NCBI RefSeq assembly: GCF_900168265.1
Contig: NZ_FVZF01000026.1
Location: forward strand, 1 to 60,899
Direction of reading: 5' to 3'
Source: Salegentibacter salarius
GTDB lineage: Bacteria; Bacteroidota; Bacteroidia; Flavobacteriales; Flavobacteriaceae
DNA: 60,899 bases
In this document: piece by piece, positions 1 to 60,899 of the stretch
Position numbering within the stretch: the stretch's first letter is position 1
Layout of the letters: each line of letters starts with the position of its first letter
The notes under the pieces: model-generated
Seen by the model: the letters and a program-made list of their open reading frames with translations, nothing else
What the model was told of the DNA's origin: nothing
Databases searched by the model: none
Program-made: the position numbers and the translations under genes

Positions 1-2
1 AG

Positions 3-230
3 TTAAGTATGGATGGTAAAGGAAGAGCTATCGATAATGTTTTTATAGAACGCTTATGGAGAAGTGTGAAATACGAAAACATCTATCTCAATCCTCCGGA
101 ATCCGGGGTAGGTTTATACAGGCAACTCCGGGACTACTTTGATTTTTACAACCATAGGAGAAGGCACCAGGGAATAGAAAATGAAATACCTATCAACCGA
201 TATTTAAAACAAGAAAGAAATGCTGCTTAA
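3..230 (+). CDS. IS3-family transposase, C-terminal fragment cut by the window edge
   Basis: The reading frame is open from the first bases and ends at a TAA, giving about 75 residues of a transposase C-terminus. The run DNVFIERLWRSVKYENIY followed by YFDFYNHRRRHQGI is the last part of the DDE (rve) integrase core of IS3-family OrfB proteins, including the catalytic Glu of FIERLWRSVKYE. The upstream part lies outside the window, so I cannot tell whether the copy is intact. No terminal inverted repeat is obvious before the next gene at 260. Confidence 0.85.
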   Translation, partial: LSMDGKGRAIDNVFIERLWRSVKYENIYLNPPESGVGLYRQLRDYFDFYNHRRRHQGIENEIPINRYLKQERNAA

Positions 231-259
231 AAAATAAAAAATAGAACTTAATTTAGCAG

Positions 260-1114
260 CTAAGCTGTCCTAACAAATGGGGGTTCTTCAGAATTCGGCA
301 AGAGAATAAGATTACTGTTGGTTTCCTCACCAATGGCCTGCAGTGTATCATAATGCTGCGTTACCACAATTAATGCCGAAGCTTCCTGGGAGTTTATTCC
401 CACATTATTCAGTACATCTACGCTTTCTTCAAGTCCGCGGGCAATTTCCCTTCTTTGATCGGCAATTCCCTGTCCCTGTAAACGCTTACTTTCGGCTTCA
501 GCACGTGCTTTTGCAACAATTCGTATTCTTTCGGCCTCTCCTTCGTATTCTGCAGCCACTTTCTCGCGTTCTGCCGAGTTTATTCTGTTCATAGCGTGTT
601 TAACCTGTTCATCTGGATCAATGTCTGTTACAAGCGTTTTAATGATGTCGTAACCATAATCCTGCATAGATTGGTTAAGCTCACGGTTAACGGCAATGGC
701 AATATCGTCTTTTCGTTCAAAAACATCATCCAGGATCATTTTTGGAACTTCGGCCCGAACTACATCAAAAACATACGAAGTGATCTGGTCTGACGGACTT
801 TCAAGTTTATAAAAGGCGTCGTAAATATTGGTTCTAATTACCTGGAATTGCACCGATATTTTAAGCTTAACAAACACGTTATCCTTGGTTTTGGTTTCTA
901 CTAGAACGTCTAATTGCTGAACTTTTAAATTAATCCTGCCGGCAATTTGATCTATTACAGGAATCTTTAAATGAAGGCCGGAGTTTTTAATGCTTTTAAA
1001 TTTTCCAAATCGTTCGAGAATCACCGCTTTTTGTTGGCGAACAGTGAAAATTCCGCTGAAAAGGATCACCAGAAATAAAACAATAATGATGGGGATGAAT
1101 ACGTAGCTAAGCAT
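260..1114 (-). CDS. SPFH/band-7 (stomatin/prohibitin-like) membrane protein
   Basis: A 284-residue protein with one N-terminal membrane helix (about residues 3-22), an SPFH/band-7 domain (about 25-190; GKFKSIKNSGLHLKIPVID is typical) and an Ala/Glu/Arg-rich coiled coil (about 185-235; EREKVAAEYEGEAERIRI). Relatives (stomatin, QmcA) form membrane-anchored oligomeric rings that organise lipid domains and modulate proteases; a specific role here is not visible. A partner NfeD-type protease, often found beside such genes, is absent from the neighbourhood. The ATG start is followed directly by the membrane helix. Confidence 0.88.
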   Translation of the reverse strand: MLSYVFIPIIIVLFLVILFSGIFTVRQQKAVILERFGKFKSIKNSGLHLKIPVIDQIAGRINLKVQQLDVLVETKTKDNVFVKLKISVQFQVIRTNIYDAFYKLESPSDQITSYVFDVVRAEVPKMILDDVFERKDDIAIAVNRELNQSMQDYGYDIIKTLVTDIDPDEQVKHAMNRINSAEREKVAAEYEGEAERIRIVAKARAEAESKRLQGQGIADQRREIARGLEESVDVLNNVGINSQEASALIVVTQHYDTLQAIGEETNSNLILLPNSEEPPFVRTA

Positions 1115-1288
1115 ATTTGAAGTTTATGAATTGATTGTTCCCCAAGATAGTGAAACTTTGCTCGATAATCGAGATTAAATGCGCCGAGGCATTACTCTAA
1201 ATCAAATTATATTTGCTAAAAATATTGCTGCTTGAGCTTGCTCTGAAGTAGTTTACTTAGCTATGCGGTAGAAGGTAAGAACAAAAAA

Positions 1289-1416
1289 TAGGCTGTTTGA
1301 GTAGTATCGTATTCGTCAAGCTGAACTGGTTTCAGCTTCTAATGTTTCAAATTAATAACAAGTTAGATCCTGAAATAAATTCAGGATGACGTCTCAGAGA
1401 TTTTTCAAACAGCCTA
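1289..1416 (-). terminator. Terminator-like stem for gltX with a repeat element in its loop
   Basis: TAGGCTGTTTGA (1289-1300) and TCAAACAGCCTA (1405-1416) form a perfect 12-bp inverted repeat. Read on the minus strand, downstream of gltX, the stem is followed by a T-rich tract (ATTTTTTG), the layout of an intrinsic terminator. The loop is about 104 bases and is filled by the two-hairpin repeat at 1314-1391, which is far larger than a normal terminator loop. Confidence 0.6.
1314..1391 (+). repeat. Two-hairpin interspersed repeat, copy 1
   Basis: Arm A (1314-1341) begins CGTCA and contains the small hairpin AGCTGAA/TTCAGCT; arm B (1364-1391) contains TCCTGAA/TTCAGGA and ends TGACG. The two arms are imperfect reverse complements of each other (outer CGTCA/TGACG and TCTA/TAGA match). 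Related copies lie at 10897-10966, 31360-31428 and 49913-50015, all in the same orientation and all behind gene 3' ends. Confidence 0.85.
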
Positions 1417-1441
1417 CTCTTAAAAGTATACCTGAATTATT

Positions 1442-2959
1442 TTAACCTAAAGTTTTTATCGCTTTTTCCAGACGGGAAATGGTTTCTTCTTTTTCAATCA
1501 TTTCAGCGATTTCGTAAAGGTCAGGACCTTGCATAGCACCAACTAAGGCTAATCTAAAAGGTTGCATCACTTTCCCAAAACCAACTTCTTTTTGCTGTAT
1601 CCAGGCTTTTACTTCCGTCTGAACGGCTTCTGCTGTAAAATCTTCCTGTTTCTGGAGGACACTTATTAATTCCTGCATTAGATCGGCTGTATCATCCTTC
1701 CACGCTTTTTTCGCATTTTTAGGATCGTAAGAAGTAGGAGCGAGGAAGAAAAAATAACCCTGATCCCAAATATCGTTTACGAAAACAGCGCGTTCTTTCA
1801 TTAAGCTTACTACCTTTAAAACGTAATCTGAAGAAACTTTAATTTCTTTTTCCCCAATTATTTTTTCTAGTTTTTCAGCGATTACTTTTTCATCTGCCTC
1901 GTGCATATAATGTTGCTGAAACCACTTGGTTTTTTCGGGATCAAATTTAGCTCCGCCTTTATGAACACGATCTATTTCAAAAGCTTCAACCAGTTCGTTA
2001 AGTTTAAAGAATTCCTGTTCTGTTCCGGGATTCCAACCCAAAAAGGCTAACATATTGGTAACGGCTTCGGGGAAATATCCATCTTCTCTATAACCTGCAG
2101 AAATTTCTCCTGAATTTGGATCTTTCCATTCCAGCGGAAATACGGGAAATCCGAGTTTATCTCCATCTCTCTTGCTTAATTTTCCTTTTCCCTGCGGCTT
2201 CAAAATAAGCGGTAAATGCGCAAATTTAGGAGCGTCCCATCCAAAAGCTCTGTACAACATAAAATGAAGCGCTAAAGAAGGCAGCCACTCTTCACCACGA
2301 ATAACGTGAGAGATTTCCATTAAATGATCGTCAACAATATTGGCCAGATGGTAAGTTGGCATCCCATCACTTTTAAATAAAACCTTATCGTCTAAAGTGC
2401 TGGTATCAATTTCCATTTCACCACGAATTTCATCTTTAATATGAAGATTTTCTGCTTCAGGCGATTTAAACCTGATCACGTAATCTTCGCCGGCATCTAA
2501 TTTATCCCTGATTTCATCTTCAGAAAGTGCCAGGGAGTTTTTCAATTTTTGGCGATTATGCCAGTTATAGATAAAGGTTTTGCCTTTTTCTTCGTGGTCT
2601 TTTCTATGTGCGTCTAATTCTTCAGCCGTATCAAAAGCATAATAAGCATTATCGGATTTAATAAGTTCTTCGGCATATTTTCGGTACATATCTTTGCGCT
2701 CACTCTGGCGGTAAGGGCCGTAATCACCTTCTTTGCCGGGACCTTCGTTAAAAGGAATTCCGCACCAATTAAGGGATTCAATAATATAATCTTCGGCACC
2801 TTCTACATAGCGGTTTTGATCGGTATCCTCAATACGCAATACAAAATCGCCCTTGTGTTTTTTGGCAAATAAATAATTATATAAAGCTGTTCTTACCCCG
2901 CCAATATGCAAAGGGCCGGTTGGACTTGGTGCAAAACGCACGCGAACTTTAGCTGACAT
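1442..2959 (-). CDS. gltX: Glutamate--tRNA ligase
   Basis: Class I aminoacyl-tRNA synthetase that charges tRNA-Glu in the cytoplasm. The product is 505 residues, close to the usual length. The N-terminal RFAPSPTGPLHIGG carries the HIGH-type signature (about residues 9-21), and KLSKR (about 260-264) is the KMSKS-type loop; the C-terminal helical part is the anticodon-binding region. The frame extends 8 codons further upstream (to 2983), but I chose the ATG at 2959 because family members start just before RVRFAPSP and because a TATCTTTG promoter box lies inside that extension. Monocistronic, followed by a terminator with an embedded repeat. Confidence 0.97.
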   Translation of the reverse strand: MSAKVRVRFAPSPTGPLHIGGVRTALYNYLFAKKHKGDFVLRIEDTDQNRYVEGAEDYIIESLNWCGIPFNEGPGKEGDYGPYRQSERKDMYRKYAEELIKSDNAYYAFDTAEELDAHRKDHEEKGKTFIYNWHNRQKLKNSLALSEDEIRDKLDAGEDYVIRFKSPEAENLHIKDEIRGEMEIDTSTLDDKVLFKSDGMPTYHLANIVDDHLMEISHVIRGEEWLPSLALHFMLYRAFGWDAPKFAHLPLILKPQGKGKLSKRDGDKLGFPVFPLEWKDPNSGEISAGYREDGYFPEAVTNMLAFLGWNPGTEQEFFKLNELVEAFEIDRVHKGGAKFDPEKTKWFQQHYMHEADEKVIAEKLEKIIGEKEIKVSSDYVLKVVSLMKERAVFVNDIWDQGYFFFLAPTSYDPKNAKKAWKDDTADLMQELISVLQKQEDFTAEAVQTEVKAWIQQKEVGFGKVMQPFRLALVGAMQGPDLYEIAEMIEKEETISRLEKAIKTLG

Positions 2960-2980
2960 ATCTAATTTTGTTTTTAACCA

Positions 2981-2988
2981 CAAAGATA
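2981..2988 (-). promoter_or_regulatory. Probable -7 box for gltX
   Basis: On the minus strand this reads TATCTTTG, an exact match to the Bacteroidota -7 consensus TAnnTTTG, 21 bases upstream of the chosen gltX ATG. I see no good -33 TTTG at the right distance, so this is moderate evidence. It supports the shorter gltX start. Confidence 0.45.
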
Positions 2989-3076
2989 CAACCTTATTAA
3001 ACGAAACCTAATGTGTGGATTATCAATCCCGTGGTAAATTACTCCGCTAAAATTGTTGTATTTTTAAGCCTCAATT

Positions 3077-6000
3077 ATGGAAAGTTACAATCAAATAAAA
3101 AGAAAGCTGGCGGCTTTTATCAGGAAGTTTTACCTGAATAAATTGCTGAAAGGAATTATCTTATTTCTGGCTATTGGCTTACTTTATTTCCTAAGCGTTT
3201 TGACGATAGAATATTTTCTGTGGTTAGAACCTTCCGCAAGAACATTTTTGTTCTGGATTTTTGTTGGTGTAGAGGTGATGCTTTTGGGATACTTTATTAT
3301 AATTCCGTTGACGAAACTATTTAAATTTTCCAGTGGAATAAATGATGAAGAAGCTTCAAGAATTATCGGCGCACATTTTCCTGAAGTAAACGATAAATTG
3401 CTGAATATTCTTCAGCTTAAAAAAGATTCGCAACAATCTGAATTATTATTAGCCGGGATCGAACAAAAGTCGGCCGAACTAAATAAAGTTCCATTTACCC
3501 GCGCTGTAGATTATAAAAAGAACCGGAAATACTTAAAATACGCCTTATTTCCAGTAGTATTGATTTTAGGACTTTTAGTAACCGGAAATATTAAGTTGAT
3601 TGCTTCGCCTTTAGATAGACTTGCAAAATATAATACCGAATTTGAAGCACCGGCGCCATTCAGGTTTATAATTTTAAACGATTCTTTGATAGCCAGGGAG
3701 AATTCTGAATATAAAATATTGGTAATAACAGAAGGAAATATCACTCCAGAAAAACCTGAAATTTCTTATAACGGACAAACCTATTTTTTAAAACAAATTG
3801 TCCCGGGAAGTTTTGAATATACTTTTAAAAGGCTTCAGAATAATGTAAATTTTAGATTGAGTGCCAACGGCATAAATTCTAAGGAATATACTCTTGAAAT
3901 CTTAAAAGTACCCAAACTTTTAGATTTTAAAATGAAGTTTGACTATCCCAATTACATAGGAAAGCTTAACGATAGTTTAAGAGGTTCAGGGAATGTAAAT
4001 GTACCGGAAGGCACAAAAATTACCTGGAATTTTAATACCCGAAATACCGAAATTCTCAATTTTACAACTGAAGATTCTTTAATAAAACTTCCTGCTGAAA
4101 ACTCCGCTTTCCAATATTCCCAGGCGGTTTATTCCCGTTTGGATTATAGTGTTAGCACTTCAAATAAGGCGATTAAAAACTTTGAGGCTTTAGATTATTC
4201 TATAAACGTGATCAAGGATGAATATCCGGTAATTGAAATTCAACAAAAACTGGATAGTACAGATAATACTACACAATATTTCTATGGAAAACTTTCTGAC
4301 GATCACGGTTTAAATAGGTTAAATCTGATTTATTACATTGAAAATAAAGAAGATAGCCTTCAAAAAGAAGAGATTTTGATCTCTAAAGCCGCTTTTGATG
4401 ATTTTCATTACACATTTCCCGGGAATTTGGATCTAAAACCCGGAGAAACCTATAATTTCTACTTTCAGCTTTGGGATAATGATGCGGTGAATGGAAGTAA
4501 AAATACAAAAACTTCAACCTTTAGTTTTAGAAAGAAAACAAGCGAGGAAATAGAAGAGGAAAAGTTAAGACAACAAGGTGAGTCTATAAATAATTTGAGT
4601 GAAAGTCTAAAAGATATTAAATCTTCAGAAGAAGAATTAAATGAACTTAACCGCCTGCAAAAAGAAAACGAAAACCTGGATTATAATCAGCGTAAAAAAC
4701 TTCAGAATTTTATTCAACGCCAAAAGCAGCAATCTGAAATGATGCGTAATTATTCTGAAAAACTTAAAAATAGTTTTGAAGAAAATGAGCAGGAATTAAA
4801 TTCAGAATCTTCTGAAAAAGATGAACTCAAAAAACGTTTGGATAGAAATGAAAAACGCCTTCAGGAAAATGAAGCGCTATTGAAAGAGTTGCAAGAAATA
4901 GCCGATAAGATTAACCGGGAAGAGTTGGGAGAAAAACTGGAAGAACTATCTAAAAGAAACCAAAGTGAAGAGCGAAACCTGGAGCAACTTTTAGAATTAG
5001 CCAAGCGCTATTATGTAGAAGAAAAACTTCAAAAACTGGCGAGAGATTTGGATAAACTTTCTGAAAAACAAAACCAATTGTCAGAAAATTCTGATGCTGA
5101 ATCTTTAGAGGAGCAAAATAAAATTTCGGAAGAATTTGAAGAATTTCAGCAAGAAATGGATCAACTGGAAGAGGATAATAACGACTTACAAAAGCCAACA
5201 GATTTACCGCGTGAAGAAGTTGATGAAGAAAGTATAGAAAAAGAATTAAATGATGCCGAGGAAAATTTAGAAAAAGGAGATAAGGAAAAGGCAAAAGAAA
5301 AACAAAAGAATGCTGGGCAGCAAATGAAGGAAATGAGCCAAAAAATGCAGCAGCGTTCTATGCAGCAAAGTGGGGAAGAACTAAAGGCCGATATTGAAAC
5401 CCTTCGACAAATACTGGATAATTTGGTCACATTTTCATTTCAGCAGGAGGAGCTATTGGAGGATTTTAGTAAAATTGATATCAATAATCCTGGATACGCG
5501 GCCAGGCTTAGAAGACAAAACGATCTTAGGGAAAACTTTAGGCATATTGATGATAGTTTATATTCCCTTGCGCTTAGTAATCCTATGATCACCGAAAATA
5601 TTACTAAAAGCTTAACCGATATTGAATTTGATATCGATAAATCTCTTGAGCGACTTGCCGAGAATCAATTACCACAGGGAACGGCTAGTCAGCAATATGT
5701 GGTAACCGGCGCAAATGATTTAGCTTATATGCTGAGTGAAATTCTGTCGATGATGCAACAACAGGCCAATCCTCAATTAGGAAAAGGGCATGGTGAAAAT
5801 TCAGAGTTTCAATTACAGGATATTATTAAGAAGCAGCAGGAAATTAATAAAGAATTTCAGGAGCAGGGAAAACAGCAAAAAGGAAAGCAGAATGAAGGAA
5901 AGAAACCTGGGGAAGGAATGGGAGAAGGGGAGATGGAAGGCTTGTTTGAGATTTATAAGGCTCAGCAGGAACTGCGGCAAAGCTTACAGGAATTAAATAA

Positions 6001-6337
6001 AAAAGAGGGATCGCAACAGGGAAGGCAAATTGAAAAACAAATGGAGGATGCCGAGGAACAACTTCTGGACAAAGGTTTTGATCCTGAAAACCTTCAGAAA
6101 TTGCAGCAATTGGAACACGAATTGATGGAATATGAAGACGCGCGTTTGCAACAGGGAGAAAATAATAAGCGAGAGTCTGAAACCAATCTTCAGCAATTTG
6201 ATAACCGGGCTAAAGATCAAAGTATTAAGGCTAAAGAATATTTTAATTCTATAGAAATTTTAAATAGACAAAGCTTACCTTTGCGCGAAATTTATAAACA
6301 GAAAGTAAAAACCTATTTTGAGCGAACAGATAATTAA
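3077..6337 (+). CDS. DUF4175-family large membrane-anchored coiled-coil protein
   Basis: A 1086-residue protein matching the Bacteroidota DUF4175 family (family assignment from memory of its architecture). Three hydrophobic helices near the N-terminus (about 24-46, 56-78, 153-171) are followed by an extracytoplasmic beta-rich part (about 180-490) and then a very long Glu/Gln/Lys-rich coiled-coil region to the C-terminus, with Gln- and Gly-rich low-complexity stretches (QQKGKQNEGKKPGEGMGEGE near 960). Function is unknown; an envelope structural role is an inference from topology. The gene overlaps the next gene, ybeY, by 20 bases, so the two are probably translated together. Confidence 0.85.
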   Translation: MESYNQIKRKLAAFIRKFYLNKLLKGIILFLAIGLLYFLSVLTIEYFLWLEPSARTFLFWIFVGVEVMLLGYFIIIPLTKLFKFSSGINDEEASRIIGAHFPEVNDKLLNILQLKKDSQQSELLLAGIEQKSAELNKVPFTRAVDYKKNRKYLKYALFPVVLILGLLVTGNIKLIASPLDRLAKYNTEFEAPAPFRFIILNDSLIARENSEYKILVITEGNITPEKPEISYNGQTYFLKQIVPGSFEYTFKRLQNNVNFRLSANGINSKEYTLEILKVPKLLDFKMKFDYPNYIGKLNDSLRGSGNVNVPEGTKITWNFNTRNTEILNFTTEDSLIKLPAENSAFQYSQAVYSRLDYSVSTSNKAIKNFEALDYSINVIKDEYPVIEIQQKLDSTDNTTQYFYGKLSDDHGLNRLNLIYYIENKEDSLQKEEILISKAAFDDFHYTFPGNLDLKPGETYNFYFQLWDNDAVNGSKNTKTSTFSFRKKTSEEIEEEKLRQQGESINNLSESLKDIKSSEEELNELNRLQKENENLDYNQRKKLQNFIQRQKQQSEMMRNYSEKLKNSFEENEQELNSESSEKDELKKRLDRNEKRLQENEALLKELQEIADKINREELGEKLEELSKRNQSEERNLEQLLELAKRYYVEEKLQKLARDLDKLSEKQNQLSENSDAESLEEQNKISEEFEEFQQEMDQLEEDNNDLQKPTDLPREEVDEESIEKELNDAEENLEKGDKEKAKEKQKNAGQQMKEMSQKMQQRSMQQSGEELKADIETLRQILDNLVTFSFQQEELLEDFSKIDINNPGYAARLRRQNDLRENFRHIDDSLYSLALSNPMITENITKSLTDIEFDIDKSLERLAENQLPQGTASQQYVVTGANDLAYMLSEILSMMQQQANPQLGKGHGENSEFQLQDIIKKQQEINKEFQEQGKQQKGKQNEGKKPGEGMGEGEMEGLFEIYKAQQELRQSLQELNKKEGSQQGRQIEKQMEDAEEQLLDKGFDPENLQKLQQLEHELMEYEDARLQQGENNKRESETNLQQFDNRAKDQSIKAKEYFNSIEILNRQSLPLREIYKQKVKTYFERTDN

Positions 6338-6749
6338 TTTTTATCCGGAAAATGATTTCGAGTTTCAGGAGGAAAAATCTTTTGATACCTGGATTAGAAA
6401 AGTAATCTCTTCAGAAGAGAAACAACTTGGAGAAATTAATTATATTTTTTGCGACGATCATTATTTGTATAAGATTAATCTCAAATTTTTGGAACACGAT
6501 ACTTATACCGACATTATCTCTTTTGATAATTCAGAAGGTGATGAATTGAACGGAGATATCTTTATTAGTACAGATCGAGTAACCGAAAATGCGAAAGAGT
6601 ATAATGTGGATTTTTCTGATGAACTTAAAAGGGTTATGATCCACGGGATTTTGCATTTGTGTGGATATGGAGATAAGACTGAAAGTGAAGCTGCTTTAAT
6701 GCGACAGAAGGAAGACGAAAAGATTGCATTGTTCCACGTGGAACAATAA
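6318..6749 (+). CDS. ybeY: Endoribonuclease YbeY (16S rRNA maturation)
   Basis: A 143-residue single-domain metalloprotein of the UPF0054/YbeY family, involved in 16S rRNA 3'-end processing and ribosome quality control. Conserved elements include the sheet segment YTDIISFD (about 63-70), GDIFIS and the metal site HGILHLCGYGDK: His109 and His113 are present, but the third ligand position, a His in E. coli, is Asp119. As far as I recall, this Asp is normal for Bacteroidota. The only start compatible with the N-terminus is a TTG inside the 3' end of the DUF4175 gene. The last codons (ALFHVEQ) contain a parS-like palindrome. Confidence 0.93.
   Translation: MSEQIINFYPENDFEFQEEKSFDTWIRKVISSEEKQLGEINYIFCDDHYLYKINLKFLEHDTYTDIISFDNSEGDELNGDIFISTDRVTENAKEYNVDFSDELKRVMIHGILHLCGYGDKTESEAALMRQKEDEKIALFHVEQ
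6728..6747. promoter_or_regulatory. parS-like chromosome partition site 1 (inside ybeY 3' end)
   Basis: ATTGTTCCACGTGGAACAAT is a perfect 20-bp palindrome containing TGTTCCACGTGGAACA (6730-6745), which matches the 16-bp parS consensus bound by chromosomal ParB/Spo0J proteins. It lies within the last codons of ybeY, 24 bases before mnmG. Binding is inferred from sequence identity only. Confidence 0.8.
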
Positions 6750-6769
6750 ATTTAGAAAGAAGAATTTTT

Positions 6770-8641
6770 ATGTTCGAAAGTGAATATGATGTTATTGTAG
6801 TGGGTGCCGGTCACGCTGGAAGTGAAGCCGCAGCCGCAGCCGCAAATATGGGTGCTAAAACCTTGTTGGTAACGATGAACCTGCAGAATATTGCGCAAAT
6901 GAGTTGTAATCCTGCGATGGGTGGAATTGCAAAAGGACAAATTTTGCGTGAGATTGATGCGATGGGAGGTTACAGCGGATTGGTTAGTGACACGAGCGCC
7001 ATTCAATTTAAAATGCTTAATAAATCTAAAGGGCCTGCAATGTGGAGTCCTAGAGTGCAAAGCGACAGAATGATGTTTGCCGAGCATTGGAGACTTAGAT
7101 TGGAGCAAACACCTAATCTAGATTTTTATCAGGAAATGGTTGCCGGTTTGATTTTAGAAGGCAAAGAACTTAAAGGTGTAAGAACTTCTTTAGGCCTGGA
7201 GATTCGTGCTAAATCTGTGGTGCTAACTAACGGTACTTTTTTAAATGGATTAATTCATATTGGCGATAAGAATTTTGGAGGCGGTAGAGCAGGAGAAAAA
7301 GCCGCAACCGGAATCACAAAAGATCTAGTTGATGTAGGTTTCGAATCTGGTAGAATGAAAACGGGTACACCTCCAAGGGTAGATGGTAGATCTTTAGACT
7401 ATTCTAAAATGATAGAGCAGCCAGGGGATGATGTTCCTTCTAAATTTTCTTTTTTAGATGAAACCCAACCATTAAAAAAACAGCGTTCTTGTTATATGAC
7501 TTACACCTCACCAGAGGTGCACGAAATTCTTAAAGATGGCTTTGAAAGATCTCCAATGTTTAATGGACGTATTCAAAGTATTGGACCTAGATATTGCCCA
7601 AGTATAGAAGATAAAATAAATAGATTCGCAGATAAGGACAGGCATCAACTTTTTGTAGAACCCGAAGGATGGAATACGGTAGAAGTTTATGTAAATGGCT
7701 TTTCTACTTCGCTCCCAGAGGATGTTCAATTTAAAGCTTTAAAATCCGTAGCCGGATTTGAAAATGTGAAATTTTTTAGACCTGGTTATGCAATAGAATA
7801 CGATTATTTTCCACCTACACAGTTGAAACATACTTTAGAAACCAAGTTGGTTGAAGGGTTATATTTCGCTGGCCAAATTAATGGAACTACAGGATACGAA
7901 GAAGCCGCTTGCCAGGGATTAATGGCGGGAATTAATGCTGCTCTAAAAGTTCAGGAAAAGGAAGAATTTATCATAAAAAGGAACGAAGCTTATATAGGTG
8001 TTCTTATAGACGATCTTATTACGAAGGGTACAGAAGAGCCTTATCGAATGTTTACTTCCCGTGCTGAATACAGAACTTTATTGCGCCAGGATAATGCCGA
8101 TTTTAGATTGACCGAACGTTCTTATAAATTAGGTTTGGCTTCTGAAGAACGTATGCGAAAAATGGAGGAGAAGAAAGAAAAGTCTTCTGATTTTGTAAAT
8201 TTCCTTAAAAATAAAAGCGTTTCTCACGAGGATGCTAATCCTATTTTAGAAGAGAATAATTCTTCTCCAATGAAACAAAGCGATAAGATCTTTAAAATAT
8301 TTTCCCGTCCAAATATTACTATGGATGATGTTCGAAATTTCCCCGGGGTAGAGGAATATATTCAGGAGAATAATTTGAATACCGAGATTTTGGAACAGAC
8401 CGAAATCCAGGTAAAATATTCAGGATATATTGAAAAGGAAAAGAATAATGCTGATAAATTGAATAGGCTGGAAGATGTAAAAATTCCCAATAGTTTTGAT
8501 TATTCTAAGATCAAATCTATGTCTTTTGAGGCACGGGAGAAACTAAATAAAATTCAACCGACATCAATTTCACAGGCATCAAGAATAAGCGGGGTGAGTC
8601 CTAATGATATTTCTGTTTTATTGGTTTATATGGGAAGATAA
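6770..8641 (+). CDS. mnmG: tRNA uridine-5-carboxymethylaminomethyl synthesis protein MnmG (GidA)
   Basis: FAD-dependent enzyme that, with MnmE, installs the 5-carboxymethylaminomethyl group on U34 of certain tRNAs. The 623-residue length is normal. The N-terminal dinucleotide-binding motif VVGAGHAGSEAA (about 10-21) is clear, as are the family blocks MSCNPAMGGIAKG, MKTGTPPRV and GYEEAACQGLMAG; the C-terminal helical MnmE/tRNA-binding part (SRISGVSPNDISVLL) is complete. It sits just behind ybeY and is flanked on both sides by parS-like palindromes. Confidence 0.98.
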   Translation: MFESEYDVIVVGAGHAGSEAAAAAANMGAKTLLVTMNLQNIAQMSCNPAMGGIAKGQILREIDAMGGYSGLVSDTSAIQFKMLNKSKGPAMWSPRVQSDRMMFAEHWRLRLEQTPNLDFYQEMVAGLILEGKELKGVRTSLGLEIRAKSVVLTNGTFLNGLIHIGDKNFGGGRAGEKAATGITKDLVDVGFESGRMKTGTPPRVDGRSLDYSKMIEQPGDDVPSKFSFLDETQPLKKQRSCYMTYTSPEVHEILKDGFERSPMFNGRIQSIGPRYCPSIEDKINRFADKDRHQLFVEPEGWNTVEVYVNGFSTSLPEDVQFKALKSVAGFENVKFFRPGYAIEYDYFPPTQLKHTLETKLVEGLYFAGQINGTTGYEEAACQGLMAGINAALKVQEKEEFIIKRNEAYIGVLIDDLITKGTEEPYRMFTSRAEYRTLLRQDNADFRLTERSYKLGLASEERMRKMEEKKEKSSDFVNFLKNKSVSHEDANPILEENNSSPMKQSDKIFKIFSRPNITMDDVRNFPGVEEYIQENNLNTEILEQTEIQVKYSGYIEKEKNNADKLNRLEDVKIPNSFDYSKIKSMSFEAREKLNKIQPTSISQASRISGVSPNDISVLLVYMGR

Positions 8642-8648
8642 TTTTAAA

Positions 8649-8664
8649 AGTTCCACGTGGAACA
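8649..8664. promoter_or_regulatory. parS-like chromosome partition site 2 (downstream of mnmG)
   Basis: AGTTCCACGTGGAACA differs from the first site's 16-mer only at its first base and keeps the complete GTTCCACGTGGAAC palindrome. It begins 8 bases after the mnmG stop, about 1.9 kb from site 1. Two such sites around one gene make chance unlikely. Confidence 0.75.
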
Positions 8665-8782
8665 ATTTAATTTTTGAAGTACTTTGTTTAGATAAATCAA
8701 ATAGGATTAACTTGAAAAAACATTAAAGATCAATCACATTTTTCATTTTTTAAAAGCGAGTTTAGGTAATAAGAGCTTCTTA

Positions 8783-9274
8783 TTGCTCTTCACTTTTTTG
8801 ATTTTACAATCCTGCATAATTACTACGCATTCTGTAAAGGAAATTAAGACTTCAGAATTAAATTCCGCTGAAGATAAATCTGATTATACTTCTTTTAAAT
8901 TTAGTAGTCCAATTAAGGTGCAAAAAACAAGAGATTGGTTTAGGAATTATTTCGCCTTAGAAGGTGAAGATGATTTAATGAATTTTGAAACCAGTTTTTT
9001 AAAGGGATCAGATCACGAATTTATTGTAACCGTTTTTGATTATTCCGATAGGGAACAATATATGGATCTCACCGGACTTTTTTTTGGAGGTGGCGTTGAA
9101 ACTAGAGAGAGCGATCTAAAGTTTTTTGTAGGCATTACAGTAACCGATAAAACCGGAGTAGATCATTTAGCAGAAAGCTCTATTTTTCAAAAACCGCTAC
9201 TTGAACAATTAGCTGAAATACGAGAAGAATTTAGAAACTTCACCGAGAATAATCCCGATCAAAAATTCTTTTAA
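8783..9274 (+). CDS. Putative lipoprotein of unknown function; start unclear
   Basis: About 163 residues, not recognised. The N-terminus has a hydrophobic stretch and LQSC, a lipobox with the acylated Cys at residue 11 from the TTG used here, followed by a polar mature domain ending DQKFF. From this TTG the signal peptide lacks the usual Lys/Arg; the frame stays open upstream to 8711 and would add KASLGNKSFLL, a much better signal n-region, but contains no ATG or GTG. The true start may be an ATT or ATC, or the 5' end may be damaged. It overlaps the following methyltransferase start by one base (TAATG), indicating translational coupling. Confidence 0.6.
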   Translation: MLFTFLILQSCIITTHSVKEIKTSELNSAEDKSDYTSFKFSSPIKVQKTRDWFRNYFALEGEDDLMNFETSFLKGSDHEFIVTVFDYSDREQYMDLTGLFFGGGVETRESDLKFFVGITVTDKTGVDHLAESSIFQKPLLEQLAEIREEFRNFTENNPDQKFF

Positions 9275-10107
9275 TGAGCGATAAAAATTTTCATTTAACC
9301 TGTAAAGATCATTTAGTTTCTGGCGAAGAATTTCAATTACAAAAAAGAAGTGATTTTGAAATATTAGAAACGATTCCAAAACCCGAAAATCTTTCGGCTT
9401 ACTACGAAAGTGAAAATTATATTTCTCATACAGATTCCAGTAAAAGTTTTACCGATAAAATTTACCAGGCTGTTAAGAATTTTATGCTGCTGCAAAAATT
9501 GAAGTGGATCAATAAAGTTTCTAAGGGAAATCACTTATTAGATATCGGTGCCGGAACCGGAGATTTTTTACAAACTGCCAAAAGAAAGAAATGGAATGTT
9601 GAAGGTATTGAACCAAATTCACAGGCAAGAAAATTAGCCGCTGAAAAAGGGATTAAACTTCAGCAAGAATTATCCTACTTTGAAGACAATTCTTTTGATG
9701 TTATTTCTATGTGGCACGTTTTAGAGCACGTTCCAGATTTCGATTTTCAGGTAAAAGAATTGTATCGCTTATTAAAACCAAATGGGGTAGCGGTTATCGC
9801 GGTTCCGAATTTTAAAAGTTTTGATGCTGAATACTACAAAGAATTTTGGGTGGCTTACGATGTGCCAAGACATCTTTGGCATTTTTCTCAAACTGGAATT
9901 ACCGAGTTATTCAAAAAGCATAATTTTGAAAAGCTTAAAACCAAACCTCTTGTTTTTGATTCTTTCTATGTGAGTTTACTTTCAGAAAAAAACAAAACGG
10001 GAAAATCAAATATGCTAAAAGCTTTTAAAACCGGCCTGGAATCAAATTTAAGAGCACAACGCACTTCAGAGTATTCTTCTCTCGTCTATTTCTTCAAGAA
10101 ATGCTAA
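9274..10107 (+). CDS. Class I SAM-dependent methyltransferase
   Basis: A 277-residue Rossmann-fold methyltransferase of the type 11/12 group. SAM-binding motif I is LLDIGAGTGDF (about 88-98), the acidic end of beta-2 is GIEPN (about 111-115), and the later motif is MWHVLEHVPDF. The N-terminal HLTCKDHLVSGEEFQL lacks the multi-Cys zinc site seen in some C-methyltransferase relatives. Substrate unknown; similar genes act on sugars, quinones or small lipids. It is coupled to the preceding lipoprotein gene by a TAATG overlap. Confidence 0.85.
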   Translation: MSDKNFHLTCKDHLVSGEEFQLQKRSDFEILETIPKPENLSAYYESENYISHTDSSKSFTDKIYQAVKNFMLLQKLKWINKVSKGNHLLDIGAGTGDFLQTAKRKKWNVEGIEPNSQARKLAAEKGIKLQQELSYFEDNSFDVISMWHVLEHVPDFDFQVKELYRLLKPNGVAVIAVPNFKSFDAEYYKEFWVAYDVPRHLWHFSQTGITELFKKHNFEKLKTKPLVFDSFYVSLLSEKNKTGKSNMLKAFKTGLESNLRAQRTSEYSSLVYFFKKC

Positions 10108-10334
10108 AAAACGTGTTTTAAGCGCGTTTAAGACTGTTTTGACTTCATTATAATATACAATCAGGTTTATTTTGAGAAATAAGCTTATTTTTAAGCTATT
10201 TAATTCATTTTTCATCTATTAAACTTATCGTTATAATTTTATACATAAGAATTTCTTATATATACTTCATAAGTCTGTTTTGATTTAAATCGAAAATTTA
10301 ACTTTCATACATTTGCGGCAAACAAATTCAATTA
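10108..10334. other. 227-base intergenic region before the OmpH-like gene
   Basis: Very AT-rich, with no ORF and no clear terminator hairpin after the methyltransferase. It ends in TACATTTG (10308-10315), an exact TAnnTTTG -7 box 19 bases upstream of the OmpH-like gene's ATG at 10335; a TTTTG about 25 bases before it is rather far for a -33 element. Confidence 0.5.
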
Positions 10335-10850
10335 ATGATGAAAAAACTTTTAATGATTTTGGTAGTTGCTGTTTTGCTTACTTCCTGTGACCAGGAAAAA
10401 ACGGCTTATGTAGATACCACAAAACTTATCCAGGAGTACAAAGAAATGAAAGATGTTGAAGCTGACTTTACTTCTAAATCAGATTCGGTAAAAAGACAAT
10501 TAGATTCTATTGCCAGAGGATTTCAGCAGGAAGTTCAGGCTTACCAACAGGAAATGAATTCTATGTCTCAGGCGCAACGCCAGGAAAAAGAGCAGGAATT
10601 AATGCAGAAGCAGCAAAGAATCCAACAGCAACAGCAAATGCAAGGTAGTCGCCTTAGAGAGCAGAGCGATGCTGTTATAGATTCTATTGTAGATAAAGTT
10701 AAGGATTATGTAGCTGATTATGGTGAAGAGAATGGCTACACCTATATTTTTGGTTCTAACGAGTCTGCCAATATTATGTATGCGAAAGATGGGAAAGATC
10801 TAACCCAGGAAATTCTTGATAATTTGAATGAAACTTATAACAAGAACTAG
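10335..10850 (+). CDS. OmpH/Skp-family periplasmic chaperone, lipoprotein
   Basis: A 171-residue protein with the signal peptide MMKKLLMILVVAVLLTSC, whose lipobox Cys is residue 18, followed by DTTKLIQEYKEMKD (the OmpH start) and a long Gln/Glu-rich coiled coil (about 45-115) as in Skp tentacles. Skp-type proteins hold unfolded outer-membrane proteins in the periplasm; a lipidated version would be tethered to a membrane. It stands alone, with its own -7 box upstream and a strong inverted-repeat terminator downstream. Confidence 0.85.
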   Translation: MMKKLLMILVVAVLLTSCDQEKTAYVDTTKLIQEYKEMKDVEADFTSKSDSVKRQLDSIARGFQQEVQAYQQEMNSMSQAQRQEKEQELMQKQQRIQQQQQMQGSRLREQSDAVIDSIVDKVKDYVADYGEENGYTYIFGSNESANIMYAKDGKDLTQEILDNLNETYNKN

Positions 10851-10870
10851 GCTTAAGTTCTGAGTTTTTA

Positions 10871-10993
10871 AAAAAGGTCTGAGAAGCCATTCTTTTCGTC
10901 AAGCTGAACTTGTTTCAGCTTCTAAGTTAATTTTAACCTAGATCCTGAAATAAATTTAGGATGACGAGTTTAGAAAACTTCTCAGACCTTTTT
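10871..10993. terminator. Bidirectional terminator stem with a repeat element in its loop
   Basis: AAAAAGGTCTGAGAAG (10871-10886) and CTTCTCAGACCTTTTT (10978-10993) are a perfect 16-bp inverted repeat with A and T tracts on the outside, serving the convergent OmpH-like (+) and DoxX (-) genes. The 91-base loop contains a complete two-hairpin repeat (10897-10966). Confidence 0.75.
10897..10966 (+). repeat. Two-hairpin interspersed repeat, copy 2
   Basis: Arm A 10897-10924 (hairpin AGCTGAA/TTCAGCT), arm B 10939-10966 (TCCTGAA/TTTAGGA, one C-to-T change that leaves a G-U pair). The outer ends are CGTCA and TGACG, as in copy 1. It is the most compact copy, with only 14 bases between arms. Confidence 0.85.
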
Positions 10994-10998
10994 CTATT

Positions 10999-11394
10999 TT
11001 AAGACATTAAGTAAACTCCAAAGATCACTACGATAAAGTAACCGGTTAATGTAAAGGCACCGGCGTAATCTTTAGCAATTCTTTGTCCGAATAATAACAT
11101 TAAAAGGGTGATAGCAGCCAGGATGCAAGCGTAAAGCGCTATTGCAGGATCATTATAAGCGATTAGCCATATTATTCCCAGGATAGTGGCAAAACCTGTA
11201 ATGATTTCAATTATCATTATTATTCCTACCATAAGCGGCACCTGCCCGGCAAGAAATGTTCCTGAAAAGTGCTCTTTTAACCAACCGGTATTTCCTTTCC
11301 AGTCGGCAGCTTTATCTATTCCAGACTGTAAAAATGTAATTAGAATAAATAATAGAATAAGAAGTTCGGTAATATTCGCGTAAAGGTTCTCCAT
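10999..11394 (-). CDS. DoxX-like integral membrane protein
   Basis: A 131-residue, four-helix membrane protein with the DoxX-family pattern: helix 1 ITELLILLFILITFLQSGIDK, then KGNTGWLKEHFSGT, then three further helices to the C-terminus. DoxX relatives are linked to quinone or thiosulfate metabolism in some species, but the substrate cannot be inferred here. It lies 4 bases after the end of the delta' gene on the same strand, so the two are probably co-transcribed. Confidence 0.75.
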   Translation of the reverse strand: MENLYANITELLILLFILITFLQSGIDKAADWKGNTGWLKEHFSGTFLAGQVPLMVGIIMIIEIITGFATILGIIWLIAYNDPAIALYACILAAITLLMLLFGQRIAKDYAGAFTLTGYFIVVIFGVYLMS

Positions 11395-11398
11395 AATT

Positions 11399-12553
11399 TT
11401 AAGTGGCTTTTTTATGTAAATATCGGGTTAGTCTTATAGAAAGATCGGTGAGTATAATTTTTGCATTTCCGTTTCTTTCAATATGATAAATGGCTTCTTC
11501 AAGAGCTTCAATAATATCTTTTATATTATTACCATGAACAAAGGGCGCAAATTTCTCCAGTTTAAATCCAGGCGTTGCCGGTTCAAGATAGACCAGGTTT
11601 TCGGCTTTATAATTCAGCATTAAGGCCTGGCGGAAAAAATCTATGCAATACAATAAAAAACTCTTTTGAGATTCCCTGCCCATTCCTGCAATTTCTTCGC
11701 TCCAGGCAATAAGTTCAAGAACCGTAGATCGATTTCCTTTAGCTTTAAATGCACTACGCACCCAATTGATAAACCAGGTTTCAAATTGCTGATCTCCGCT
11801 ATCTTTTTGTAATAAATGCAAAGCGCGGGTATAACTACCATTGGCCTGGTGGGCAATTTTTAAAGCTTCAGGTTTACTACAATTTTCATTCTTTTCTAAA
11901 AATGCGGCAATTTCATCTTCCGGTAAAGGAGGGAAATGCAGTTTTTGGCAACGAGACCTTATGGTTTGTATAATTTGTTCTTCATCTTCGGTAACTAGAA
12001 GAAAAAGGGTATTGTTTGGTGGTTCTTCTATTAATTTCAACAATTTATTTGCAGCCGCAGTATTCATCTTTTCGGCCATCCAAATGATCATTATTTTAAA
12101 TCCGCCTTCGTAAGCTTTTAAGGAAAGGGATTTAACCACTTCCTGTGCTTCATCTACACCAATTTGACCTTGTTTATTTTCAATTCCAAGTTTTTGGTAC
12201 CATTCAAATAAACTTCCGTAGGGATTGGTTTTTACAAATTCCCGCCATTCTTCTAAAAAGTGAGAGGAAACAGGATGTTTTTTTATTTTTTGATTGGCAG
12301 CAACGGGAAATGCAAAATGAAGATCGGGATGCGCCAATTTTTTAAATCGTTCATTACAATTACTGTTTCCAGTATTGTTTTCTCCTTCCGTATTTTTACA
12401 AAGTATGTATTGCGCGTAAGCAATGGCCAGAGGCAAAGTACCACTACCACTTTTTCCTACAAATAACTGCGCGTGCGGAACACGGCCATTATCTGCAGTA
12501 GTAGTAAGATGTTTCTTTAAATGCTGTAAACCTATTATTTCTTCAAAAAGCAT
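11399..12553 (-). CDS. holB: DNA polymerase III subunit delta' (clamp-loader ATPase-like)
   Basis: A 384-residue AAA+ clamp-loader protein. The N-terminus FEEIIGLQHLKKHLTTTADNGRVPHAQLFVG, the block HPDLHFAFPV, EEPPNNTLFLLVTED and the sensor IIQTIRSRCQKLHFPPL identify delta'. The Walker A position is degenerate (GKSGSGTLPLA, with Thr in place of the Lys), as expected for delta', which does not hydrolyse ATP. The four-Cys zinc module is incomplete (only Cys near CKNTEGENNTGNSNC). The frame could begin at a TTG two codons earlier; I chose the ATG at 12553. Confidence 0.93.
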   Translation of the reverse strand: MLFEEIIGLQHLKKHLTTTADNGRVPHAQLFVGKSGSGTLPLAIAYAQYILCKNTEGENNTGNSNCNERFKKLAHPDLHFAFPVAANQKIKKHPVSSHFLEEWREFVKTNPYGSLFEWYQKLGIENKQGQIGVDEAQEVVKSLSLKAYEGGFKIMIIWMAEKMNTAAANKLLKLIEEPPNNTLFLLVTEDEEQIIQTIRSRCQKLHFPPLPEDEIAAFLEKNENCSKPEALKIAHQANGSYTRALHLLQKDSGDQQFETWFINWVRSAFKAKGNRSTVLELIAWSEEIAGMGRESQKSFLLYCIDFFRQALMLNYKAENLVYLEPATPGFKLEKFAPFVHGNNIKDIIEALEEAIYHIERNGNAKIILTDLSIRLTRYLHKKAT

Positions 12554-12599
12554 AAGCAAATATAAAATTTATATACACTTTAATGTCTTCGGAAAAATT

Positions 12600-12607
12600 T
12601 ATATTTG
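12600..12607 (+). promoter_or_regulatory. Probable -7 box for pgk
   Basis: TATATTTG matches TAnnTTTG, about 85 bases upstream of the pgk start, between the divergent delta' and pgk genes. No strong -33 element is visible. It would give a 5' leader of roughly 80 bases. Confidence 0.4.
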
Positions 12608-12692
12608 TAAATAGCACAAGCTGAATGAAAGTCGATTGTGCTTAATGTTAATCAACCAAACCAGATTTTTAGGTTTTAAAAAAGAAATGAAA

Positions 12693-13877
12693 ATGAAGAC
12701 TTTAAACGATTTTAATTTTAAAGATAAGCAGGCCTTAATAAGAGTAGATTTTAATGTTCCGTTAGACAAGGATCTAAATGTAACTGATGCTAACAGGATT
12801 GAAGCTGCAAAACCAACAATTCTAAAGGTATTGGAAGATGGTGGAAGCGTAGTGCTGATGTCTCATTTAGGAAGACCAGAAGGACATGAAGAAAAATACT
12901 CTCTAAAAAATATTGTAAAAAAGGTTGCCGATGTTATTGGAGTAGAGCCAAAATTTGTGGACGACTGTGTTGGAGAGGAAGTTCAAACTGCTGCCGATAA
13001 TTTAAAACCGGGCGAAATATTATTACTCGAAAACCTTAGATTTCATAAGGAAGAAAAAGGCGGGGACGAAGATTTTGCAAAAAAGCTTTCTAAACTAGGT
13101 GATATATATGTTAACGATGCTTTTGGTACCGCTCACCGTGCCCACGCTTCTACTACAATAGTAGCTAAGTATTTTGACGATAAATGCTTTGGATATTTAT
13201 TAGAAAAAGAGATCAAAAACCTGGATAAAGTACTTCATAGTAAAGAAAAACCGGTAACCGCGGTTCTGGGAGGTGCTAAAGTTTCATCTAAAATTACCGT
13301 AATTGAGAATATTCTTGATAAAGTAGATCACTTAATTATTGGAGGCGGAATGGCCTATACCTTTATTCTCGCCAAAGGTGGAAAAATAGGAACTTCTCTT
13401 GTAGAAAAAGATAAGCAGGAATTAGCTTTAGATATTCTAAAAAAGGCTGAAGCTAAGAACGTACAGGTTCATCTTCCGGTAGATTCTATTATTGCTGATA
13501 GTTTTTCTGAACAGGCTACCACAGATGTTAGCAAGATCAACGAAATTCCTGATGGTTGGATGGGTCTTGATGCAGGTCCTGAAAGTATCAAGAACTTTGA
13601 TGCTGTAATAAAAAAATCAAAAATTATCCTTTGGAATGGTCCACTTGGAGTTTTTGAAATGGATAAATTTTCAAAAGGTACCGTAGCTTTAGGAAATTCA
13701 ATTGCTGAAGCAACTAAAAACGGAGCATTCTCTCTAGTTGGCGGTGGAGACTCTGTTGCAGCGGTTAAAAAATTCGGTTTTGAAGATAAAGTAAGCTATG
13801 TTTCTACCGGTGGTGGTGCTATGCTAGAAATGTTAGAAGGAAAATCCCTGCCAGGTATCCAGGCAATAGGGAAATAG
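12693..13877 (+). CDS. pgk: Phosphoglycerate kinase
   Basis: Glycolytic enzyme transferring phosphate from 1,3-bisphosphoglycerate to ADP. With the chosen start it is 394 residues, the normal length. Diagnostic segments are [12 protein letters not shown] (the PGK signature), [20 protein letters not shown] and the C-terminal nucleotide site [13 protein letters not shown] followed by [13 protein letters not shown]. The frame is open back to 12636 and has ATGs at 12687 and 12693; I chose the second because flavobacterial homologues usually begin MKTLNDFNF. Confidence 0.97.
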
Positions 13878-13925
13878 ACGTACTAAAAATTACGAGTTTA
13901 CGTTCTTTTTAAAATCTTGAATATT

Positions 13926-15509
13926 ATGGTTAAGCATATAATTTTATCTCTTGTATTCCTTTTTGGAATTAGCTTGCACGCCCAGGAAGAAACTAAGGGA
14001 AAGCAGGTAGAGAAAGCTAATTTTAGAGTACAAATCTTCCAAAAGGTAGATAGCAGTGAAATTATTCTTGCTCATCCAGACCCTGAATTCAGGGATAAAT
14101 TACCAATTTCGGCTGTGATTAGGGATTCCTCTGCGGTATCGCTGGAAGATCTGCCTCGTGCGGCCGAAATTGATTCTGTTTGGAGAGCACAGCTTACCAA
14201 TTCAGATCTTTTTGATACGATGTATAAAAGCATCAGGGAACAGGATTATGAAGACGAGGTCAATAAAGAACTTCCCACCGATACTTTAAAGGTCAGGCTG
14301 GCTAAATTAAATGCGCGTACGCCTTTTAACGTCCAATACCATCCGGTACTGGAAAGTGTAATAAACTCCTACTTAAAACGAAATAAGAAAGCTATGGAGC
14401 GTCTTATGGCACTAAGCGAATATTATTTCCCCATGTTTGAACAGCAATTGGATAGGTATGATATTCCATTAGAAATTAAATATCTGGCCATTGTAGAATC
14501 GGCTTTAAACCCAAGAGCAAAATCCTGGGTTGGTGCTACCGGACTTTGGCAGTTTATGTATAGAACCGGTAAGGCCCACGGTCTTGATGTAAGCAGTTAT
14601 GTAGATGAGCGTATGGATCCTCAAATGTCTACCGAAGCCGCCGCAAAATACCTTGCAAACCTATATCGTTCGTTTGAAGACTGGGATTTAGTATTGGCTT
14701 CTTATAATTCTGGACCGGGGAATGTTTCAAAAGCTATTCGCCGTAGTGGCGGTTCCAATAATTACTGGGAATTAAGACGATTTTTACCACGGGAAACCGC
14801 TGGTTATGTTCCGGCATTCCTGGCCACACTCTATCTTTTTGAATATGCTGATGAGCATAATTTCCAGCCACAAGCTCCCGAAATTGCTTTTTTTGAAACC
14901 GATACGATCAAAGTAAAGAAGTTGATCACTTTCGAGCAGATTTCTGAAGTTACCGGGGTAGAAGAAGAGATGCTTCAGTTTTTGAACCCCAGTTATAAAT
15001 TAGATGTTATTCCTTTTATAGAGGATGAAAATTATATGATTAGGCTTCCCACAACCGTTAGTGGCGCTTTTGTGAGCAACGAGGCTGCAATCTATAATTT
15101 CGCCGAAGAAGATATTAAAAAGAAAGCAAAGGCTTTCCCTGAGTTTGTAAAAGCAGAAGATAAAGTAAGGTATCGCGTTAAAAGTGGCGATTATTTAGGA
15201 AAAATTGCAGAAAAATACGGGGTAGGAGTGAGCAGTATTAGACGTTGGAATAATCTTAGAGGCAATAATATTAGAATTGGCCAGTATCTTACTATTTACC
15301 CAAGAAAACCCGGGGTTAGCTCCCAAAATGCTGCTGCTGAAAATAGCCAGAAAAACAGTGCAAAAACCTATACGGTGAAGAAAGGAGATTCACTTTGGAG
15401 CATTTCTCGGAAGTTTCCGGGAGTTACGGTACAGAATTTGAGGTCATGGAATGATATGGGCGCTAACAGCCTGAAACCCGGTATGAAACTTAAACTTTCT
15501 AAGGGGTAA
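13926..15509 (+). CDS. MltD-type membrane-bound lytic murein transglycosylase with two LysM domains
   Basis: A 527-residue exported protein: signal peptide (about 1-19, ending SLHA/QEE), an SLT lysozyme-like domain with the catalytic Glu in VESALNPRAKSWVGATGLWQ (about residue 191) and the ASYNSGPGN motif, and two C-terminal LysM repeats (YRVKSGDYLGKIAEKYGVG and YTVKKGDSLWSISRKF). Such enzymes cleave the MurNAc-GlcNAc bond of peptidoglycan, and LysM binds the glycan. A TTG at 13917 is in frame, but the ATG at 13926 gives the better signal peptide. It runs into the DUF4837 gene 24 bases later. Confidence 0.93.
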   Translation: MVKHIILSLVFLFGISLHAQEETKGKQVEKANFRVQIFQKVDSSEIILAHPDPEFRDKLPISAVIRDSSAVSLEDLPRAAEIDSVWRAQLTNSDLFDTMYKSIREQDYEDEVNKELPTDTLKVRLAKLNARTPFNVQYHPVLESVINSYLKRNKKAMERLMALSEYYFPMFEQQLDRYDIPLEIKYLAIVESALNPRAKSWVGATGLWQFMYRTGKAHGLDVSSYVDERMDPQMSTEAAAKYLANLYRSFEDWDLVLASYNSGPGNVSKAIRRSGGSNNYWELRRFLPRETAGYVPAFLATLYLFEYADEHNFQPQAPEIAFFETDTIKVKKLITFEQISEVTGVEEEMLQFLNPSYKLDVIPFIEDENYMIRLPTTVSGAFVSNEAAIYNFAEEDIKKKAKAFPEFVKAEDKVRYRVKSGDYLGKIAEKYGVGVSSIRRWNNLRGNNIRIGQYLTIYPRKPGVSSQNAAAENSQKNSAKTYTVKKGDSLWSISRKFPGVTVQNLRSWNDMGANSLKPGMKLKLSKG

Positions 15510-15533
15510 TCATTTCAAACCAAACTAAAAACA

Positions 15534-16514
15534 ATGAAAAAAACATTATTTCTTCTATTCAGTTTAGTTTTTCTAGTCTCTTGTAATGAAAATGGAGATA
15601 AAGCAGAAGAACGTATCCTATCAGATTCTTCAGGAAATATTAATCAAATTACCTTAATCATTGAAAATGAGCTTTGGGAAGGTAAAGTTGGTGAAGCGAT
15701 AAGAGATAATTTTGCCGCCACGGTAGAAGGTCTTCCGCAGGAAGAGCCAATGTTCTCCTTAAGCCAAATTCCTCCGGAAACATTTAGTGGTTTTGTGCGA
15801 AGAAACCGTTCATTTATCTCTGTACAGGAAGGTGATGAAGCCGGTGCCAGGATCGTTAAAGATCTTTATGCCCGCCCGCAAACAGGGGTGATTATCTCTG
15901 GTGAAAGCGAGGAAGAACTTGTTCATGTGATTAATGAAAGTTCAGAAAAGTTAGTTTCAGCCTTTAAGGAGACTGAAATGAAGGAGAAGCAACGCCGAAT
16001 GCGAAAGTCGCTTAAAAAGGATGGTAAGCTGGAAGAAAAGTTCGGTTTATCACTTGATTTTCCATCTGCTTACAGATATGCCCTGGAAGAAGAAGATTTT
16101 GTGTGGATAAGAAAAGAGATTCCAAAAGGAAATATGGAAATTCTTATTTATGAAGTGCCAATTAATCAAATTGAGGCTGATACCAATACCATTGGCAATA
16201 TTATAAAAATGCGTGATTCAATTGGAAAAACACATATTCCCGGCCCTACGGAAGGAACTTATATGATCACCGAAGAAGCTTATGCTCCTTATCTTTTTGA
16301 AACTGAAATTGATGGAAAATTCGCTTATGAAACTCGCGGAACCTGGGAGGTAAAAGGCGCATTTATGGCTGGACCATTTATTAATTACGCGATTAAAGAT
16401 GAAGAAAATAACCGTTTTATCGTGGTTGAAGGCTTTGTTTTCTCACCATCTAGGGGAAAACGAGACAATATTTTTGAGTTAGACGCTATCCTGCAATCGG
16501 CCGATATTGAATAG
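15534..16514 (+). CDS. DUF4837-family lipoprotein
   Basis: A 326-residue protein with the lipoprotein signal MKKTLFLLFSLVFLVSC (acylated Cys17). The body fits the Bacteroidota family DUF4837 (name from memory): GPFINYAIKDEENNRFIVVEGFVFSPSRGKRDN near the C-terminus is characteristic. No catalytic motif is visible and function is unknown. It directly follows the lytic transglycosylase gene and is probably in the same transcript, so an envelope role is likely. Confidence 0.75.
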   Translation: MKKTLFLLFSLVFLVSCNENGDKAEERILSDSSGNINQITLIIENELWEGKVGEAIRDNFAATVEGLPQEEPMFSLSQIPPETFSGFVRRNRSFISVQEGDEAGARIVKDLYARPQTGVIISGESEEELVHVINESSEKLVSAFKETEMKEKQRRMRKSLKKDGKLEEKFGLSLDFPSAYRYALEEEDFVWIRKEIPKGNMEILIYEVPINQIEADTNTIGNIIKMRDSIGKTHIPGPTEGTYMITEEAYAPYLFETEIDGKFAYETRGTWEVKGAFMAGPFINYAIKDEENNRFIVVEGFVFSPSRGKRDNIFELDAILQSADIE

Positions 16515-16533
16515 CATTTATCTTACAACAAAT

Positions 16534-16567
16534 AAAAAGCCCAAACTTAAAAGTTCGGGCTTTTTTT
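16534..16567. terminator. Bidirectional terminator between the DUF4837 gene and tatA
   Basis: AAAAGCCCAAACTT and AAGTTCGGGCTTTT form a 14-bp stem with one imperfect pair, followed by a T7 run on the plus strand. In plus-strand RNA the odd pair is A-C, in minus-strand RNA it is a G-U wobble, so the hairpin is slightly stronger for tatA. It serves both convergent genes. Confidence 0.85.
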
Positions 16568-16584
16568 ATAAGGTAGGTATTTGT

Positions 16585-16797
16585 CTATTTCTTCTCGTTA
16601 GAAAAGTTCTTATCATCAGATGGAACTTTCTTTTCGCCGTCTTCATCTTTAGAAGCGTCTTTAAATTCTTTAATTCCACTACCTAATCCTCTCATCAATT
16701 CAGGAATTTTTCGACCTCCAAATAGAAGCAAAATTACCACAACAATTAATATTATTTGTGGGGCACCAATGGCTAATGGTAAAATAAATGCGTTCAT
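16585..16797 (-). CDS. tatA: Twin-arginine translocase subunit TatA/TatE
   Basis: A 70-residue protein with one N-terminal membrane helix ([14 protein letters not shown]), the conserved hinge [20 protein letters not shown] and a charged, disordered tail. TatA oligomers form the pore through which folded Tat substrates cross the inner membrane. TatC is not in the window. It is monocistronic with its own promoter and shares a terminator with the convergent DUF4837 gene. Confidence 0.93.
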
Positions 16798-16817
16798 AAT
16801 ATATGATTTTAATATTA

Positions 16818-16846
16818 CAAACTTAACAAGAATAAAGCAATTTCAA
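16818..16846 (-). promoter_or_regulatory. Promoter of tatA
   Basis: On the minus strand the sequence reads TTG, 18 bases, then TAAGTTTG (-7 box at 16818-16825), matching the Bacteroidota sigma-ABfr consensus in both boxes and spacing. The predicted start of transcription lies about 15 bases before the tatA ATG. Confidence 0.6.
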
Positions 16847-16994
16847 CGTTAATATAACTTAAATTTAAGTTATACTTGACTTCGATTTCCAAATATATAA
16901 GAGCTTATAACTAAATTTATTTCTTCCTGACAGCGGGATGACTCAAATTGGGAGTATGTTTATGAACTTCATTAAGTGCCCTCAAATTTTAAAT

Positions 16995-17002
16995 TATATT
17001 TG
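16995..17002 (+). promoter_or_regulatory. Probable -7 box for the M23 peptidase gene
   Basis: TATATTTG matches TAnnTTTG 10 bases before the ATG at 17013, leaving almost no leader. The -33 region is not convincing. Confidence 0.4.
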
Positions 17003-17012
17003 TAAGTGAATT

Positions 17013-17882
17013 ATGGCTAAAAATAAAAAGGACAGGAAAAAAATAACCAGGAAGTTACTTCATAAATACCGGATGGTGGTTTTAAATGAAGATACTTTTG
17101 AGGAAAAACTCTCTTTTAAATTAACACGGCTCAATGTTTTTGTCACTATTACTTTAAGTGCTATAATTCTTATTGCTGCCACTACATATATTATCGCTTT
17201 TACTCCGCTTAAAGAATACATTCCTGGTTATTCTTCTGCCCAATTAAAACAACAGGCTTCCCAGTTAGCTTACCAGTCAGATTCCCTGCAGCAGGTTTTA
17301 AAACTTAATAATCAATATTTAAGTTCTATAAAAAATGTACTTACAGGTAAAGCCGATACTTCAAGTTTACATAGGGATTCCCTTATAGAAAATCCTATTA
17401 TGGGACAGGAAATTGAAGCTATTGAACCCTCTCGCGCCGATTCCCTTTTGCGGGAAGAAGTTGCCCAGGAAGATAAATACAACGTATTGCCCTCGGCTAC
17501 AGATAATATTGATTTTTCTTTATTTCCACCGGTAAAAGGTTCAATTTCTGAAGGCTACGATGCTAAAGACAAACACTATGCTGTAGATATTGTGGTTGCG
17601 AAGAACACCCCGGTTAAATCTGTAGCCGATGGTCGTGTTATTTTTTCAGAATGGACTACAGAAACCGGTTACGTGATTATTATTAAGCACGAATATGGTT
17701 TGTTATCTGTTTACAAGCACAACGCTTCCCTGTCTAAAGAACAGGGCGAAAATGTGCGAAGGGGAGAAGTTATTGCCACCGCAGGCTCTACCGGAGAATA
17801 TACTACCGGCCCACATTTACATTTTGAGCTTTGGAATGAAGCCGTGCCCGTAGACCCTACAGATTATATTGATTTTGATTAA
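17013..17882 (+). CDS. M23-family (LytM-type) peptidase, membrane-anchored
   Basis: A 289-residue protein with a basic cytoplasmic N-terminus, one membrane helix (about 42-63), a linker (about 70-180) and a C-terminal LytM/M23 domain. Metal and catalytic residues are visible in KHYAVD (the HxxxD form of the usual HxGxD motif), YKHN and GPHLHFELW (His268 and His270). These endopeptidases cut peptidoglycan cross-links or, when degenerate, activate amidases; here the zinc ligands are present. It starts a rightward run of genes. Confidence 0.9.
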   Translation: MAKNKKDRKKITRKLLHKYRMVVLNEDTFEEKLSFKLTRLNVFVTITLSAIILIAATTYIIAFTPLKEYIPGYSSAQLKQQASQLAYQSDSLQQVLKLNNQYLSSIKNVLTGKADTSSLHRDSLIENPIMGQEIEAIEPSRADSLLREEVAQEDKYNVLPSATDNIDFSLFPPVKGSISEGYDAKDKHYAVDIVVAKNTPVKSVADGRVIFSEWTTETGYVIIIKHEYGLLSVYKHNASLSKEQGENVRRGEVIATAGSTGEYTTGPHLHFELWNEAVPVDPTDYIDFD

Positions 17883-17952
17883 TAAATCACGACCTTTGCA
17901 TCGCTAAGGTATTGCTGAAATAGAAGTATACCATTTAATTTCAAAAAAACTT

Positions 17953-19452
17953 ATGTCTTTAAAGTCGTTTGGAGCAAAGATTTTTGCTAAAAATATCCGC
18001 AAAAAAATAGATAAATGGGCTTCAAAACCTGAAGCCACGCAAGAAAAGGTATTTCAGGAACTAATTGAGAAGGCCAAAGACACAAAATTCGGAAAGGATC
18101 ACGATTTTAAAAACATTAAATCTTATGCCGATTTCTCTAAAAAAGTACCGGTTCGGGATTACGAAGAATTGCGTTTTTATGTAGATAAAATGGTAGCCGG
18201 CGAAGAAGATGTATTATGGCCGGGAAAACCTTTATATTACGCCAAAACCTCTGGAACTACCAGTGGTGCCAAGTATATTCCGCTTACCAAAGATTCTATG
18301 CCTTCACATATCAATGCGGCCAGGAACGCGATTTTATGTTATATCGCAGAAACCGGTAATGCGAAGTTTGTAGACGGAAAAATGATCTTCCTCCAGGGAA
18401 GTCCCGAGATGGAAGAGAAAAACGGTGTAAAACTAGGTCGTTTATCTGGGATCGTGGCGCATTACGTGCCTTCCTATCTTCAGAAAAATAGAATGCCCAG
18501 CTGGGAAACCAATTGTATTGACGATTGGGAGACTAAAGTTGATGCGATTGTAGAAGAAACCCGAAACGAGGACATGAGCGTAATTAGCGGTATTCCTTCC
18601 TGGGTACAAATGTATTTTGAGAGACTTCAGCAAAAAACCGGTAAGAAAGTGGGGGAGCTTTTTCCTAATTTCGACTTGTTTATTTACGGAGGTGTAAATT
18701 ATGAACCTTACCGCTCTAAATTTGAAAACCTTATTGGCCGAAAAGTAGATAGTATAGAATTATATCCTGCTTCAGAAGGATTTTTCGCTTTTCAGGATAA
18801 ACAAACCGAAAAAGGAATGTTACTGCAACTTGATTCAGGAATGTTCTACGAGTTTATAAAAGCAGATGAATTTTTCGACGAAAATCCTAAAAGACTTACA
18901 GTTGGCGAAGTAGAAATGGGTGTGAATTACGTAATGTTGGTCTCTTCAAATGCGGGCCTTTGGGCTTACAACATTGGAGATACGGTACAATTTACAAGTA
19001 CAAATCCTTACCGGGTTATGGTTTCAGGAAGGATTAAGCATTTTATTTCGGCTTTTGGGGAACACGTGATTGCTAAAGAAGTAGAAGAAGCGATGCAGGA
19101 AGCTACTGCAGCAACCAAGGCGAGAATTAGCGAGTTTACGGTAGCGCCTCAAATTACCCCTAAAAATGAAGAATTACCCTATCATGAGTGGTTTATAGAA
19201 TTTGAAAAAGAGCCTGAAGATCTGGCGAAATTCAGTAAAACTCTGGATGAAAGTCTTCAAAAGCAAAATTCTTACTATTTTGATCTTATTGAAGGGAAGA
19301 TACTTCAGCCATTAAAAATATCAAGAGTTCCGGAAAACGGTTTTCAGCAGTATATGAAATCTATTGGAAAATTGGGCGGACAAAATAAACTGCCACGCCT
19401 GGCCAACGATCGTAAAATTGCTGAAGTTCTGGAGAAAATAATAAAAGCATAA
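17953..19452 (+). CDS. GH3-superfamily acyl-adenylating enzyme
   Basis: A 499-residue member of the GH3 (auxin-responsive promoter) family, a branch of the adenylate-forming enzymes that in plants joins amino acids to hormones. The ATP motif YYAKTSGTTSGAKYIPLT (about 96-113) and the later block YPASEGFFAFQ and YNIGDTVQFTS are characteristic. Bacterial GH3 proteins are common in Bacteroidota, but substrates are mostly unknown. Only 6 bases separate it from the next gene, so the two are very probably co-expressed. Confidence 0.88.
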   Translation: MSLKSFGAKIFAKNIRKKIDKWASKPEATQEKVFQELIEKAKDTKFGKDHDFKNIKSYADFSKKVPVRDYEELRFYVDKMVAGEEDVLWPGKPLYYAKTSGTTSGAKYIPLTKDSMPSHINAARNAILCYIAETGNAKFVDGKMIFLQGSPEMEEKNGVKLGRLSGIVAHYVPSYLQKNRMPSWETNCIDDWETKVDAIVEETRNEDMSVISGIPSWVQMYFERLQQKTGKKVGELFPNFDLFIYGGVNYEPYRSKFENLIGRKVDSIELYPASEGFFAFQDKQTEKGMLLQLDSGMFYEFIKADEFFDENPKRLTVGEVEMGVNYVMLVSSNAGLWAYNIGDTVQFTSTNPYRVMVSGRIKHFISAFGEHVIAKEVEEAMQEATAATKARISEFTVAPQITPKNEELPYHEWFIEFEKEPEDLAKFSKTLDESLQKQNSYYFDLIEGKILQPLKISRVPENGFQQYMKSIGKLGGQNKLPRLANDRKIAEVLEKIIKA

Positions 19453-19458
19453 CAAAAA

Positions 19459-21141
19459 ATGATAAATCTAAAACTACTAGGCCGCACCCGCGCCCAGGAA
19501 AGTACCCACGCCATAGAACGTATGTATATTACCATGCGTCACCTTTTTAATCGTGGTTTTTATAAACCTATGGGAGTTTCCGGGGAAACGCTAAGGGAAT
19601 CTTTACTTATTCTTCGTCCCGAAATTTATGGTTCTATTGCAGATGATAAAGCCGAATTAAGCGGATTGCTATACGTGATAGATCGTTTGCCAAAAGGAAT
19701 TGAAGAATGCAGGTTTATCAACCTTACCAGTGATGAAGGTTATGGTAATTCGCATTTTAAGCCCATTGTTCCGCCTAAACGTCGACGTAACTGTTACAGG
19801 ATAGACGATGAGCAAATGAATATTGAAATAACCCGTGGCCGTTCTGAGATCTACGATATTCTTACACACCTTACTTTTCTGTTCGTAGAATCTCATAAAA
19901 TAATGCGTCGTGTAATTATAGATGAAGAAGGCAGTGTTACCCGAGACTGGCAAAAACTGGAAAAAGCTGTTTTACAGGAAGAACCTTTAGACCAGGCACA
20001 ACGCGAAATCGCTTTAACTCATACCGCAAATATTTTAGGCCGAACTTTCTATGAGGTTCAGGATATCTATCCAAAGTTTTCCTTACCGGGCAATCCGGAG
20101 CGTTTCTTAAACATAATTTACTGGTTAGGGAAGCTGGCAATTGCAGAAACGGTAAATAATGATAAAAGAATTATCACGTTTAGTCCCGTATTGCGAGAGC
20201 GTTTAGGACACCATATTCACGGCGAGATTTGGGCCGATAATATTAAACAACATCTCATTAAAGAGAATTTAATGCATCGCCCGTTGCACATTATTAGTGC
20301 AAATATGCATAGTGTAATGAACACGCTTTATACGCCATCTGCCCTAAAAACCGAACTCAAAAAGAAAAAACCGCTGGAAATTTATGAAGCGCTTAGTAAT
20401 AGCACCAATGGTGATCTAAGAAGCAAAGTCATGAAATCTGCTCTAGATAACGGGATGACTTTTTTAGAAGATAAAAGTGGAACCAACATTGATGTGCAAA
20501 TCTTTGATACCGCTAAATTAAACGGTAAATATGGCTCCTGGGATATTAAAACCGAGGAAGAGGCTCCGGTTATTATAGTGATGGACTATGCTTTTGGAGA
20601 GCAGGCTTATGAAACTATGGATGAGCTCCTGAAACCCTATAATTTTGAAGGCAACGAGATTAAAATGAATGTAGAATCTATTTCTATTATGGGGAAAGCC
20701 GGGATTCTTGAAGGCGGAAAAGGAGATATTATGATTCCTTCTGCCCATTTATTTGAAGGAACTGCAGATAATTATCCTTTTAAAAATGAACTGAGTCGTG
20801 CCGATCTTGAAGAGAGCGATATAGCTGTAGTAGATGGTGCGATGATTACCGTTTTGGGAACTTCACTTCAAAACCGAGATATTCTTAAATTCTTCCATGA
20901 TTCTACCTGGAATGTGAGTGGACTGGAGATGGAAGGTGCACATTACCAAAAAGCCATCCAGGCGGCCTCAAAATTAAGAGGCAGTATCAATAGTGATGTG
21001 AAGGTAAGATATGCTTATTACGCCTCAGATAATCCTTTAGAAACTGGTAGTACATTAGCTTCGGGAGGGTTGGGAACCACTGGTGTAAAACCTACTTATT
21101 TAATTACCGAAAAGATCCTGGAACAAATCTTTAAATCTTAG
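19459..21141 (+). CDS. DUF6909-like protein with a nucleoside-phosphorylase-like C-terminal half
   Basis: A 560-residue protein, probably the family called DUF6909 (name from memory). The N-terminal part (1 to about 340) is mostly helical with no motif I recognise. The C-terminal part (about 345-555) looks like the nucleoside phosphorylase/nucleosidase fold: VIIVMDYAFG, then GKAGILEGGKGDIMIP (about 412-427, like the GxxGGL...GDIVI block), AVVDGA, and GLEMEGAHYQKAIQAA (Glu490, Glu492), resembling the purine/ribose-binding EME motif. Coupled to the GH3 gene by a 6-base gap. Activity is an inference. Confidence 0.6.
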   Translation: MINLKLLGRTRAQESTHAIERMYITMRHLFNRGFYKPMGVSGETLRESLLILRPEIYGSIADDKAELSGLLYVIDRLPKGIEECRFINLTSDEGYGNSHFKPIVPPKRRRNCYRIDDEQMNIEITRGRSEIYDILTHLTFLFVESHKIMRRVIIDEEGSVTRDWQKLEKAVLQEEPLDQAQREIALTHTANILGRTFYEVQDIYPKFSLPGNPERFLNIIYWLGKLAIAETVNNDKRIITFSPVLRERLGHHIHGEIWADNIKQHLIKENLMHRPLHIISANMHSVMNTLYTPSALKTELKKKKPLEIYEALSNSTNGDLRSKVMKSALDNGMTFLEDKSGTNIDVQIFDTAKLNGKYGSWDIKTEEEAPVIIVMDYAFGEQAYETMDELLKPYNFEGNEIKMNVESISIMGKAGILEGGKGDIMIPSAHLFEGTADNYPFKNELSRADLEESDIAVVDGAMITVLGTSLQNRDILKFFHDSTWNVSGLEMEGAHYQKAIQAASKLRGSINSDVKVRYAYYASDNPLETGSTLASGGLGTTGVKPTYLITEKILEQIFKS

Positions 21142-21144
21142 TTT

Positions 21145-21690
21145 ATGAAAGTTGAAGAATCGCCTTTAAAAGACTGCTTTATCATAAAACCCGATATTTT
21201 TCGGGATAAACGCGGCCTTTTTCTGGAGAGCTATCACAAAAAGAAGTTTATAGAATTAACCGGGATAGAGAAAGAGTTTGTTCAGGATAATCAATCTATT
21301 TCCAAAAAGGGGGTTTTGCGTGGATTGCATTACCAAACCGGGGAATTTGGTCAAACCAAACTGGTACGTGCTATTTATGGAAAAGTATTGGACGTGGTGG
21401 TAGACTTGAGACCAGAATCGCCCACTTTTAAGCAGAGTTTTAAAATTATTCTAGATCACGAGAATTTATACCAGCTCTATATTCCCAAAGGATTTGGTCA
21501 CGGCTTTGTTACGCTTTCAGAAACCTCGGTTTTTGCTTATAAATGCGATGAATATTATTATCCCGGTTCAGAAGCCGGTATTATTTATAACGATCCCGAC
21601 CTGGCGATAGATTGGGAATTTCCGGAGGAAGAAATGATTATTTCAGATAAAGATTTAAAACAACCGCGCTTAAAAGGGGTTTTTAAATGA
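21145..21690 (+). CDS. rfbC: dTDP-4-dehydrorhamnose 3,5-epimerase
   Basis: A 181-residue cupin enzyme that epimerises C3 and C5 of dTDP-4-keto-6-deoxyglucose on the way to dTDP-L-rhamnose. Family blocks include DIFRDKRGLFLESYH, FVQDNQSISKKGVLRGLHYQ, the substrate-binding VVDLRPESPTF and the catalytic FGHGFVTLS. It begins 3 bases after the previous stop and overlaps rfbD by 4 bases (ATGA). The upstream pathway genes rfbA and rfbB are not in the window. Confidence 0.96.
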   Translation: MKVEESPLKDCFIIKPDIFRDKRGLFLESYHKKKFIELTGIEKEFVQDNQSISKKGVLRGLHYQTGEFGQTKLVRAIYGKVLDVVVDLRPESPTFKQSFKIILDHENLYQLYIPKGFGHGFVTLSETSVFAYKCDEYYYPGSEAGIIYNDPDLAIDWEFPEEEMIISDKDLKQPRLKGVFK

Positions 21691-22535
21691 AAAATATTCT
21701 CGTAACAGGATCCAATGGCCAACTGGGGGCTTGTTTTAAAAAGATTTCGGGGAATTATTCTGAATTCAATTTCGTTTTTAAATCTTCTTCGGAAGCAGAT
21801 ATCACTGATAAACCGAAACTGGAAAAACTGTTTTCTGAAGTAAAATTCGATTACGTAATTAATTGCGCGGCTTATACCAATGTTGAAAAAGCCGAATCTG
21901 AAGAAGAAAAAGCCTTTCAAATTAACGCAACCGGACCTAAAAACCTGGCTGAGGTTTGTAATGAAAATCAAGCAATTTTAGTTCATTTTTCCACCGATTA
22001 TGTTTTCGACGGTAAAGCTGAAAAGCCATACAAAGAAACCGATAAGACGAATCCTATAAACGTTTATGGCGCTTCAAAATTAAAGGGAGAGGAGCTAATC
22101 GCTGAGGTTTTGAAAGAGCATTTTATTTTTAGGACTTCGTGGCTGTATTCAGAATTCGGTCATAATTTTTATAAGACGATACTTAGAAAAATAGAAGAAA
22201 AAGCGGAGCTTAATATTACTACTTCTCAAACCGGTACTCCAACAAATGCTAATGATCTCGCAGAATTTGTTTTGGAAATAATCGATTCAGAAAATAAGAA
22301 TTTTGGTTTATATCATTTCAGTAATTTAGGTCAGGCTACCTGGTACGATTTTGCAAAAGCGATTTTAGAATATACGGGAAATTCCGAAGAAATAGTTTTA
22401 AATAAAAGCAATAATTTTAAAACCATTGCCGCAAGACCAGCATATAGTGTGCTGGATAAAAGTAAACTGCAACAAACATTTCAACAACCGGTTTTAAATT
22501 GGAAAAAGAGTCTTGAAAAATTGATAAATGCTTAA
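21687..22535 (+). CDS. rfbD: dTDP-4-dehydrorhamnose reductase
   Basis: A 282-residue short-chain dehydrogenase completing dTDP-L-rhamnose synthesis. The N-terminal NAD(P) site is VTGSNGQLGACF; the family signature CAAYTNVEKAE, STDYVFDG and the catalytic YxxxK (YGASKLKGE) are all present, as is the C-terminal RPAYSVLDKSK. Its start overlaps rfbC by 4 bases, so translation is coupled. Confidence 0.96.
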   Translation: MKNILVTGSNGQLGACFKKISGNYSEFNFVFKSSSEADITDKPKLEKLFSEVKFDYVINCAAYTNVEKAESEEEKAFQINATGPKNLAEVCNENQAILVHFSTDYVFDGKAEKPYKETDKTNPINVYGASKLKGEELIAEVLKEHFIFRTSWLYSEFGHNFYKTILRKIEEKAELNITTSQTGTPTNANDLAEFVLEIIDSENKNFGLYHFSNLGQATWYDFAKAILEYTGNSEEIVLNKSNNFKTIAARPAYSVLDKSKLQQTFQQPVLNWKKSLEKLINA

Positions 22536-22574
22536 TTCTGAAAGAATTTCATTAATTTCAACTAAAATTAAATA

Positions 22575-23564
22575 ATGGCAAAAAGAATACTCATTACCGG
22601 TGCCGCCGGATTTTTAGGTTCACATTTATGCGACCGATTTATTAAAGAAGGTTACGATGTTATTGGCATGGACAACCTTATTACCGGTGATCTTAAGAAT
22701 ATAGAACATCTTTTTAAGCGGGATAATTTTGAATTTTTTCATCACGATATCACCAAATTTGTTCACGTTCCCGGCGAGTTAGATTACATTCTGCATTTTG
22801 CTTCTCCTGCCAGCCCTATAGATTATCTAAAAATTCCTATTCAAACCTTAAAAGTTGGTTCTGTGGGCACTTTACATTGTCTTGGTTTAGCCAAAGAGAA
22901 AAATGCCAGGATTCTTATCGCTTCAACTTCTGAAGTTTATGGAGACCCTGAGGTTCATCCACAAAATGAAGAATATTATGGGAATGTGAATACCATAGGT
23001 CCACGCGGAGTTTATGATGAAGCCAAGCGTTTTCAGGAATCTATCACCATGGCCTATCACCGTTTTCACGGTTTGGAAACCCGGATTGCCAGGATTTTTA
23101 ATACTTACGGTCCCAGGATGCGTTTAAACGACGGCCGTGTAATTCCGGCGTTTATTGGTCAGGCGCTTCGTGGGGAAGATCTCACTATTTTTGGTGATGG
23201 TTTACAAACGCGTTCTTTTTGTTATGTAGACGATCAGGTTGAAGGGATTTATAAATTGTTGCTAAGCGATTATTCAGAACCTGTGAATATTGGAAATCCA
23301 GATGAAATTACCATTAAAGATTTTGCTGAAGAAATCTTGAAACTTACTGGTACCAATCAGGAAATTGTGTACAAAGAACTTCCCGCAGACGATCCGCTTA
23401 AAAGACAGCCCGATATTAGTAGAGCAAAAGAGATTTTAGGTTGGGAACCAAAAGTTTCTCGAAGTGAAGGAATGAAAATCACTTACAATTATTTTAAAAA
23501 CCTGAGTGCGGAAGAACTGGAAAAAAGTGAGCACAAAGATTTTTCAGGCCATATAAGACGTTAA
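22575..23564 (+). CDS. UDP-glucuronate decarboxylase (UDP-xylose synthase)-like SDR
   Basis: A 329-residue extended [20 protein letters not shown] binds [28 protein letters not shown] and [11 protein letters not shown] (catalytic YxxxK) are the pattern of UDP-xylose synthases rather than of 4,6-dehydratases. The expected reaction is UDP-glucuronate to UDP-xylose plus CO2, supplying a pentose for surface polysaccharide. It is 39 bases downstream of rfbD and 8 bases before a GT2 gene, in one probable transcript. Confidence 0.88.
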
Positions 23565-23572
23565 ATCAAATT

Positions 23573-24349
23573 ATGGATAATCCTTTGGTTTCAGTAATTA
23601 TGCCCGCTTTTAATGCGGAAGATTTTATTGAAGCCGCTGTGGAATCGGTGATTACTCAAACTTATTCCAATTGGGAATTGTTCATTATTGATGATGCCTC
23701 TACTGATGCTACTTTTTCTAAAACTAAAAAACTGGCAAAGCAAGATTTTCGGATTAAAATACTTCAAAATCAAATGAACTCTGGAACCGGCATAAGTCGG
23801 AATAAAGGAATTAAAGCCGCGCAGGGCGATTTTATAGCTTTTTTGGATGCTGACGACCAATGGAAACCTAAAAAGCTGCAAATCCAGCTTGAAATAATGC
23901 AGGAGCAGGATGCTTCAGTTTGTTTCTCCAGCTATCTACAAATAGATGAAAACGGAAATTCCAGAAATGAAATCATTGAAGCGCTACCAACTTTAACGTA
24001 TCAGAAACTACTAAAATCAAATTATCTCGGCAACCTTACCGGAATCTACAGTGCGAAAAAGCTAGGTAAAATATATGCTCCTGAAATCAGGAAAAGACAG
24101 GATTGGGCGCTTTGGCTTGAAGCCGTTAAAAAGGGCGGACCGGCAATAGGTATTCAACAATGTTTAGCGAAATACCGGGTGAGAAAGGGATCTATCTCCA
24201 GGAATAAATTTGAAATGCTGAAATATAATTTCAATATCTACTATAAAATTTTAGGATTCAACTTCATCAAAAGTACCGGTTATATGCTAGTATTTTTAAA
24301 GGAACATTTTTTAGTAAAAAAGAAGCAAGTAAAGAAGATTTCGAATTGA
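23573..24349 (+). CDS. Family 2 glycosyltransferase
   Basis: A 258-residue GT-A enzyme. The N-terminus VSVIMPAFNAEDFIEAAVES, the nucleotide-binding DDASTD, and the metal-binding FLDADDQWKPKKL (DAD motif, about residues 92-97) are standard for GT2 proteins such as WaaV/SpsA-like transferases. The specific sugar cannot be read. It closes the polysaccharide run that begins with rfbC. Confidence 0.92.
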   Translation: MDNPLVSVIMPAFNAEDFIEAAVESVITQTYSNWELFIIDDASTDATFSKTKKLAKQDFRIKILQNQMNSGTGISRNKGIKAAQGDFIAFLDADDQWKPKKLQIQLEIMQEQDASVCFSSYLQIDENGNSRNEIIEALPTLTYQKLLKSNYLGNLTGIYSAKKLGKIYAPEIRKRQDWALWLEAVKKGGPAIGIQQCLAKYRVRKGSISRNKFEMLKYNFNIYYKILGFNFIKSTGYMLVFLKEHFLVKKKQVKKISN

Positions 24350-24527
24350 TTTATGTCATCCTGTCCCGAAGCTTCGGGATTATTTCAGAGCCTACCCCGA
24401 TTTTGATCTGGTATCTAATTTTCGACTTAACCTTCACTTTCCTCAGCAAAGCTGAATTAATCTTTTCCCTGGAAAATAGGGAAGCAATTTTTCAGAAAAT
24501 ATTCGTGAATTCGTGGCGATAAAAAAA
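24350..24527. other. Convergent intergenic region with a rearranged partial repeat
   Basis: Lies between the GT2 gene (+) and the CapK-like gene (-). From 24354 it reads TGTCATCCTG, then the perfect palindrome TCCCGAAGCTTCGGGA (24364-24379), then ATTTCAG, that is, an inverted arm B of the two-hairpin repeat split by another hairpin. The rest is AT-rich with no clear terminator. Confidence 0.6.
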
Positions 24528-25841
24528 TTACAAATCTGACGTAAATTGTTTCAACTTCCCACTTTTACTTCTCTTAAGCGTGTCTTTTCTTTCAAAAGCT
24601 ACTTTCAGGTTTTTTCCCACGTAGGTCTCAATGGCCTGTAATATTTTTTGCTGCTGATTTTTAGAAAAATCCTCCTTGCTCACATATTCAATTTTAAAAG
24701 AATCGGGTGCATTTTGATTAACGATAAATTCTTTAATGCTGCCTGTATCTTCTATTATGCTTTTTGTGACATAATAGAACGTAAGTCCGGGTACAACTTT
24801 TCCATCAGGAAGTTTAGCGATATCACTGGTACGGCCAATTAATTTTTCTAAAATTGGAGTTTTTGCAGTGCTTTTGCTAGAAAGTATGCCGGTATCGCCA
24901 ATATCGTAGCGAATCACAGGATGGGCCTTATTGTAAAGCGAAGTAATCACAATACGTCCTTCGTTTCCATAAGGGACGGCTTTGTTATTTTTATCCAGAA
25001 TCTCTACAAAAAGATCTTCAGAATTAATTATCCATTCATTTTTGGGATTCTCAAAAGCAATAAGTCCAACTTCACTGGCCCCATATTCGTTGACTACAGG
25101 CACACCGAATACAGTTTGCATTAGTTCTTTGTCCTTCCTAAATAAACGTTCTGAAGTAACTATGCAAAGCTTTAAATTTGGGCAAACTTCTTTCAAAATT
25201 AGGTTCTTACCGGCCAGAAATTTAGCAAAAAGCAATACAGCACTGGTGTAACCATTAATATAGCTGAAGTCTGATCTTTGAAAACGCTTCAGAAATTTTT
25301 CCATTTTTTCTTCGCTAAGATCAAAAATAGGAAACCTGCGGCGTAAGCTAATTCGGTCTTTAATTCGCTCCTGGATATTTCCGTAGAAATCTAAGGGGAT
25401 ACCATAAAACCTTGCCTGTAAGGACTTATTAAGATCAATACCGAACCATTGATATCGGTCATGGAATCCAGCCCAACTTAAGGCGTGGGCAAATTTATCT
25501 TTAGCGAAAATAAACGGTGTACCACTGCTACCGGAGGTTTTTCCAATATAAGCGGTAGATTTTGTAAAGTCTTTACTAAGTCGGTTTTCCAGTTTCTGCT
25601 GTAAATCGGGTTTAGTCATTACAGGCACTTCGCTCCAGGTGGTAAAATTAGATTTTCCGAAGAAATCCTTATAAAACTCATTGTGCTTTAGATGATATTC
25701 AACAATTTCCTTCCGTTTTTCAAGAAGGTAAGTTTCGTATTGATCTTCCGGAATTTCCTGAATTTGCTCCAATGCTTTTTGTGCCCGGTTTATAGGGAAT
25801 TTATTAAGCTGTAGCGAAAGTTTAAACCAGTCCAAGGGCAA
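24528..25841 (-). CDS. CapK/PaaK-like AMP-dependent ligase
   Basis: A 437-residue adenylate-forming protein related to phenylacetate-CoA ligase and capsule protein CapK. The ATP motif is YIGKTSGSSGTPFIFAKD (about 98-115); NEYGASEVGLIAFE and VIRYDIGDTGIL are the later conserved blocks. CapK-like members occur in polysaccharide loci, consistent with the convergent glycosyl genes, but the substrate is unknown. No ATG exists near the N-terminus: the best start is the TTG at 25841, with another TTG two codons later. Confidence 0.85.
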   Translation of the reverse strand: MPLDWFKLSLQLNKFPINRAQKALEQIQEIPEDQYETYLLEKRKEIVEYHLKHNEFYKDFFGKSNFTTWSEVPVMTKPDLQQKLENRLSKDFTKSTAYIGKTSGSSGTPFIFAKDKFAHALSWAGFHDRYQWFGIDLNKSLQARFYGIPLDFYGNIQERIKDRISLRRRFPIFDLSEEKMEKFLKRFQRSDFSYINGYTSAVLLFAKFLAGKNLILKEVCPNLKLCIVTSERLFRKDKELMQTVFGVPVVNEYGASEVGLIAFENPKNEWIINSEDLFVEILDKNNKAVPYGNEGRIVITSLYNKAHPVIRYDIGDTGILSSKSTAKTPILEKLIGRTSDIAKLPDGKVVPGLTFYYVTKSIIEDTGSIKEFIVNQNAPDSFKIEYVSKEDFSKNQQQKILQAIETYVGKNLKVAFERKDTLKRSKSGKLKQFTSDL

Positions 25842-25921
25842 ATAGGCTTTTTTATCACAATTTATTGGTGCTTCAATTTACAAACAATTATTTTTGATGC
25901 CATAACTAAAATCACTTCAGG

Positions 25922-27196
25922 ATGAAAATTTTAATTCTTGGCGCCGGCGGACGCGAACATACATTTGCTTATAAACTATCACAGAGCCCAAAATGTTCTC
26001 AACTCTTTGTGGCTCCGGGTAACGCAGGAACCGCTGAAATAGCTGAAAATATTGATCTTAAAGTGACCGATTTTGAGAGGATTAAAGCCTTTGTGCTGAA
26101 AGAAAAAATCGAAATGTTAGTAGTAGGTCCTGAAGATCCTTTAGTAGAAGGTATAACCGATTTTTTTGCCGAAGATGAGGCTTTAAAGCAAGTTAAAGTT
26201 ATTGGCCCGTCAAAAAGAGGGGCGCTTTTAGAAGGAAGTAAAGAACGCGCTAAAGAGTTTATGGCGATCCATAAAATTCCTACCGCTGCTTATGAGAGTT
26301 TTACTGAAAAAAGTCTGGAAGCAGGGAAAAAATTTCTGGAAACCTTAAAGCCTCCTTATGTTTTAAAAGCCGATGGACTTGCAGCCGGAAAAGGAGTTTT
26401 GATCTTAAACGATCTGGATGAAGCCAAACAGGAACTTCAAAATATGCTTGCCGAAAAGAAATTTGGTGCAGCAAGCGCAAAAGTGGTGATCGAGGAATTT
26501 CTAGACGGCATTGAATTAAGCGTTTTCGTACTTACTGACGGGAAAAATTATAAAATCTTGCCAACCGCCAAAGATTACAAAAGAATTGGTGAAGGCGACA
26601 CCGGTTTAAATACCGGTGGAATGGGTGCGATCTCTCCAGTTCCTTTTGTAGATGATGAATTGATGGGAAAAATTGAAGATCGAATCGTAAAACCTACAGT
26701 AAACGGACTTCGGGAAGAAAATATTGATTATAAAGGCTTTATCTTCATCGGACTTATAAAAGTGGATAATGAGCCTTACGTGATAGAATATAATGTAAGA
26801 ATGGGAGATCCCGAAACAGAGGTGGTGCTGCCGCGTATAAAATCTGATCTTGTAGACATTTTTGAAAAAGTTAGCGAAGGAAAATTAAACGAAGCCAGCT
26901 TAGAGCTTGATGAGCGTACAGCCGCAACAGTTATGTTGGTATCTGGAGGTTATCCTGAAGCTTATGAGAAATCTAAAGAAATTACCGGGTTTGATAAGGT
27001 AGAGGGGTCAATTGTATTTCACGCCGGGACTAAAAATGAAGGCGATAAAATTGTAACCAGTGGTGGCCGGGTGATTGCGGTAACCTCTTTTGGGAAAGAT
27101 TACAAAGAGGCACTAAAAAAATCTTATCAAAATGCAGAGAAACTACATTTTGATAAGATGTATTATAGAAAAGATCTTGGTTTTGATTTATCCTAA
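25922..27196 (+). CDS. purD: Phosphoribosylamine--glycine ligase
   Basis: A 424-residue ATP-grasp enzyme making glycinamide ribonucleotide in de novo purine synthesis. [19 protein letters not shown] at the N-terminus, the ATP-grasp segments [14 protein letters not shown] and [20 protein letters not shown], and the metal site [16 protein letters not shown] are complete. Its last 9 bases overlap the convergent small membrane gene that follows. Confidence 0.97.
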
Positions 27197-27421
27197 AAAA
27201 GAGTGTGCTGTTGGATCACGATCATCATCGCTAATGTCGTTGTAATGCTTAAGTTGCTTCATCCAATATGCAAAAGCAGCTAGCCCAACAAGGACAAAAA
27301 TAAAATTTAAGGCATTTGCAGCCCACCAGGATTCTAATTCTAGATCTCTTAATAAATCTAAAGGATAGAAAAGTATCTCTTCAAATAAGTAGGCAATACC
27401 TTCAAATATATCTCTTAACAT
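27188..27421 (-). CDS. Small membrane protein, DUF6341-like
   Basis: A 77-residue protein ([22 protein letters not shown] onward) with an amphipathic N-terminal region, one membrane helix ([18 protein letters not shown]) and a conserved polar tail [12 protein letters not shown]. It matches what I recall of the flavobacterial DUF6341 family; function unknown. A TTG at 27442 is in frame, but the ATG at 27421 fits homologues. Its 3' end overlaps purD by 9 bases and it is divergent from the DUF6427-like gene, with which it probably shares a regulatory region. Confidence 0.7.
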
Positions 27422-27496
27422 TTTTAATGAATTTAAGTTCAATTTATTTCAAAGCTATATTAAAGTGCCTCTAAAGAAGTTCAATAACTAACTTTG

Positions 27497-27514
27497 TTGT
27501 ATTTAAGAATACAA
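27497..27514. promoter_or_regulatory. Palindrome in the divergent promoter region
   Basis: TTGTATT-taag-AATACAA is a perfect 7-bp inverted repeat between the divergent small membrane genes, 18 bases before the right-hand start. Position and symmetry suggest an operator, but it could be chance in AT-rich DNA. Confidence 0.3.
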
Positions 27515-27531
27515 AAATATAAAAAACCACA

Positions 27532-28455
27532 ATGCTAACAAGCTTTTTTGGCAAATCAAAACCGGTAAACGGCGTAGCGATCAGTATTTTTTTGATCATA
27601 TTTTTTATAATCGCCAATTTTAAAGCCTGGTTTTTGGAATTTGAGATCTTTAATTTTTTAGAGAAACTGGTAGTTTTACTATGTCTTATCCTTAGTGTTT
27701 TTGTGCTAAATTTTATTGCTAAAAAGAATGAACTTACCCAGCGTAGCGCTTATAAGATCCTATTTTTTGTGATTTTTTCGGCTTCCTTTTTTGCTCTCTT
27801 AAGAAACCACCAGGCTATTTTCGCGAATATATGCGTGCTATTTGCATTGAGAAGAGTTATAAGTTTGCAAACTAAAAAAGTTACTCAAAAGAAAATTTTT
27901 GACGCCACCTTTTGGATCTGTATCGCTTCACTTTTTTATTTCTGGTCTATTTTGTTTTTGGTGGTAGTTTATGCCGGGATTTTATATTATTTGCCAAAAC
28001 CTAAAAACTGGTTAATTCCACCTATTGCCGTTTTAGCGGTTGCGGCGCTAACGCAAAGTTTTCACATTATTACCTACGATCAATTTTATACATTTTCCGA
28101 GTGGTTCCAGTGGAGTAATTTTGATTATTCAAAATATCAAAACCTTGAAATTCTTATTCCTGTAAGTATAATTTTGGCGCTTACTCTTTGGTCCCTGGTG
28201 CAGTTTTTTGCCGTGGTGAATAAAGCAAGTGTGTCTATGAAACCTTCCTTAAACCTGGTTTTGCTCAGTTTATTAACCGCTGTAGCCGTAGCTATTTTTG
28301 CGCCAACTAAAGATGGGAGTGAGCTAATTTTCTTTTTCGTGCCGCTTAGTATTGTGACCTCCATTTATTTTGATCAAAAAAGCGATAAGGTTTTCCGGGA
28401 AGTTTTACTTGTATTGCTTATCTTAATGCCATTGAGTATTCCATTGATTTTTTAA
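27532..28455 (+). CDS. Polytopic membrane protein, DUF6427-like
   Basis: A 307-residue protein with about eight to nine predicted membrane helices and almost no large loops. The N-terminus MLTSFFGKSKPVNGVAIS matches what I recall of the flavobacterial DUF6427 family; function unknown. It is divergent from the DUF6341-like gene, a pairing I believe is common in this family. Confidence 0.7.
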   Translation: MLTSFFGKSKPVNGVAISIFLIIFFIIANFKAWFLEFEIFNFLEKLVVLLCLILSVFVLNFIAKKNELTQRSAYKILFFVIFSASFFALLRNHQAIFANICVLFALRRVISLQTKKVTQKKIFDATFWICIASLFYFWSILFLVVVYAGILYYLPKPKNWLIPPIAVLAVAALTQSFHIITYDQFYTFSEWFQWSNFDYSKYQNLEILIPVSIILALTLWSLVQFFAVVNKASVSMKPSLNLVLLSLLTAVAVAIFAPTKDGSELIFFFVPLSIVTSIYFDQKSDKVFREVLLVLLILMPLSIPLIF

Positions 28456-28572
28456 AAGTATTTACCTGCCGGTGATTGAAAAATATGTTGCTACTTTTGA
28501 AACTTCACAATTAAAAGAATTCCAATTTCAGCAGAGCAAAACCACATTAGCTGATGTGATTTGAGCGATAAA

Positions 28573-29571
28573 ATGAATTATATAGGTTCTAAACATAAGC
28601 TTGGAGATTTTATTAAATCTACCGTATCAGAAGTGGTTTCTGAAGATCTTTCCCAAATGGTATTTTGCGATCTCTTTGCCGGAACCGGCAGCGTGGGCCG
28701 CAATTTTAAAACTTCGGTAAAATCTGTGATCGCTAACGATGTTGAATTTTATAGTTATGTTTTGCTGAAAAATTATATTGAAAATCATCAGCATCTGGAA
28801 GCTGAAGGTTTGCTTGCAGAATTAAATAAGCTGCAAGGTAAATCGGGGTTTGTTTTCGAGGAATACAGCGAAAATGGCAAGGCTGGCAGACTCTATTTTT
28901 CTGAAGCAAACGGAAAGAGAATTGACGCAATTCGGCAGCAAATAGATAATTGGAAATTGAATAAGAAAATAGGGGTAAACCAGTATTTTTTTCTCTTAGC
29001 TTCATTGCTGGAAAGTGCCGATAAAGTAGCGAATACCGCTTCGGTTTATGCTGCTTTTTTAAAGAAAGTAAAACCAACAGCCCAAAAGGAACTAAAATTA
29101 CAACCGGCAAAATTTGAATTGACAACGCATTCTCATAAGGTGTTTCAAAAAGATGCAAATCAGTTAATTAAAGAAATAGAAGGAGATATCCTGTATTTAG
29201 ATCCGCCCTACAATGCGCGTCAATATGGCGCCAACTATCATATTTTAAATACCATCGCAAAATATGATACCTTTGCACCTAGAGGTAAAACCGGGCTTCG
29301 AGATTATTATCGTTCTAATTATTGCAGAAGGAGAGAGGTTGAAAAATCTTTTCGGGATCTGGTAGAAAATGCCCGTTTCAGGTATATATTTTTCAGCTAT
29401 AATAACGAGGGTCTAATGCCTTCCGAAGAAATAAAAAAAGTAATGAGCCGTTTTGGAAATTACGATTTAGTCACTAGAAATTATCAGCGTTTTAAAGCAG
29501 ATAAGACTGAAAACCGAAACCACACGGCCAATAACACTACAGAATATCTACACATTTTAGAAAAAAAATAA
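28573..29571 (+). CDS. D12-class N6-adenine DNA methyltransferase, apparently solitary
   Basis: A 332-residue Dam-like (MethyltransfD12) enzyme. MNYIGSKHKLGDFI and FCDLFAGTGSVGRNF (SAM motif I) lie at the N-terminus, and the catalytic motif IV DPPY is in LYLDPPYNARQYGANYH. The C-terminal region ends ENRNHTANNTTEYLHILEKK. It would methylate adenine N6 in a short DNA site; specificity is not readable. No restriction endonuclease lies nearby. A TTG at 28561 is in frame; I chose the ATG at 28573 because relatives start at this MNYIGSK. The next gene begins 3 bases after its stop. Confidence 0.88.
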   Translation: MNYIGSKHKLGDFIKSTVSEVVSEDLSQMVFCDLFAGTGSVGRNFKTSVKSVIANDVEFYSYVLLKNYIENHQHLEAEGLLAELNKLQGKSGFVFEEYSENGKAGRLYFSEANGKRIDAIRQQIDNWKLNKKIGVNQYFFLLASLLESADKVANTASVYAAFLKKVKPTAQKELKLQPAKFELTTHSHKVFQKDANQLIKEIEGDILYLDPPYNARQYGANYHILNTIAKYDTFAPRGKTGLRDYYRSNYCRRREVEKSFRDLVENARFRYIFFSYNNEGLMPSEEIKKVMSRFGNYDLVTRNYQRFKADKTENRNHTANNTTEYLHILEKK

Positions 29572-29574
29572 TTT

Positions 29575-30180
29575 ATGTTTTCAGATAAAGCAAATAAGAT
29601 TTTTCAAGAAGTAATAGAAAAATACCACGAAAAAGATACGGTAGAGCAGCCATTTGAAAATCCTTACGATAGCGAAAATGAACTAATTGAGCATTTGTTG
29701 TATAGAAAATGCTGGATTGACACTGTACAATGGCATTACGAGGATATAATTAGGGATAAACATATTGATCCGGTTGATGCACTGACACTAAAACGCCAGA
29801 TAGATGCTTCTAACCAGGACCGCACTGACACGGTGGAATATATTGATAGTTATTTTTTAAAGAAATTTAAAGATATTCAGCCAAAAGATGATGCTACAAT
29901 TAATTCTGAAAGTCCTGCCTGGGCAATAGATAGGCTTTCAATTTTAGCTTTAAAGATTTACCATATGCACGAGGAAGCTAACCGGGAAGATGCTTCGCAA
30001 GAGCACCAAATGAAGTGTAAAGCCAAGCTTGATGTATTACTGGAGCAACGTGTAGACCTTTCTAAAGCGATAAATCAATTGTTGGAAGATATTGCTGCCG
30101 GAAAAAAATATATGAAAGTGTACCGGCAAATGAAAATGTACAATGACGATGAACTGAATCCTGTACTTAGAAAAAAATAA
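29575..30180 (+). CDS. DUF4254-family protein
   Basis: A 201-residue, mostly helical, acidic protein of the Bacteroidota DUF4254 family (name from memory), with the conserved segments LLYRKCWIDTVQWHYEDIIRD, DASNQDRTDTVEYID and SPAWAIDRLSILALKIYHM. Function unknown. It lies between the adenine methyltransferase (3-base gap) and a GT9 glycosyltransferase (19-base gap); the usual pairing with a heptosyltransferase-like gene suggests an envelope glycan role. Confidence 0.8.
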   Translation: MFSDKANKIFQEVIEKYHEKDTVEQPFENPYDSENELIEHLLYRKCWIDTVQWHYEDIIRDKHIDPVDALTLKRQIDASNQDRTDTVEYIDSYFLKKFKDIQPKDDATINSESPAWAIDRLSILALKIYHMHEEANREDASQEHQMKCKAKLDVLLEQRVDLSKAINQLLEDIAAGKKYMKVYRQMKMYNDDELNPVLRKK

Positions 30181-30199
30181 AGCTTTAAAATTATTCTAT

Positions 30200-31297
30200 A
30201 TGAAGAAGCAGTCTCCCAATGTGAAAAAGACTTCTTCCCGAATGGGGGAGAGACCGCAGGCAAAGGGGGCTTCTCATATCCTGGTGATTAGGTTATCGGC
30301 TATGGGTGATGTAGCGATGACAGTTCCCGTGTTGCGGGTCTTAACGGCCACCTATCCATATTTAAAAGTTACAGTTTTAACCCGGGGATTTTTTGAACCA
30401 ATGTTTAAAGGAATTCCAGGGGTTTCTGTTTATAAAGCCGATATTAAAGGGGTACATAGTGGCGTGGTTGGTCTTTGTCGCCTGGCAAAAGATCTTCGCG
30501 ATATTGGTATTGATAAAGTAGCCGATCTTCATGATGTTTTACGCAGTAATGTGCTAAAATCGGTCTTCTATATGTTTGGAATTCCGGTAAAGCAAATCGA
30601 TAAGGGCCGGAATGAAAAGAAAGCGCTCACCCGTGAAAATAACAAGATCTTTAAGCAATTAAAACCTACAATACAACGCTATGCCGATGTGTTTGAAGCT
30701 TTGGGTTACCCCATTGATCTTAGCTCGCATCAATTTCCGAATAAAGAAAAGCTTTCAGGAAAAATAAGAGAACTGGTAGGCACCGAACCTAAAAAATGGC
30801 TTGGGATTGCACCTTTCGCGCAGCATAATTCTAAAGCTTATCCGGCAGGTCTAATGGAAGAAGTTTTAGAGGAATTAAGCGAAAACCCAAAAATTAAGGT
30901 TTTGCTGTTCGGTGGTGGGGAAGAAGAAACTAACCAATTAGAAAATTGGTCAAAAAAGTTTAAAAACACAATTAGCATTGCCGGAAAACTGACTTTAGCC
31001 GAAGAACTTGCGCTTATTGATAATCTTGATGCTATGCTTGCTATGGATAGCGGAAATGGCCATATGGCTGCGATGTTTGGAACCCCGGTAATTACACTTT
31101 GGGGTGTTACACATCCTTATGCGGGTTTTGCGCCTTTTAATCAACCAGAAAGTCACAGTCTACTCCCTGATCTTACTCAATATCCAAAAATTCCCACTTC
31201 TGTGTACGGAAATTCATACCCTGAAGCTTATGAGAATGCCATTGGTAGCATTTCTCCTGAAAGTGTTTTAAAGAAAATTGATGAGGTTTTGTTTTAG
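30200..31297 (+). CDS. Glycosyltransferase family 9 (heptosyltransferase-like)
   Basis: A 365-residue GT-B enzyme of the ADP-heptose:LPS heptosyltransferase group. ILVIRLSAMGDVAMTVPVLR is the family N-terminus, and AMDSGNGHMAAMFGTPVITLWG is the C-terminal nucleotide-sugar site. It probably acts in lipopolysaccharide core or O-glycan synthesis on the cytoplasmic face. About 26 residues (MKKQSPNVKKTSSRMGERPQ onward) precede the usual start; the DNA coding for them (30231-30274) is unusually GC-rich with GGGGG and CCC runs, as if a repeat had become part of the gene. The true start may instead lie further inside. Confidence 0.88.
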   Translation: MKKQSPNVKKTSSRMGERPQAKGASHILVIRLSAMGDVAMTVPVLRVLTATYPYLKVTVLTRGFFEPMFKGIPGVSVYKADIKGVHSGVVGLCRLAKDLRDIGIDKVADLHDVLRSNVLKSVFYMFGIPVKQIDKGRNEKKALTRENNKIFKQLKPTIQRYADVFEALGYPIDLSSHQFPNKEKLSGKIRELVGTEPKKWLGIAPFAQHNSKAYPAGLMEEVLEELSENPKIKVLLFGGGEEETNQLENWSKKFKNTISIAGKLTLAEELALIDNLDAMLAMDSGNGHMAAMFGTPVITLWGVTHPYAGFAPFNQPESHSLLPDLTQYPKIPTSVYGNSYPEAYENAIGSISPESVLKKIDEVLF

Positions 31298-31359
31298 AAA
31301 CTACTCAATCCAATCTTACCAAAATTGGAAATTAAAAAAGGAATGGAAAGTTCTTAAAT

Positions 31360-31428
31360 CGTCAAGCTGAACTTGTTTCATCTTCTAGTATGTTAATCGT
31401 TAGATCCTGAAACAAGTTCAGGATGACG
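31360..31428 (+). repeat. Two-hairpin interspersed repeat, copy 3
   Basis: Arm A 31360-31387 (AGCTGAA/TTCATCT, one changed base) and arm B 31401-31428 (TCCTGAA/TTCAGGA), with CGTCA and TGACG ends. It lies in the convergent region between the GT9 gene and the prolyl oligopeptidase gene. The flanks (AAAAAGGAATGG and AACCCTTTTT) are only weakly complementary, unlike copies 1 and 2. Confidence 0.85.
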
Positions 31429-31471
31429 TAGAGTAATTCAAAACCCTTTTTAGTTATTCTTACTTATAAAA

Positions 31472-31503
31472 AAACCTCACAGTTTTTAAAAACTGTGAGG
31501 TTT
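31472..31503. terminator. Perfect 32-base palindrome, bidirectional terminator
   Basis: AAACCTCACAGTTTTT followed at once by AAAAACTGTGAGGTTT, a 16-bp stem with no spacer, between convergent GT9 (+) and prolyl oligopeptidase (-) genes. Its CCTCACAG core is shared with palindromes at 34954-34975 and 44440-44474. Confidence 0.75.
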
Positions 31504-31521
31504 GAGTTAAGATAAAAAAGT

Positions 31522-33678
31522 TTATCCTTTTACTTCTTCTTTAGTTTTATTTGGTAAAACATCAAAGCCCATATTATAAAGAGTGAACCCAAAAATATCG
31601 GCATATTCTTCAATAATCATTTTTGTAGGTTTCCCTGCACCGTGACCGGCTTTGGTTTCAATCCTGATTAAGACAGGTTCTTCCCCAGCGTGTTTTTCCT
31701 GCAATTCGGCAGCGAATTTAAAGGAATGCGCAGGCACCACACGATCGTCGTGATCTCCTGTGGTAACCAAAGTAGCAGGATATTCAGTTCCTTTTTCAAT
31801 ATTATGAACGGGAGAATAGTTGTAAAGATATTCAAACATCTCTTTGCTATCCTGGGAAGTTCCATAATCGTAAGCCCAGCCTGCTCCTGCTGTGAAAGTA
31901 TGGTAACGCAGCATATCCATTACGCCAACGGCCGGTAAAGCTACTTTCATAAGGTCTGGACGCTGGGTCATAGTTGCTCCAACTAAAAGTCCGCCGTTAG
32001 AACCACCGCGAATAGCCAGGTAATCACTTGAGGTATAATTCTCTTCAATAAGGTATTCCGCAGCAGCTATAAAATCGTCAAAAACGTTTTGTTTTTTGAG
32101 TTTAATACCGGCATCATGCCATTCTTTTCCATATTCACCACCTCCTCTTAGGTTTGGAACGGCATAAACGCCGCCTTGTTCCATCCAGATCGCATTTGCA
32201 GTGCTAAAAGAAGGCGTTAAACTAACATTGAAGCCTCCATATCCATAAAGCATTGTTGGATTCTTACCGTTAAGCTCAAGACCTTTTTTATGGGTAATAA
32301 TCATTGGGATTTTTGTTCCGTCTTTTGAGGTGTAAAAAACCTGCTTACTTTCGTAATCGTCTGGATTAAATTTTATATTCGGTTTGTTATAAACTTCAGA
32401 AGTTCCTTCTTCAATATTGTATTTGTAGATGGTACCCGGAGTTACATAATTAGTGAAAGAATAATACAATTCTTCTTTTTCCTTTTTGGCACCAAATCCG
32501 CCTGCAGAACCAATTCCCGGAAGTTCAACTTCACGAACTAATTCTCCATCATAGTCGTATTGCTTTACTTCAGAAACTGCATCTACCATATATTCGGCAA
32601 AGAAATAGCCGCCGCCGGTAGAAGGGCTCAATACGTTTTCGGTTTCAGGAATAAAGTCTTCCCAGTTTTCAGGAGAAGGATTTGCGGCATCTACGGTCAC
32701 AACCTTACGATTGGGCGCATCCATATTCGTAACGATAAACAATTTGCTGTCTTCGTTGGTAATTACGTAGCTATCGGTGTTTTCGTGGTCTAAAATAGTA
32801 ACCAATTCTGGATTATTTTTGGAGAGATCCATCATAAAAAGTTTCCCGCCGGAAGTTGAATTCCTTGCAGAAATAAATAAAAAACGGTCATCTTCTGAAA
32901 CGCCACCGCCTACGTAACGATGTTTTTGTTCTTCAGTATCTCCAAAAATCACCTTGTCATCACTTTGTGGAGTTCCCAGTTTATGATAAAATAACCTATG
33001 TTGATCTGTCTTTGCCGAAAGCTCGCTGCCTTCTGGCTTTTCGTAGCTGGAATAGTAAAAGCCTTCGTTTCCTTTCCAGGAAATTCCACTGAATTTTACA
33101 TTCTGAATAGTATCTTCTACGCGTTCTTTATTTTCGGCATCTATAATGATTATTTTTCTCCAGTCGCTACCACCTTCAGAAATAGCATAAGCGGCTTTAC
33201 TGCCGTCTTTAGAGAAACTTATGCCGGCAAGGGAAGTAGTACCATCTTCACTGAATTTGTTAGGATCCAGGAAGATTTCTGTTTCCCCATCTTCACCTTT
33301 TTTTCTATAAACCACGTATTGATTTTGTAAACCATCGTTTTTGTAGAAATAGGTGTAATCGCCTTCTTCAAAAGGGGCACTTATTTTTTCGTAATTCCAT
33401 ATTTCTGAAAGTCTTTCTTCAAGTTCTTTTTTATACGGAATACTGTTTAGATAATCGAAAGTTACCTCGTTTTGGGCTTTTACCCAAGCTTCGGTTTCTT
33501 CGCTGCGGTCGTCTTCCAGCCAGCGGTAAGGGTCTTTAACTTCGGTCCCAAAATAATCGGTAACCGTATCTACTTTTTTGGTTTCAGGGTAATTCAAACT
33601 GATTTCTTTTTCGTTTTTAGAATCATTGCAGGAAGCCAGGACGGCAAGAGCAAAAATTCCGGGTAATGTTTTTTTCAT
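31522..33678 (-). CDS. Prolyl oligopeptidase family serine peptidase, lipoprotein
   Basis: A 718-residue S9A peptidase with a lipoprotein signal (MKKTLPGIFALAVLASC, Cys17). An N-terminal seven-bladed propeller (about 80-440; DPYRWLEDDRSEET precedes it) gates the catalytic alpha/beta-hydrolase domain, where Ser is in RGGSNGGLLVGA, Asp in GDHDDRVVP and His in KAGHGAGKPT. It cleaves short peptides after proline, presumably in the periplasm or at the outer membrane. It lies downstream of asd on the same strand, separated by a terminator. Confidence 0.94.
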   Translation of the reverse strand: MKKTLPGIFALAVLASCNDSKNEKEISLNYPETKKVDTVTDYFGTEVKDPYRWLEDDRSEETEAWVKAQNEVTFDYLNSIPYKKELEERLSEIWNYEKISAPFEEGDYTYFYKNDGLQNQYVVYRKKGEDGETEIFLDPNKFSEDGTTSLAGISFSKDGSKAAYAISEGGSDWRKIIIIDAENKERVEDTIQNVKFSGISWKGNEGFYYSSYEKPEGSELSAKTDQHRLFYHKLGTPQSDDKVIFGDTEEQKHRYVGGGVSEDDRFLFISARNSTSGGKLFMMDLSKNNPELVTILDHENTDSYVITNEDSKLFIVTNMDAPNRKVVTVDAANPSPENWEDFIPETENVLSPSTGGGYFFAEYMVDAVSEVKQYDYDGELVREVELPGIGSAGGFGAKKEKEELYYSFTNYVTPGTIYKYNIEEGTSEVYNKPNIKFNPDDYESKQVFYTSKDGTKIPMIITHKKGLELNGKNPTMLYGYGGFNVSLTPSFSTANAIWMEQGGVYAVPNLRGGGEYGKEWHDAGIKLKKQNVFDDFIAAAEYLIEENYTSSDYLAIRGGSNGGLLVGATMTQRPDLMKVALPAVGVMDMLRYHTFTAGAGWAYDYGTSQDSKEMFEYLYNYSPVHNIEKGTEYPATLVTTGDHDDRVVPAHSFKFAAELQEKHAGEEPVLIRIETKAGHGAGKPTKMIIEEYADIFGFTLYNMGFDVLPNKTKEEVKG

Positions 33679-33710
33679 AAATTATGTTTTGATACAAACA
33701 GTTAGTACTA

Positions 33711-33740
33711 AAAAATGCCTGTAAGTTACAATTTTACAGG
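33711..33740 (-). terminator. Terminator downstream of asd
   Basis: CCTGTAA (33718-33724) and TTACAGG (33734-33740) form a 7-bp stem with a 9-base loop; on the minus strand it is followed by CATTTTTTAG. It separates asd from the prolyl oligopeptidase gene. Confidence 0.65.
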
Positions 33741-33768
33741 TATTAGTTAGTTTTTTGTTTGCTACCGT

Positions 33769-34758
33769 TTACACTAATTTATTTTTAATCAGGTATTCGG
33801 CAATTTGTATGGTATTGGTAGCTGCGCCTTTCCTAAGATTATCGGCCACTACCCACATATTTAAACTTTTAGGTTGTGAATAATCCCGGCGAATCCTGCC
33901 AACAAAAACATCGTCTTTTCCTTCAGCGTAAATAGGCATTGGGTAAGTATTGGTCTCCGGGTTATCCTGAACGGTTACCCCAGGAAACTGACTCAGGATT
34001 TTTCGTACTTCAGCTTCATCAAATTCATTTTCAAATTCAATATTCACAGATTCTGAATGCCCGCCAACCACAGGAATTCTAATTGCGGTAGCACTTACCA
34101 ATACCGATTCATCTCCAAGGATCTTTTTGGTTTCTTTAGTAAGTTTCATCTCTTCTTTGGTGTATCCGTTTTCCTGGAACACATCACAATGCGGAAGGGC
34201 ATTCTTATGAATAGGATAAGGATAGGCCATCTCGCCTTTTTCACCTTTGTATTCATTTTCCAACTGCTCCACCGCTTTTACGCCGGTACCGGTAATAGAC
34301 TGGTAAGTAGAAACGATAACACGCTTAATTTTGAAAGCATCGTGCAGCGGTTTTAAAGCCATCAACAACTGGATGCTAGAACAGTTAGGATTTGCAATGA
34401 TCTTGTCTTCTTTGGTCAATTCAGAAGCATTAATCTCCGGAATCACCAGTTTTTTGGTTTCATCCATTCTCCAGGCCGAAGAATTATCTACTACCGTTGT
34501 TCCATTTTCGGCAAATTTTGGAGCCCATTCCAAAGAAGTTTCTCCACCGGCAGAAAATAGCGCAATATCCGGTTTAAGGTCTACCGCCGTTTGCAAGCCA
34601 ATTACTTCATAGTCTTTTCCTTTAAAATTGATCTTTTTCCCAACTGACCTTTCTGAAGCAACCAGGTATAATTCCGTAACCGGAAAATTCCTTTCGGCTA
34701 AAACTTTTAACATGATCTCGCCTACCATTCCGGTAGCGCCTACAACTGCTATTCTCAT
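33769..34758 (-). CDS. asd: Aspartate-semialdehyde dehydrogenase
   Basis: A 329-residue NADP enzyme reducing aspartyl phosphate to aspartate semialdehyde, the branch point to lysine/diaminopimelate, threonine and methionine. The N-terminal VVGATGMVGEIM binds NADP; the catalytic Cys126 is in IANPNCSSIQ; the later His is in RIPVVGGHSESV. Length and start are typical. It follows mscL with a terminator in between, so it is probably transcribed alone. Confidence 0.97.
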   Translation of the reverse strand: MRIAVVGATGMVGEIMLKVLAERNFPVTELYLVASERSVGKKINFKGKDYEVIGLQTAVDLKPDIALFSAGGETSLEWAPKFAENGTTVVDNSSAWRMDETKKLVIPEINASELTKEDKIIANPNCSSIQLLMALKPLHDAFKIKRVIVSTYQSITGTGVKAVEQLENEYKGEKGEMAYPYPIHKNALPHCDVFQENGYTKEEMKLTKETKKILGDESVLVSATAIRIPVVGGHSESVNIEFENEFDEAEVRKILSQFPGVTVQDNPETNTYPMPIYAEGKDDVFVGRIRRDYSQPKSLNMWVVADNLRKGAATNTIQIAEYLIKNKLV

Positions 34759-34945
34759 AATTTATAACTTTTGTCTTTCCCGTGAAGACGGGAAACTATT
34801 ATGCTTTTTTCAAATTGTATTAACAGCTTTCGACACCTGTTAATTTAATCAGCCGCAAATTTATTATCCCCAACTTAACTTACATAGTCTGAGCCCTTAA
34901 AATTGAAAAGAATTATTGTTTTTAAACTAATTCGTGTTTTTCGTT

Positions 34946-34978
34946 AAAAAAAGACCCCACAGTTTCCTGTGGGGTTTA
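34946..34978 (-). terminator. Terminator downstream of mscL
   Basis: ACCCCACAG-tttc-CTGTGGGGT (34954-34975), a 9-bp GC-rich stem; on the minus strand it is followed by CTTTTTTT. The remaining sequence between mscL and asd (34759-35036) holds nothing else I can identify apart from where the asd promoter should be. Confidence 0.8.
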
Positions 34979-35036
34979 ATTAAATTACGATTTATTTAAA
35001 ATGAGCAGTATAGCGGTGCTCGTATCTTTAAAAAAT

Positions 35037-35471
35037 TTAAGTCGTACTGTTCTGTTTTTTTAGCTCATCCCTAATTTGGGTAAGCAAATCTTCCTGGGTT
35101 GGCCCTTTTGGCTCCACCAGTTTTGGGGCTTCTTTTTCCTTTTTAGTCTTTTCATACGCCCGTAATACCAAAAATATAAAAAATGCAACGATTATAAAAT
35201 GAATAATGGTATCTATTAAATTTCCGTAAGTGATTACAGCGGCTTCAGCTTCTTTTGCAGATTCTAATGTTTCGTAGGAAACGCCATTTAACGATATGAA
35301 TTTCTGTGAAAAATCTGTTCCTCCGGTAATTAAACCAATTATAGGCATAATAACATCGGCCACTACAGAAGCGATGATTTTGTTAAAAGCGGCACCTATC
35401 ACCACCGCAGTAGCAAGGGCTATAATATCACCCTTGAGCATAAACTTTTTAAAATCTTGAATAAAACTCAT
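35037..35471 (-). CDS. mscL: Large-conductance mechanosensitive channel
   Basis: A 144-residue channel subunit. The N-terminal amphipathic helix and TM1 ([30 protein letters not shown]), the loop, TM2 (about 84-105, [19 protein letters not shown]) and the C-terminal helix ([14 protein letters not shown]) are all in place. Pentamers open under membrane tension to release solutes on osmotic downshock. Monocistronic with its own terminator. Confidence 0.96.
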
Positions 35472-35537
35472 GATAAATTCTGATTGGATTAGTAACTAAC
35501 CAAATTACACAATAATTGGCTAGAAAAAATCATTTAA

Positions 35538-36644
35538 TTACTGAATAATCACACGTTTTACTCTTTGTGAAATACCGGTAATAAGCTCATAAGAAACGGT
35601 TCCTCCTTTGGCTGAAAATTCAGGGACATCTTGGGGGCCGCCAAAAATTATTACTTCATCACCTTCCTTACAGTCAATGTGGGTAACGTTTATCATAATA
35701 ATATCCATACAAACGTTACCTACAATAGGAGCGTATTCGCCATTAATAAAAACCCCGGCTTTTCCGTGGCCATAAATGCGTTTTATACCATCGGCATGGC
35801 CAACAGGAAGCGTAGCTATTCTGGTAGTTTTTTCGGCTTTAAAAGCACGGCCATAACCTACCGTATCTCCTTCTTCTAAATTTTGAATTTGAGAAATAAC
35901 CGATTTAAAAGTACCAACAGGTTTGAGTTTTTTGTTGAGATTATCGTCATTGGCAAAACCGTACAGTCCCAAACCGCTTCTTACCATAGAAAAAGTGGCA
36001 GAAGGATAATTAAAAATCGCTGAAGTATTACAAAGATGCAAAAGCGGTTCGTAACCAATATCTTCCAAAAGTTTACCCACCAGATCTTTGAATTTATAGA
36101 TTTGAGAAAGGGTGAATTCACGCTCTTTCCAATCTTCGCTAGCTGCTAAATGGGAAAAGGCAGAAGCTATTTTTACCGACTTCGTTTTCTTTAATTTCTC
36201 CGGAATATGATGATAATTGGCTTCAGTAAATCCAAGGCGGTTCATTCCCGTATTAAACTTTAGATGCACCGGATAATCTTTCTGCTTTTGCTTTTCTGCG
36301 AGATCTATAAAAAGTTGAAGCGTTCTTGCACTGTATAAATTAGGTTCCAGGCAATGTTCAATTATTTCAGGATAATTTACGGGTTGTGGGTGCAGAATTA
36401 AAATAGGTTTGCTAATACCTGCTTCCCGCAGTCTAATGCCTTCTTCAGTATAAGCAACCGCAAAATAATCGGTGCCCAGTTCTTCTAATTTATGTGCCAT
36501 TGCTACAGAATCATTTCCGTAGGCATAAGCTTTAATAACCGACATAAATTTAACGCCGGGTTTTAACTGCGATTTTATGGTTTTAAAATTATGAGCTAAG
36601 GCGTTAAGGTCTATTTCCAGAACGGTTTCTTCGGCTTTAGGCAT
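35538..36644 (-). CDS. alr: Alanine racemase
   Basis: A 368-residue fold-type III PLP enzyme that supplies D-alanine for peptidoglycan. Lys38 in SVIKAYAYG carries [13 protein letters not shown] and [24 protein letters not shown] (containing the second catalytic base Tyr) are conserved. The usual KADAYG is KAYAYG here, which occurs in other Bacteroidota. Its first 8 bases overlap the end of tdk, so the two form a small operon. Confidence 0.95.
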
Positions 36645-37284
36645 TCTTTTTCTTTAGGTTAGGTTGCAATTCTTCGGCATCTTTCACATCTAATTTCTTA
36701 ACCCTTTCCCTAAGCATAGCTTTGTAATATGCACCACGGCTTAAAGGTTCGTATTCCTCGTTTTCCCCTAAAAAAACCAGGTCGTCATTAATAGCTTTTC
36801 TATAGCTAAATTGTGCCAGGTTTCCGGTGCGGGTGCAAACTGCGTGTACTTTGGTTACATATTCTGCAGTAGCCATAAGATAGGGCATAGGACCAAAAGG
36901 ATTTCCTTTAAAATCCATATCCAATCCGGCTACAATTACCCTAATTCCTCTATTTGCGAGATCGTTGCAAACCGTTACAATTTCATCATCAAAAAACTGG
37001 GCTTCGTCTATTCCTACCACATCACAACCATCGGCAAGAATCCTGATATTGGAAGCCGAAGGAACGGGAGTAGACCTAATTTCATTGGAATCATGAGAAA
37101 CCACCATTTCCTCGTCATAGCGCGTGTCTATGGCGGGTTTAAAGATTTCTACGGTTTGTTTGGCGAACTGGGCTCTTTTTAAACGGCGAATTAGTTCTTC
37201 GGTCTTGCCAGAGAACATACTGCCACAAATAACTTCAATCCAGCCAAATTGCTCTTCGTGATTTACTGTATTTTCGAGAAACAT
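36637..37284 (-). CDS. tdk: Thymidine kinase
   Basis: A 215-residue type II thymidine kinase (TK1-like). The P-loop is GSMFSGKT (residues 21-28), Walker B is in [11 protein letters not shown] (with the catalytic Glu), and the lasso region is LAQFSYRKA. The zinc-ribbon Cys pairs of E. coli Tdk are not intact (AVCTRTG keeps one Cys), so the zinc site is probably lost. It feeds thymidine salvage and overlaps alr by 8 bases. Confidence 0.95.
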
Positions 37285-37478
37285 TTTGTAATTTTCAAAT
37301 CGAAATGGGAACTTGCCCTTTTTGATAAAGGTGGAACAAATTTATTAAAAATACAAGCCATTACCGGTTGGTAACCACTAAAGTTATTAAACCAGATTAA
37401 GGCACTTTTTTTGTAAGTGTTATATTGAAACTTGAGAGACTTTAAATAAAAAAGTGGGTTCATAAATATTGCTGAAAA

Positions 37479-38273
37479 ATGAAAAACAGACTTAAAAAAG
37501 AGTTAGTAAAACTTGCCGAAGAAATAATTTCTGAAAAAGAAAATCTAGATACCAAAGCGCTTAAATTAAAAGCGGCAACCTTATATGAGCAACTTTCTAT
37601 ATTGAACTTCACCGAAAAGAATCTTGAGGCATTTGAAGCTTCTGAAGCCACTCCAACACCTAAGATTGAGAAGAAAGTTCAGGCTAAAGCACCGGTACAG
37701 CACGAACGTGACGATTACGCCCCAGATGGTACCGAATATCGGGAAGATGCCGATGCAATTACCGAACCCAATACAGAAAAGATAAAAGATATTGTAGCGC
37801 AAATGCCTGCGGAATCTGAGCGTGTAGATGAGCTTATAGAACAGGCAAATCCTAAACCACAGGCACCGCCGGCACAACAGCAATCTCTCCAAATGGAAGA
37901 AGAGCCACCAAAGCCAAAAACCGAAGCGCCTAAAAACGATTTTAGAAATATTGGAGTAGATTATGATAATCTTCCCGATTTCGAACCATTGAATAATCGG
38001 CAAAAAGACCAAAGACCAAAGTCTGTAAACGACAGGTTGAAAAAAGGAATTAATATTGGACTTAACGAACGACTTTCATTTATAAAAAATCTTTTCGACG
38101 GAAATTCTTCAGATTATAACCGGGTACTTTCCCAGTTAAATACTTTTAGTTCTTTAGATGAAGCTCAAAAATTCATCCAGTTGGTGGTGAAGCCAGATTA
38201 TAATCACTGGGAGGGAAAAGAAGATTACGAAGAGCGATTTATGGCAAAAATAGAGAACAAATTCAGTAATTAA
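37479..38273 (+). CDS. Conserved Bacteroidota protein of unknown function
   Basis: A 264-residue protein, not assigned to a named family. The N-terminal 50 residues are helical (coiled-coil-like), the middle (about 60-180) is Pro/Glu/Gln-rich and probably disordered (PKPQAPPAQQQ), and the C-terminal 75 residues form a compact block, SVNDRLKKGINIGLNERLSF ... VVKPDYNHWEGKEDYEERFM, that I recall as conserved across Flavobacteria. No signal peptide. It lies 10 bases before rsmI and is probably co-transcribed with it. Confidence 0.8.
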   Translation: MKNRLKKELVKLAEEIISEKENLDTKALKLKAATLYEQLSILNFTEKNLEAFEASEATPTPKIEKKVQAKAPVQHERDDYAPDGTEYREDADAITEPNTEKIKDIVAQMPAESERVDELIEQANPKPQAPPAQQQSLQMEEEPPKPKTEAPKNDFRNIGVDYDNLPDFEPLNNRQKDQRPKSVNDRLKKGINIGLNERLSFIKNLFDGNSSDYNRVLSQLNTFSSLDEAQKFIQLVVKPDYNHWEGKEDYEERFMAKIENKFSN

Positions 38274-38283
38274 ATTCGCTTTA

Positions 38284-38955
38284 ATGGGAAAATTATTCCT
38301 GGTCCCTACACCAATAGGAAATTTGGACGATATGACTTTTAGGGCGGTAAAAGTGCTAAAAGGAGTAGATACAATTCTTGCCGAAGACACCCGAAATAGC
38401 GGGAAACTTTTAAAGCATTTTGACATTGGCACGCATATGCAAAGTCACCATATGCACAACGAACATAAAACAGTAGATCACATCGTAGAGCGGATTAAAA
38501 GCGGCGAAAATATAGCGCTGATAAGTGATGCCGGAACTCCCGCAATTTCAGATCCGGGATTTTTATTAACACGAGCTTGTGTTGAAGCAGGTATAGAAGT
38601 AGATTGCCTTCCGGGCGCTACAGCTTTTGTTCCGGCGCTGGTAAACAGTGGCTTTCCAAACGATAAATTTATTTTTGAAGGTTTTTTACCGGTAAAAAAA
38701 GGCCGCCAAACCCGCTTAAATTTACTTGCCGAAGAAACCCGAACTATGATTTTTTACGAATCGCCTCATAAATTGCTGAAAACCTTAAAACATTTTTCAG
38801 AGTATTTTGGCGAAGATAGGCCTGTTTCGGTTTCGCGGGAAATTACTAAACTTCACGAAGAAACTATTCGCGGTACAGCAGCTGAGGTTCTTCAGCATTA
38901 CACCAGTAAACCGCCTAAAGGTGAAATTGTAATTGTGGTAAAAGGAAAATCTTAA
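38284..38955 (+). CDS. rsmI: 16S rRNA (cytidine-1402-2'-O)-methyltransferase
   Basis: A 223-residue tetrapyrrole-methylase-fold enzyme that methylates the ribose of C1402 in the decoding centre. LFLVPTPIGNLDDMTFRAV, the SAM loop ALISDAGTPAISDPG and EGFLPVKKGRQTRL are diagnostic. It is shorter than E. coli RsmI (286 residues), lacking the C-terminal extension, as I recall for flavobacterial homologues. It overlaps the next gene by one base (TAATG). Confidence 0.95.
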   Translation: MGKLFLVPTPIGNLDDMTFRAVKVLKGVDTILAEDTRNSGKLLKHFDIGTHMQSHHMHNEHKTVDHIVERIKSGENIALISDAGTPAISDPGFLLTRACVEAGIEVDCLPGATAFVPALVNSGFPNDKFIFEGFLPVKKGRQTRLNLLAEETRTMIFYESPHKLLKTLKHFSEYFGEDRPVSVSREITKLHEETIRGTAAEVLQHYTSKPPKGEIVIVVKGKS

Positions 38956-39521
38956 TGCAGGAATTGCTAAAAGAAGCCAGGGCCTGCAAATTTTGTGAAA
39001 AACATCTGCCGCTTGGAGCAAGACCTATTGTAGAAGCCACTAAAAACTCTAAAATCGTTTTAATAAGTCAGGCGCCGGGAAGAATAGTCCACGAATCGGG
39101 GATTGCCTGGAACGATCAAAGCGGAAAAAAGTTAAGGGAATGGCTGGGAGTAGATGAAACTACTTTTTATAATCCCAATAATTTTGCGATTCTTCCTATG
39201 GGATTCTGCTATCCGGGAAAAGCCAAAACCGGGGATGCGCCACCCCGAAAAGAATGTGCACCAATGTGGCACGATACTATTCTTTCAGAATTAAAGAATG
39301 TTGAACTCACTATTCTAATTGGAGCTTACGCAGCAAATTATTACCTGCCCGGGAAATTAAATCTTACCGAAAAAGTAAGTGCCTACCAGGATTTTCTACC
39401 TGATTATTGGTGTTTACCGCACCCTTCGCCAGTGAACCGTTTTTGGAGAAGTAAAAATCCCTGGTTTGAGCAAGAGGTGGTACCCAAATTACAAACCAGG
39501 ATTCATAAAATTATAGATTAG
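38955..39521 (+). CDS. Uracil-DNA-glycosylase-superfamily protein
   Basis: A 188-residue single-domain UDG-fold protein: [20 protein letters not shown] carries the water-activating loop region, the middle has [18 protein letters not shown], and [11 protein letters not shown] is the C-terminal His loop. It resembles the COG1573-like branch rather than classic Ung. Cys residues near the N-terminus (CKFCEKH) could be part of an iron-sulfur or zinc site but only two are seen. Coupled to rsmI by a TAATG overlap and overlapping the convergent ade gene by 4 bases. Confidence 0.85.
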
Positions 39522-41149
39522 TTTTTATTTAATAAATCAACAAAATCAAACTTTTTTCCGCTAAATAAACCTTTATCCGAAAGTTTTAGATCGGGAATTA
39601 CTAAGAGCGCCATAAAAGAAAGTGTCATAAAAGGGGCTTTTAAAGTGCTGCCTAAATCTTTGGCCATTTTATCTATTTCTTCGTATAATCTACCGGTTTC
39701 CCAACCATCTTTATCGCTAATAATCCCGGCAATTGGCAGTGGAAGCACTTTTTGATCATTCCCATTCACGCTACAAATTCCTCCTTTATGCTTAATGATA
39801 AGGTTTACCGCATTGCAAATTTCTTCGTCTGAAGTTCCCACAGCTATAATATTATGCGAATCGTGCGCTACCGAGCTGGCAATCGCTCCTTTTTTCAAAC
39901 CGAAATTCTTTATAAATGCTACTGCAGGAGCTTTGTCCTCATACCGGTTAACAACCGTGATTTTTAAAATATCATTTTCAATATCTGAAATTAGGCTTTC
40001 CTCTTTTTCCAGCGCTTTCTCTTGAATTTCATTAGTAATAAGTTCCCCATCCAGCGCTTCGATGACGTTAATAGTATTGCCTGCTGCTTTTACTTTAAAA
40101 TCTTCCGGATTTTTGGATGAAGTATGAAAATTGTTCGGCTTTTCAAATGGAGAAGATTTGATATGAGATTTACCATTTTCAGCAACTAACTCTCCGTCAA
40201 TATAAGTTTGTAAAACTTCAAAGTTGTTCAGATCTTTTACCGAAATAAAATCGGCGGGATCGCCTACTTTTAATTGTCCAACTTCTAAATTATAGTGATT
40301 TATTGGATTAATACAAGCGACTTCAAGAACCTTAAAAACATCTATACCTTTAGCAACCGCTCTTGCACAAAGCTGGTTAATATGACCTAAAACCAGGTCG
40401 TCTGGATGTTTATCGTCTGAGCAAAACATCATATTTTTATAATGCTCAGGCAGCAGATCTATAAGCGCTTCAAAATTTTTGGCGGCGCTACCTTCGCGAA
40501 TAAGTATTTTCATACCCAGGCCAAGCTTTTCTTCGGCTTCTTCAGCGGTATAACATTCGTGGTCTGTAGAAATATCGGCTTCAGCATATTTTTTCGCATC
40601 TTCCCCGCGCAATCCGGGTGCATGGCCATCGGTAGGTTTGTTAAAATGTTTAGCCCAGGCAATTTTCTTTAGCACTTCTGCATCTTTGAAAATCACGCCG
40701 GGATAATTCATTATTTCGGCGAGATATTTTATTTCAGGAAGTGCCAATAGGTCTTTAATATCTTCAGCATTGATAACCGCTCCCGAAGTTTCAAAATTGG
40801 TAGCCGGCACACAGGAAGGTGCGCCAAAGTTAAATTTCAACGGACTTTTATTTCCGTTTTCAATCATAAATTTAACGCCTTCTTTCCCTAAAACATTGGC
40901 AATCTCGTGAGGATCTGAAACGGTGGCTACCGTACCGTGAATTGTGGCCAAACGGGCAAACTCGGTAGGCACCAGCATAGAACTTTCAATGTGTATATGC
41001 GCATCTATAAACCCGGGAAGCAAAAAGCTTTTTACTTCGTGCTGTTTTTCTTCAATCTTTGTAATCTTTCCATTCTCGATGCTAATTTCCGCAGGAAAAA
41101 TCTTTCTGTTTTTAATATCTACGAGCTGGCCTTGTATAATTTTGATCAT
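39518..41149 (-). CDS. ade: Adenine deaminase
   Basis: A 543-residue amidohydrolase-superfamily enzyme converting adenine to hypoxanthine and ammonia for purine salvage. The metal-binding block is [49 protein letters not shown] and the C-terminal [20 protein letters not shown] are characteristic of the Ade family. Length is normal. It stands alone on the minus strand and converges with the UDG-like gene. Confidence 0.95.
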
Positions 41150-41261
41150 ATTTTATCTGTAAATCCTAAAGCGTGAAATTAGGGATTATTATTAATTGCT
41201 GAAAAATTTCTCTTAATCTGTTTTAGTGAATTCCCCCTTATTAGTATTGAAATACAATACG

Positions 41262-41269
41262 TATTTTTG
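41262..41269 (+). promoter_or_regulatory. Probable -7 box for recJ, next to a palindrome
   Basis: TATTTTTG matches TAnnTTTG 13 bases before the recJ ATG. It is immediately preceded by GTATTG-aaata-CAATAC (41244-41260), a 6-bp inverted repeat in the spacer region that could be an operator. Confidence 0.4.
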
Positions 41270-41282
41270 AAAAAAACTTACG

Positions 41283-42977
41283 ATGCGCTGGACTTTAAAA
41301 CCTAAACCCGATTCTTTAGTTGTTAATAAACTTGCAGAAGAATTAGGGGTGGAAACGCCTGTGGCGACACTTTTGGCGCAGCGCGGAATAATGACTTTTG
41401 AAGCTGCAAAAAAGTTTTTCAGGCCCAGTCTGGAAGAGCTGCACGATCCCTACCTGATGAAAGATATGGATGTGGCTGTAAACCGAATTCAGAAAGCAAT
41501 TGCTTCCGAAGAAAATATTATGGTATATGGCGATTATGATGTAGACGGGACCACCAGTGTAGCTTTGATGTCTTCTTACTTAAAAACCCTTACCCCAAAT
41601 ATCGCGACCTATATTCCCGACAGGTATACTGAAGGTTATGGGATTTCTTATCAGGGAATTGATTTTGCAGCAGATAACGAGATATCGCTGATTATTGCCC
41701 TGGATTGTGGAATAAAAGCCATTGATAAAGTGGCTTATGCAGCAGAAAAAGGAATCGATTTTATTATCTGTGATCACCACCGCCCGGGAGAAAGCATTCC
41801 TGAAGCCGTTGCAGTGCTAGACCCCAAGCGTGAGGATTGCGAATATCCTTATAAGGAGCTTTGTGGCTGCGGGGTTGGTTTCAAATTAATTCAAGCTATA
41901 AATACTAAAAGAGGAGGATCGCCCGAAGTTTTACTGCCTTATCTGGATTTGGTTGCTACTGCCATTGGAGCCGATATCGTTCCTATTACCGGGGAGAACC
42001 GAATTCTGGCCTATCACGGTTTAAATGTAATTAACGTTGCACCCCGAATGGGATTTAAAGCGATTTTGGCCCAGGTTAAAAAGGATAAACTCACAATAAC
42101 CGATGTGGTTTTTATTATAGCACCGCGTATAAATGCAGCCGGAAGAATGAAGCACGGCTTGCACGCGGTGAATTTACTCACCGAAGAAGATGAAGCAACC
42201 GCTATGGAGTTCGCTGGGGAAATAGAGAATTTTAACGCCGAAAGAAAAACTACCGATAAAGCGATTACCGTTGAAGCGCTGGAACAAATTGAACAGCTGC
42301 GGGAGCAGGAACGCTATAGTACCGTGGTTTATCACGAAGGCTGGCATAAGGGTGTGATAGGGATCGTGGCTTCCCGTTTAACCGAAACTTATTATCGCCC
42401 AACGCTTGTTTTTACCAAAAGCGGTGAGAAGCTGGCGGCTTCAGCGCGCTCGGTAAAAGGTTTTGATGTTTACAATGCTTTAGAAGCCTGTAAAGAGCAT
42501 ATTGAGCAGTTTGGCGGGCATAAATATGCGGCAGGACTCACATTAGAAGCTTCAGAATATGAAAACTTTAAAGCGAAATTCGAGTCGGTGGTTTCTGAAA
42601 CTATAGATAGGCGGCTGCTAACTCCAGAAATTGCTGTAGATGCTGAAATTGATCTAGATGAAATTACTCCGAAATTCTTTAGAATTCTAAAGCAATTTGC
42701 TCCTTTTGGGCCGGGGAATATGAGCCCGGTTTTTATGACACAAAATCTTACCGATACTGGTTATGGGAAATGTGTGGGTGCAGATGAAGCACATCTAAAA
42801 TGCCAGGTAAAACAGAAAGGAAAGCCCGCGGTCTTTGATATGATCGGTTTTGGACTGGGAGAGAAATTCGAAACAATTTCAGAAAAGAAAACTTTTAAAG
42901 CGGTTTATTCTCTAGACGAAAATGAATGGAATGGAAATGTTTCTATTCAGTTAAAATTAAAGGATATCAGCGAATAA
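41283..42977 (+). CDS. recJ: Single-stranded-DNA-specific exonuclease RecJ
   Basis: A 564-residue DHH-family 5'-3' exonuclease used in recombination and repair. VYGDYDVDGTTSVALM holds the first metal Asp cluster, DCGIKA and ICDHHRPGE the DHH motif, and the DHHA1 domain carries INAAGRMKHG and GGHKYAAGL; a C-terminal OB-like domain follows. Length is normal. Confidence 0.97.
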   Translation: MRWTLKPKPDSLVVNKLAEELGVETPVATLLAQRGIMTFEAAKKFFRPSLEELHDPYLMKDMDVAVNRIQKAIASEENIMVYGDYDVDGTTSVALMSSYLKTLTPNIATYIPDRYTEGYGISYQGIDFAADNEISLIIALDCGIKAIDKVAYAAEKGIDFIICDHHRPGESIPEAVAVLDPKREDCEYPYKELCGCGVGFKLIQAINTKRGGSPEVLLPYLDLVATAIGADIVPITGENRILAYHGLNVINVAPRMGFKAILAQVKKDKLTITDVVFIIAPRINAAGRMKHGLHAVNLLTEEDEATAMEFAGEIENFNAERKTTDKAITVEALEQIEQLREQERYSTVVYHEGWHKGVIGIVASRLTETYYRPTLVFTKSGEKLAASARSVKGFDVYNALEACKEHIEQFGGHKYAAGLTLEASEYENFKAKFESVVSETIDRRLLTPEIAVDAEIDLDEITPKFFRILKQFAPFGPGNMSPVFMTQNLTDTGYGKCVGADEAHLKCQVKQKGKPAVFDMIGFGLGEKFETISEKKTFKAVYSLDENEWNGNVSIQLKLKDISE

Positions 42978-43013
42978 ATCTCTTCTATTTAGATTCATTT
43001 TAAATAATAATTT

Positions 43014-43021
43014 TATATTTG
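43014..43021 (+). promoter_or_regulatory. Probable -7 box for the Cys-cluster protein gene
   Basis: TATATTTG matches TAnnTTTG 17 bases upstream of the ATG at 43039. The short gap after recJ (61 bases) means this gene probably has its own transcript. Confidence 0.45.
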
Positions 43022-43038
43022 GGTAAATTATTATTAAA

Positions 43039-43392
43039 ATGGATGAAGTTGCAATAATTTATCACAATAAGCTAGGTATTGCTTTTCGTTGGAAGAACAA
43101 CATTCCCAATGTAGATTCCAAGAGAATACAGATGGTTTTTAAGGATATGGGTTTCTATTTGTTACCTGAAGAGATTCAGCATTTTTCCAGTAATATACAA
43201 ACAGCTAAATATTATAATTGTGGTAATTGTAGCAGTGAAAAATCCTGTAGGAACATTCTGTTAAGATCTCCACTTGAAAAAATGGATTTCGCGGTAAGTG
43301 CCATAGAGCTGGAGCAAATTTCAGACTTAATAGAGGGAACTTTGTTTAAGTTGGATCTGGAAAATTATTTAAATGGGTGTGGGAGGAATTAA
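43039..43392 (+). CDS. Small protein with a Cys cluster, function unknown
   Basis: A 117-residue protein that I do not recognise. It begins MDEVAIIYHNKLGIAFRWKN and contains NCGNCSSEKSC (about 58-68), a C-x2-C-x6-C arrangement that could bind zinc or an iron-sulfur centre with a further Cys (NGCGRN at the end). No signal peptide or membrane helix. It precedes an antitoxin-like gene by 13 bases, but it lacks any toxin-family motif I know. Confidence 0.7.
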   Translation: MDEVAIIYHNKLGIAFRWKNNIPNVDSKRIQMVFKDMGFYLLPEEIQHFSSNIQTAKYYNCGNCSSEKSCRNILLRSPLEKMDFAVSAIELEQISDLIEGTLFKLDLENYLNGCGRN

Positions 43393-43405
43393 ACAGTCTT
43401 GCGAA

Positions 43406-43645
43406 ATGAAAAGGGTCAAATACTCAAATCTAAAATTCTGGATGAATAAGGTTCAGAATGATAATATTAAGGTAACTATTAGCATGAAAGAGGGGAGGGA
43501 TTTAGTTTTGCTTCCACTCGAAGAATATAATTCTCTGAAAGAAACAATTTATTTACTCAGCGGCAAAAACAGGGAGGTTTTATTAAAATCAATCGATGAA
43601 CTTGAAACAGGCAGATTTGTAAGAAATAGTTACAATAATTTATAA
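43406..43645 (+). CDS. Phd/YefM-family antitoxin-like protein without a visible toxin
   Basis: A 79-residue protein resembling YefM: RVKYSNLKFWMNKVQNDN (DNA-binding/dimerisation part), then DLVLLPLEEYNSLKETIYLLSGKNREVLLKSIDELETGRF, which closely parallels the YefM segment for helix pairing and toxin neutralisation. YefM antitoxins normally precede a YoeB/RelE toxin; here the next gene is lpxH on the opposite strand, overlapping by 6 bases. The upstream partner (43039) is not toxin-like. A frame extending to 43373 is open, but the ATG at 43406 fits the family start. Confidence 0.7.
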   Translation: MKRVKYSNLKFWMNKVQNDNIKVTISMKEGRDLVLLPLEEYNSLKETIYLLSGKNREVLLKSIDELETGRFVRNSYNNL

Positions 43646-44398
43646 TTTTAATTTCTTTAAAACCGTCTCTTCCCCATCAAAAACCGCATAGGTGTAAAAG
43701 TCTATCCAATCTCCGGTGTTGATATAGGTAGATTTTTCGTTTAGGTCGATTTCAAGGGGTAAATGCCGGTGGCCAAAAAGAAAATAATCGTAATGCTTTT
43801 CTTCCAATTTTCGCCGGCAATATTGAATAAGCCATTCCTTTTCTTCTCCTAAAAATTTTTGCTCCTGATCGCCAGAAATCGCTTTATTTTTTACCGAAAA
43901 ATACTGCGCCAACGGAATACCTAAATCTGGATGTAACCAGCGATAAAGCCATTTAGAAAAAGGATTGGTAAAAACCTTTTTCATTCGTTTATAACCGTGG
44001 TCGCCGGGGCCAAGTCCGTCCCCATGGGCAACAAGGAAGGTTTTATTATTGAATTCAAATTCTTTAGGCTTACGAAATACCGGGATATTAAGTTCGTCTT
44101 CAAAATAACTTTCCATCCACAAATCGTGATTCCCTACAAAAAAATAAATCGGGATGCCGCTATCTTTAATTTCTGCCAGTTTCCCTAAAACCCTTACAAA
44201 ACCTTTAGGCACGGCGTGTTTATACTCAAACCAAAAGTCAAAAAGATCGCCCAGGAGAAAAATAGCGGCAGCGTCTTCTTTAATTTCATCCAGCCATTTT
44301 ACAAACCTCAATTCCCTTGGCCTGCTTTCTTCTTGAGTAGGTGCACCAAGGTGATTATCGCTGGAGAAATAAACTTTTTTGCCTTCGGGAATAGTCAT
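43640..44398 (-). CDS. lpxH: LpxH-like UDP-2,3-diacylglucosamine hydrolase
   Basis: A 252-residue calcineurin-like metallophosphoesterase of the LpxH/LpxG type, which releases lipid X from UDP-2,3-diacylglucosamine in lipid A synthesis. Metal-binding blocks are SSDNHLG, LLGDLFDFWFE, FVGNHDLWM, AHGDGLGPGDHGYKRMK and FGHRHLP. It lies alone on the minus strand; the window's other lipid-linked genes are distant. Confidence 0.88.
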   Translation of the reverse strand: MTIPEGKKVYFSSDNHLGAPTQEESRPRELRFVKWLDEIKEDAAAIFLLGDLFDFWFEYKHAVPKGFVRVLGKLAEIKDSGIPIYFFVGNHDLWMESYFEDELNIPVFRKPKEFEFNNKTFLVAHGDGLGPGDHGYKRMKKVFTNPFSKWLYRWLHPDLGIPLAQYFSVKNKAISGDQEQKFLGEEKEWLIQYCRRKLEEKHYDYFLFGHRHLPLEIDLNEKSTYINTGDWIDFYTYAVFDGEETVLKKLKL

Positions 44399-44439
44399 TT
44401 ATGATAATTCTAAGCTGTAAATATAAATATTTTGATATT

Positions 44440-44474
44440 TAGACCTCACAGGTTTTCAAAACCTGTGAGGTCTA
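44440..44474. repeat. 35-base palindrome of the CCTCACAG family
   Basis: Two perfect 17-bp arms (TAGACCTCACAGGTTTT and its complement) around a single C. Neither side has a T tract, so it is not a standard terminator although it lies downstream of queD. The core matches palindromes at 31472-31503 and 34954-34975. Confidence 0.75.
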
Positions 44475-44553
44475 TGTGTTTTAACCCTTCCGTCTTAATC
44501 TTCTCTTTAAAGGAAGATGCTTTTGCTTATTCCCCCTTCGGTGGTTGGGGGGC
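44475..44553. other. GC-rich spacer behind queD
   Basis: Contains CCCCC (44532-44536) and GGGGGG (44547-44552) that can pair around TTCGGTGGTTG, in otherwise AT-rich DNA. It looks like a fragment of a GC-rich interspersed repeat. No gene seen. Confidence 0.4.
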
Positions 44554-45003
44554 TTATTGATCGCTTGCAAACCATTCAGCAAAACTGGATTCGGTTTCCT
44601 GGAGTTTTAGCGAATGTAGTTTTATATGTTCGGGTAAATGTTTTTGAATCTTTTCAGCAAAATCTACCACCATATTTTCGCTGGTGGGTTGGTATTCCAC
44701 AAGAATTACATGGTGTCCTCGATTTTTTAATTCTTCAGCTAGCTCTACGTGAGGTGTGTTTTTATTAAAAACCGTGGCATGGTCAAACTTATCTACAATT
44801 TCAGATTTTACGATCTTTTTCAAATCTCCAAAATCTATTACCATCCCAAACTTCACATTATCTTTATCGGTAATAGGTTCTCCAATCACACAGACACTAA
44901 GTTTATAGCTGTGGCCGTGAACGTTTCGGCATTTCCCATCGTAGCCATAAAGGGCGTGGCCGGTTTCAAAAGAGAACTGTTTGGTAATTCTAATCTTGCT
45001 CAT
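44554..45003 (-). CDS. queD: 6-carboxy-5,6,7,8-tetrahydropterin synthase family protein
   Basis: A 149-residue T-fold enzyme of the QueD/PTPS family, acting in queuosine precursor synthesis. Zinc ligands His16 (FETGHAL), His29 and His31 (NVHGHSY), the catalytic Cys25, and the later FDHATVFN and PTSENMVVDF motifs are present. No other queuosine gene is adjacent. It is divergent from the 2OG oxygenase gene. Confidence 0.93.
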   Translation of the reverse strand: MSKIRITKQFSFETGHALYGYDGKCRNVHGHSYKLSVCVIGEPITDKDNVKFGMVIDFGDLKKIVKSEIVDKFDHATVFNKNTPHVELAEELKNRGHHVILVEYQPTSENMVVDFAEKIQKHLPEHIKLHSLKLQETESSFAEWFASDQ

Positions 45004-45057
45004 CTCGCGTTATTTTTTGCAAAGTTAAGGGTTTTTTAGCGTTATATTTTTTTGGCC

Positions 45058-45085
45058 TTGCAATTATGTTTCTGTTGTATATTTG
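45058..45085 (+). promoter_or_regulatory. Promoter of the 2OG oxygenase gene
   Basis: TTG (45058-45060), 17 bases, TATATTTG (45078-45085), matching the Bacteroidota consensus; the ATG follows at 45105. Confidence 0.6.
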
Positions 45086-45104
45086 CCTGTTTTTTTGATG
45101 AAAA

Positions 45105-45761
45105 ATGATAGTAGAAACTGCTCCCGAACTTTTTGAACGACTGGATTTTATAGAAAATCCTTTTTACGAAAATATTATTACCGATTTAGTTGAAAATCAA
45201 TACTGTATTGTAGACGATTTTTTTTATGCTGAAGAAGTTGAAATGCTTCGAAATTCTTTAAAATCGAAATTTGAAGAAGCACAGTTCAAAAAGGCGGCGA
45301 TTGGTAATAAAACCAATGAAGTTGTTGCTAAGTCCATTCGCGGGGATTTTATTTTGTGGCTTAACGAAGCTGAAGCAGGTAAGGCTGAAAACCTGTTTTT
45401 CAACAAAATAAATTCATTAGTAGCTTATTTAAACAAAACCTGTTTCCTTGGAATTTTAACTAAAGAATTCCATTACGCGCTGTATCCTGAAGGTACTTTT
45501 TATCAGCGACACCTGGACACTTTCCAGAATGACGGTAGAAGAAAACTTTCTATGGTTTGTTACTTAAATGAGGAAGACTGGAAACCAGAAAACGGCGGAG
45601 AACTGGTAATTTATTCAGAAGAAAATGGGGTTGAGGTTTCAAAAGCCATTTATCCAATGCCGGGGCGTGTTGTAATTTTTGAAAGTCAGGTGCTGGAACA
45701 CGAAGTGAAACCGGTGAAAACTGCAAGGCTAAGTATTACGGGCTGGTTAAAAACTAGATAA
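45105..45761 (+). CDS. 2-oxoglutarate/Fe(II) oxygenase, prolyl-4-hydroxylase type
   Basis: A 218-residue double-stranded beta-helix dioxygenase. The iron ligands are His136 and Asp138 (QRHLDTF) and His199 (VLEHEV), and Arg208 (ARLSITGW) would bind 2-oxoglutarate. P4H-like bacterial enzymes hydroxylate proline in proteins such as EF-Tu, or small molecules; the substrate here is unknown. Monocistronic with a good promoter. Confidence 0.9.
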   Translation: MIVETAPELFERLDFIENPFYENIITDLVENQYCIVDDFFYAEEVEMLRNSLKSKFEEAQFKKAAIGNKTNEVVAKSIRGDFILWLNEAEAGKAENLFFNKINSLVAYLNKTCFLGILTKEFHYALYPEGTFYQRHLDTFQNDGRRKLSMVCYLNEEDWKPENGGELVIYSEENGVEVSKAIYPMPGRVVIFESQVLEHEVKPVKTARLSITGWLKTR

Positions 45762-45839
45762 CCGAGATTAACTTCTCCTAGATTTTTCTCGAAATAAAGA
45801 ATGGCTTTTTTAATCTAGACAGAAATTAGCCAGGGCGGG

Positions 45840-45950
45840 TTATTTGTTGAATTTTTTATAAAGCACCACAATAATTAAAACTAGCGCTAAAATCAGCCAG
45901 AATCCCATTCCGCTTAGAAAACTTAGAAATTCCCACGTATCTTCTCCCAT
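45840..45950 (-). CDS. 36-residue single-helix membrane protein
   Basis: Starts MGEDTWEFLSFLSG, followed by one membrane helix (about 14-30, FWLILALVLIIVVLY) and a basic tail KKFNK. Its ATG overlaps the stop of the preceding 62-residue gene as TAATG, the same coupling used elsewhere in the window, and it shares a TxWEF motif with that neighbour, so I regard it as real despite its size. Function unknown. Confidence 0.6.
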   Translation of the reverse strand: MGEDTWEFLSFLSGMGFWLILALVLIIVVLYKKFNK

Positions 45951-46138
45951 TAGTTCATGCGGCTTTTTTGCTGCCTTCTTCTCCAGCTATATCGAGCATA
46001 AAGAAAAATAGCAAGAATAAGTAAAATACCTATTAGGTAAAGCCAGTTGTCGGCAATAAACTCCCAGATGGTAAAACCCCATTCCTGTTCGCTTGTTGCG
46101 TCGCGGTCTTTTGGTAAATGTTCCTGTGGTAAACTCAT
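45950..46138 (-). CDS. 62-residue single-helix membrane protein
   Basis: A polar N-terminus (PKDRDATSEQEWGFTIWEFI), one helix (about 30-48, NWLYLIGILLILAIFLYA) and a strongly basic tail RYSWRRRQQKSR, predicting N-out/C-in topology. The TIWEF segment resembles TWEF in the 36-residue protein that follows, suggesting paralogues. Function unknown. Confidence 0.65.
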   Translation of the reverse strand: MSLPQEHLPKDRDATSEQEWGFTIWEFIADNWLYLIGILLILAIFLYARYSWRRRQQKSRMN

Positions 46139-46219
46139 AAGCTTGTTTCTAGAATGGAAATTACACTTTTCTCATTAAGGATTATGTTATAGTGATGCTA
46201 ATTTCTTCTGCTGTGGTTT

Positions 46220-46402
46220 TTAACCATTTTTAGAATGAAGTTTTTTATTTCTGATCCTTCTGCGATGAAACAACATTAGCGGTGCTAAAATTAAAAGGAA
46301 ACTAAAAACCAGTATTAAAAAATTATCGGCGATAGCCGAACCGATAGAAACCCCAAGATCTTGAATTTGGCCGCCGTTGGGGTTCAAGTAAAGTAAGCGC
46401 AT
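46220..46402 (-). CDS. 60-residue single-helix membrane protein
   Basis: Begins MRLLYLNPNGGQIQDLGVSI, has one helix (about 26-45, DNFLILVFSFLLILAPLML) and a basic tail HRRRIRNKKLHSKNG. It starts 4 bases after the enoyl-CoA hydratase stop on the same strand and heads a run of three tiny membrane proteins with the same layout: short outside part, one helix, basic inside tail. Function unknown. Confidence 0.65.
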   Translation of the reverse strand: MRLLYLNPNGGQIQDLGVSIGSAIADNFLILVFSFLLILAPLMLFHRRRIRNKKLHSKNG

Positions 46403-46406
46403 ATTT

Positions 46407-47174
46407 TTATTTTTTATATTTAGCTAGAGCGTTTTTGGTAAAATCTGAAAGCACTAATTCTCCCGAAATTGCAGCTCTTTCAGCTAGTAATTTATCCCAA
46501 TGATCTGTATTTTTCCACAGCATTTGTTTCATTTCGTAAAGTGCTTCGGGATTATAAGAAGCCAGTTTTTCGGTAAAAATCATTACCTCCTTATCCAGTT
46601 CTTTTAGACTTTCAAACACACGGGCATATAAGCCTTTATCTTTGGCCCAATAGGCGTTTTTCCATTCGTGGGCGGCAAGACTCAATTCCCCAAGTGCGCC
46701 AACGCCAATTTTGCGCTCTACGGCTGGGGCAATTACAAACGGACCAATACCTATGCTAATTTCTGAAAGTTTCACAGCGGCAGCATCAGTGGCCATGGCG
46801 TAATCGCAAGCAGCAACCAATCCCACTCCGCCGCCAACGGTTTTTCCTTGGATTCGGCCAACGATGAGTTTTTTACAGTTTCGCATCGCATTTAAAACTT
46901 TTGCAAAACCCGAAAAGAATAATTTTCCGGCCTGCATGGTTTCAATCGCTACAAGTTCGTCAAAAGAGGCTCCTGCACAAAAGGCTTTTTCTCCTTCAGA
47001 TTTTAATAAAATCACTTTTACGCTGTCGTCTTCAGATAATTTCTGAAACTCTTTCTCAAGGCGGTCTAATAACTCTGAAGGGAAAGAATTACTGGCAGGA
47101 TGGCCAAATTCTAGGTGGGCGATTCCATTTTCAATATTGGTATATAAACTTCCGTTTTCACGTGTGGTAGACAT
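46407..47174 (-). CDS. Enoyl-CoA hydratase/isomerase family protein
   Basis: A 255-residue crotonase-fold protein. KAFCAGASFDELVAIE holds the CoA/oxyanion NH region, and GRIQGKTVGGGVGLVAACDYAMA the second; the Glu residues of classical hydratases are only partly matched, so hydratase versus isomerase (methylglutaconyl-CoA hydratase or PaaG type) is open. It is the first gene of a minus-strand unit with three micro-membrane proteins. Confidence 0.88.
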   Translation of the reverse strand: MSTTRENGSLYTNIENGIAHLEFGHPASNSFPSELLDRLEKEFQKLSEDDSVKVILLKSEGEKAFCAGASFDELVAIETMQAGKLFFSGFAKVLNAMRNCKKLIVGRIQGKTVGGGVGLVAACDYAMATDAAAVKLSEISIGIGPFVIAPAVERKIGVGALGELSLAAHEWKNAYWAKDKGLYARVFESLKELDKEVMIFTEKLASYNPEALYEMKQMLWKNTDHWDKLLAERAAISGELVLSDFTKNALAKYKK

Positions 47175-47615
47175 AAATTTGATTTTTCAGTTAGCTGAAT
47201 ACCCAAATTTAGAAAGATTAATGCTGAAATAAATTTTTTTGGTTCAATAATTTAAAATTCAATTTTAGAACAGAACCCTATTTCTATCATTGGCGTAATT
47301 TATTTACAATATGAATACCAGCAATTTAATTAAAACCTTAGAACAGCTTATTTTTCATTTTCTTTGTTCGCCCAAAGAAAACGAAACAAAAGAAAAGGCG
47401 CTTTTTCCAAGGTATTTTTCAGCAAAGCTGAAAACCAGTTTTGTTTTGCTAAAATCTTTCCAGGGTTTCAAGATTTTTTAACGCAAAACAAAACTTATAC
47501 TGCGGAAAAAGATTCCAAAGCGCTGTTTTGAAACGTCAAAACCGCGGTTTTTTAAAATTTTTGTATTGAATCCCACTGAGACTGCAAACTGCTCACTAAA
47601 GATTGCCACTGAAAC
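47175..47615. other. 441-base intergenic region with a large structured element
   Basis: No credible ORF. Its left part (47175-47336) is plain AT-rich DNA that must hold the hydratase promoter, and its right part (47337-47560) is a nested inverted-repeat element annotated separately. The end next to the MATE stop shows no clear terminator. Confidence 0.6.
47337..47560. repeat. Long nested hairpin element
   Basis: Inside are TTTTCAGC-aaa-GCTGAAAA (47416-47434), then AGTTTTGTTTTGC (47437-47449) paired perfectly with GCAAAACAAAACT (47483-47495), continued inward by AAAATCTT and AAGATTTT; outside, GGCGCTTTTTCC (47397-47408) can pair with GGAAAAA and GCGC around 47504-47523. The leading part CTTTGTTCGCCCAAAGAAAACG resembles repeats I recall from many bacterial genomes. 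No second copy occurs in the window. Confidence 0.55.
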
Positions 47616-48944
47616 TTAGACTTCTTTTTGTAAATATTTTCTTCTGAATTTAATGACCAAACCGGCGCTTCGAATAAGCATCCAGACAAAAAACGCAATC
47701 CAGATTCCGTAGAGTTTTAAACCGTAATAATCTGAAATTAAAAGGGCAGGAGTGAAGCCCAAAAATGTAGCTACCATCAATAAATTACGCAGATACTTTG
47801 CCTCACCCAAACCTTTAAAGATTCCGTCGAACATAAAAGCGATGGCATTTACAGGTTGCATTAATAAAACGATCCAGAAAACCGATGCGAATATAGCCAG
47901 CACGGCCATATCTTTATTAAAAACCAAACCAATTTGATTGTAGAACAGTCCGCAGATCGCCATTAACATAAAAGCGATCAAGACCGCGTATTTGCTTATT
48001 TTCTTACTAAGTTCCCATAAATTTCTATAATCTCTGGCGCCGAGTAATTTCCCGCCAATCGCGTTTCCTGCGTTCGCATAACCATCTATAAAAAAGCTAA
48101 AGAAAAGCCAGATATTCATTAAAATACTTTGGGCGGCGATATAGTTTTTTCCATAATCGGTGGCGTAGGCATTGGCCAGGTAAATGGCGAAATTTAAGGC
48201 TGCCGTTCTAACAAAAAGGTTGGCAGCCATAAGTAAAAGTCCTTTTAATCGCGGATTTATATTCAAGCTCAGTTTTAAGTGAAAAGGTGTTTTTTTAAAG
48301 AAAAACCAAAGTGCCATCACCAACATGGTTCCTTGTGCAGCAAGACTGGCATAAGCAGCGCCTTTAAGATGCATCGCAGGAATAAGCCCGTCGATTCCAT
48401 AAACTAGTAGAAAATCTAATCCTACATTTACCGCGGCTCCTGCAAGGCTACACTTCATAGCCCAAAGCGTGTTTTGAAGTCCGCGGAAAACGCCAAATAT
48501 TGCAAAAGTCACTAAAGTTAGCGGGTAGCCCAACGCGCGGATTTGATAATAATCTTCAGAATATCGTAAGATCAAACCTTCGGCGTTATAGGCGCTAAAG
48601 ATTGATTCGGCGAAAAAGGCGGTGGTAGCATAGATCACCAGGCTAAAAGCAAAATTGAAATATATTGCCTGTGGAATAAGCGTTTTTACTGCGTGAATTC
48701 GGTTTGCGCCCAGATGCTGGGAAACAATAGCAGAAATAGCAGTTTTTGTTTGAGCTACGATCCAAATAATGGCTGATAGAAATGAACCCACGATTCCTGC
48801 TGCCGCAAGTGCTTCAACCGAGTTTTTTTCTACATTTCCAATTACCGCAATATCGGTTAGGGAAATTAGCGGCTCGGCAATTCCGGCAATAATAGCGGGA
48901 ATGGCAATTCGGTTTATATTTTTAAAACTAACAGAAGATTCCAA
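47616..48944 (-). CDS. MATE-family efflux transporter
   Basis: A 442-residue protein with about 12 membrane helices. INRIAIPAIIAGIAEPLISLTDIAVIGN is the typical MATE N-terminus, and the DinF-like second half repeats the pattern. It would export cationic compounds or lipid-linked metabolites using H+ or Na+. The only possible starts are TTG at 48944 or the CTG before it; a stop lies two codons further upstream. Confidence 0.92.
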   Translation of the reverse strand: MESSVSFKNINRIAIPAIIAGIAEPLISLTDIAVIGNVEKNSVEALAAAGIVGSFLSAIIWIVAQTKTAISAIVSQHLGANRIHAVKTLIPQAIYFNFAFSLVIYATTAFFAESIFSAYNAEGLILRYSEDYYQIRALGYPLTLVTFAIFGVFRGLQNTLWAMKCSLAGAAVNVGLDFLLVYGIDGLIPAMHLKGAAYASLAAQGTMLVMALWFFFKKTPFHLKLSLNINPRLKGLLLMAANLFVRTAALNFAIYLANAYATDYGKNYIAAQSILMNIWLFFSFFIDGYANAGNAIGGKLLGARDYRNLWELSKKISKYAVLIAFMLMAICGLFYNQIGLVFNKDMAVLAIFASVFWIVLLMQPVNAIAFMFDGIFKGLGEAKYLRNLLMVATFLGFTPALLISDYYGLKLYGIWIAFFVWMLIRSAGLVIKFRRKYLQKEV

Positions 48945-49023
48945 CAGCGGTTATTTTCAGCAGCAAATATAGAATGCTTTATTGTAAAGCCTCATCGCCA
49001 GACTAATTTCTTAAGAGTTTTTC

Positions 49024-49545
49024 TCAATTCTCGTTTAAAGAAGTTGCTAACAGTTTTTCGTAGCAATGAAAAGGATATTCATTTTTATACGGAAAATATA
49101 CATCACCAAGTTTGGTGTATCCACGGGCTTCATAGAATTTTTGATTGCGTGTGTTTTTACTGAATGTATCTAACCTTATGGAAGTAAAATTCTTGTTTTT
49201 AGCGAATTCTTCAGCAAAATCCATCATTTTCCTGGCGTATCCCTTTCCCCAAAATTCTGGGTGTGTGGCCAGCCTATGAACATATAAATTGTTTCCAGAT
49301 TTACTAAGCCATTTTATATTTCGGTAAACTTCATCCATTTTTGAGGTGAGTACGATAATGGAGATAATAGTATTCTCTGCCTCAAAAATATATAATTCCT
49401 GCTTCTCAATATCGTTTTGAAGTTTTTCGAAGGAAGGATAATGTTCATTCCATTGAAAAATATTTTGCTGCTGAAGCGCTTTTGCACAGGCTTCGGTTAG
49501 TTTCTTGATCTTCCTGAGATCGTTGAGCTTAGCTTTTCTAATCAT
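49024..49545 (-). CDS. GNAT-family N-acetyltransferase
   Basis: A 173-residue GNAT protein: MIRKAKLNDLRKIKKLTEAC at the start, the acetyl-CoA loop HPEFWGKGYARKMMDFAEEFA (motif A with the Q/RxxGxG/A pattern) and NQKFYEARGYTKLGD (motif B). Substrate unknown. It lies between the MATE gene and tRNA-Ala. Confidence 0.88.
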   Translation of the reverse strand: MIRKAKLNDLRKIKKLTEACAKALQQQNIFQWNEHYPSFEKLQNDIEKQELYIFEAENTIISIIVLTSKMDEVYRNIKWLSKSGNNLYVHRLATHPEFWGKGYARKMMDFAEEFAKNKNFTSIRLDTFSKNTRNQKFYEARGYTKLGDVYFPYKNEYPFHCYEKLLATSLNEN

Positions 49546-49579
49546 TTTTTAATCAACAATAATAAATAAAAGTTATCTG

Positions 49580-49608
49580 TTGGAATTTACAGAAAATTAT
49601 TACATTTG
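49580..49608 (+). promoter_or_regulatory. Promoter of tRNA-Ala
   Basis: TTG (49580-49582), 17-18 bases, TACATTTG (49601-49608), then the tRNA at 49619. This is the textbook Bacteroidota layout, with transcription starting a few bases before the mature tRNA. Confidence 0.7.
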
Positions 49609-49618
49609 CCTTCCAATT

Positions 49619-49692
49619 GGGGGATTAGCTCAGCTGGCTAGAGCGCCTGCCTTGCACGCAGGAGGTCATCGGTTCGACTCCGATATTCTCCA
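49619..49692 (+). tRNA. tRNA-Ala (anticodon TGC)
   Basis: A full cloverleaf: acceptor GGGGGAT/ATTCTCC (with G-U pairs), D arm GCTC...GAGC, anticodon stem CCTGC/GCAGG around CTTGCAC with anticodon TGC at 49653-49655, variable loop AGGTC, T arm ATCGG TTCGACT CCGAT, discriminator A at 49692. The 3' CCA is not encoded. It has its own promoter and terminator, and is followed by a decayed duplicate. Confidence 0.97.
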
Positions 49693-49902
49693 CAAAACCA
49701 CCGTTTTTCGCGGTGGTTTTTTTGTTTCCGAACTTTTTCATTTTCAAAATATTGAGAGCTGGCTAGTGCGTCCCGATGCAAGATCGGGAAGGCCATCGGT
49801 TCCTCAGACGGCTCGGGGCGATATTCTCCACAAAACCACCGTTTTCGCGGTGGTTTTTTTGTTCCCGAACTTTTTCATTTTTAAAATAATGAAAGCTGGC
49901 TA
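49681..49902 (+). repeat. Tandem duplication containing a decayed tRNA-Ala copy
   Basis: An 85-base direct repeat occurs at 49681-49765 and 49819-49902: the tRNA 3' end (CGATATTCTCCACA), terminator hairpin, GAACTTTTTCATTTT and an AGCTGGCTA remnant of a tRNA D arm. Between them, 49754-49829 is a broken tRNA: D-arm AGCTGGCTA, then TCCCGAT-gcaag-ATCGGGA in place of the anticodon arm, GGCCATCGGTTC, an insertion in the T loop and a normal 3' end. The unit was tRNA plus terminator, repeated twice and part of a third time. Confidence 0.75.
49694..49723 (+). terminator. Terminator of tRNA-Ala
   Basis: AAAACCACCG (49694-49703) and CGGTGGTTTT (49711-49720) with a T7 run. A second copy of the same hairpin, one T shorter in the loop, lies at about 49832-49860 as part of the tandem duplication. 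Confidence 0.85.
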
Positions 49903-49912
49903 AAATGGTTTT

Positions 49913-50015
49913 CGTCAAGCTGAACTTGTTTCAGACTTTATCCCGAATTTGCTTCGGGATTCTATTATGTCTAGATTATCAAAATATTAGATTCTGAACT
50001 AAATTCAGAATGACG
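49913..50015 (+). repeat. Two-hairpin interspersed repeat, copy 4, with an extra hairpin
   Basis: Arm A starts at 49913 (CGTCAAGCTGAACTTG...), arm B is 49988-50015 and ends TGACG. Arm B carries paired changes: TTCTGAA/TTCAGAA instead of TCCTGAA/TTCAGGA. Between the arms is a third hairpin, TCCCGAA-tttgc-TTCGGGA (49941-49959), related to the one at 24364-24379. Confidence 0.8.
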
Positions 50016-50028
50016 ATTTATTTAAAAT

Positions 50029-50066
50029 AAAAAAACGATCTTAAAGATGAATTCAAGACCGTTTTT
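50029..50066 (-). terminator. Terminator of the alpha/beta hydrolase gene
   Basis: AAAAACGATCTT (50031-50042) and AAGACCGTTTTT (50055-50066). Read on the minus strand the single irregular pair is G-U, and a T tract follows, so it fits the leftward gene at 50091. Confidence 0.75.
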
Positions 50067-50090
50067 AGTGAAAATATACTTTTAAGAAAC

Positions 50091-50993
50091 TTAAGAATCA
50101 GCTTCGTCGTTATCTATGTATTCGTCTTTTAGATCCTGAACGCTGGCTGCAAGAAACTCTGAAGTTCTATTTAAAACGTGCTGAAATTCTTTAGTTAATT
50201 CATCTTTATTCCACGGGTGAGAAATACCAAAAACGTGGTCTGCATTTTCAACTAAAAGCAATTTCGAGATCGCACTCCATTCAAATAAATTTCCGGCATC
50301 AGCAATAGAAACCGTGGTGTCGTTACTTCCGTGAGCAATAAAATGGGGAATATCCAGCTTTTTGGTAGATTTTTGAATATTTAAACGCTCTCTATTTTCT
50401 TTAAAATTTTTATAGAATTGGTAATGATGAGGTAATTGCTGACCGGTACGCGTGTTTTTTATATATCGTACACCTTTTTTCTCCCAGGCTTCCAATTCCT
50501 TTTCTTTTGGAAAACGCGAAGCAAAGTCACTAACCGCGGCAAGGGTGATAAGTTTATCGATCCTTTCTTCTTCAGCCGCTTTTATAATTGCAATACCACC
50601 ACCGCGGGAATGTCCAATTAGGTTAATACTCTTTGCATCTATTTGTTGAGCCTGGTCAAAATCTGGTGTTAGCACCCAGTCTATCACTGTTTGTAGATCG
50701 TCTAGCTCTTTTATATAGTTATTGTCGCCAAAGGCTTCAATATTTAAAAATTCTGTTGGGTTTTCTGGAGAGGTCCCGTTGTGAGAAAAATTAAATTTCA
50801 CAAAGAAATAACCTTTTTCTGCATAAAATTCACCCATTTTATCCCAGGCGCCCCAGTCTTTGAAACCTTTATAGCCGTGGCAAAAGATTATGATTGGTTT
50901 TGGCTTTTTATCGTCCTTAAAAATTAAATCAATTAAAATTTGTTTATTATGCTTTCCATCAATCTGGAGATTGGTCCTTTTAGTAATTTCCAT
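50091..50993 (-). CDS. Alpha/beta hydrolase of the dienelactone-hydrolase type
   Basis: A 300-residue cytoplasmic hydrolase (no signal peptide). The nucleophile elbow is LIGHSRGGG, the Asp is in HGSNDTTVSI and the His in VENADHVFG. FCHGYKGFKDWGAWDKMGE supplies the oxyanion loop. An esterase or peptidase role is likely; substrate unknown. It sits 8 bases downstream of the AddB-like gene and is probably on its transcript. Confidence 0.88.
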   Translation of the reverse strand: MEITKRTNLQIDGKHNKQILIDLIFKDDKKPKPIIIFCHGYKGFKDWGAWDKMGEFYAEKGYFFVKFNFSHNGTSPENPTEFLNIEAFGDNNYIKELDDLQTVIDWVLTPDFDQAQQIDAKSINLIGHSRGGGIAIIKAAEEERIDKLITLAAVSDFASRFPKEKELEAWEKKGVRYIKNTRTGQQLPHHYQFYKNFKENRERLNIQKSTKKLDIPHFIAHGSNDTTVSIADAGNLFEWSAISKLLLVENADHVFGISHPWNKDELTKEFQHVLNRTSEFLAASVQDLKDEYIDNDEADS

Positions 50994-51001
50994 AGGTTTT
51001 T

Positions 51002-53737
51002 TTATATTTCTTTCTCTTTAAAAGGAATTTCAGGATCGCAAATTTCGATTATTAGTTTTTTTAACTCTACTTCAAATGCCTCAAGAATTTCCTTGTTTAT
51101 AGCCGTTTCTTTATTTTTTGTTCTTGGTTTATCTTTTTTTCCGAATTTCAGGAACCCGCTTTTTAAATTTTTGAATGAAATTATTCCTGCTTCTACGGGA
51201 AAATCAAGCGAATTTTGATCTTGCATCATTTTCGTATACGCCAATACCTGGAAACTTTTACTGTATTTGTCGTAATCTGAAGCGAGATCTGCCCAATCTA
51301 CAATTTCAATTTTATCCTGGGTTACCTTTCCCGTTTTATAGTCAATAATTCTGGTGATACCGTTAGTATTTTCTACCCTGTCCACCTTTCCACGCATAAA
51401 TATCGGAAAATCAAGCTTCTCTATCTTAATTTCAGATTTTAAATTTTCCTCAATTTTTAGAATTTTAACTTCTTCGGTTTTAAGTCGGTCTAGTTCCAGG
51501 TTTAAAAAGTTACGCAGATAGCGCTTGGCCACTTCATAAATTAACAGGTTTTTACCCTGGTTTACGGGCCCGTTCATATAAGATTTTTTAAACTGAAGCG
51601 TGATTTCTTCTTCGATCTTTTCTTTAAAAGCTTTAATATCTTCTGCAGTGAGCAGTTTATTCTCCAGCGGTTTGTAGAAATTTTCCAGGCTATCGTGTAC
51701 TACAGTCCCCAGTGTATTGTAAGCTACTGTTTCCTCCACTTCTTCGCTATCACGAACCCCTAGAACGTACTGCCTGTAAAAATCTAGCGGATTCCTTATG
51801 TAGGAAGTCAGAGCAGAAGGGGAGAAACCGTAAGCAGCGAGCGACTTTATTTTCTCCATAATCTGCGGGGTTTTTTTAACTTCCCGAAGTTCATTTTTAA
51901 TTGCCGGAACTTTTGGGCTCACCATAGCATGCGTGAGCTGATGCGCCGGTTGTTTCTCGATTTCCAGTTGGGTAAGAAACCTGCTTTTTTCTCCGGAATT
52001 TAACCCGTCGGTTTCTGTGTTGTAAAGCAAATGGACATTTTGAGCGCGTTGTAAAAGCCGGTAAAAGTGATAGGTATAAACCGCGTCTTTTTCTTTGTAA
52101 GTGGGCAGTTTGTAGTTTTGTTTTAGATCGAAAGGAATAAAGGAACTACCCGATTTCCCCGAAGGTAAAACCCCTTCGTTAACCGAGCAAATAATGATAT
52201 TTTTAAAATCTAAGGCACGCGACTCCAGCATTCCCATAAGCTGTAAACCTTTAAACGGCCTTCCCTGGAAATCCAGGCTTTGGGTGCTCATTATTTCTTT
52301 ATAAAACTGGTACAGCGATTTAATACTTTTTAAATGCGGATAAGCTTCATTGAGATTTTCAAGCTTATTAAATAACACATGAAAATGATATAAAAACTCC
52401 AGCCCAAGCTTATTTTCGCTGCTTTTTAAATGAATTTTGATCTGGTTTATAATTTCCTGAAAAGATTCTAATGCTTTTTTAGGCGAGTTATCCCAGCTTC
52501 TAAAACAAGCTTTTATTAAAGGTTTTGCTTCAGTAGAAAAGGAATTTATAATTTCTTCGGAAGATAGGTTTACCGTGTTCTCTGACTGAATTTTTTCGAT
52601 AAAAACCTCGGTTTCCTCCTTTAGTATTTCGTTTAAAGCAGGGTGATTGATTACCGAAATCACATCTTTATAATAATAGGCGGAACCGGTATTTTGATGA
52701 ATTTGAAACAACCTATCAAAGAGTGAAGCAATGGGGGCGTTTTTAAGCGGAAATCCCATGGTGATATTCAAATCCTGTACATTGGGTGGCAAACTGTTTA
52801 AAACCGGTAATAAGAGATCTTCTTCTCCCAGCACCACTGCAGTTTCCTGTAAGGTCTCTTCATCTAAATTAGCCAGTAATTCCCCTAGATATTTAGCCTG
52901 GCCAACATTTTTAGGAATCCCGGTAATTTGGATATTTTTAGATTTATGATACTCGTTTACATTGAGTTTTGCTTTCTTTTTTTCGTATACCGGCCAGTCT
53001 TTTAAATACTGATTTATAAAAAGGGATGCATCGTGCTGACGATCTTTTACAAAAACATCGTCCAGATCCCAATAGATCTCGGCTATATCATTTTCAAGTA
53101 AATGCTGAACAATTTTCTGTTCTGCTGTATTTAATGCGTTAAAACCAATAAAAACGTGTTTAGCGCGATTATTTTGAGCATAGGCTGCGATATTTTCTGA
53201 AGCCAGGCGATAAATTAAACCCTGGTAACCGGTATTGTTGGTAAGCAATTCTTTTTTTAAACCTTCGTAATAAGCCGGCAGACTTTTCCAAAAGGCTAAA
53301 TAATTATTAATGAGCTCTGTTTTGGGCTCCTGAATGGACCAGTGTTTTAAGTCCTGAATATCGGCCAGGTAATTAAAGAACTTTTTGTAGTCTATTAAGT
53401 AGCGATCAATTTCATTAAAATCGTGAATTAGGCTCTGCGCCCAGGCAGTAAAAGTTTCAAAATCTTCCTGTGCTTCCGCAGGAGTAATTTCTTTATAAAC
53501 CTTATAAAATTCAAATAAAGCTATGGTATTATCTACAGTTTTTGCTTCAGAAATAACTTCGGTAAATTCTTCAATACTATAAACTTTTGGAGCGAAAATA
53601 TGATGTGCCCCTAATGCTGAAAGCTCTTTTAGTAAAAAGCTTCCGGCCCTTTTACTAGGAAGGATAAAGATTGTTTCTGAAATATTTTCTTTGGAAGAAA
53701 TAAGTTCCTTTAGAACTCCTGAAATAAAAGATACCAT
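51002..53737 (-). CDS. AddB-like PD-(D/E)XK nuclease (RecB-type exonuclease subunit)
   Basis: A 911-residue protein with a UvrD-like fold lacking Walker A (FILPSKRAGSFLLKEL at the start) and a C-terminal nuclease domain whose motif TRIIDYKTGKVTQ lies near residue 795. This is the layout of AddB, partner of the AddA helicase-nuclease in double-strand-break end processing. The four Cys of the AddB iron-sulfur site are not obvious. The AddA-like gene is only 2.9 kb away, separated by ompA and kbl on the same strand. Confidence 0.85.
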   Translation of the reverse strand: MVSFISGVLKELISSKENISETIFILPSKRAGSFLLKELSALGAHHIFAPKVYSIEEFTEVISEAKTVDNTIALFEFYKVYKEITPAEAQEDFETFTAWAQSLIHDFNEIDRYLIDYKKFFNYLADIQDLKHWSIQEPKTELINNYLAFWKSLPAYYEGLKKELLTNNTGYQGLIYRLASENIAAYAQNNRAKHVFIGFNALNTAEQKIVQHLLENDIAEIYWDLDDVFVKDRQHDASLFINQYLKDWPVYEKKKAKLNVNEYHKSKNIQITGIPKNVGQAKYLGELLANLDEETLQETAVVLGEEDLLLPVLNSLPPNVQDLNITMGFPLKNAPIASLFDRLFQIHQNTGSAYYYKDVISVINHPALNEILKEETEVFIEKIQSENTVNLSSEEIINSFSTEAKPLIKACFRSWDNSPKKALESFQEIINQIKIHLKSSENKLGLEFLYHFHVLFNKLENLNEAYPHLKSIKSLYQFYKEIMSTQSLDFQGRPFKGLQLMGMLESRALDFKNIIICSVNEGVLPSGKSGSSFIPFDLKQNYKLPTYKEKDAVYTYHFYRLLQRAQNVHLLYNTETDGLNSGEKSRFLTQLEIEKQPAHQLTHAMVSPKVPAIKNELREVKKTPQIMEKIKSLAAYGFSPSALTSYIRNPLDFYRQYVLGVRDSEEVEETVAYNTLGTVVHDSLENFYKPLENKLLTAEDIKAFKEKIEEEITLQFKKSYMNGPVNQGKNLLIYEVAKRYLRNFLNLELDRLKTEEVKILKIEENLKSEIKIEKLDFPIFMRGKVDRVENTNGITRIIDYKTGKVTQDKIEIVDWADLASDYDKYSKSFQVLAYTKMMQDQNSLDFPVEAGIISFKNLKSGFLKFGKKDKPRTKNKETAINKEILEAFEVELKKLIIEICDPEIPFKEKEI

Positions 53738-53746
53738 AGCATAAAA

Positions 53747-53778
53747 ATAAAAAACGCCCCGGGAACCGAGGCGTTTTT
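53747..53778 (-). terminator. Terminator of the OmpA-family gene
   Basis: AAAAACGCC (53750-53758) and GGCGTTTTT (53770-53778), extended by CCGG/CCG inside, followed on the minus strand by a T-rich tract. It separates the strongly promoted OmpA gene from the AddB-like gene. Confidence 0.8.
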
Positions 53779-53811
53779 ATATAATAATTATCTAACTAAT
53801 TACAAGATTAA

Positions 53812-55230
53812 TTACTCCATAGAAGAATCAGAATCTTTAACTTCTTTATTCTTATCTAAAGAAATTTCTACTCTACGGTTATCTTGTCTTCCAGCTGCAG
53901 TATTGTTAGTAGCAATTGGTCTTTCTTCACCATAACCTTCAGAAGTTAATCTGCTGCTTGGTACACCATTTTCTTCTAACCACAGTTCAACTGATTGAGC
54001 ACGCTCACGAGAAAGTTTCTCGTTATAGTCAGCGCTACCAGTACTATCTGTGTGACCTTCAATATGGAAAATTGTATTTGAATATTCGTTCATGATTTCA
54101 GCAATAGACTCTAAAGCTTCTTTTGAATCATCTCTAATAGTAGCCTTGTTCAAGTCGAACAACACAGTTTTAGAATATTCGTTCAATTCAGAGATAACTT
54201 CTACGTCTGGTTCTGGACAACCATTGTTGGCTGCAGTTCCGGCAACTTCAGGACAATCATCATCCTTGTCTAAAACACCGTCATTATCCATATCTTCGTA
54301 AGGACAACCATCATTCTCAGCAGGACCTGCTTCGTTTGGACATTCGTCTTCGTTATCAGCAACTCCGTCGCCGTCAGCATCAGGACATCCATTCATTTCC
54401 ACAGAACCAGCTTCTTCTGGACATTCATCTTCTGGATCTGGAACACCATCACCGTCAGTATCAGGACATCCGTCAAATTCAGCTAAACCAGCTTCCTCAG
54501 GACAGTTATCCATACGGTCTTCGATGCCATCTCCGTCAGAATCTGGACATCCGTTAAATTCTGGTAAACCAGGAGTTTCAGGACATTCATCATCTTTATC
54601 GTAGATTCCGTCACCATCAGAGTCAGTTCCTCCAAACATGAATTTTACACCACCGGCGTGTTGAAAGTGTGTTGCACCATCAACATCAAAAACATGCTTA
54701 TAGTTAGATTCTAATGTTAACGCAATATTGTCGCTAAACCAGAAGTTTAGTCCAACCTTACCGTTTAGCGTTGCTGCATTAAGATTTGAGATAGGAGCGT
54801 CACCGTTATCAGCAATGCTAGTGTAACCACCACCAATACCAACTACAGGGTCAATCCACCCGTCATTTAGTAAAGCTCTTAAGCTGTAATTAAAAGAGCC
54901 GTCTATAGCGTAGTATGCCATTTGTGGAACTCCCATATCGCCATACTGCTCTATCTGGTTTAAAGAACCTGCAAGTTCAAATACAAAACCACTGCCAATA
55001 TAGCGACCTACTGTTAATCTTGATACAGAAGGCAAGATATTCCAGTGATCTCCAGTGTTAAAGTACTCATCAAAAGTTCCGCCTAATGGAGCATCCTCAC
55101 CGGTTGGATAGAAATCTACCGCATTGGTTTGAACCCCAATAGACCAGGGATTGTTAGCATCCTGTGCATTCATAGAAGTGATGCCCAGAACCAACATTGT
55201 AGCGAATAAAATTTTGCTAAGATGTTTCAT
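53812..55230 (-). CDS. OmpA-family outer-membrane protein with thrombospondin type 3 repeats
   Basis: A 472-residue protein: signal peptide (MKHLSKILFATMLVLGITSMNA), an 8-strand beta-barrel-like N-domain (about 25-200), five Asp-rich calcium-binding TSP3-type repeats (about 203-339) and a C-terminal OmpA domain with FDLNKATIRDDSKEALESIA and IEGHTDSTGSADYNEKLS, which binds peptidoglycan. The frame opens at a TTG two codons earlier; the ATG at 55230 gives a normal signal peptide. Strong promoter and terminator mark it as an abundant single-gene unit. Confidence 0.95.
   Translation of the reverse strand: MKHLSKILFATMLVLGITSMNAQDANNPWSIGVQTNAVDFYPTGEDAPLGGTFDEYFNTGDHWNILPSVSRLTVGRYIGSGFVFELAGSLNQIEQYGDMGVPQMAYYAIDGSFNYSLRALLNDGWIDPVVGIGGGYTSIADNGDAPISNLNAATLNGKVGLNFWFSDNIALTLESNYKHVFDVDGATHFQHAGGVKFMFGGTDSDGDGIYDKDDECPETPGLPEFNGCPDSDGDGIEDRMDNCPEEAGLAEFDGCPDTDGDGVPDPEDECPEEAGSVEMNGCPDADGDGVADNEDECPNEAGPAENDGCPYEDMDNDGVLDKDDDCPEVAGTAANNGCPEPDVEVISELNEYSKTVLFDLNKATIRDDSKEALESIAEIMNEYSNTIFHIEGHTDSTGSADYNEKLSRERAQSVELWLEENGVPSSRLTSEGYGEERPIATNNTAAGRQDNRRVEISLDKNKEVKDSDSSME
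54214..54624 (-). repeat. Five in-frame 81-base TSP3 repeats within the OmpA gene
   Basis: Units of 27 residues (the last 29) each run D-x-DGDG ... DxCPE ... NGCP. At the DNA level the units are similar but not identical, so recombination between them could change the repeat number. Confidence 0.85.
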
Positions 55231-55264
55231 ATTCAATAGTTTAGTTTTAAGTGTTAATTGTTAA

Positions 55265-55295
55265 CAAAAGTAGACTGTTAAAGCTTATTGGCAAA
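55265..55295 (-). promoter_or_regulatory. Promoter of the OmpA-family gene
   Basis: On the minus strand: TTTG (55292-55295), 19 bases, TACTTTTG (55265-55272). Both boxes match the Bacteroidota consensus, the best promoter in the window, with the ATG about 35 bases further on. Confidence 0.75.
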
Positions 55296-55421
55296 GCATA
55301 AAATAATAAAGTTTTCTTAATAAACCCTTGAATAGTCTCGTTTTTGAGGGCTTTTTAAGAATTGTAAAGCTTTATTTTTAGCGAAATATTAATATGCCAA
55401 CACCAATTTAACTTCCTGGGT

Positions 55422-56615
55422 TTAAATTACTCCTAATTCTTTCCCAACCCTTGTAAATGCTTCAATAGCCTTATCTAAATGTTCCTGTTCGTGAGCTGCA
55501 GAGAGCTGTACTCTAATTCTCGCCTTTTCTTTTGGAACCACCGGATAAAAGAATCCAATTACATAAATACCTTCTTCCAGTAACCTGTCTGCCATTTTTT
55601 GAGATAATTTGGCATCATATAGCATTACGGGAACTATTGCTGATTCTCCATCTATAATATCAAAACCGGCATCTTTAATTCCCTGTTTAAAATATTTAGT
55701 GTTGCTCTTTAGTTTTTCACGCAAACTGCTGTCATTCTCTAACATATCAAAGACCTTGATAGAGGCTCCTACAATAGAGGGCGCTAACGAATTTGAGAAC
55801 AAGTATGGTCTTGAACGCTGTCTTAATAACTCTATAATTTCTTTTTTAGCCGTTGTGTAACCGCCCATTGCGCCACCAAGTGCTTTTCCCAGAGTTCCTG
55901 TAATAATATCCACTCTGTCCATCACTCCTTTTTCTTCCAGGGTGCCAATTCCTTTTTCTCCAATAAATCCGGTAGCGTGGCATTCGTCTATCATTACTAG
56001 TGCGTCATATTTATCGGCTAAATCGCAAATTTCATCTAGTGGTGCCACAAGCCCGTCCATTGAGAAAACACCATCGGTTACAATAAGCTTAAATCTTGCT
56101 CCTTTCTCATTGGCGTCTTTAAGTTGTTTTTCTAAATCGGCCATATCACCGTTTTGGTAACGATATCTTGCCGCTTTACATAAACGTACTCCGTCAATAA
56201 TAGAAGCGTGGTTTAATGAATCTGAAATTATTGCGTCTTCTTTGGTTAAAAGCGGTTCAAAAATTCCACCATTCGCATCAAAACACGCAGCATAAAGTAT
56301 AGTGTCTTCTGTTCCGTAGAAATCGGCTATTTTTTGCTCCAGTTCTTTATGAATATCCTGGGTTCCACAAATAAACCTAACACTAGACATTCCAAAACCG
56401 TGGGTGTCCATCGTGTCTTTTGCGGCTTTTATAACTTCTGGGTGGGAGGATAATCCTAAATAATTATTGGCACAAAAGTTAATCACTTCCTGCCCGGTAG
56501 AAATTTTGATTACCGCATCCTGTGGGCCGGTAATTATTCGTTCTTTTTTAAAAAGGCCGTCTTCTTTAATCTGTTCCAGCTCTTTTTCTAAATGTTGTTT
56601 TATTGATCCGTACAT
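55422..56615 (-). CDS. kbl: Glycine C-acetyltransferase (2-amino-3-ketobutyrate CoA ligase)
   Basis: A 397-residue fold-type I PLP enzyme joining glycine and acetyl-CoA, the second step of threonine breakdown. [28 protein letters not shown] and the PLP Lys in [16 protein letters not shown] are diagnostic, and the length is exact for Kbl. The partner threonine dehydrogenase is not in the window. It starts 30 bases after the AddA-like gene ends, so the two may be co-transcribed. Confidence 0.95.
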
Positions 56616-56645
56616 AATTCTATTTTTTACAAACTTACATTTCTT

Positions 56646-59600
56646 TTAAACAAGGCGCACTTTAAGCGCTTTATTTGTATAAACAAGGTTTTTGCTTCCT
56701 ATGCTGTAGCCCATGTCTTCTAAAACCGCGGCATACGTATTAATTTGTGTTTCGTGAGCGGTATCAAATTTTCCGGTTTTATAATCTATAATATTCACCG
56801 TGTTTCCTACAAAATTAATGCGGTCTGGCCTTAATCTTTTGCCTGCGGGAGTTAAAATGTCACGCTCATTATAATTTTTAGCTTCTTCGGTGTAAAATGC
56901 TGAAAGCTGTGGATGATCAGTTATTTCAAGAAGCAATTTTTCTATTTTTTCTGCAGAATCTTTAGTGATGATCCCATCGTTTATAGCTTGAGCAACCACA
57001 GGTATTACCTGAACCTTATAATTTATTTGCGCCAATAATTCGTGCAGAATTTCTCCTTTTTCTATGGCTTCTTCCTGTTTACTGTCCCATAGCATTCCCG
57101 ATTTCGTAACGATATTTACCGCTTTATTTTGCGTGGCTGAAGAATAGAATGTTTCTGAAATAATATTTTCTGAATGACTTTCTTCTGAAATTTCCGGGCT
57201 TCCAATTTCACCAAATTCATAAGTATTGATATTGGCATCCCATCTTCCAATTTCTTTTAAAAAGCCTATTAGCAAGCCTGAAGTCTTATAAGCTTTTTCA
57301 TTTCCTTTTGCATCTATTTCTTTTTTGCTTAGCAAATACAGCTGTTGTGAAGCTCGGGTGCAGGCTACATAAAGTACATTTAAAGTATCGAGTTCTTTTT
57401 GATGAATCAACTCCGAATAAATATCTGAAGCTTTTGGGCCCCAATTCAGCATTTTATCTGATGCACTCAGGTAATTCATAGGAATTTCATCTAATGGCGG
57501 CTCCATTGGTAACCAAAGTGAATCCATACGCGTGCTTTTGGAATCGGAATTCGCATAAGGATAGATCACCACCGGAAATTCGAGGCCTTTAGATTTATGA
57601 ATGGTCATTATTTGAACCGCATCTTCAGCCTTGGGAACTACAATGCTTAGATTTTCTATTTCCTGTTTCCATAAATCGATAAAATCGGCTATGCCGACAG
57701 TGGCTTTTTGAGTACTTTCAAAGATGAAATCGAGAAAAAACTGAACATAAGCATTAGAAGTTTCTACCAGGGAAAAGCTTCGAATAATATATTCTGCGGC
57801 TTCGTAAACCGAAAGTTGCTTTATTTCATCCAGGTCAAAATTTATATCATACTCTTTCAACCAATTAAAAAATGCTTTTCCGTCTTTTGATAAATTGGAT
57901 GAGATTATGGGGTAGCGGTTTTCTATTTCTAGAAACTCGGCCAGGAAATCAAAAAGTTCCAGCTTTAAGGTGTTGTCTTTAGGACTTAAAGAAAATTCAA
58001 GCAAATGAGCGATAAAATTTACTTCAGGAGAATTGGCCACAAGTAAAGTTTCCGAAGAAACTACCGGAATATTTTGTTCGCTTAAATAATTCGCAATAGT
58101 TACTCCTTCCTTCTTTTTACGGGTTAAAATGCAGATATCCCCCTTTCTGAAGTTTTTCTGCTCCAGGTTTTGAATTATTTCCAGGATTTTCTCAGGATAA
58201 ATCTCATGTTCTTCGGAAGCATTTTCAGCTTCAATAAAATCGATATTTACATAGCCAAAGTCACCAGCCTGCGGATTTTGCTTGCTTTCCTGAAATAAAC
58301 TGGAATAGGAGAGATGTTGTAAAGTGCCCGCTGCATAACTGAATAAACTATTGTTGAAGTTTACAATCTGGCTTCCGCTGCGGTAATTATTGGGCAGGTT
58401 TTCTACCCGTTTTTTAATACTAAACGGATTGGTTTCTAAACACAGGTCTATAAATTGCTCGGCTTTTCCACCGCGCCACCTGTAAATTGACTGTTTAGCG
58501 TCACCTACCAGCATAGCACTTGCCGGATCTCCTGGGTTTTCAGAAGAAAGTTTATTATCTATTAGCGGAATTAAGTTTTCCCACTGCATCTGCGAGGTAT
58601 CCTGAAACTCGTCTATAAAATAATTCTGATAACGTTCGCCAAGTCTTTCGTAAATAAATGGTGCGGGCTGGTCTTTAATCTGGGCGCTAATTTTAGGGTT
58701 GAATTCTGAAATTAGAATTAGGTTGCGCTCCTTTTTGATAAGCTCCACTTCCTGGTTTATCGCGTTAAGCAGTGAAAGTTGAGTGAGGTTTTTTCTAATT
58801 GCTTCAAGAAAATCAAGGTTTAGGTAGGCTCTTTTTGAAATTTCAAAAAGGCTAACTATTAAAGATTGAATACTGTCCAACGCATCCTTTACCGCCTGAT
58901 TTTTATTTGATTTTGTGTAAAGTGGAGCGTTTTCCAGCTTTAACATCCAGGCTTTTTCAAATCCGTCTATAGATTTTTGATCTCTTAGCTTCACAAAATG
59001 TTTATAAACGTATCCGCCGCTAAAGTCTTTTTCTTCAATATTATTACTTTCAACAAGGTCAAAAAATTCAGTACTGGTTTCCGCAATTATAGCTTCAGTC
59101 TTTTTAATTTCTGAACTTATCTTCTCCTTAAATTTCCGGAAATCTTCAGTGGTTTTTCCCTTGAGTTTCTTTAAAGCTTCCTGGTGGTTTTCGCCAATAA
59201 GTAATTCAGAGATTTCAAAAAGATCTTTTGCGATATCCCAGCTTTTATCGTCGTCGGTTTTACTTATGGCAAAAGCAACAAGTACTTTTGTAAGATCTTT
59301 ATCTGTGCCGGCTTTACTAATAAGCCTATCTACGGCTTCCATTAAAATTTGCCGCGTGTTTAGAGCAATCTCAAAATTTACCGGTAATCCCAGGTCTTTA
59401 GCAAAAGTTCTAAGAACCCTGTGGGTAAACCCATCTATGGTAGAAACTTCAAAAGCAGCATAATTATGGATAATGCTTTTTAGGATCTTTGCGGCTTTAG
59501 TTTTAAGCTCTGCTTCAGATAAATTGGTTTCTTCAGCAATAATTTTAAAAAGCGGATTGTTTTTAGCCGAAGTTTTTTCAGCAGTAAAACCTCTCAAACT

Positions 59601-59777
59601 ACTTATAATCCTGGACTTCATTTCGTCTACCGCCTTATTTGTAAACGTAATAGCTAAAATGTTTTTATAAGCATCGGTTTTTTCGCTTTTGAATAAAAGA
59701 AGCAAATATTCTTTAACCAGGGTAAAAGTTTTCCCCGATCCTGCGGAAGCATTGTAAATGGTAAAATTGTTAGTCAA
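56646..59777 (-). CDS. AddA-like UvrD/RecB helicase-nuclease
   Basis: A 1043-residue protein: Walker A ASAGSGKTFTL (residues 10-20), Walker B/Q-motif block YFIDEFQDTSQMQWENLIPL, RWRGGKAEQF, the helicase motif TIHKSKGLEFPVVIYPYA, and a C-terminal PD-(D/E)XK nuclease with VNIIDYKTGKFD (about residue 995). This is the AddA architecture: motor plus nuclease for recombination at DNA ends. No ATG lies near the N-terminus and an in-frame stop precedes by two codons, so the TTG at 59777 is almost certainly the start. Confidence 0.93.
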   Translation of the reverse strand: MTNNFTIYNASAGSGKTFTLVKEYLLLLFKSEKTDAYKNILAITFTNKAVDEMKSRIISSLRGFTAEKTSAKNNPLFKIIAEETNLSEAELKTKAAKILKSIIHNYAAFEVSTIDGFTHRVLRTFAKDLGLPVNFEIALNTRQILMEAVDRLISKAGTDKDLTKVLVAFAISKTDDDKSWDIAKDLFEISELLIGENHQEALKKLKGKTTEDFRKFKEKISSEIKKTEAIIAETSTEFFDLVESNNIEEKDFSGGYVYKHFVKLRDQKSIDGFEKAWMLKLENAPLYTKSNKNQAVKDALDSIQSLIVSLFEISKRAYLNLDFLEAIRKNLTQLSLLNAINQEVELIKKERNLILISEFNPKISAQIKDQPAPFIYERLGERYQNYFIDEFQDTSQMQWENLIPLIDNKLSSENPGDPASAMLVGDAKQSIYRWRGGKAEQFIDLCLETNPFSIKKRVENLPNNYRSGSQIVNFNNSLFSYAAGTLQHLSYSSLFQESKQNPQAGDFGYVNIDFIEAENASEEHEIYPEKILEIIQNLEQKNFRKGDICILTRKKKEGVTIANYLSEQNIPVVSSETLLVANSPEVNFIAHLLEFSLSPKDNTLKLELFDFLAEFLEIENRYPIISSNLSKDGKAFFNWLKEYDINFDLDEIKQLSVYEAAEYIIRSFSLVETSNAYVQFFLDFIFESTQKATVGIADFIDLWKQEIENLSIVVPKAEDAVQIMTIHKSKGLEFPVVIYPYANSDSKSTRMDSLWLPMEPPLDEIPMNYLSASDKMLNWGPKASDIYSELIHQKELDTLNVLYVACTRASQQLYLLSKKEIDAKGNEKAYKTSGLLIGFLKEIGRWDANINTYEFGEIGSPEISEESHSENIISETFYSSATQNKAVNIVTKSGMLWDSKQEEAIEKGEILHELLAQINYKVQVIPVVAQAINDGIITKDSAEKIEKLLLEITDHPQLSAFYTEEAKNYNERDILTPAGKRLRPDRINFVGNTVNIIDYKTGKFDTAHETQINTYAAVLEDMGYSIGSKNLVYTNKALKVRLV

Positions 59778-59897
59778 AAACGCTTATATTTTAAGGAGAT
59801 TATGAATTTTAAAGGTAAAATAAAAATGTTTGGTGTTCTGTATAGGCTTTTAAGTATTTTATAACACTAAAATGTTTTTATTAAATAGCTTAATACC

Positions 59898-59905
59898 TAA
59901 ATTTG
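59898..59905 (+). promoter_or_regulatory. Probable -7 box for sodB
   Basis: TAAATTTG matches TAnnTTTG 38 bases before the ATG at 59944; the -33 box is not clear. Confidence 0.45.
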
Positions 59906-59943
59906 AGTGAATTTAATACTAATTACTAAAAAAATATATACAA

Positions 59944-60552
59944 ATGGCTTTTGAGTTACCAAAGTTAAAATATGCTTTTGATGCATTAGAACCACATATA
60001 GATGCGAAAACCATGGAAATTCACCACGGTAAGCACCACGCAGGTTATACTAAGAAATTAAACGCTGCAATTGAAGGCACCGACCTTGAGGGTAAAACTA
60101 TAGAGAATATCCTTGAAAATCTTGATAAGTCCAATACCGCTGTAAGAAATAACGGTGGCGGATTTTATAACCACAGATTATTCTGGGAAATCATGTCTCC
60201 AGATGGCGGCGGAAAACCAGAAGGCGATCTTGCGAAAGCAATAGATAACGCATTTGGTTCTTTTGAAGCTTTTAAAGATGAATTTTCTAAAGCGGCCGCA
60301 GGACAGTTTGGTTCTGGATGGGCGTGGCTTTGCGTTCACGAAGGTGGAAAAGTAGAAATTTGCTCTACAGCAAATCAGGATAACCCATTAATGCCAGGAA
60401 TTGGCTGTGGAGGAACTCCAATTTTAGGAATTGATGTTTGGGAGCACGCATACTACCTGAATTACCAAAACCGCCGTCCAGATTATATTGAAGCTTTCTT
60501 TAATGTAATTGACTGGAAAGAAGTTGGAAGTAGATATGCCAAGCAGAAGTAA
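59944..60552 (+). CDS. sodB: Superoxide dismutase, Fe/Mn family
   Basis: A 202-residue cytoplasmic SOD. Metal ligands are His27-region (HHGKHHAGY), the His in FYNHRLFWE, and DVWEHAYY (Asp and His). The GGGFYNH segment and the Gln in [10 protein letters not shown] are more typical of Mn or cambialistic enzymes than of strict Fe-SODs, so the metal is uncertain; the gene symbol follows common usage. Monocistronic with its own terminator. Confidence 0.95.
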
Positions 60553-60581
60553 TAATTAATTATTTCTATATAAATTAAAAG

Positions 60582-60608
60582 AGGCTGTCTGAAAAGGCAG
60601 CCTTTTTT
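60582..60608 (+). terminator. Terminator of sodB
   Basis: AGGCTGTCT-gaaa-AGGCAGCCT with a T6 run; the one irregular pair is U-G in the plus-strand RNA. It also marks the left border region of the IS element that follows. Confidence 0.8.
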
Positions 60609-60644
60609 GTTGTATTATTTTCTGGTTTTTAGTATTTTCATGTA

Positions 60645-60899
60645 ATGAAAGCCAAAGCAGTATTTAAGACCTATGACCAGTCGCAGTTAAGTCTTTTACC
60701 TCCCAGTTATGATGATCTGGTCCCTGCCCATCATCCCGTTAGGATCGTCAATACGATTATTGATCAAATCGACATCGCTGACCTAGAGCGAAGTTATAAA
60801 GGAGGAGGTACCTCCAGTTACCATCCCCGGATGTTGCTCAAGGTGACCATCTATGCGTACCTTCGCAATATGTATTCCTCTCGTAAAATTGAGCAGGCC
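60645..60899 (+). CDS. IS1182-family transposase, N-terminal part cut by the window edge
   Basis: The first 85 codons read MKAKAVFKTYDQSQLSLLPP, then DLVPAHHPVRIVNTIIDQID and SYHPRMLLKVTIYAYLRNMYSSRKIEQA, the DUF772 N-terminus of IS1182/IS1380-like DDE transposases. The reading frame is intact to the end of the window. The inverted repeat should lie between the sodB terminator and 60645, but I cannot define it without the other end. Confidence 0.9.
   Translation, partial: MKAKAVFKTYDQSQLSLLPPSYDDLVPAHHPVRIVNTIIDQIDIADLERSYKGGGTSSYHPRMLLKVTIYAYLRNMYSSRKIEQA

Follow-up and report, generated by a model that had tools for sequence, protein, structure and literature searches.

CGTC-tagged REP heterodimers in the loops of terminator-like stems at gene ends of Salegentibacter salarius

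Introduction

The closest described counterparts of the element considered here are the CGTC-tagged REPs. In the sections at hand of Di Nocera et al. (2013; PMC3733652), CGTC-2 REPs have 8-bp stems and 5-nt loops and form inverted dimers; heterodimers prevail in CGTC-2 and CGTC-3, no dedicated transposase is found, and the Bacteroidetes and G. forsetii are among the carriers of CGTC REPs. The same sections describe REP dimers inside longer palindromes in H. neapolitanus (CGTC-1) and A. variabilis (GTAG-15). The GTAG REPs, BIMEs and REPINs that go with a RAYT likewise consist of small hairpins in inverted pairs, scattered between genes, and MITEs of DDE insertion sequences (ISs) resemble the present element in having IS-like terminal inverted repeats, a length of about 150 bp and no coding capacity. 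A different kind of precedent is inverted-repeat template switching, which, in the part at hand of Abraham and Hazkani-Covo (2021; PMC8604942), leads to arm homogenisation and spacer inversion in yeast.

The window, i.e., the whole stretch of 60,899 nucleotides of S. salarius DNA that was analysed, contains four inverted pairs of CGTC-tagged REPs that follow the published CGTC-2 pattern. The class of the element is thus already known, as the sections of PMC3733652 at hand describe the same CGTC-2 anatomy, inverted dimers, heterodimers and enclosing palindromes. The setting departs somewhat from the published one, and what most deserves attention is that loops are inverted and exchanged while the stems around them are conserved. 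On balance, we consider it probable that the composite, of about 120-150 bp, is a putative bidirectional terminator at gene ends that carries a CGTC-2 heterodimer in its loop and evolves by template switching.

Anatomy of the composite and of its copies in the window

An OmpH-like gene and a converging ORF have their 3' ends on either side of the composite at 10871-10993. Its parts, delimited in the sequence, and its neighbours are:

10335-10850, plus strand: OmpH-like periplasmic chaperone gene upstream of the composite (Pfam OmpH PF03938, E 1.2e-30)
10871-10886, plus strand: left arm of the enclosing stem with the outer A tract, a perfect 16-nt pair with 10978-10993
10897-10924, plus strand: REP unit 1, with CGTC tag, 8-bp stem AAGCTGAA/TTCAGCTT, 5-nt loop CTTGT and tail CTA
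10925-10938, no strand: inter-unit spacer
10939-10966, minus strand: REP unit 2 in inverse orientation, with outermost CGTC tag, 5-nt loop and tail CTA
10978-10993, plus strand: right arm of the enclosing stem with the outer T tract, pairing with 10871-10886
10999-11394, minus strand: converging ORF of 131 aa without Pfam match (from the ORF list and Pfam)

A first, sequence-only reading had described a perfect 16-bp inverted repeat with outer A and T tracts, enclosing a two-hairpin element with CGTCA/TGACG ends that recurs at 1314, 31360 and 49913, and each of these points is confirmed. The arms are separated by 91 nt, and the two-hairpin element occupies 70 bp (10897-10966), with the two units inverted relative to each other and the tags outside. 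Read on the plus strand, the stem of unit 2 is ATCCTGAA/TTTAGGAT. The paired changes reported between unit 1 (AG..CT) and unit 2 (TC..GA) indeed leave each small hairpin paired, with one wobble in unit 2 of the 10897 copy (TTTAGGA for TTCAGGA).

T and A tracts flank this stem on both sides at a gene 3' end, as in an intrinsic terminator; long flanking tracts are absent from some other composite copies. Where two genes end towards each other, a hairpin bordered by A and T tracts has the look of a bidirectional terminator, and the stem most probably is an intrinsic-type terminator on both strands. Against this reading stands the 91-nt loop, which greatly exceeds the loops of ordinary intrinsic terminators; a terminator scan of 10300-11450 with loops of 3-8 did not pick up the composite. 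In its favour, the scan showed no competing terminator-like site in this interval. The predicted RNA of 10871-10993 is a single long hairpin (-55.4 kcal/mol), and an Rfam search of the window found only a tRNA, so that the composite matches no RNA family there.

The other copies in the window are:

1289-1300, plus strand: left arm of the stem around the 1314 copy (TAGGCTGTTTGA; from sequence and folding)
1314-1391, plus strand: second REP heterodimer, within the stem, 3' of the minus-strand gene 1442-2983
1405-1416, plus strand: right arm of the stem around the 1314 copy (TCAAACAGCCTA; from sequence and folding)
31360-31428, plus strand: third REP heterodimer, in a convergent gap, without strong enclosing stem
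49913-50015, plus strand: fourth REP heterodimer, the first unit of which contains a nested CCCGAA..TTCGGG hairpin, without strong enclosing stem

The gene at 1442-2983 encodes glutamyl/glutaminyl-tRNA synthetase domains. A stem is called strong where the outer flanks pair at below -20 kcal/mol; the outer duplex energies are -25.7 (1314), -27.2 (10897), -10.2 (31360) and -9.2 (49913). Placement in the loop of a terminator-like stem therefore applies to the 1314 and 10897 copies, while at 31360 and 49913 the enclosure is only weak. CCCGAAG..CTTCGGG-type hairpins lie inside REP hairpins at 49913-50015, at loci L103, L020 and L014, and in the ortholog of locus L088 in the relative genome G014, so that insertion of a hairpin into a loop seems to recur at a smaller scale.

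Elsewhere in the window, the stretch GGTGGTTTTTTTGTT..CCGAACTTTTTCATTTT..AGCTGGCTA is tandemly present twice at about 49700-49880, downstream of tRNA-Ala. Positions 1-290 have no counterpart in the G014 alignment, which starts at about 291; this segment may be the end of an integrase-type IS gene, which it resembles.

Copy number, REP class and pairing of unlike units

The element is dispersed in the genome and in the genus. Half 1 is found exactly at 58 places of the 3.33-Mb genome and the exact consensus of half 2 at 57, from which the 10897 copy is missing as it differs by one base; a degenerate half-unit with at most one mismatch occurs at 231 places, and the reversed-pattern controls gave 0 in all three cases. 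The proposal of a dispersed element of REP/BIME kind is thus borne out. A search of the plasmid collection gave no match.

The units have the anatomy of CGTC-2 REPs. In particular, 1.6 Mb of G014 contain 48 CGTCNNNCTGAA sites, of which 32 have a perfect 8-bp stem and 16 an imperfect one. Among the 32 perfect units the loop has 5 nt in 31, the 3-nt tail is CTA in 31, and the first two stem positions are A-T in 29 if AA and AT are both counted, the other 3 beginning with AC. An unpaired CGTC lies at one end of the unit in both the G014 and the own-genome sites. The CTA reading of the 3-nt tail, itself constant in the G014 units, differs from the CCA of most published CGTC REPs, as given in the sections of PMC3733652 at hand, from which the tag, the 8-bp stem, the 5-nt loop, the head-to-head (HH) heterodimers, the location in convergent or unidirectional gene gaps and the lack of a dedicated transposase are all familiar. 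The 5-nt loops of the G014 units are mostly CTTGT (13) or TTTAT (9), so that loop positions 1 and 4 covary as C/G or T/A; this coupling may extend the hairpin, leaving a bulged T.

Dimers are almost exclusively built from unlike halves. The own-genome sample comprises the first 30 of the 58 half-1 places, the first 30 of the 57 half-2 places and the window; it yielded 45 dimers, six of which (the 1314 copy, recorded under L091, included) come from loci fetched by the outer-arm pattern and are left out of the 39 counted here. Minus-strand locus rows, such as L125 and L127-L130, were not used in the locus reading. Heterodimers make up 38 of the 39; the single homodimer compares with 31% expected by random pairing, a value as low being reached in 0 of 20,000 permutations, and its second unit (L056) is degenerate. 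In 1.2 Mb of G014, 44 units form 14 HH and 0 TT dimers, with 16 units unpaired; all 14 dimers are heterodimers, which alone is not significant with 19% homodimers expected (P 0.07). Unlike partners would be kept either because a perfect long palindrome is unstable or because separate hairpins are needed.

At L057, the own genome has a CGTC dimer; the corresponding gene end of G014 bears a short GTCATTTCCGCGGAAGCGGAAATC-like hairpin instead, perhaps another REP type.

Position relative to genes

REP clusters are biased to gene 3' ends and to convergent gaps. Of the 38 clusters of G014, 19 occupy convergent and 19 unidirectional gaps, with none in a divergent one, as against 110 convergent, 439 unidirectional and 172 divergent gaps in a background of 721 (binomial P 5.6e-7 and 3.2e-5; gap classes rest on a simple ORF caller). 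The 48 loci of the own-genome sample, classed in the same way, include 22 convergent and 22 unidirectional gaps, i.e., the CGTC-2 placement in 44 of 48, together with 2 divergent gaps, 1 locus within an ORF and 1 without assignable class.

The enclosing stem

Strong enclosing stems are enriched around the dimers of S. salarius. They surround 14 of the 39 own-genome dimers, one of which (L046) is an artefact in which neighbouring REP units provide the pairing, vs 116 of 3000 random places in G014 and 194 of 2279 swapped-partner pairs. The remaining 25 of the 39 are without strong stem. In G014 itself a strong stem surrounds just 4 of the 14 dimers, and their median of -9.3 does not improve on that of random places (-11.3); enclosure is therefore enriched yet partial. 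Copies chosen for alignment (20) give the outer-arm consensus GAGGCTGTTTGAAAAG, and their linkers are also similar.

A closely similar stem also exists on its own. G014 has plain, REP-free hairpins built on such a stem at site C18 and at several more places; the underlying stem scan is loose (145 matches vs 115 for the reversed control), and its perfect short-loop hairpins serve as examples only. This sets the present case apart from the CGTC-2 REPs of PMC3733652, as some of the dimers here are enclosed by a terminator-like stem of which REP-free examples exist. Likewise, the palindromes of H. neapolitanus and A. variabilis enclose a dimer as they do here, but in the sections of that paper at hand they are not found without REPs.

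The first reading had also taken the paired changes as the pattern expected if the two-hairpin form, and not the long cruciform, is selected. DNA parameters put the branched form slightly ahead of the long one (-12.1 vs -10.7 for 10897, -16.2 vs -13.1 for 1314), whereas with RNA parameters the long form leads (-26.8 vs -21.3 and -25.0 vs -22.1, respectively). The two forms being close in energy and their order differing between RNA and DNA, the energies do not single out one of them as the selected form. Moreover, template switching homogenises arms without selection (PMC8604942, part at hand), which together with these energies weakens a selective reading of the paired changes.

A similar situation is present for covariation. 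In alignment A1, 12 of 16 outer pairs have changed on both sides; A1 comprises 20 of the 45 dimers, chosen partly for pairing (32 were short and had AG with TC or TT, 23 had an outer energy below -13, and L003, L042 and L009 were dropped). The small hairpins of the 20 rows hardly vary, with 7/7 and 5/7 pairs invariant. As template switching gives the same pattern without selection, again according to the part of PMC8604942 at hand, covariation here is no proof of selection.

Orthologous sites: a kept stem and a changing loop

At orthologous sites the stem persists while the loop is inverted, exchanged, reduced or missing. The named relatives that come closest at the OmpH gene belong to Salegentibacter. 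At the OmpH site, S. salarius, L100, L101 and G014 share one orientation, with a direct identity to S. salarius of 0.97 for L100 and 0.96 for L101. L103 and L104 have conserved arms, between which the loop together with its linkers is inverted (identity 0.80 inverted vs 0.63 direct, and 0.88 vs 0.70). Only the left half remains in L102, and in genome G010 the same stem holds just a short CGTC..GACG remnant. L105 has a different stem with a different REP family, and plain terminators occupy the site in L106 and in Christiangramia loci such as L108.

The 1314 site, compared between anchored flanks, could be scored in 4 of 7 relatives (no loop was obtained from G004 or G012, and that of G005 was too long): the loop is inverted in G010 (0.83 vs 0.61 direct) and G009 (0.74 vs 0.63), and direct in G014 and G002. 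Read by eye, the same outer arm ends hold a GTCATTGCGA-type REP in G012, and a longer compound insert is present in G005.

Among 15 genomes compared at C18, a stem of the AGCT/GGCT..AGCC/AGCT kind is present in 9 and the other 6 differ. Its loop is a dimer of one orientation in S. salarius and G009 and, judged by eye, of the opposite one in G010, G013 and G004; it is a single unit in G002, a remnant in G012, long and REP-free in G005, and 5 nt in G014. At site C20, out of 11 genomes, S. salarius, G012 and G010 have the composite, with the loop exactly inverted in the latter two (0.92 inverted vs 0.67 and 0.66 direct). G014 has an unrelated plain terminator there. In G002, G004, G007, G009, G011 and G013 a similar A tract is followed by CCTC-type palindromes, of which none was recognised in G005.

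At L088, the stems of S. salarius and G014 differ at several positions and both pair well. Not every site moves: the orientation is shared with G014 at L016, at L049 (at 1049), at L027 and at the window copy 49913. In these comparisons no target-site duplication was recognised around the composites, and one clean loop-only difference (C18) was found. A search of the open-access literature turned up neither an account of loop inversion in REP-bearing terminators nor the 15-mer CTGAACTTGTTTCAG; loop inversion or exchange between species likewise sets the present dimers apart from the CGTC-2 REPs in the sections of PMC3733652 at hand, which hold no account of it.

Matched arms that differ between species and inverted loops are the two products of template switching (PMC8604942, part at hand), which is why we propose this process. 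DNA polymerase switching between the outer arms would keep them matched and would flip the loop. Arm homogenisation and spacer inversion are common to both systems; the published cases, in the part at hand, concern yeast coding DNA and spacers of a few bases, while here the spacers have about 90-100 bases and lie at bacterial gene ends.

Alternative explanations

The first and main alternative is that the whole composite is a MITE of an IS, which we take to be IS1182-like from the look of its transposase and ends. Its arms would be terminal inverted repeats served in trans by a DDE transposase, with the REP dimer as cargo. The relevant feature in the window is:

60581-60899, plus strand: left end of the IS, with terminal GAGGCTGTCTGAAAAG resembling the outer-arm consensus GAGGCTGTTTGAAAAG

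Terminal inverted repeats in common with the IS are indeed found, in the stem-bearing copies only. The 14-mer GGCTGTTTGAAAAG occurs with at most 2 mismatches at 113 places vs 35 for the reversed pattern, in the complete IS copies L177 and L178 both ends bear similar hairpins and DDE domains are present, and about 20 dispersed own-genome copies have common arms and linkers. C20 also fits, as three genomes have the composite at an A tract where others have unrelated hairpins. The resemblance of the outer-arm consensus to the IS ends, the hairpins at both ends of the IS and the start of the IS at the G014 terminator would be in keeping with a MITE origin. Unlike in MITEs, however, no target duplication was identified in any comparison, the stem occurs alone (REP-free hairpins with a very similar stem being present at C18 and several more places in G014), and half or more of the dimers have no stem, the strong stem missing in 25 of the 39 sampled. 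Dependence on a resident IS can be set aside: the IS is matched in 10 of 15 genus genomes, and G010, G012 and G014 have no IS match yet at least 52 composite matches each. Taken together, we judge the MITE explanation unlikely.

Two observations concern the IS itself. It has 14 matches in the own genome, many of them at contig ends, so that the assembly breaks at this IS, at the end of the window as well as elsewhere. Its left end (60581) starts exactly at a plain terminator of G014.

A second alternative, to which we give little credence, is that a RAYT-like or other enzyme inserts REP dimers into existing hairpin loops, terminators being the commonest target. It would account for the plain terminator of G014 at C18, where S. 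salarius has a like stem filled with a dimer, for the different REP families in the same stem at 1314 and for the further hairpins nested in REP hairpin loops, and the REP dimers within palindromes of other genera offer a precedent (PMC3733652, sections at hand). On the other side, most close relatives carry REP or remnants at C18, so that the plain state of G014 may be a loss, and the linkers are common to dispersed copies and invert together with the dimer.

The enzyme is a further difficulty. Mobilisation of RAYT/IS200 type had been suggested, and a REP-associated Y1 gene was accordingly looked for; the genome has one such gene:

L062:6228-6797: Y1-type transposase gene, the only one of the genome (Pfam Y1_Tnp)

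Both of its sides are flanked by the palindrome GACCTCACAGGT..ACCTGTGAGGTC, different from the CGTC REP, so that no transposase gene is flanked by the CGTC REP as far as this single Y1 gene goes. The protein scores 51.1 bits vs the NCBIfam REP-transposase cut-off of 80, the nearest CGTC dimer is about 3.9 kb away, and a search for relatives of solved structure gave nothing meaningful (best E 0.17). Among 60 relatives, matches to the composite model are found in 25 and matches to Y1_Tnp in 31; 8 of the 25 are without Y1_Tnp match, and one of these, G004, has at least 52 composite matches. RAYT mobilisation is therefore not supported. The arrangement also departs from that of GTAG REPs, BIMEs and REPINs and of a REPtron, in which a GTAG tag goes with a RAYT gene flanked by the REP: here the units carry a CGTC tag, and CCTCACAGGT palindromes stand on both sides of the Y1 gene. 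The window has one member of the GACCTCACAGGT..ACCTGTGAGGTC palindrome family at 31468-31504, and CCTC palindromes related to the Y1-flanking family occupy the terminator position at C20 in several relatives.

Finally, a role as a structured 3'-end RNA under selection for one particular branched fold (e.g., for mRNA-end protection or protein binding) is very improbable: the compensatory changes of the outer stem, the bias to gene 3' ends and the stable predicted RNA fold would agree with it, but as RNA the long hairpin is more stable than the branched form, no Rfam family matches, and loops at orthologous sites are inverted, replaced or absent, so that no such fold is kept.

Biological meaning

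Template switching at a putative terminator that carries a CGTC-2 heterodimer is the reading we prefer for the composite. A wider and more tentative idea, which we advance as speculation, is that terminator hairpins are standing docks: the stem would be kept, and palindromic repeats would be flipped, exchanged, nested and expelled by a process that recognises hairpin loops, be it template switching or hairpin-loop-specific insertion. One consequence is a warning, as compensatory changes in a stem of this kind are not by themselves a sign of selection on RNA when template switching between arms mimics them. The orthologous sites with a kept stem and a flipped, exchanged or absent REP loop are natural experiments and, if true, the idea of standing docks would fill the present gap in how CGTC REPs move.
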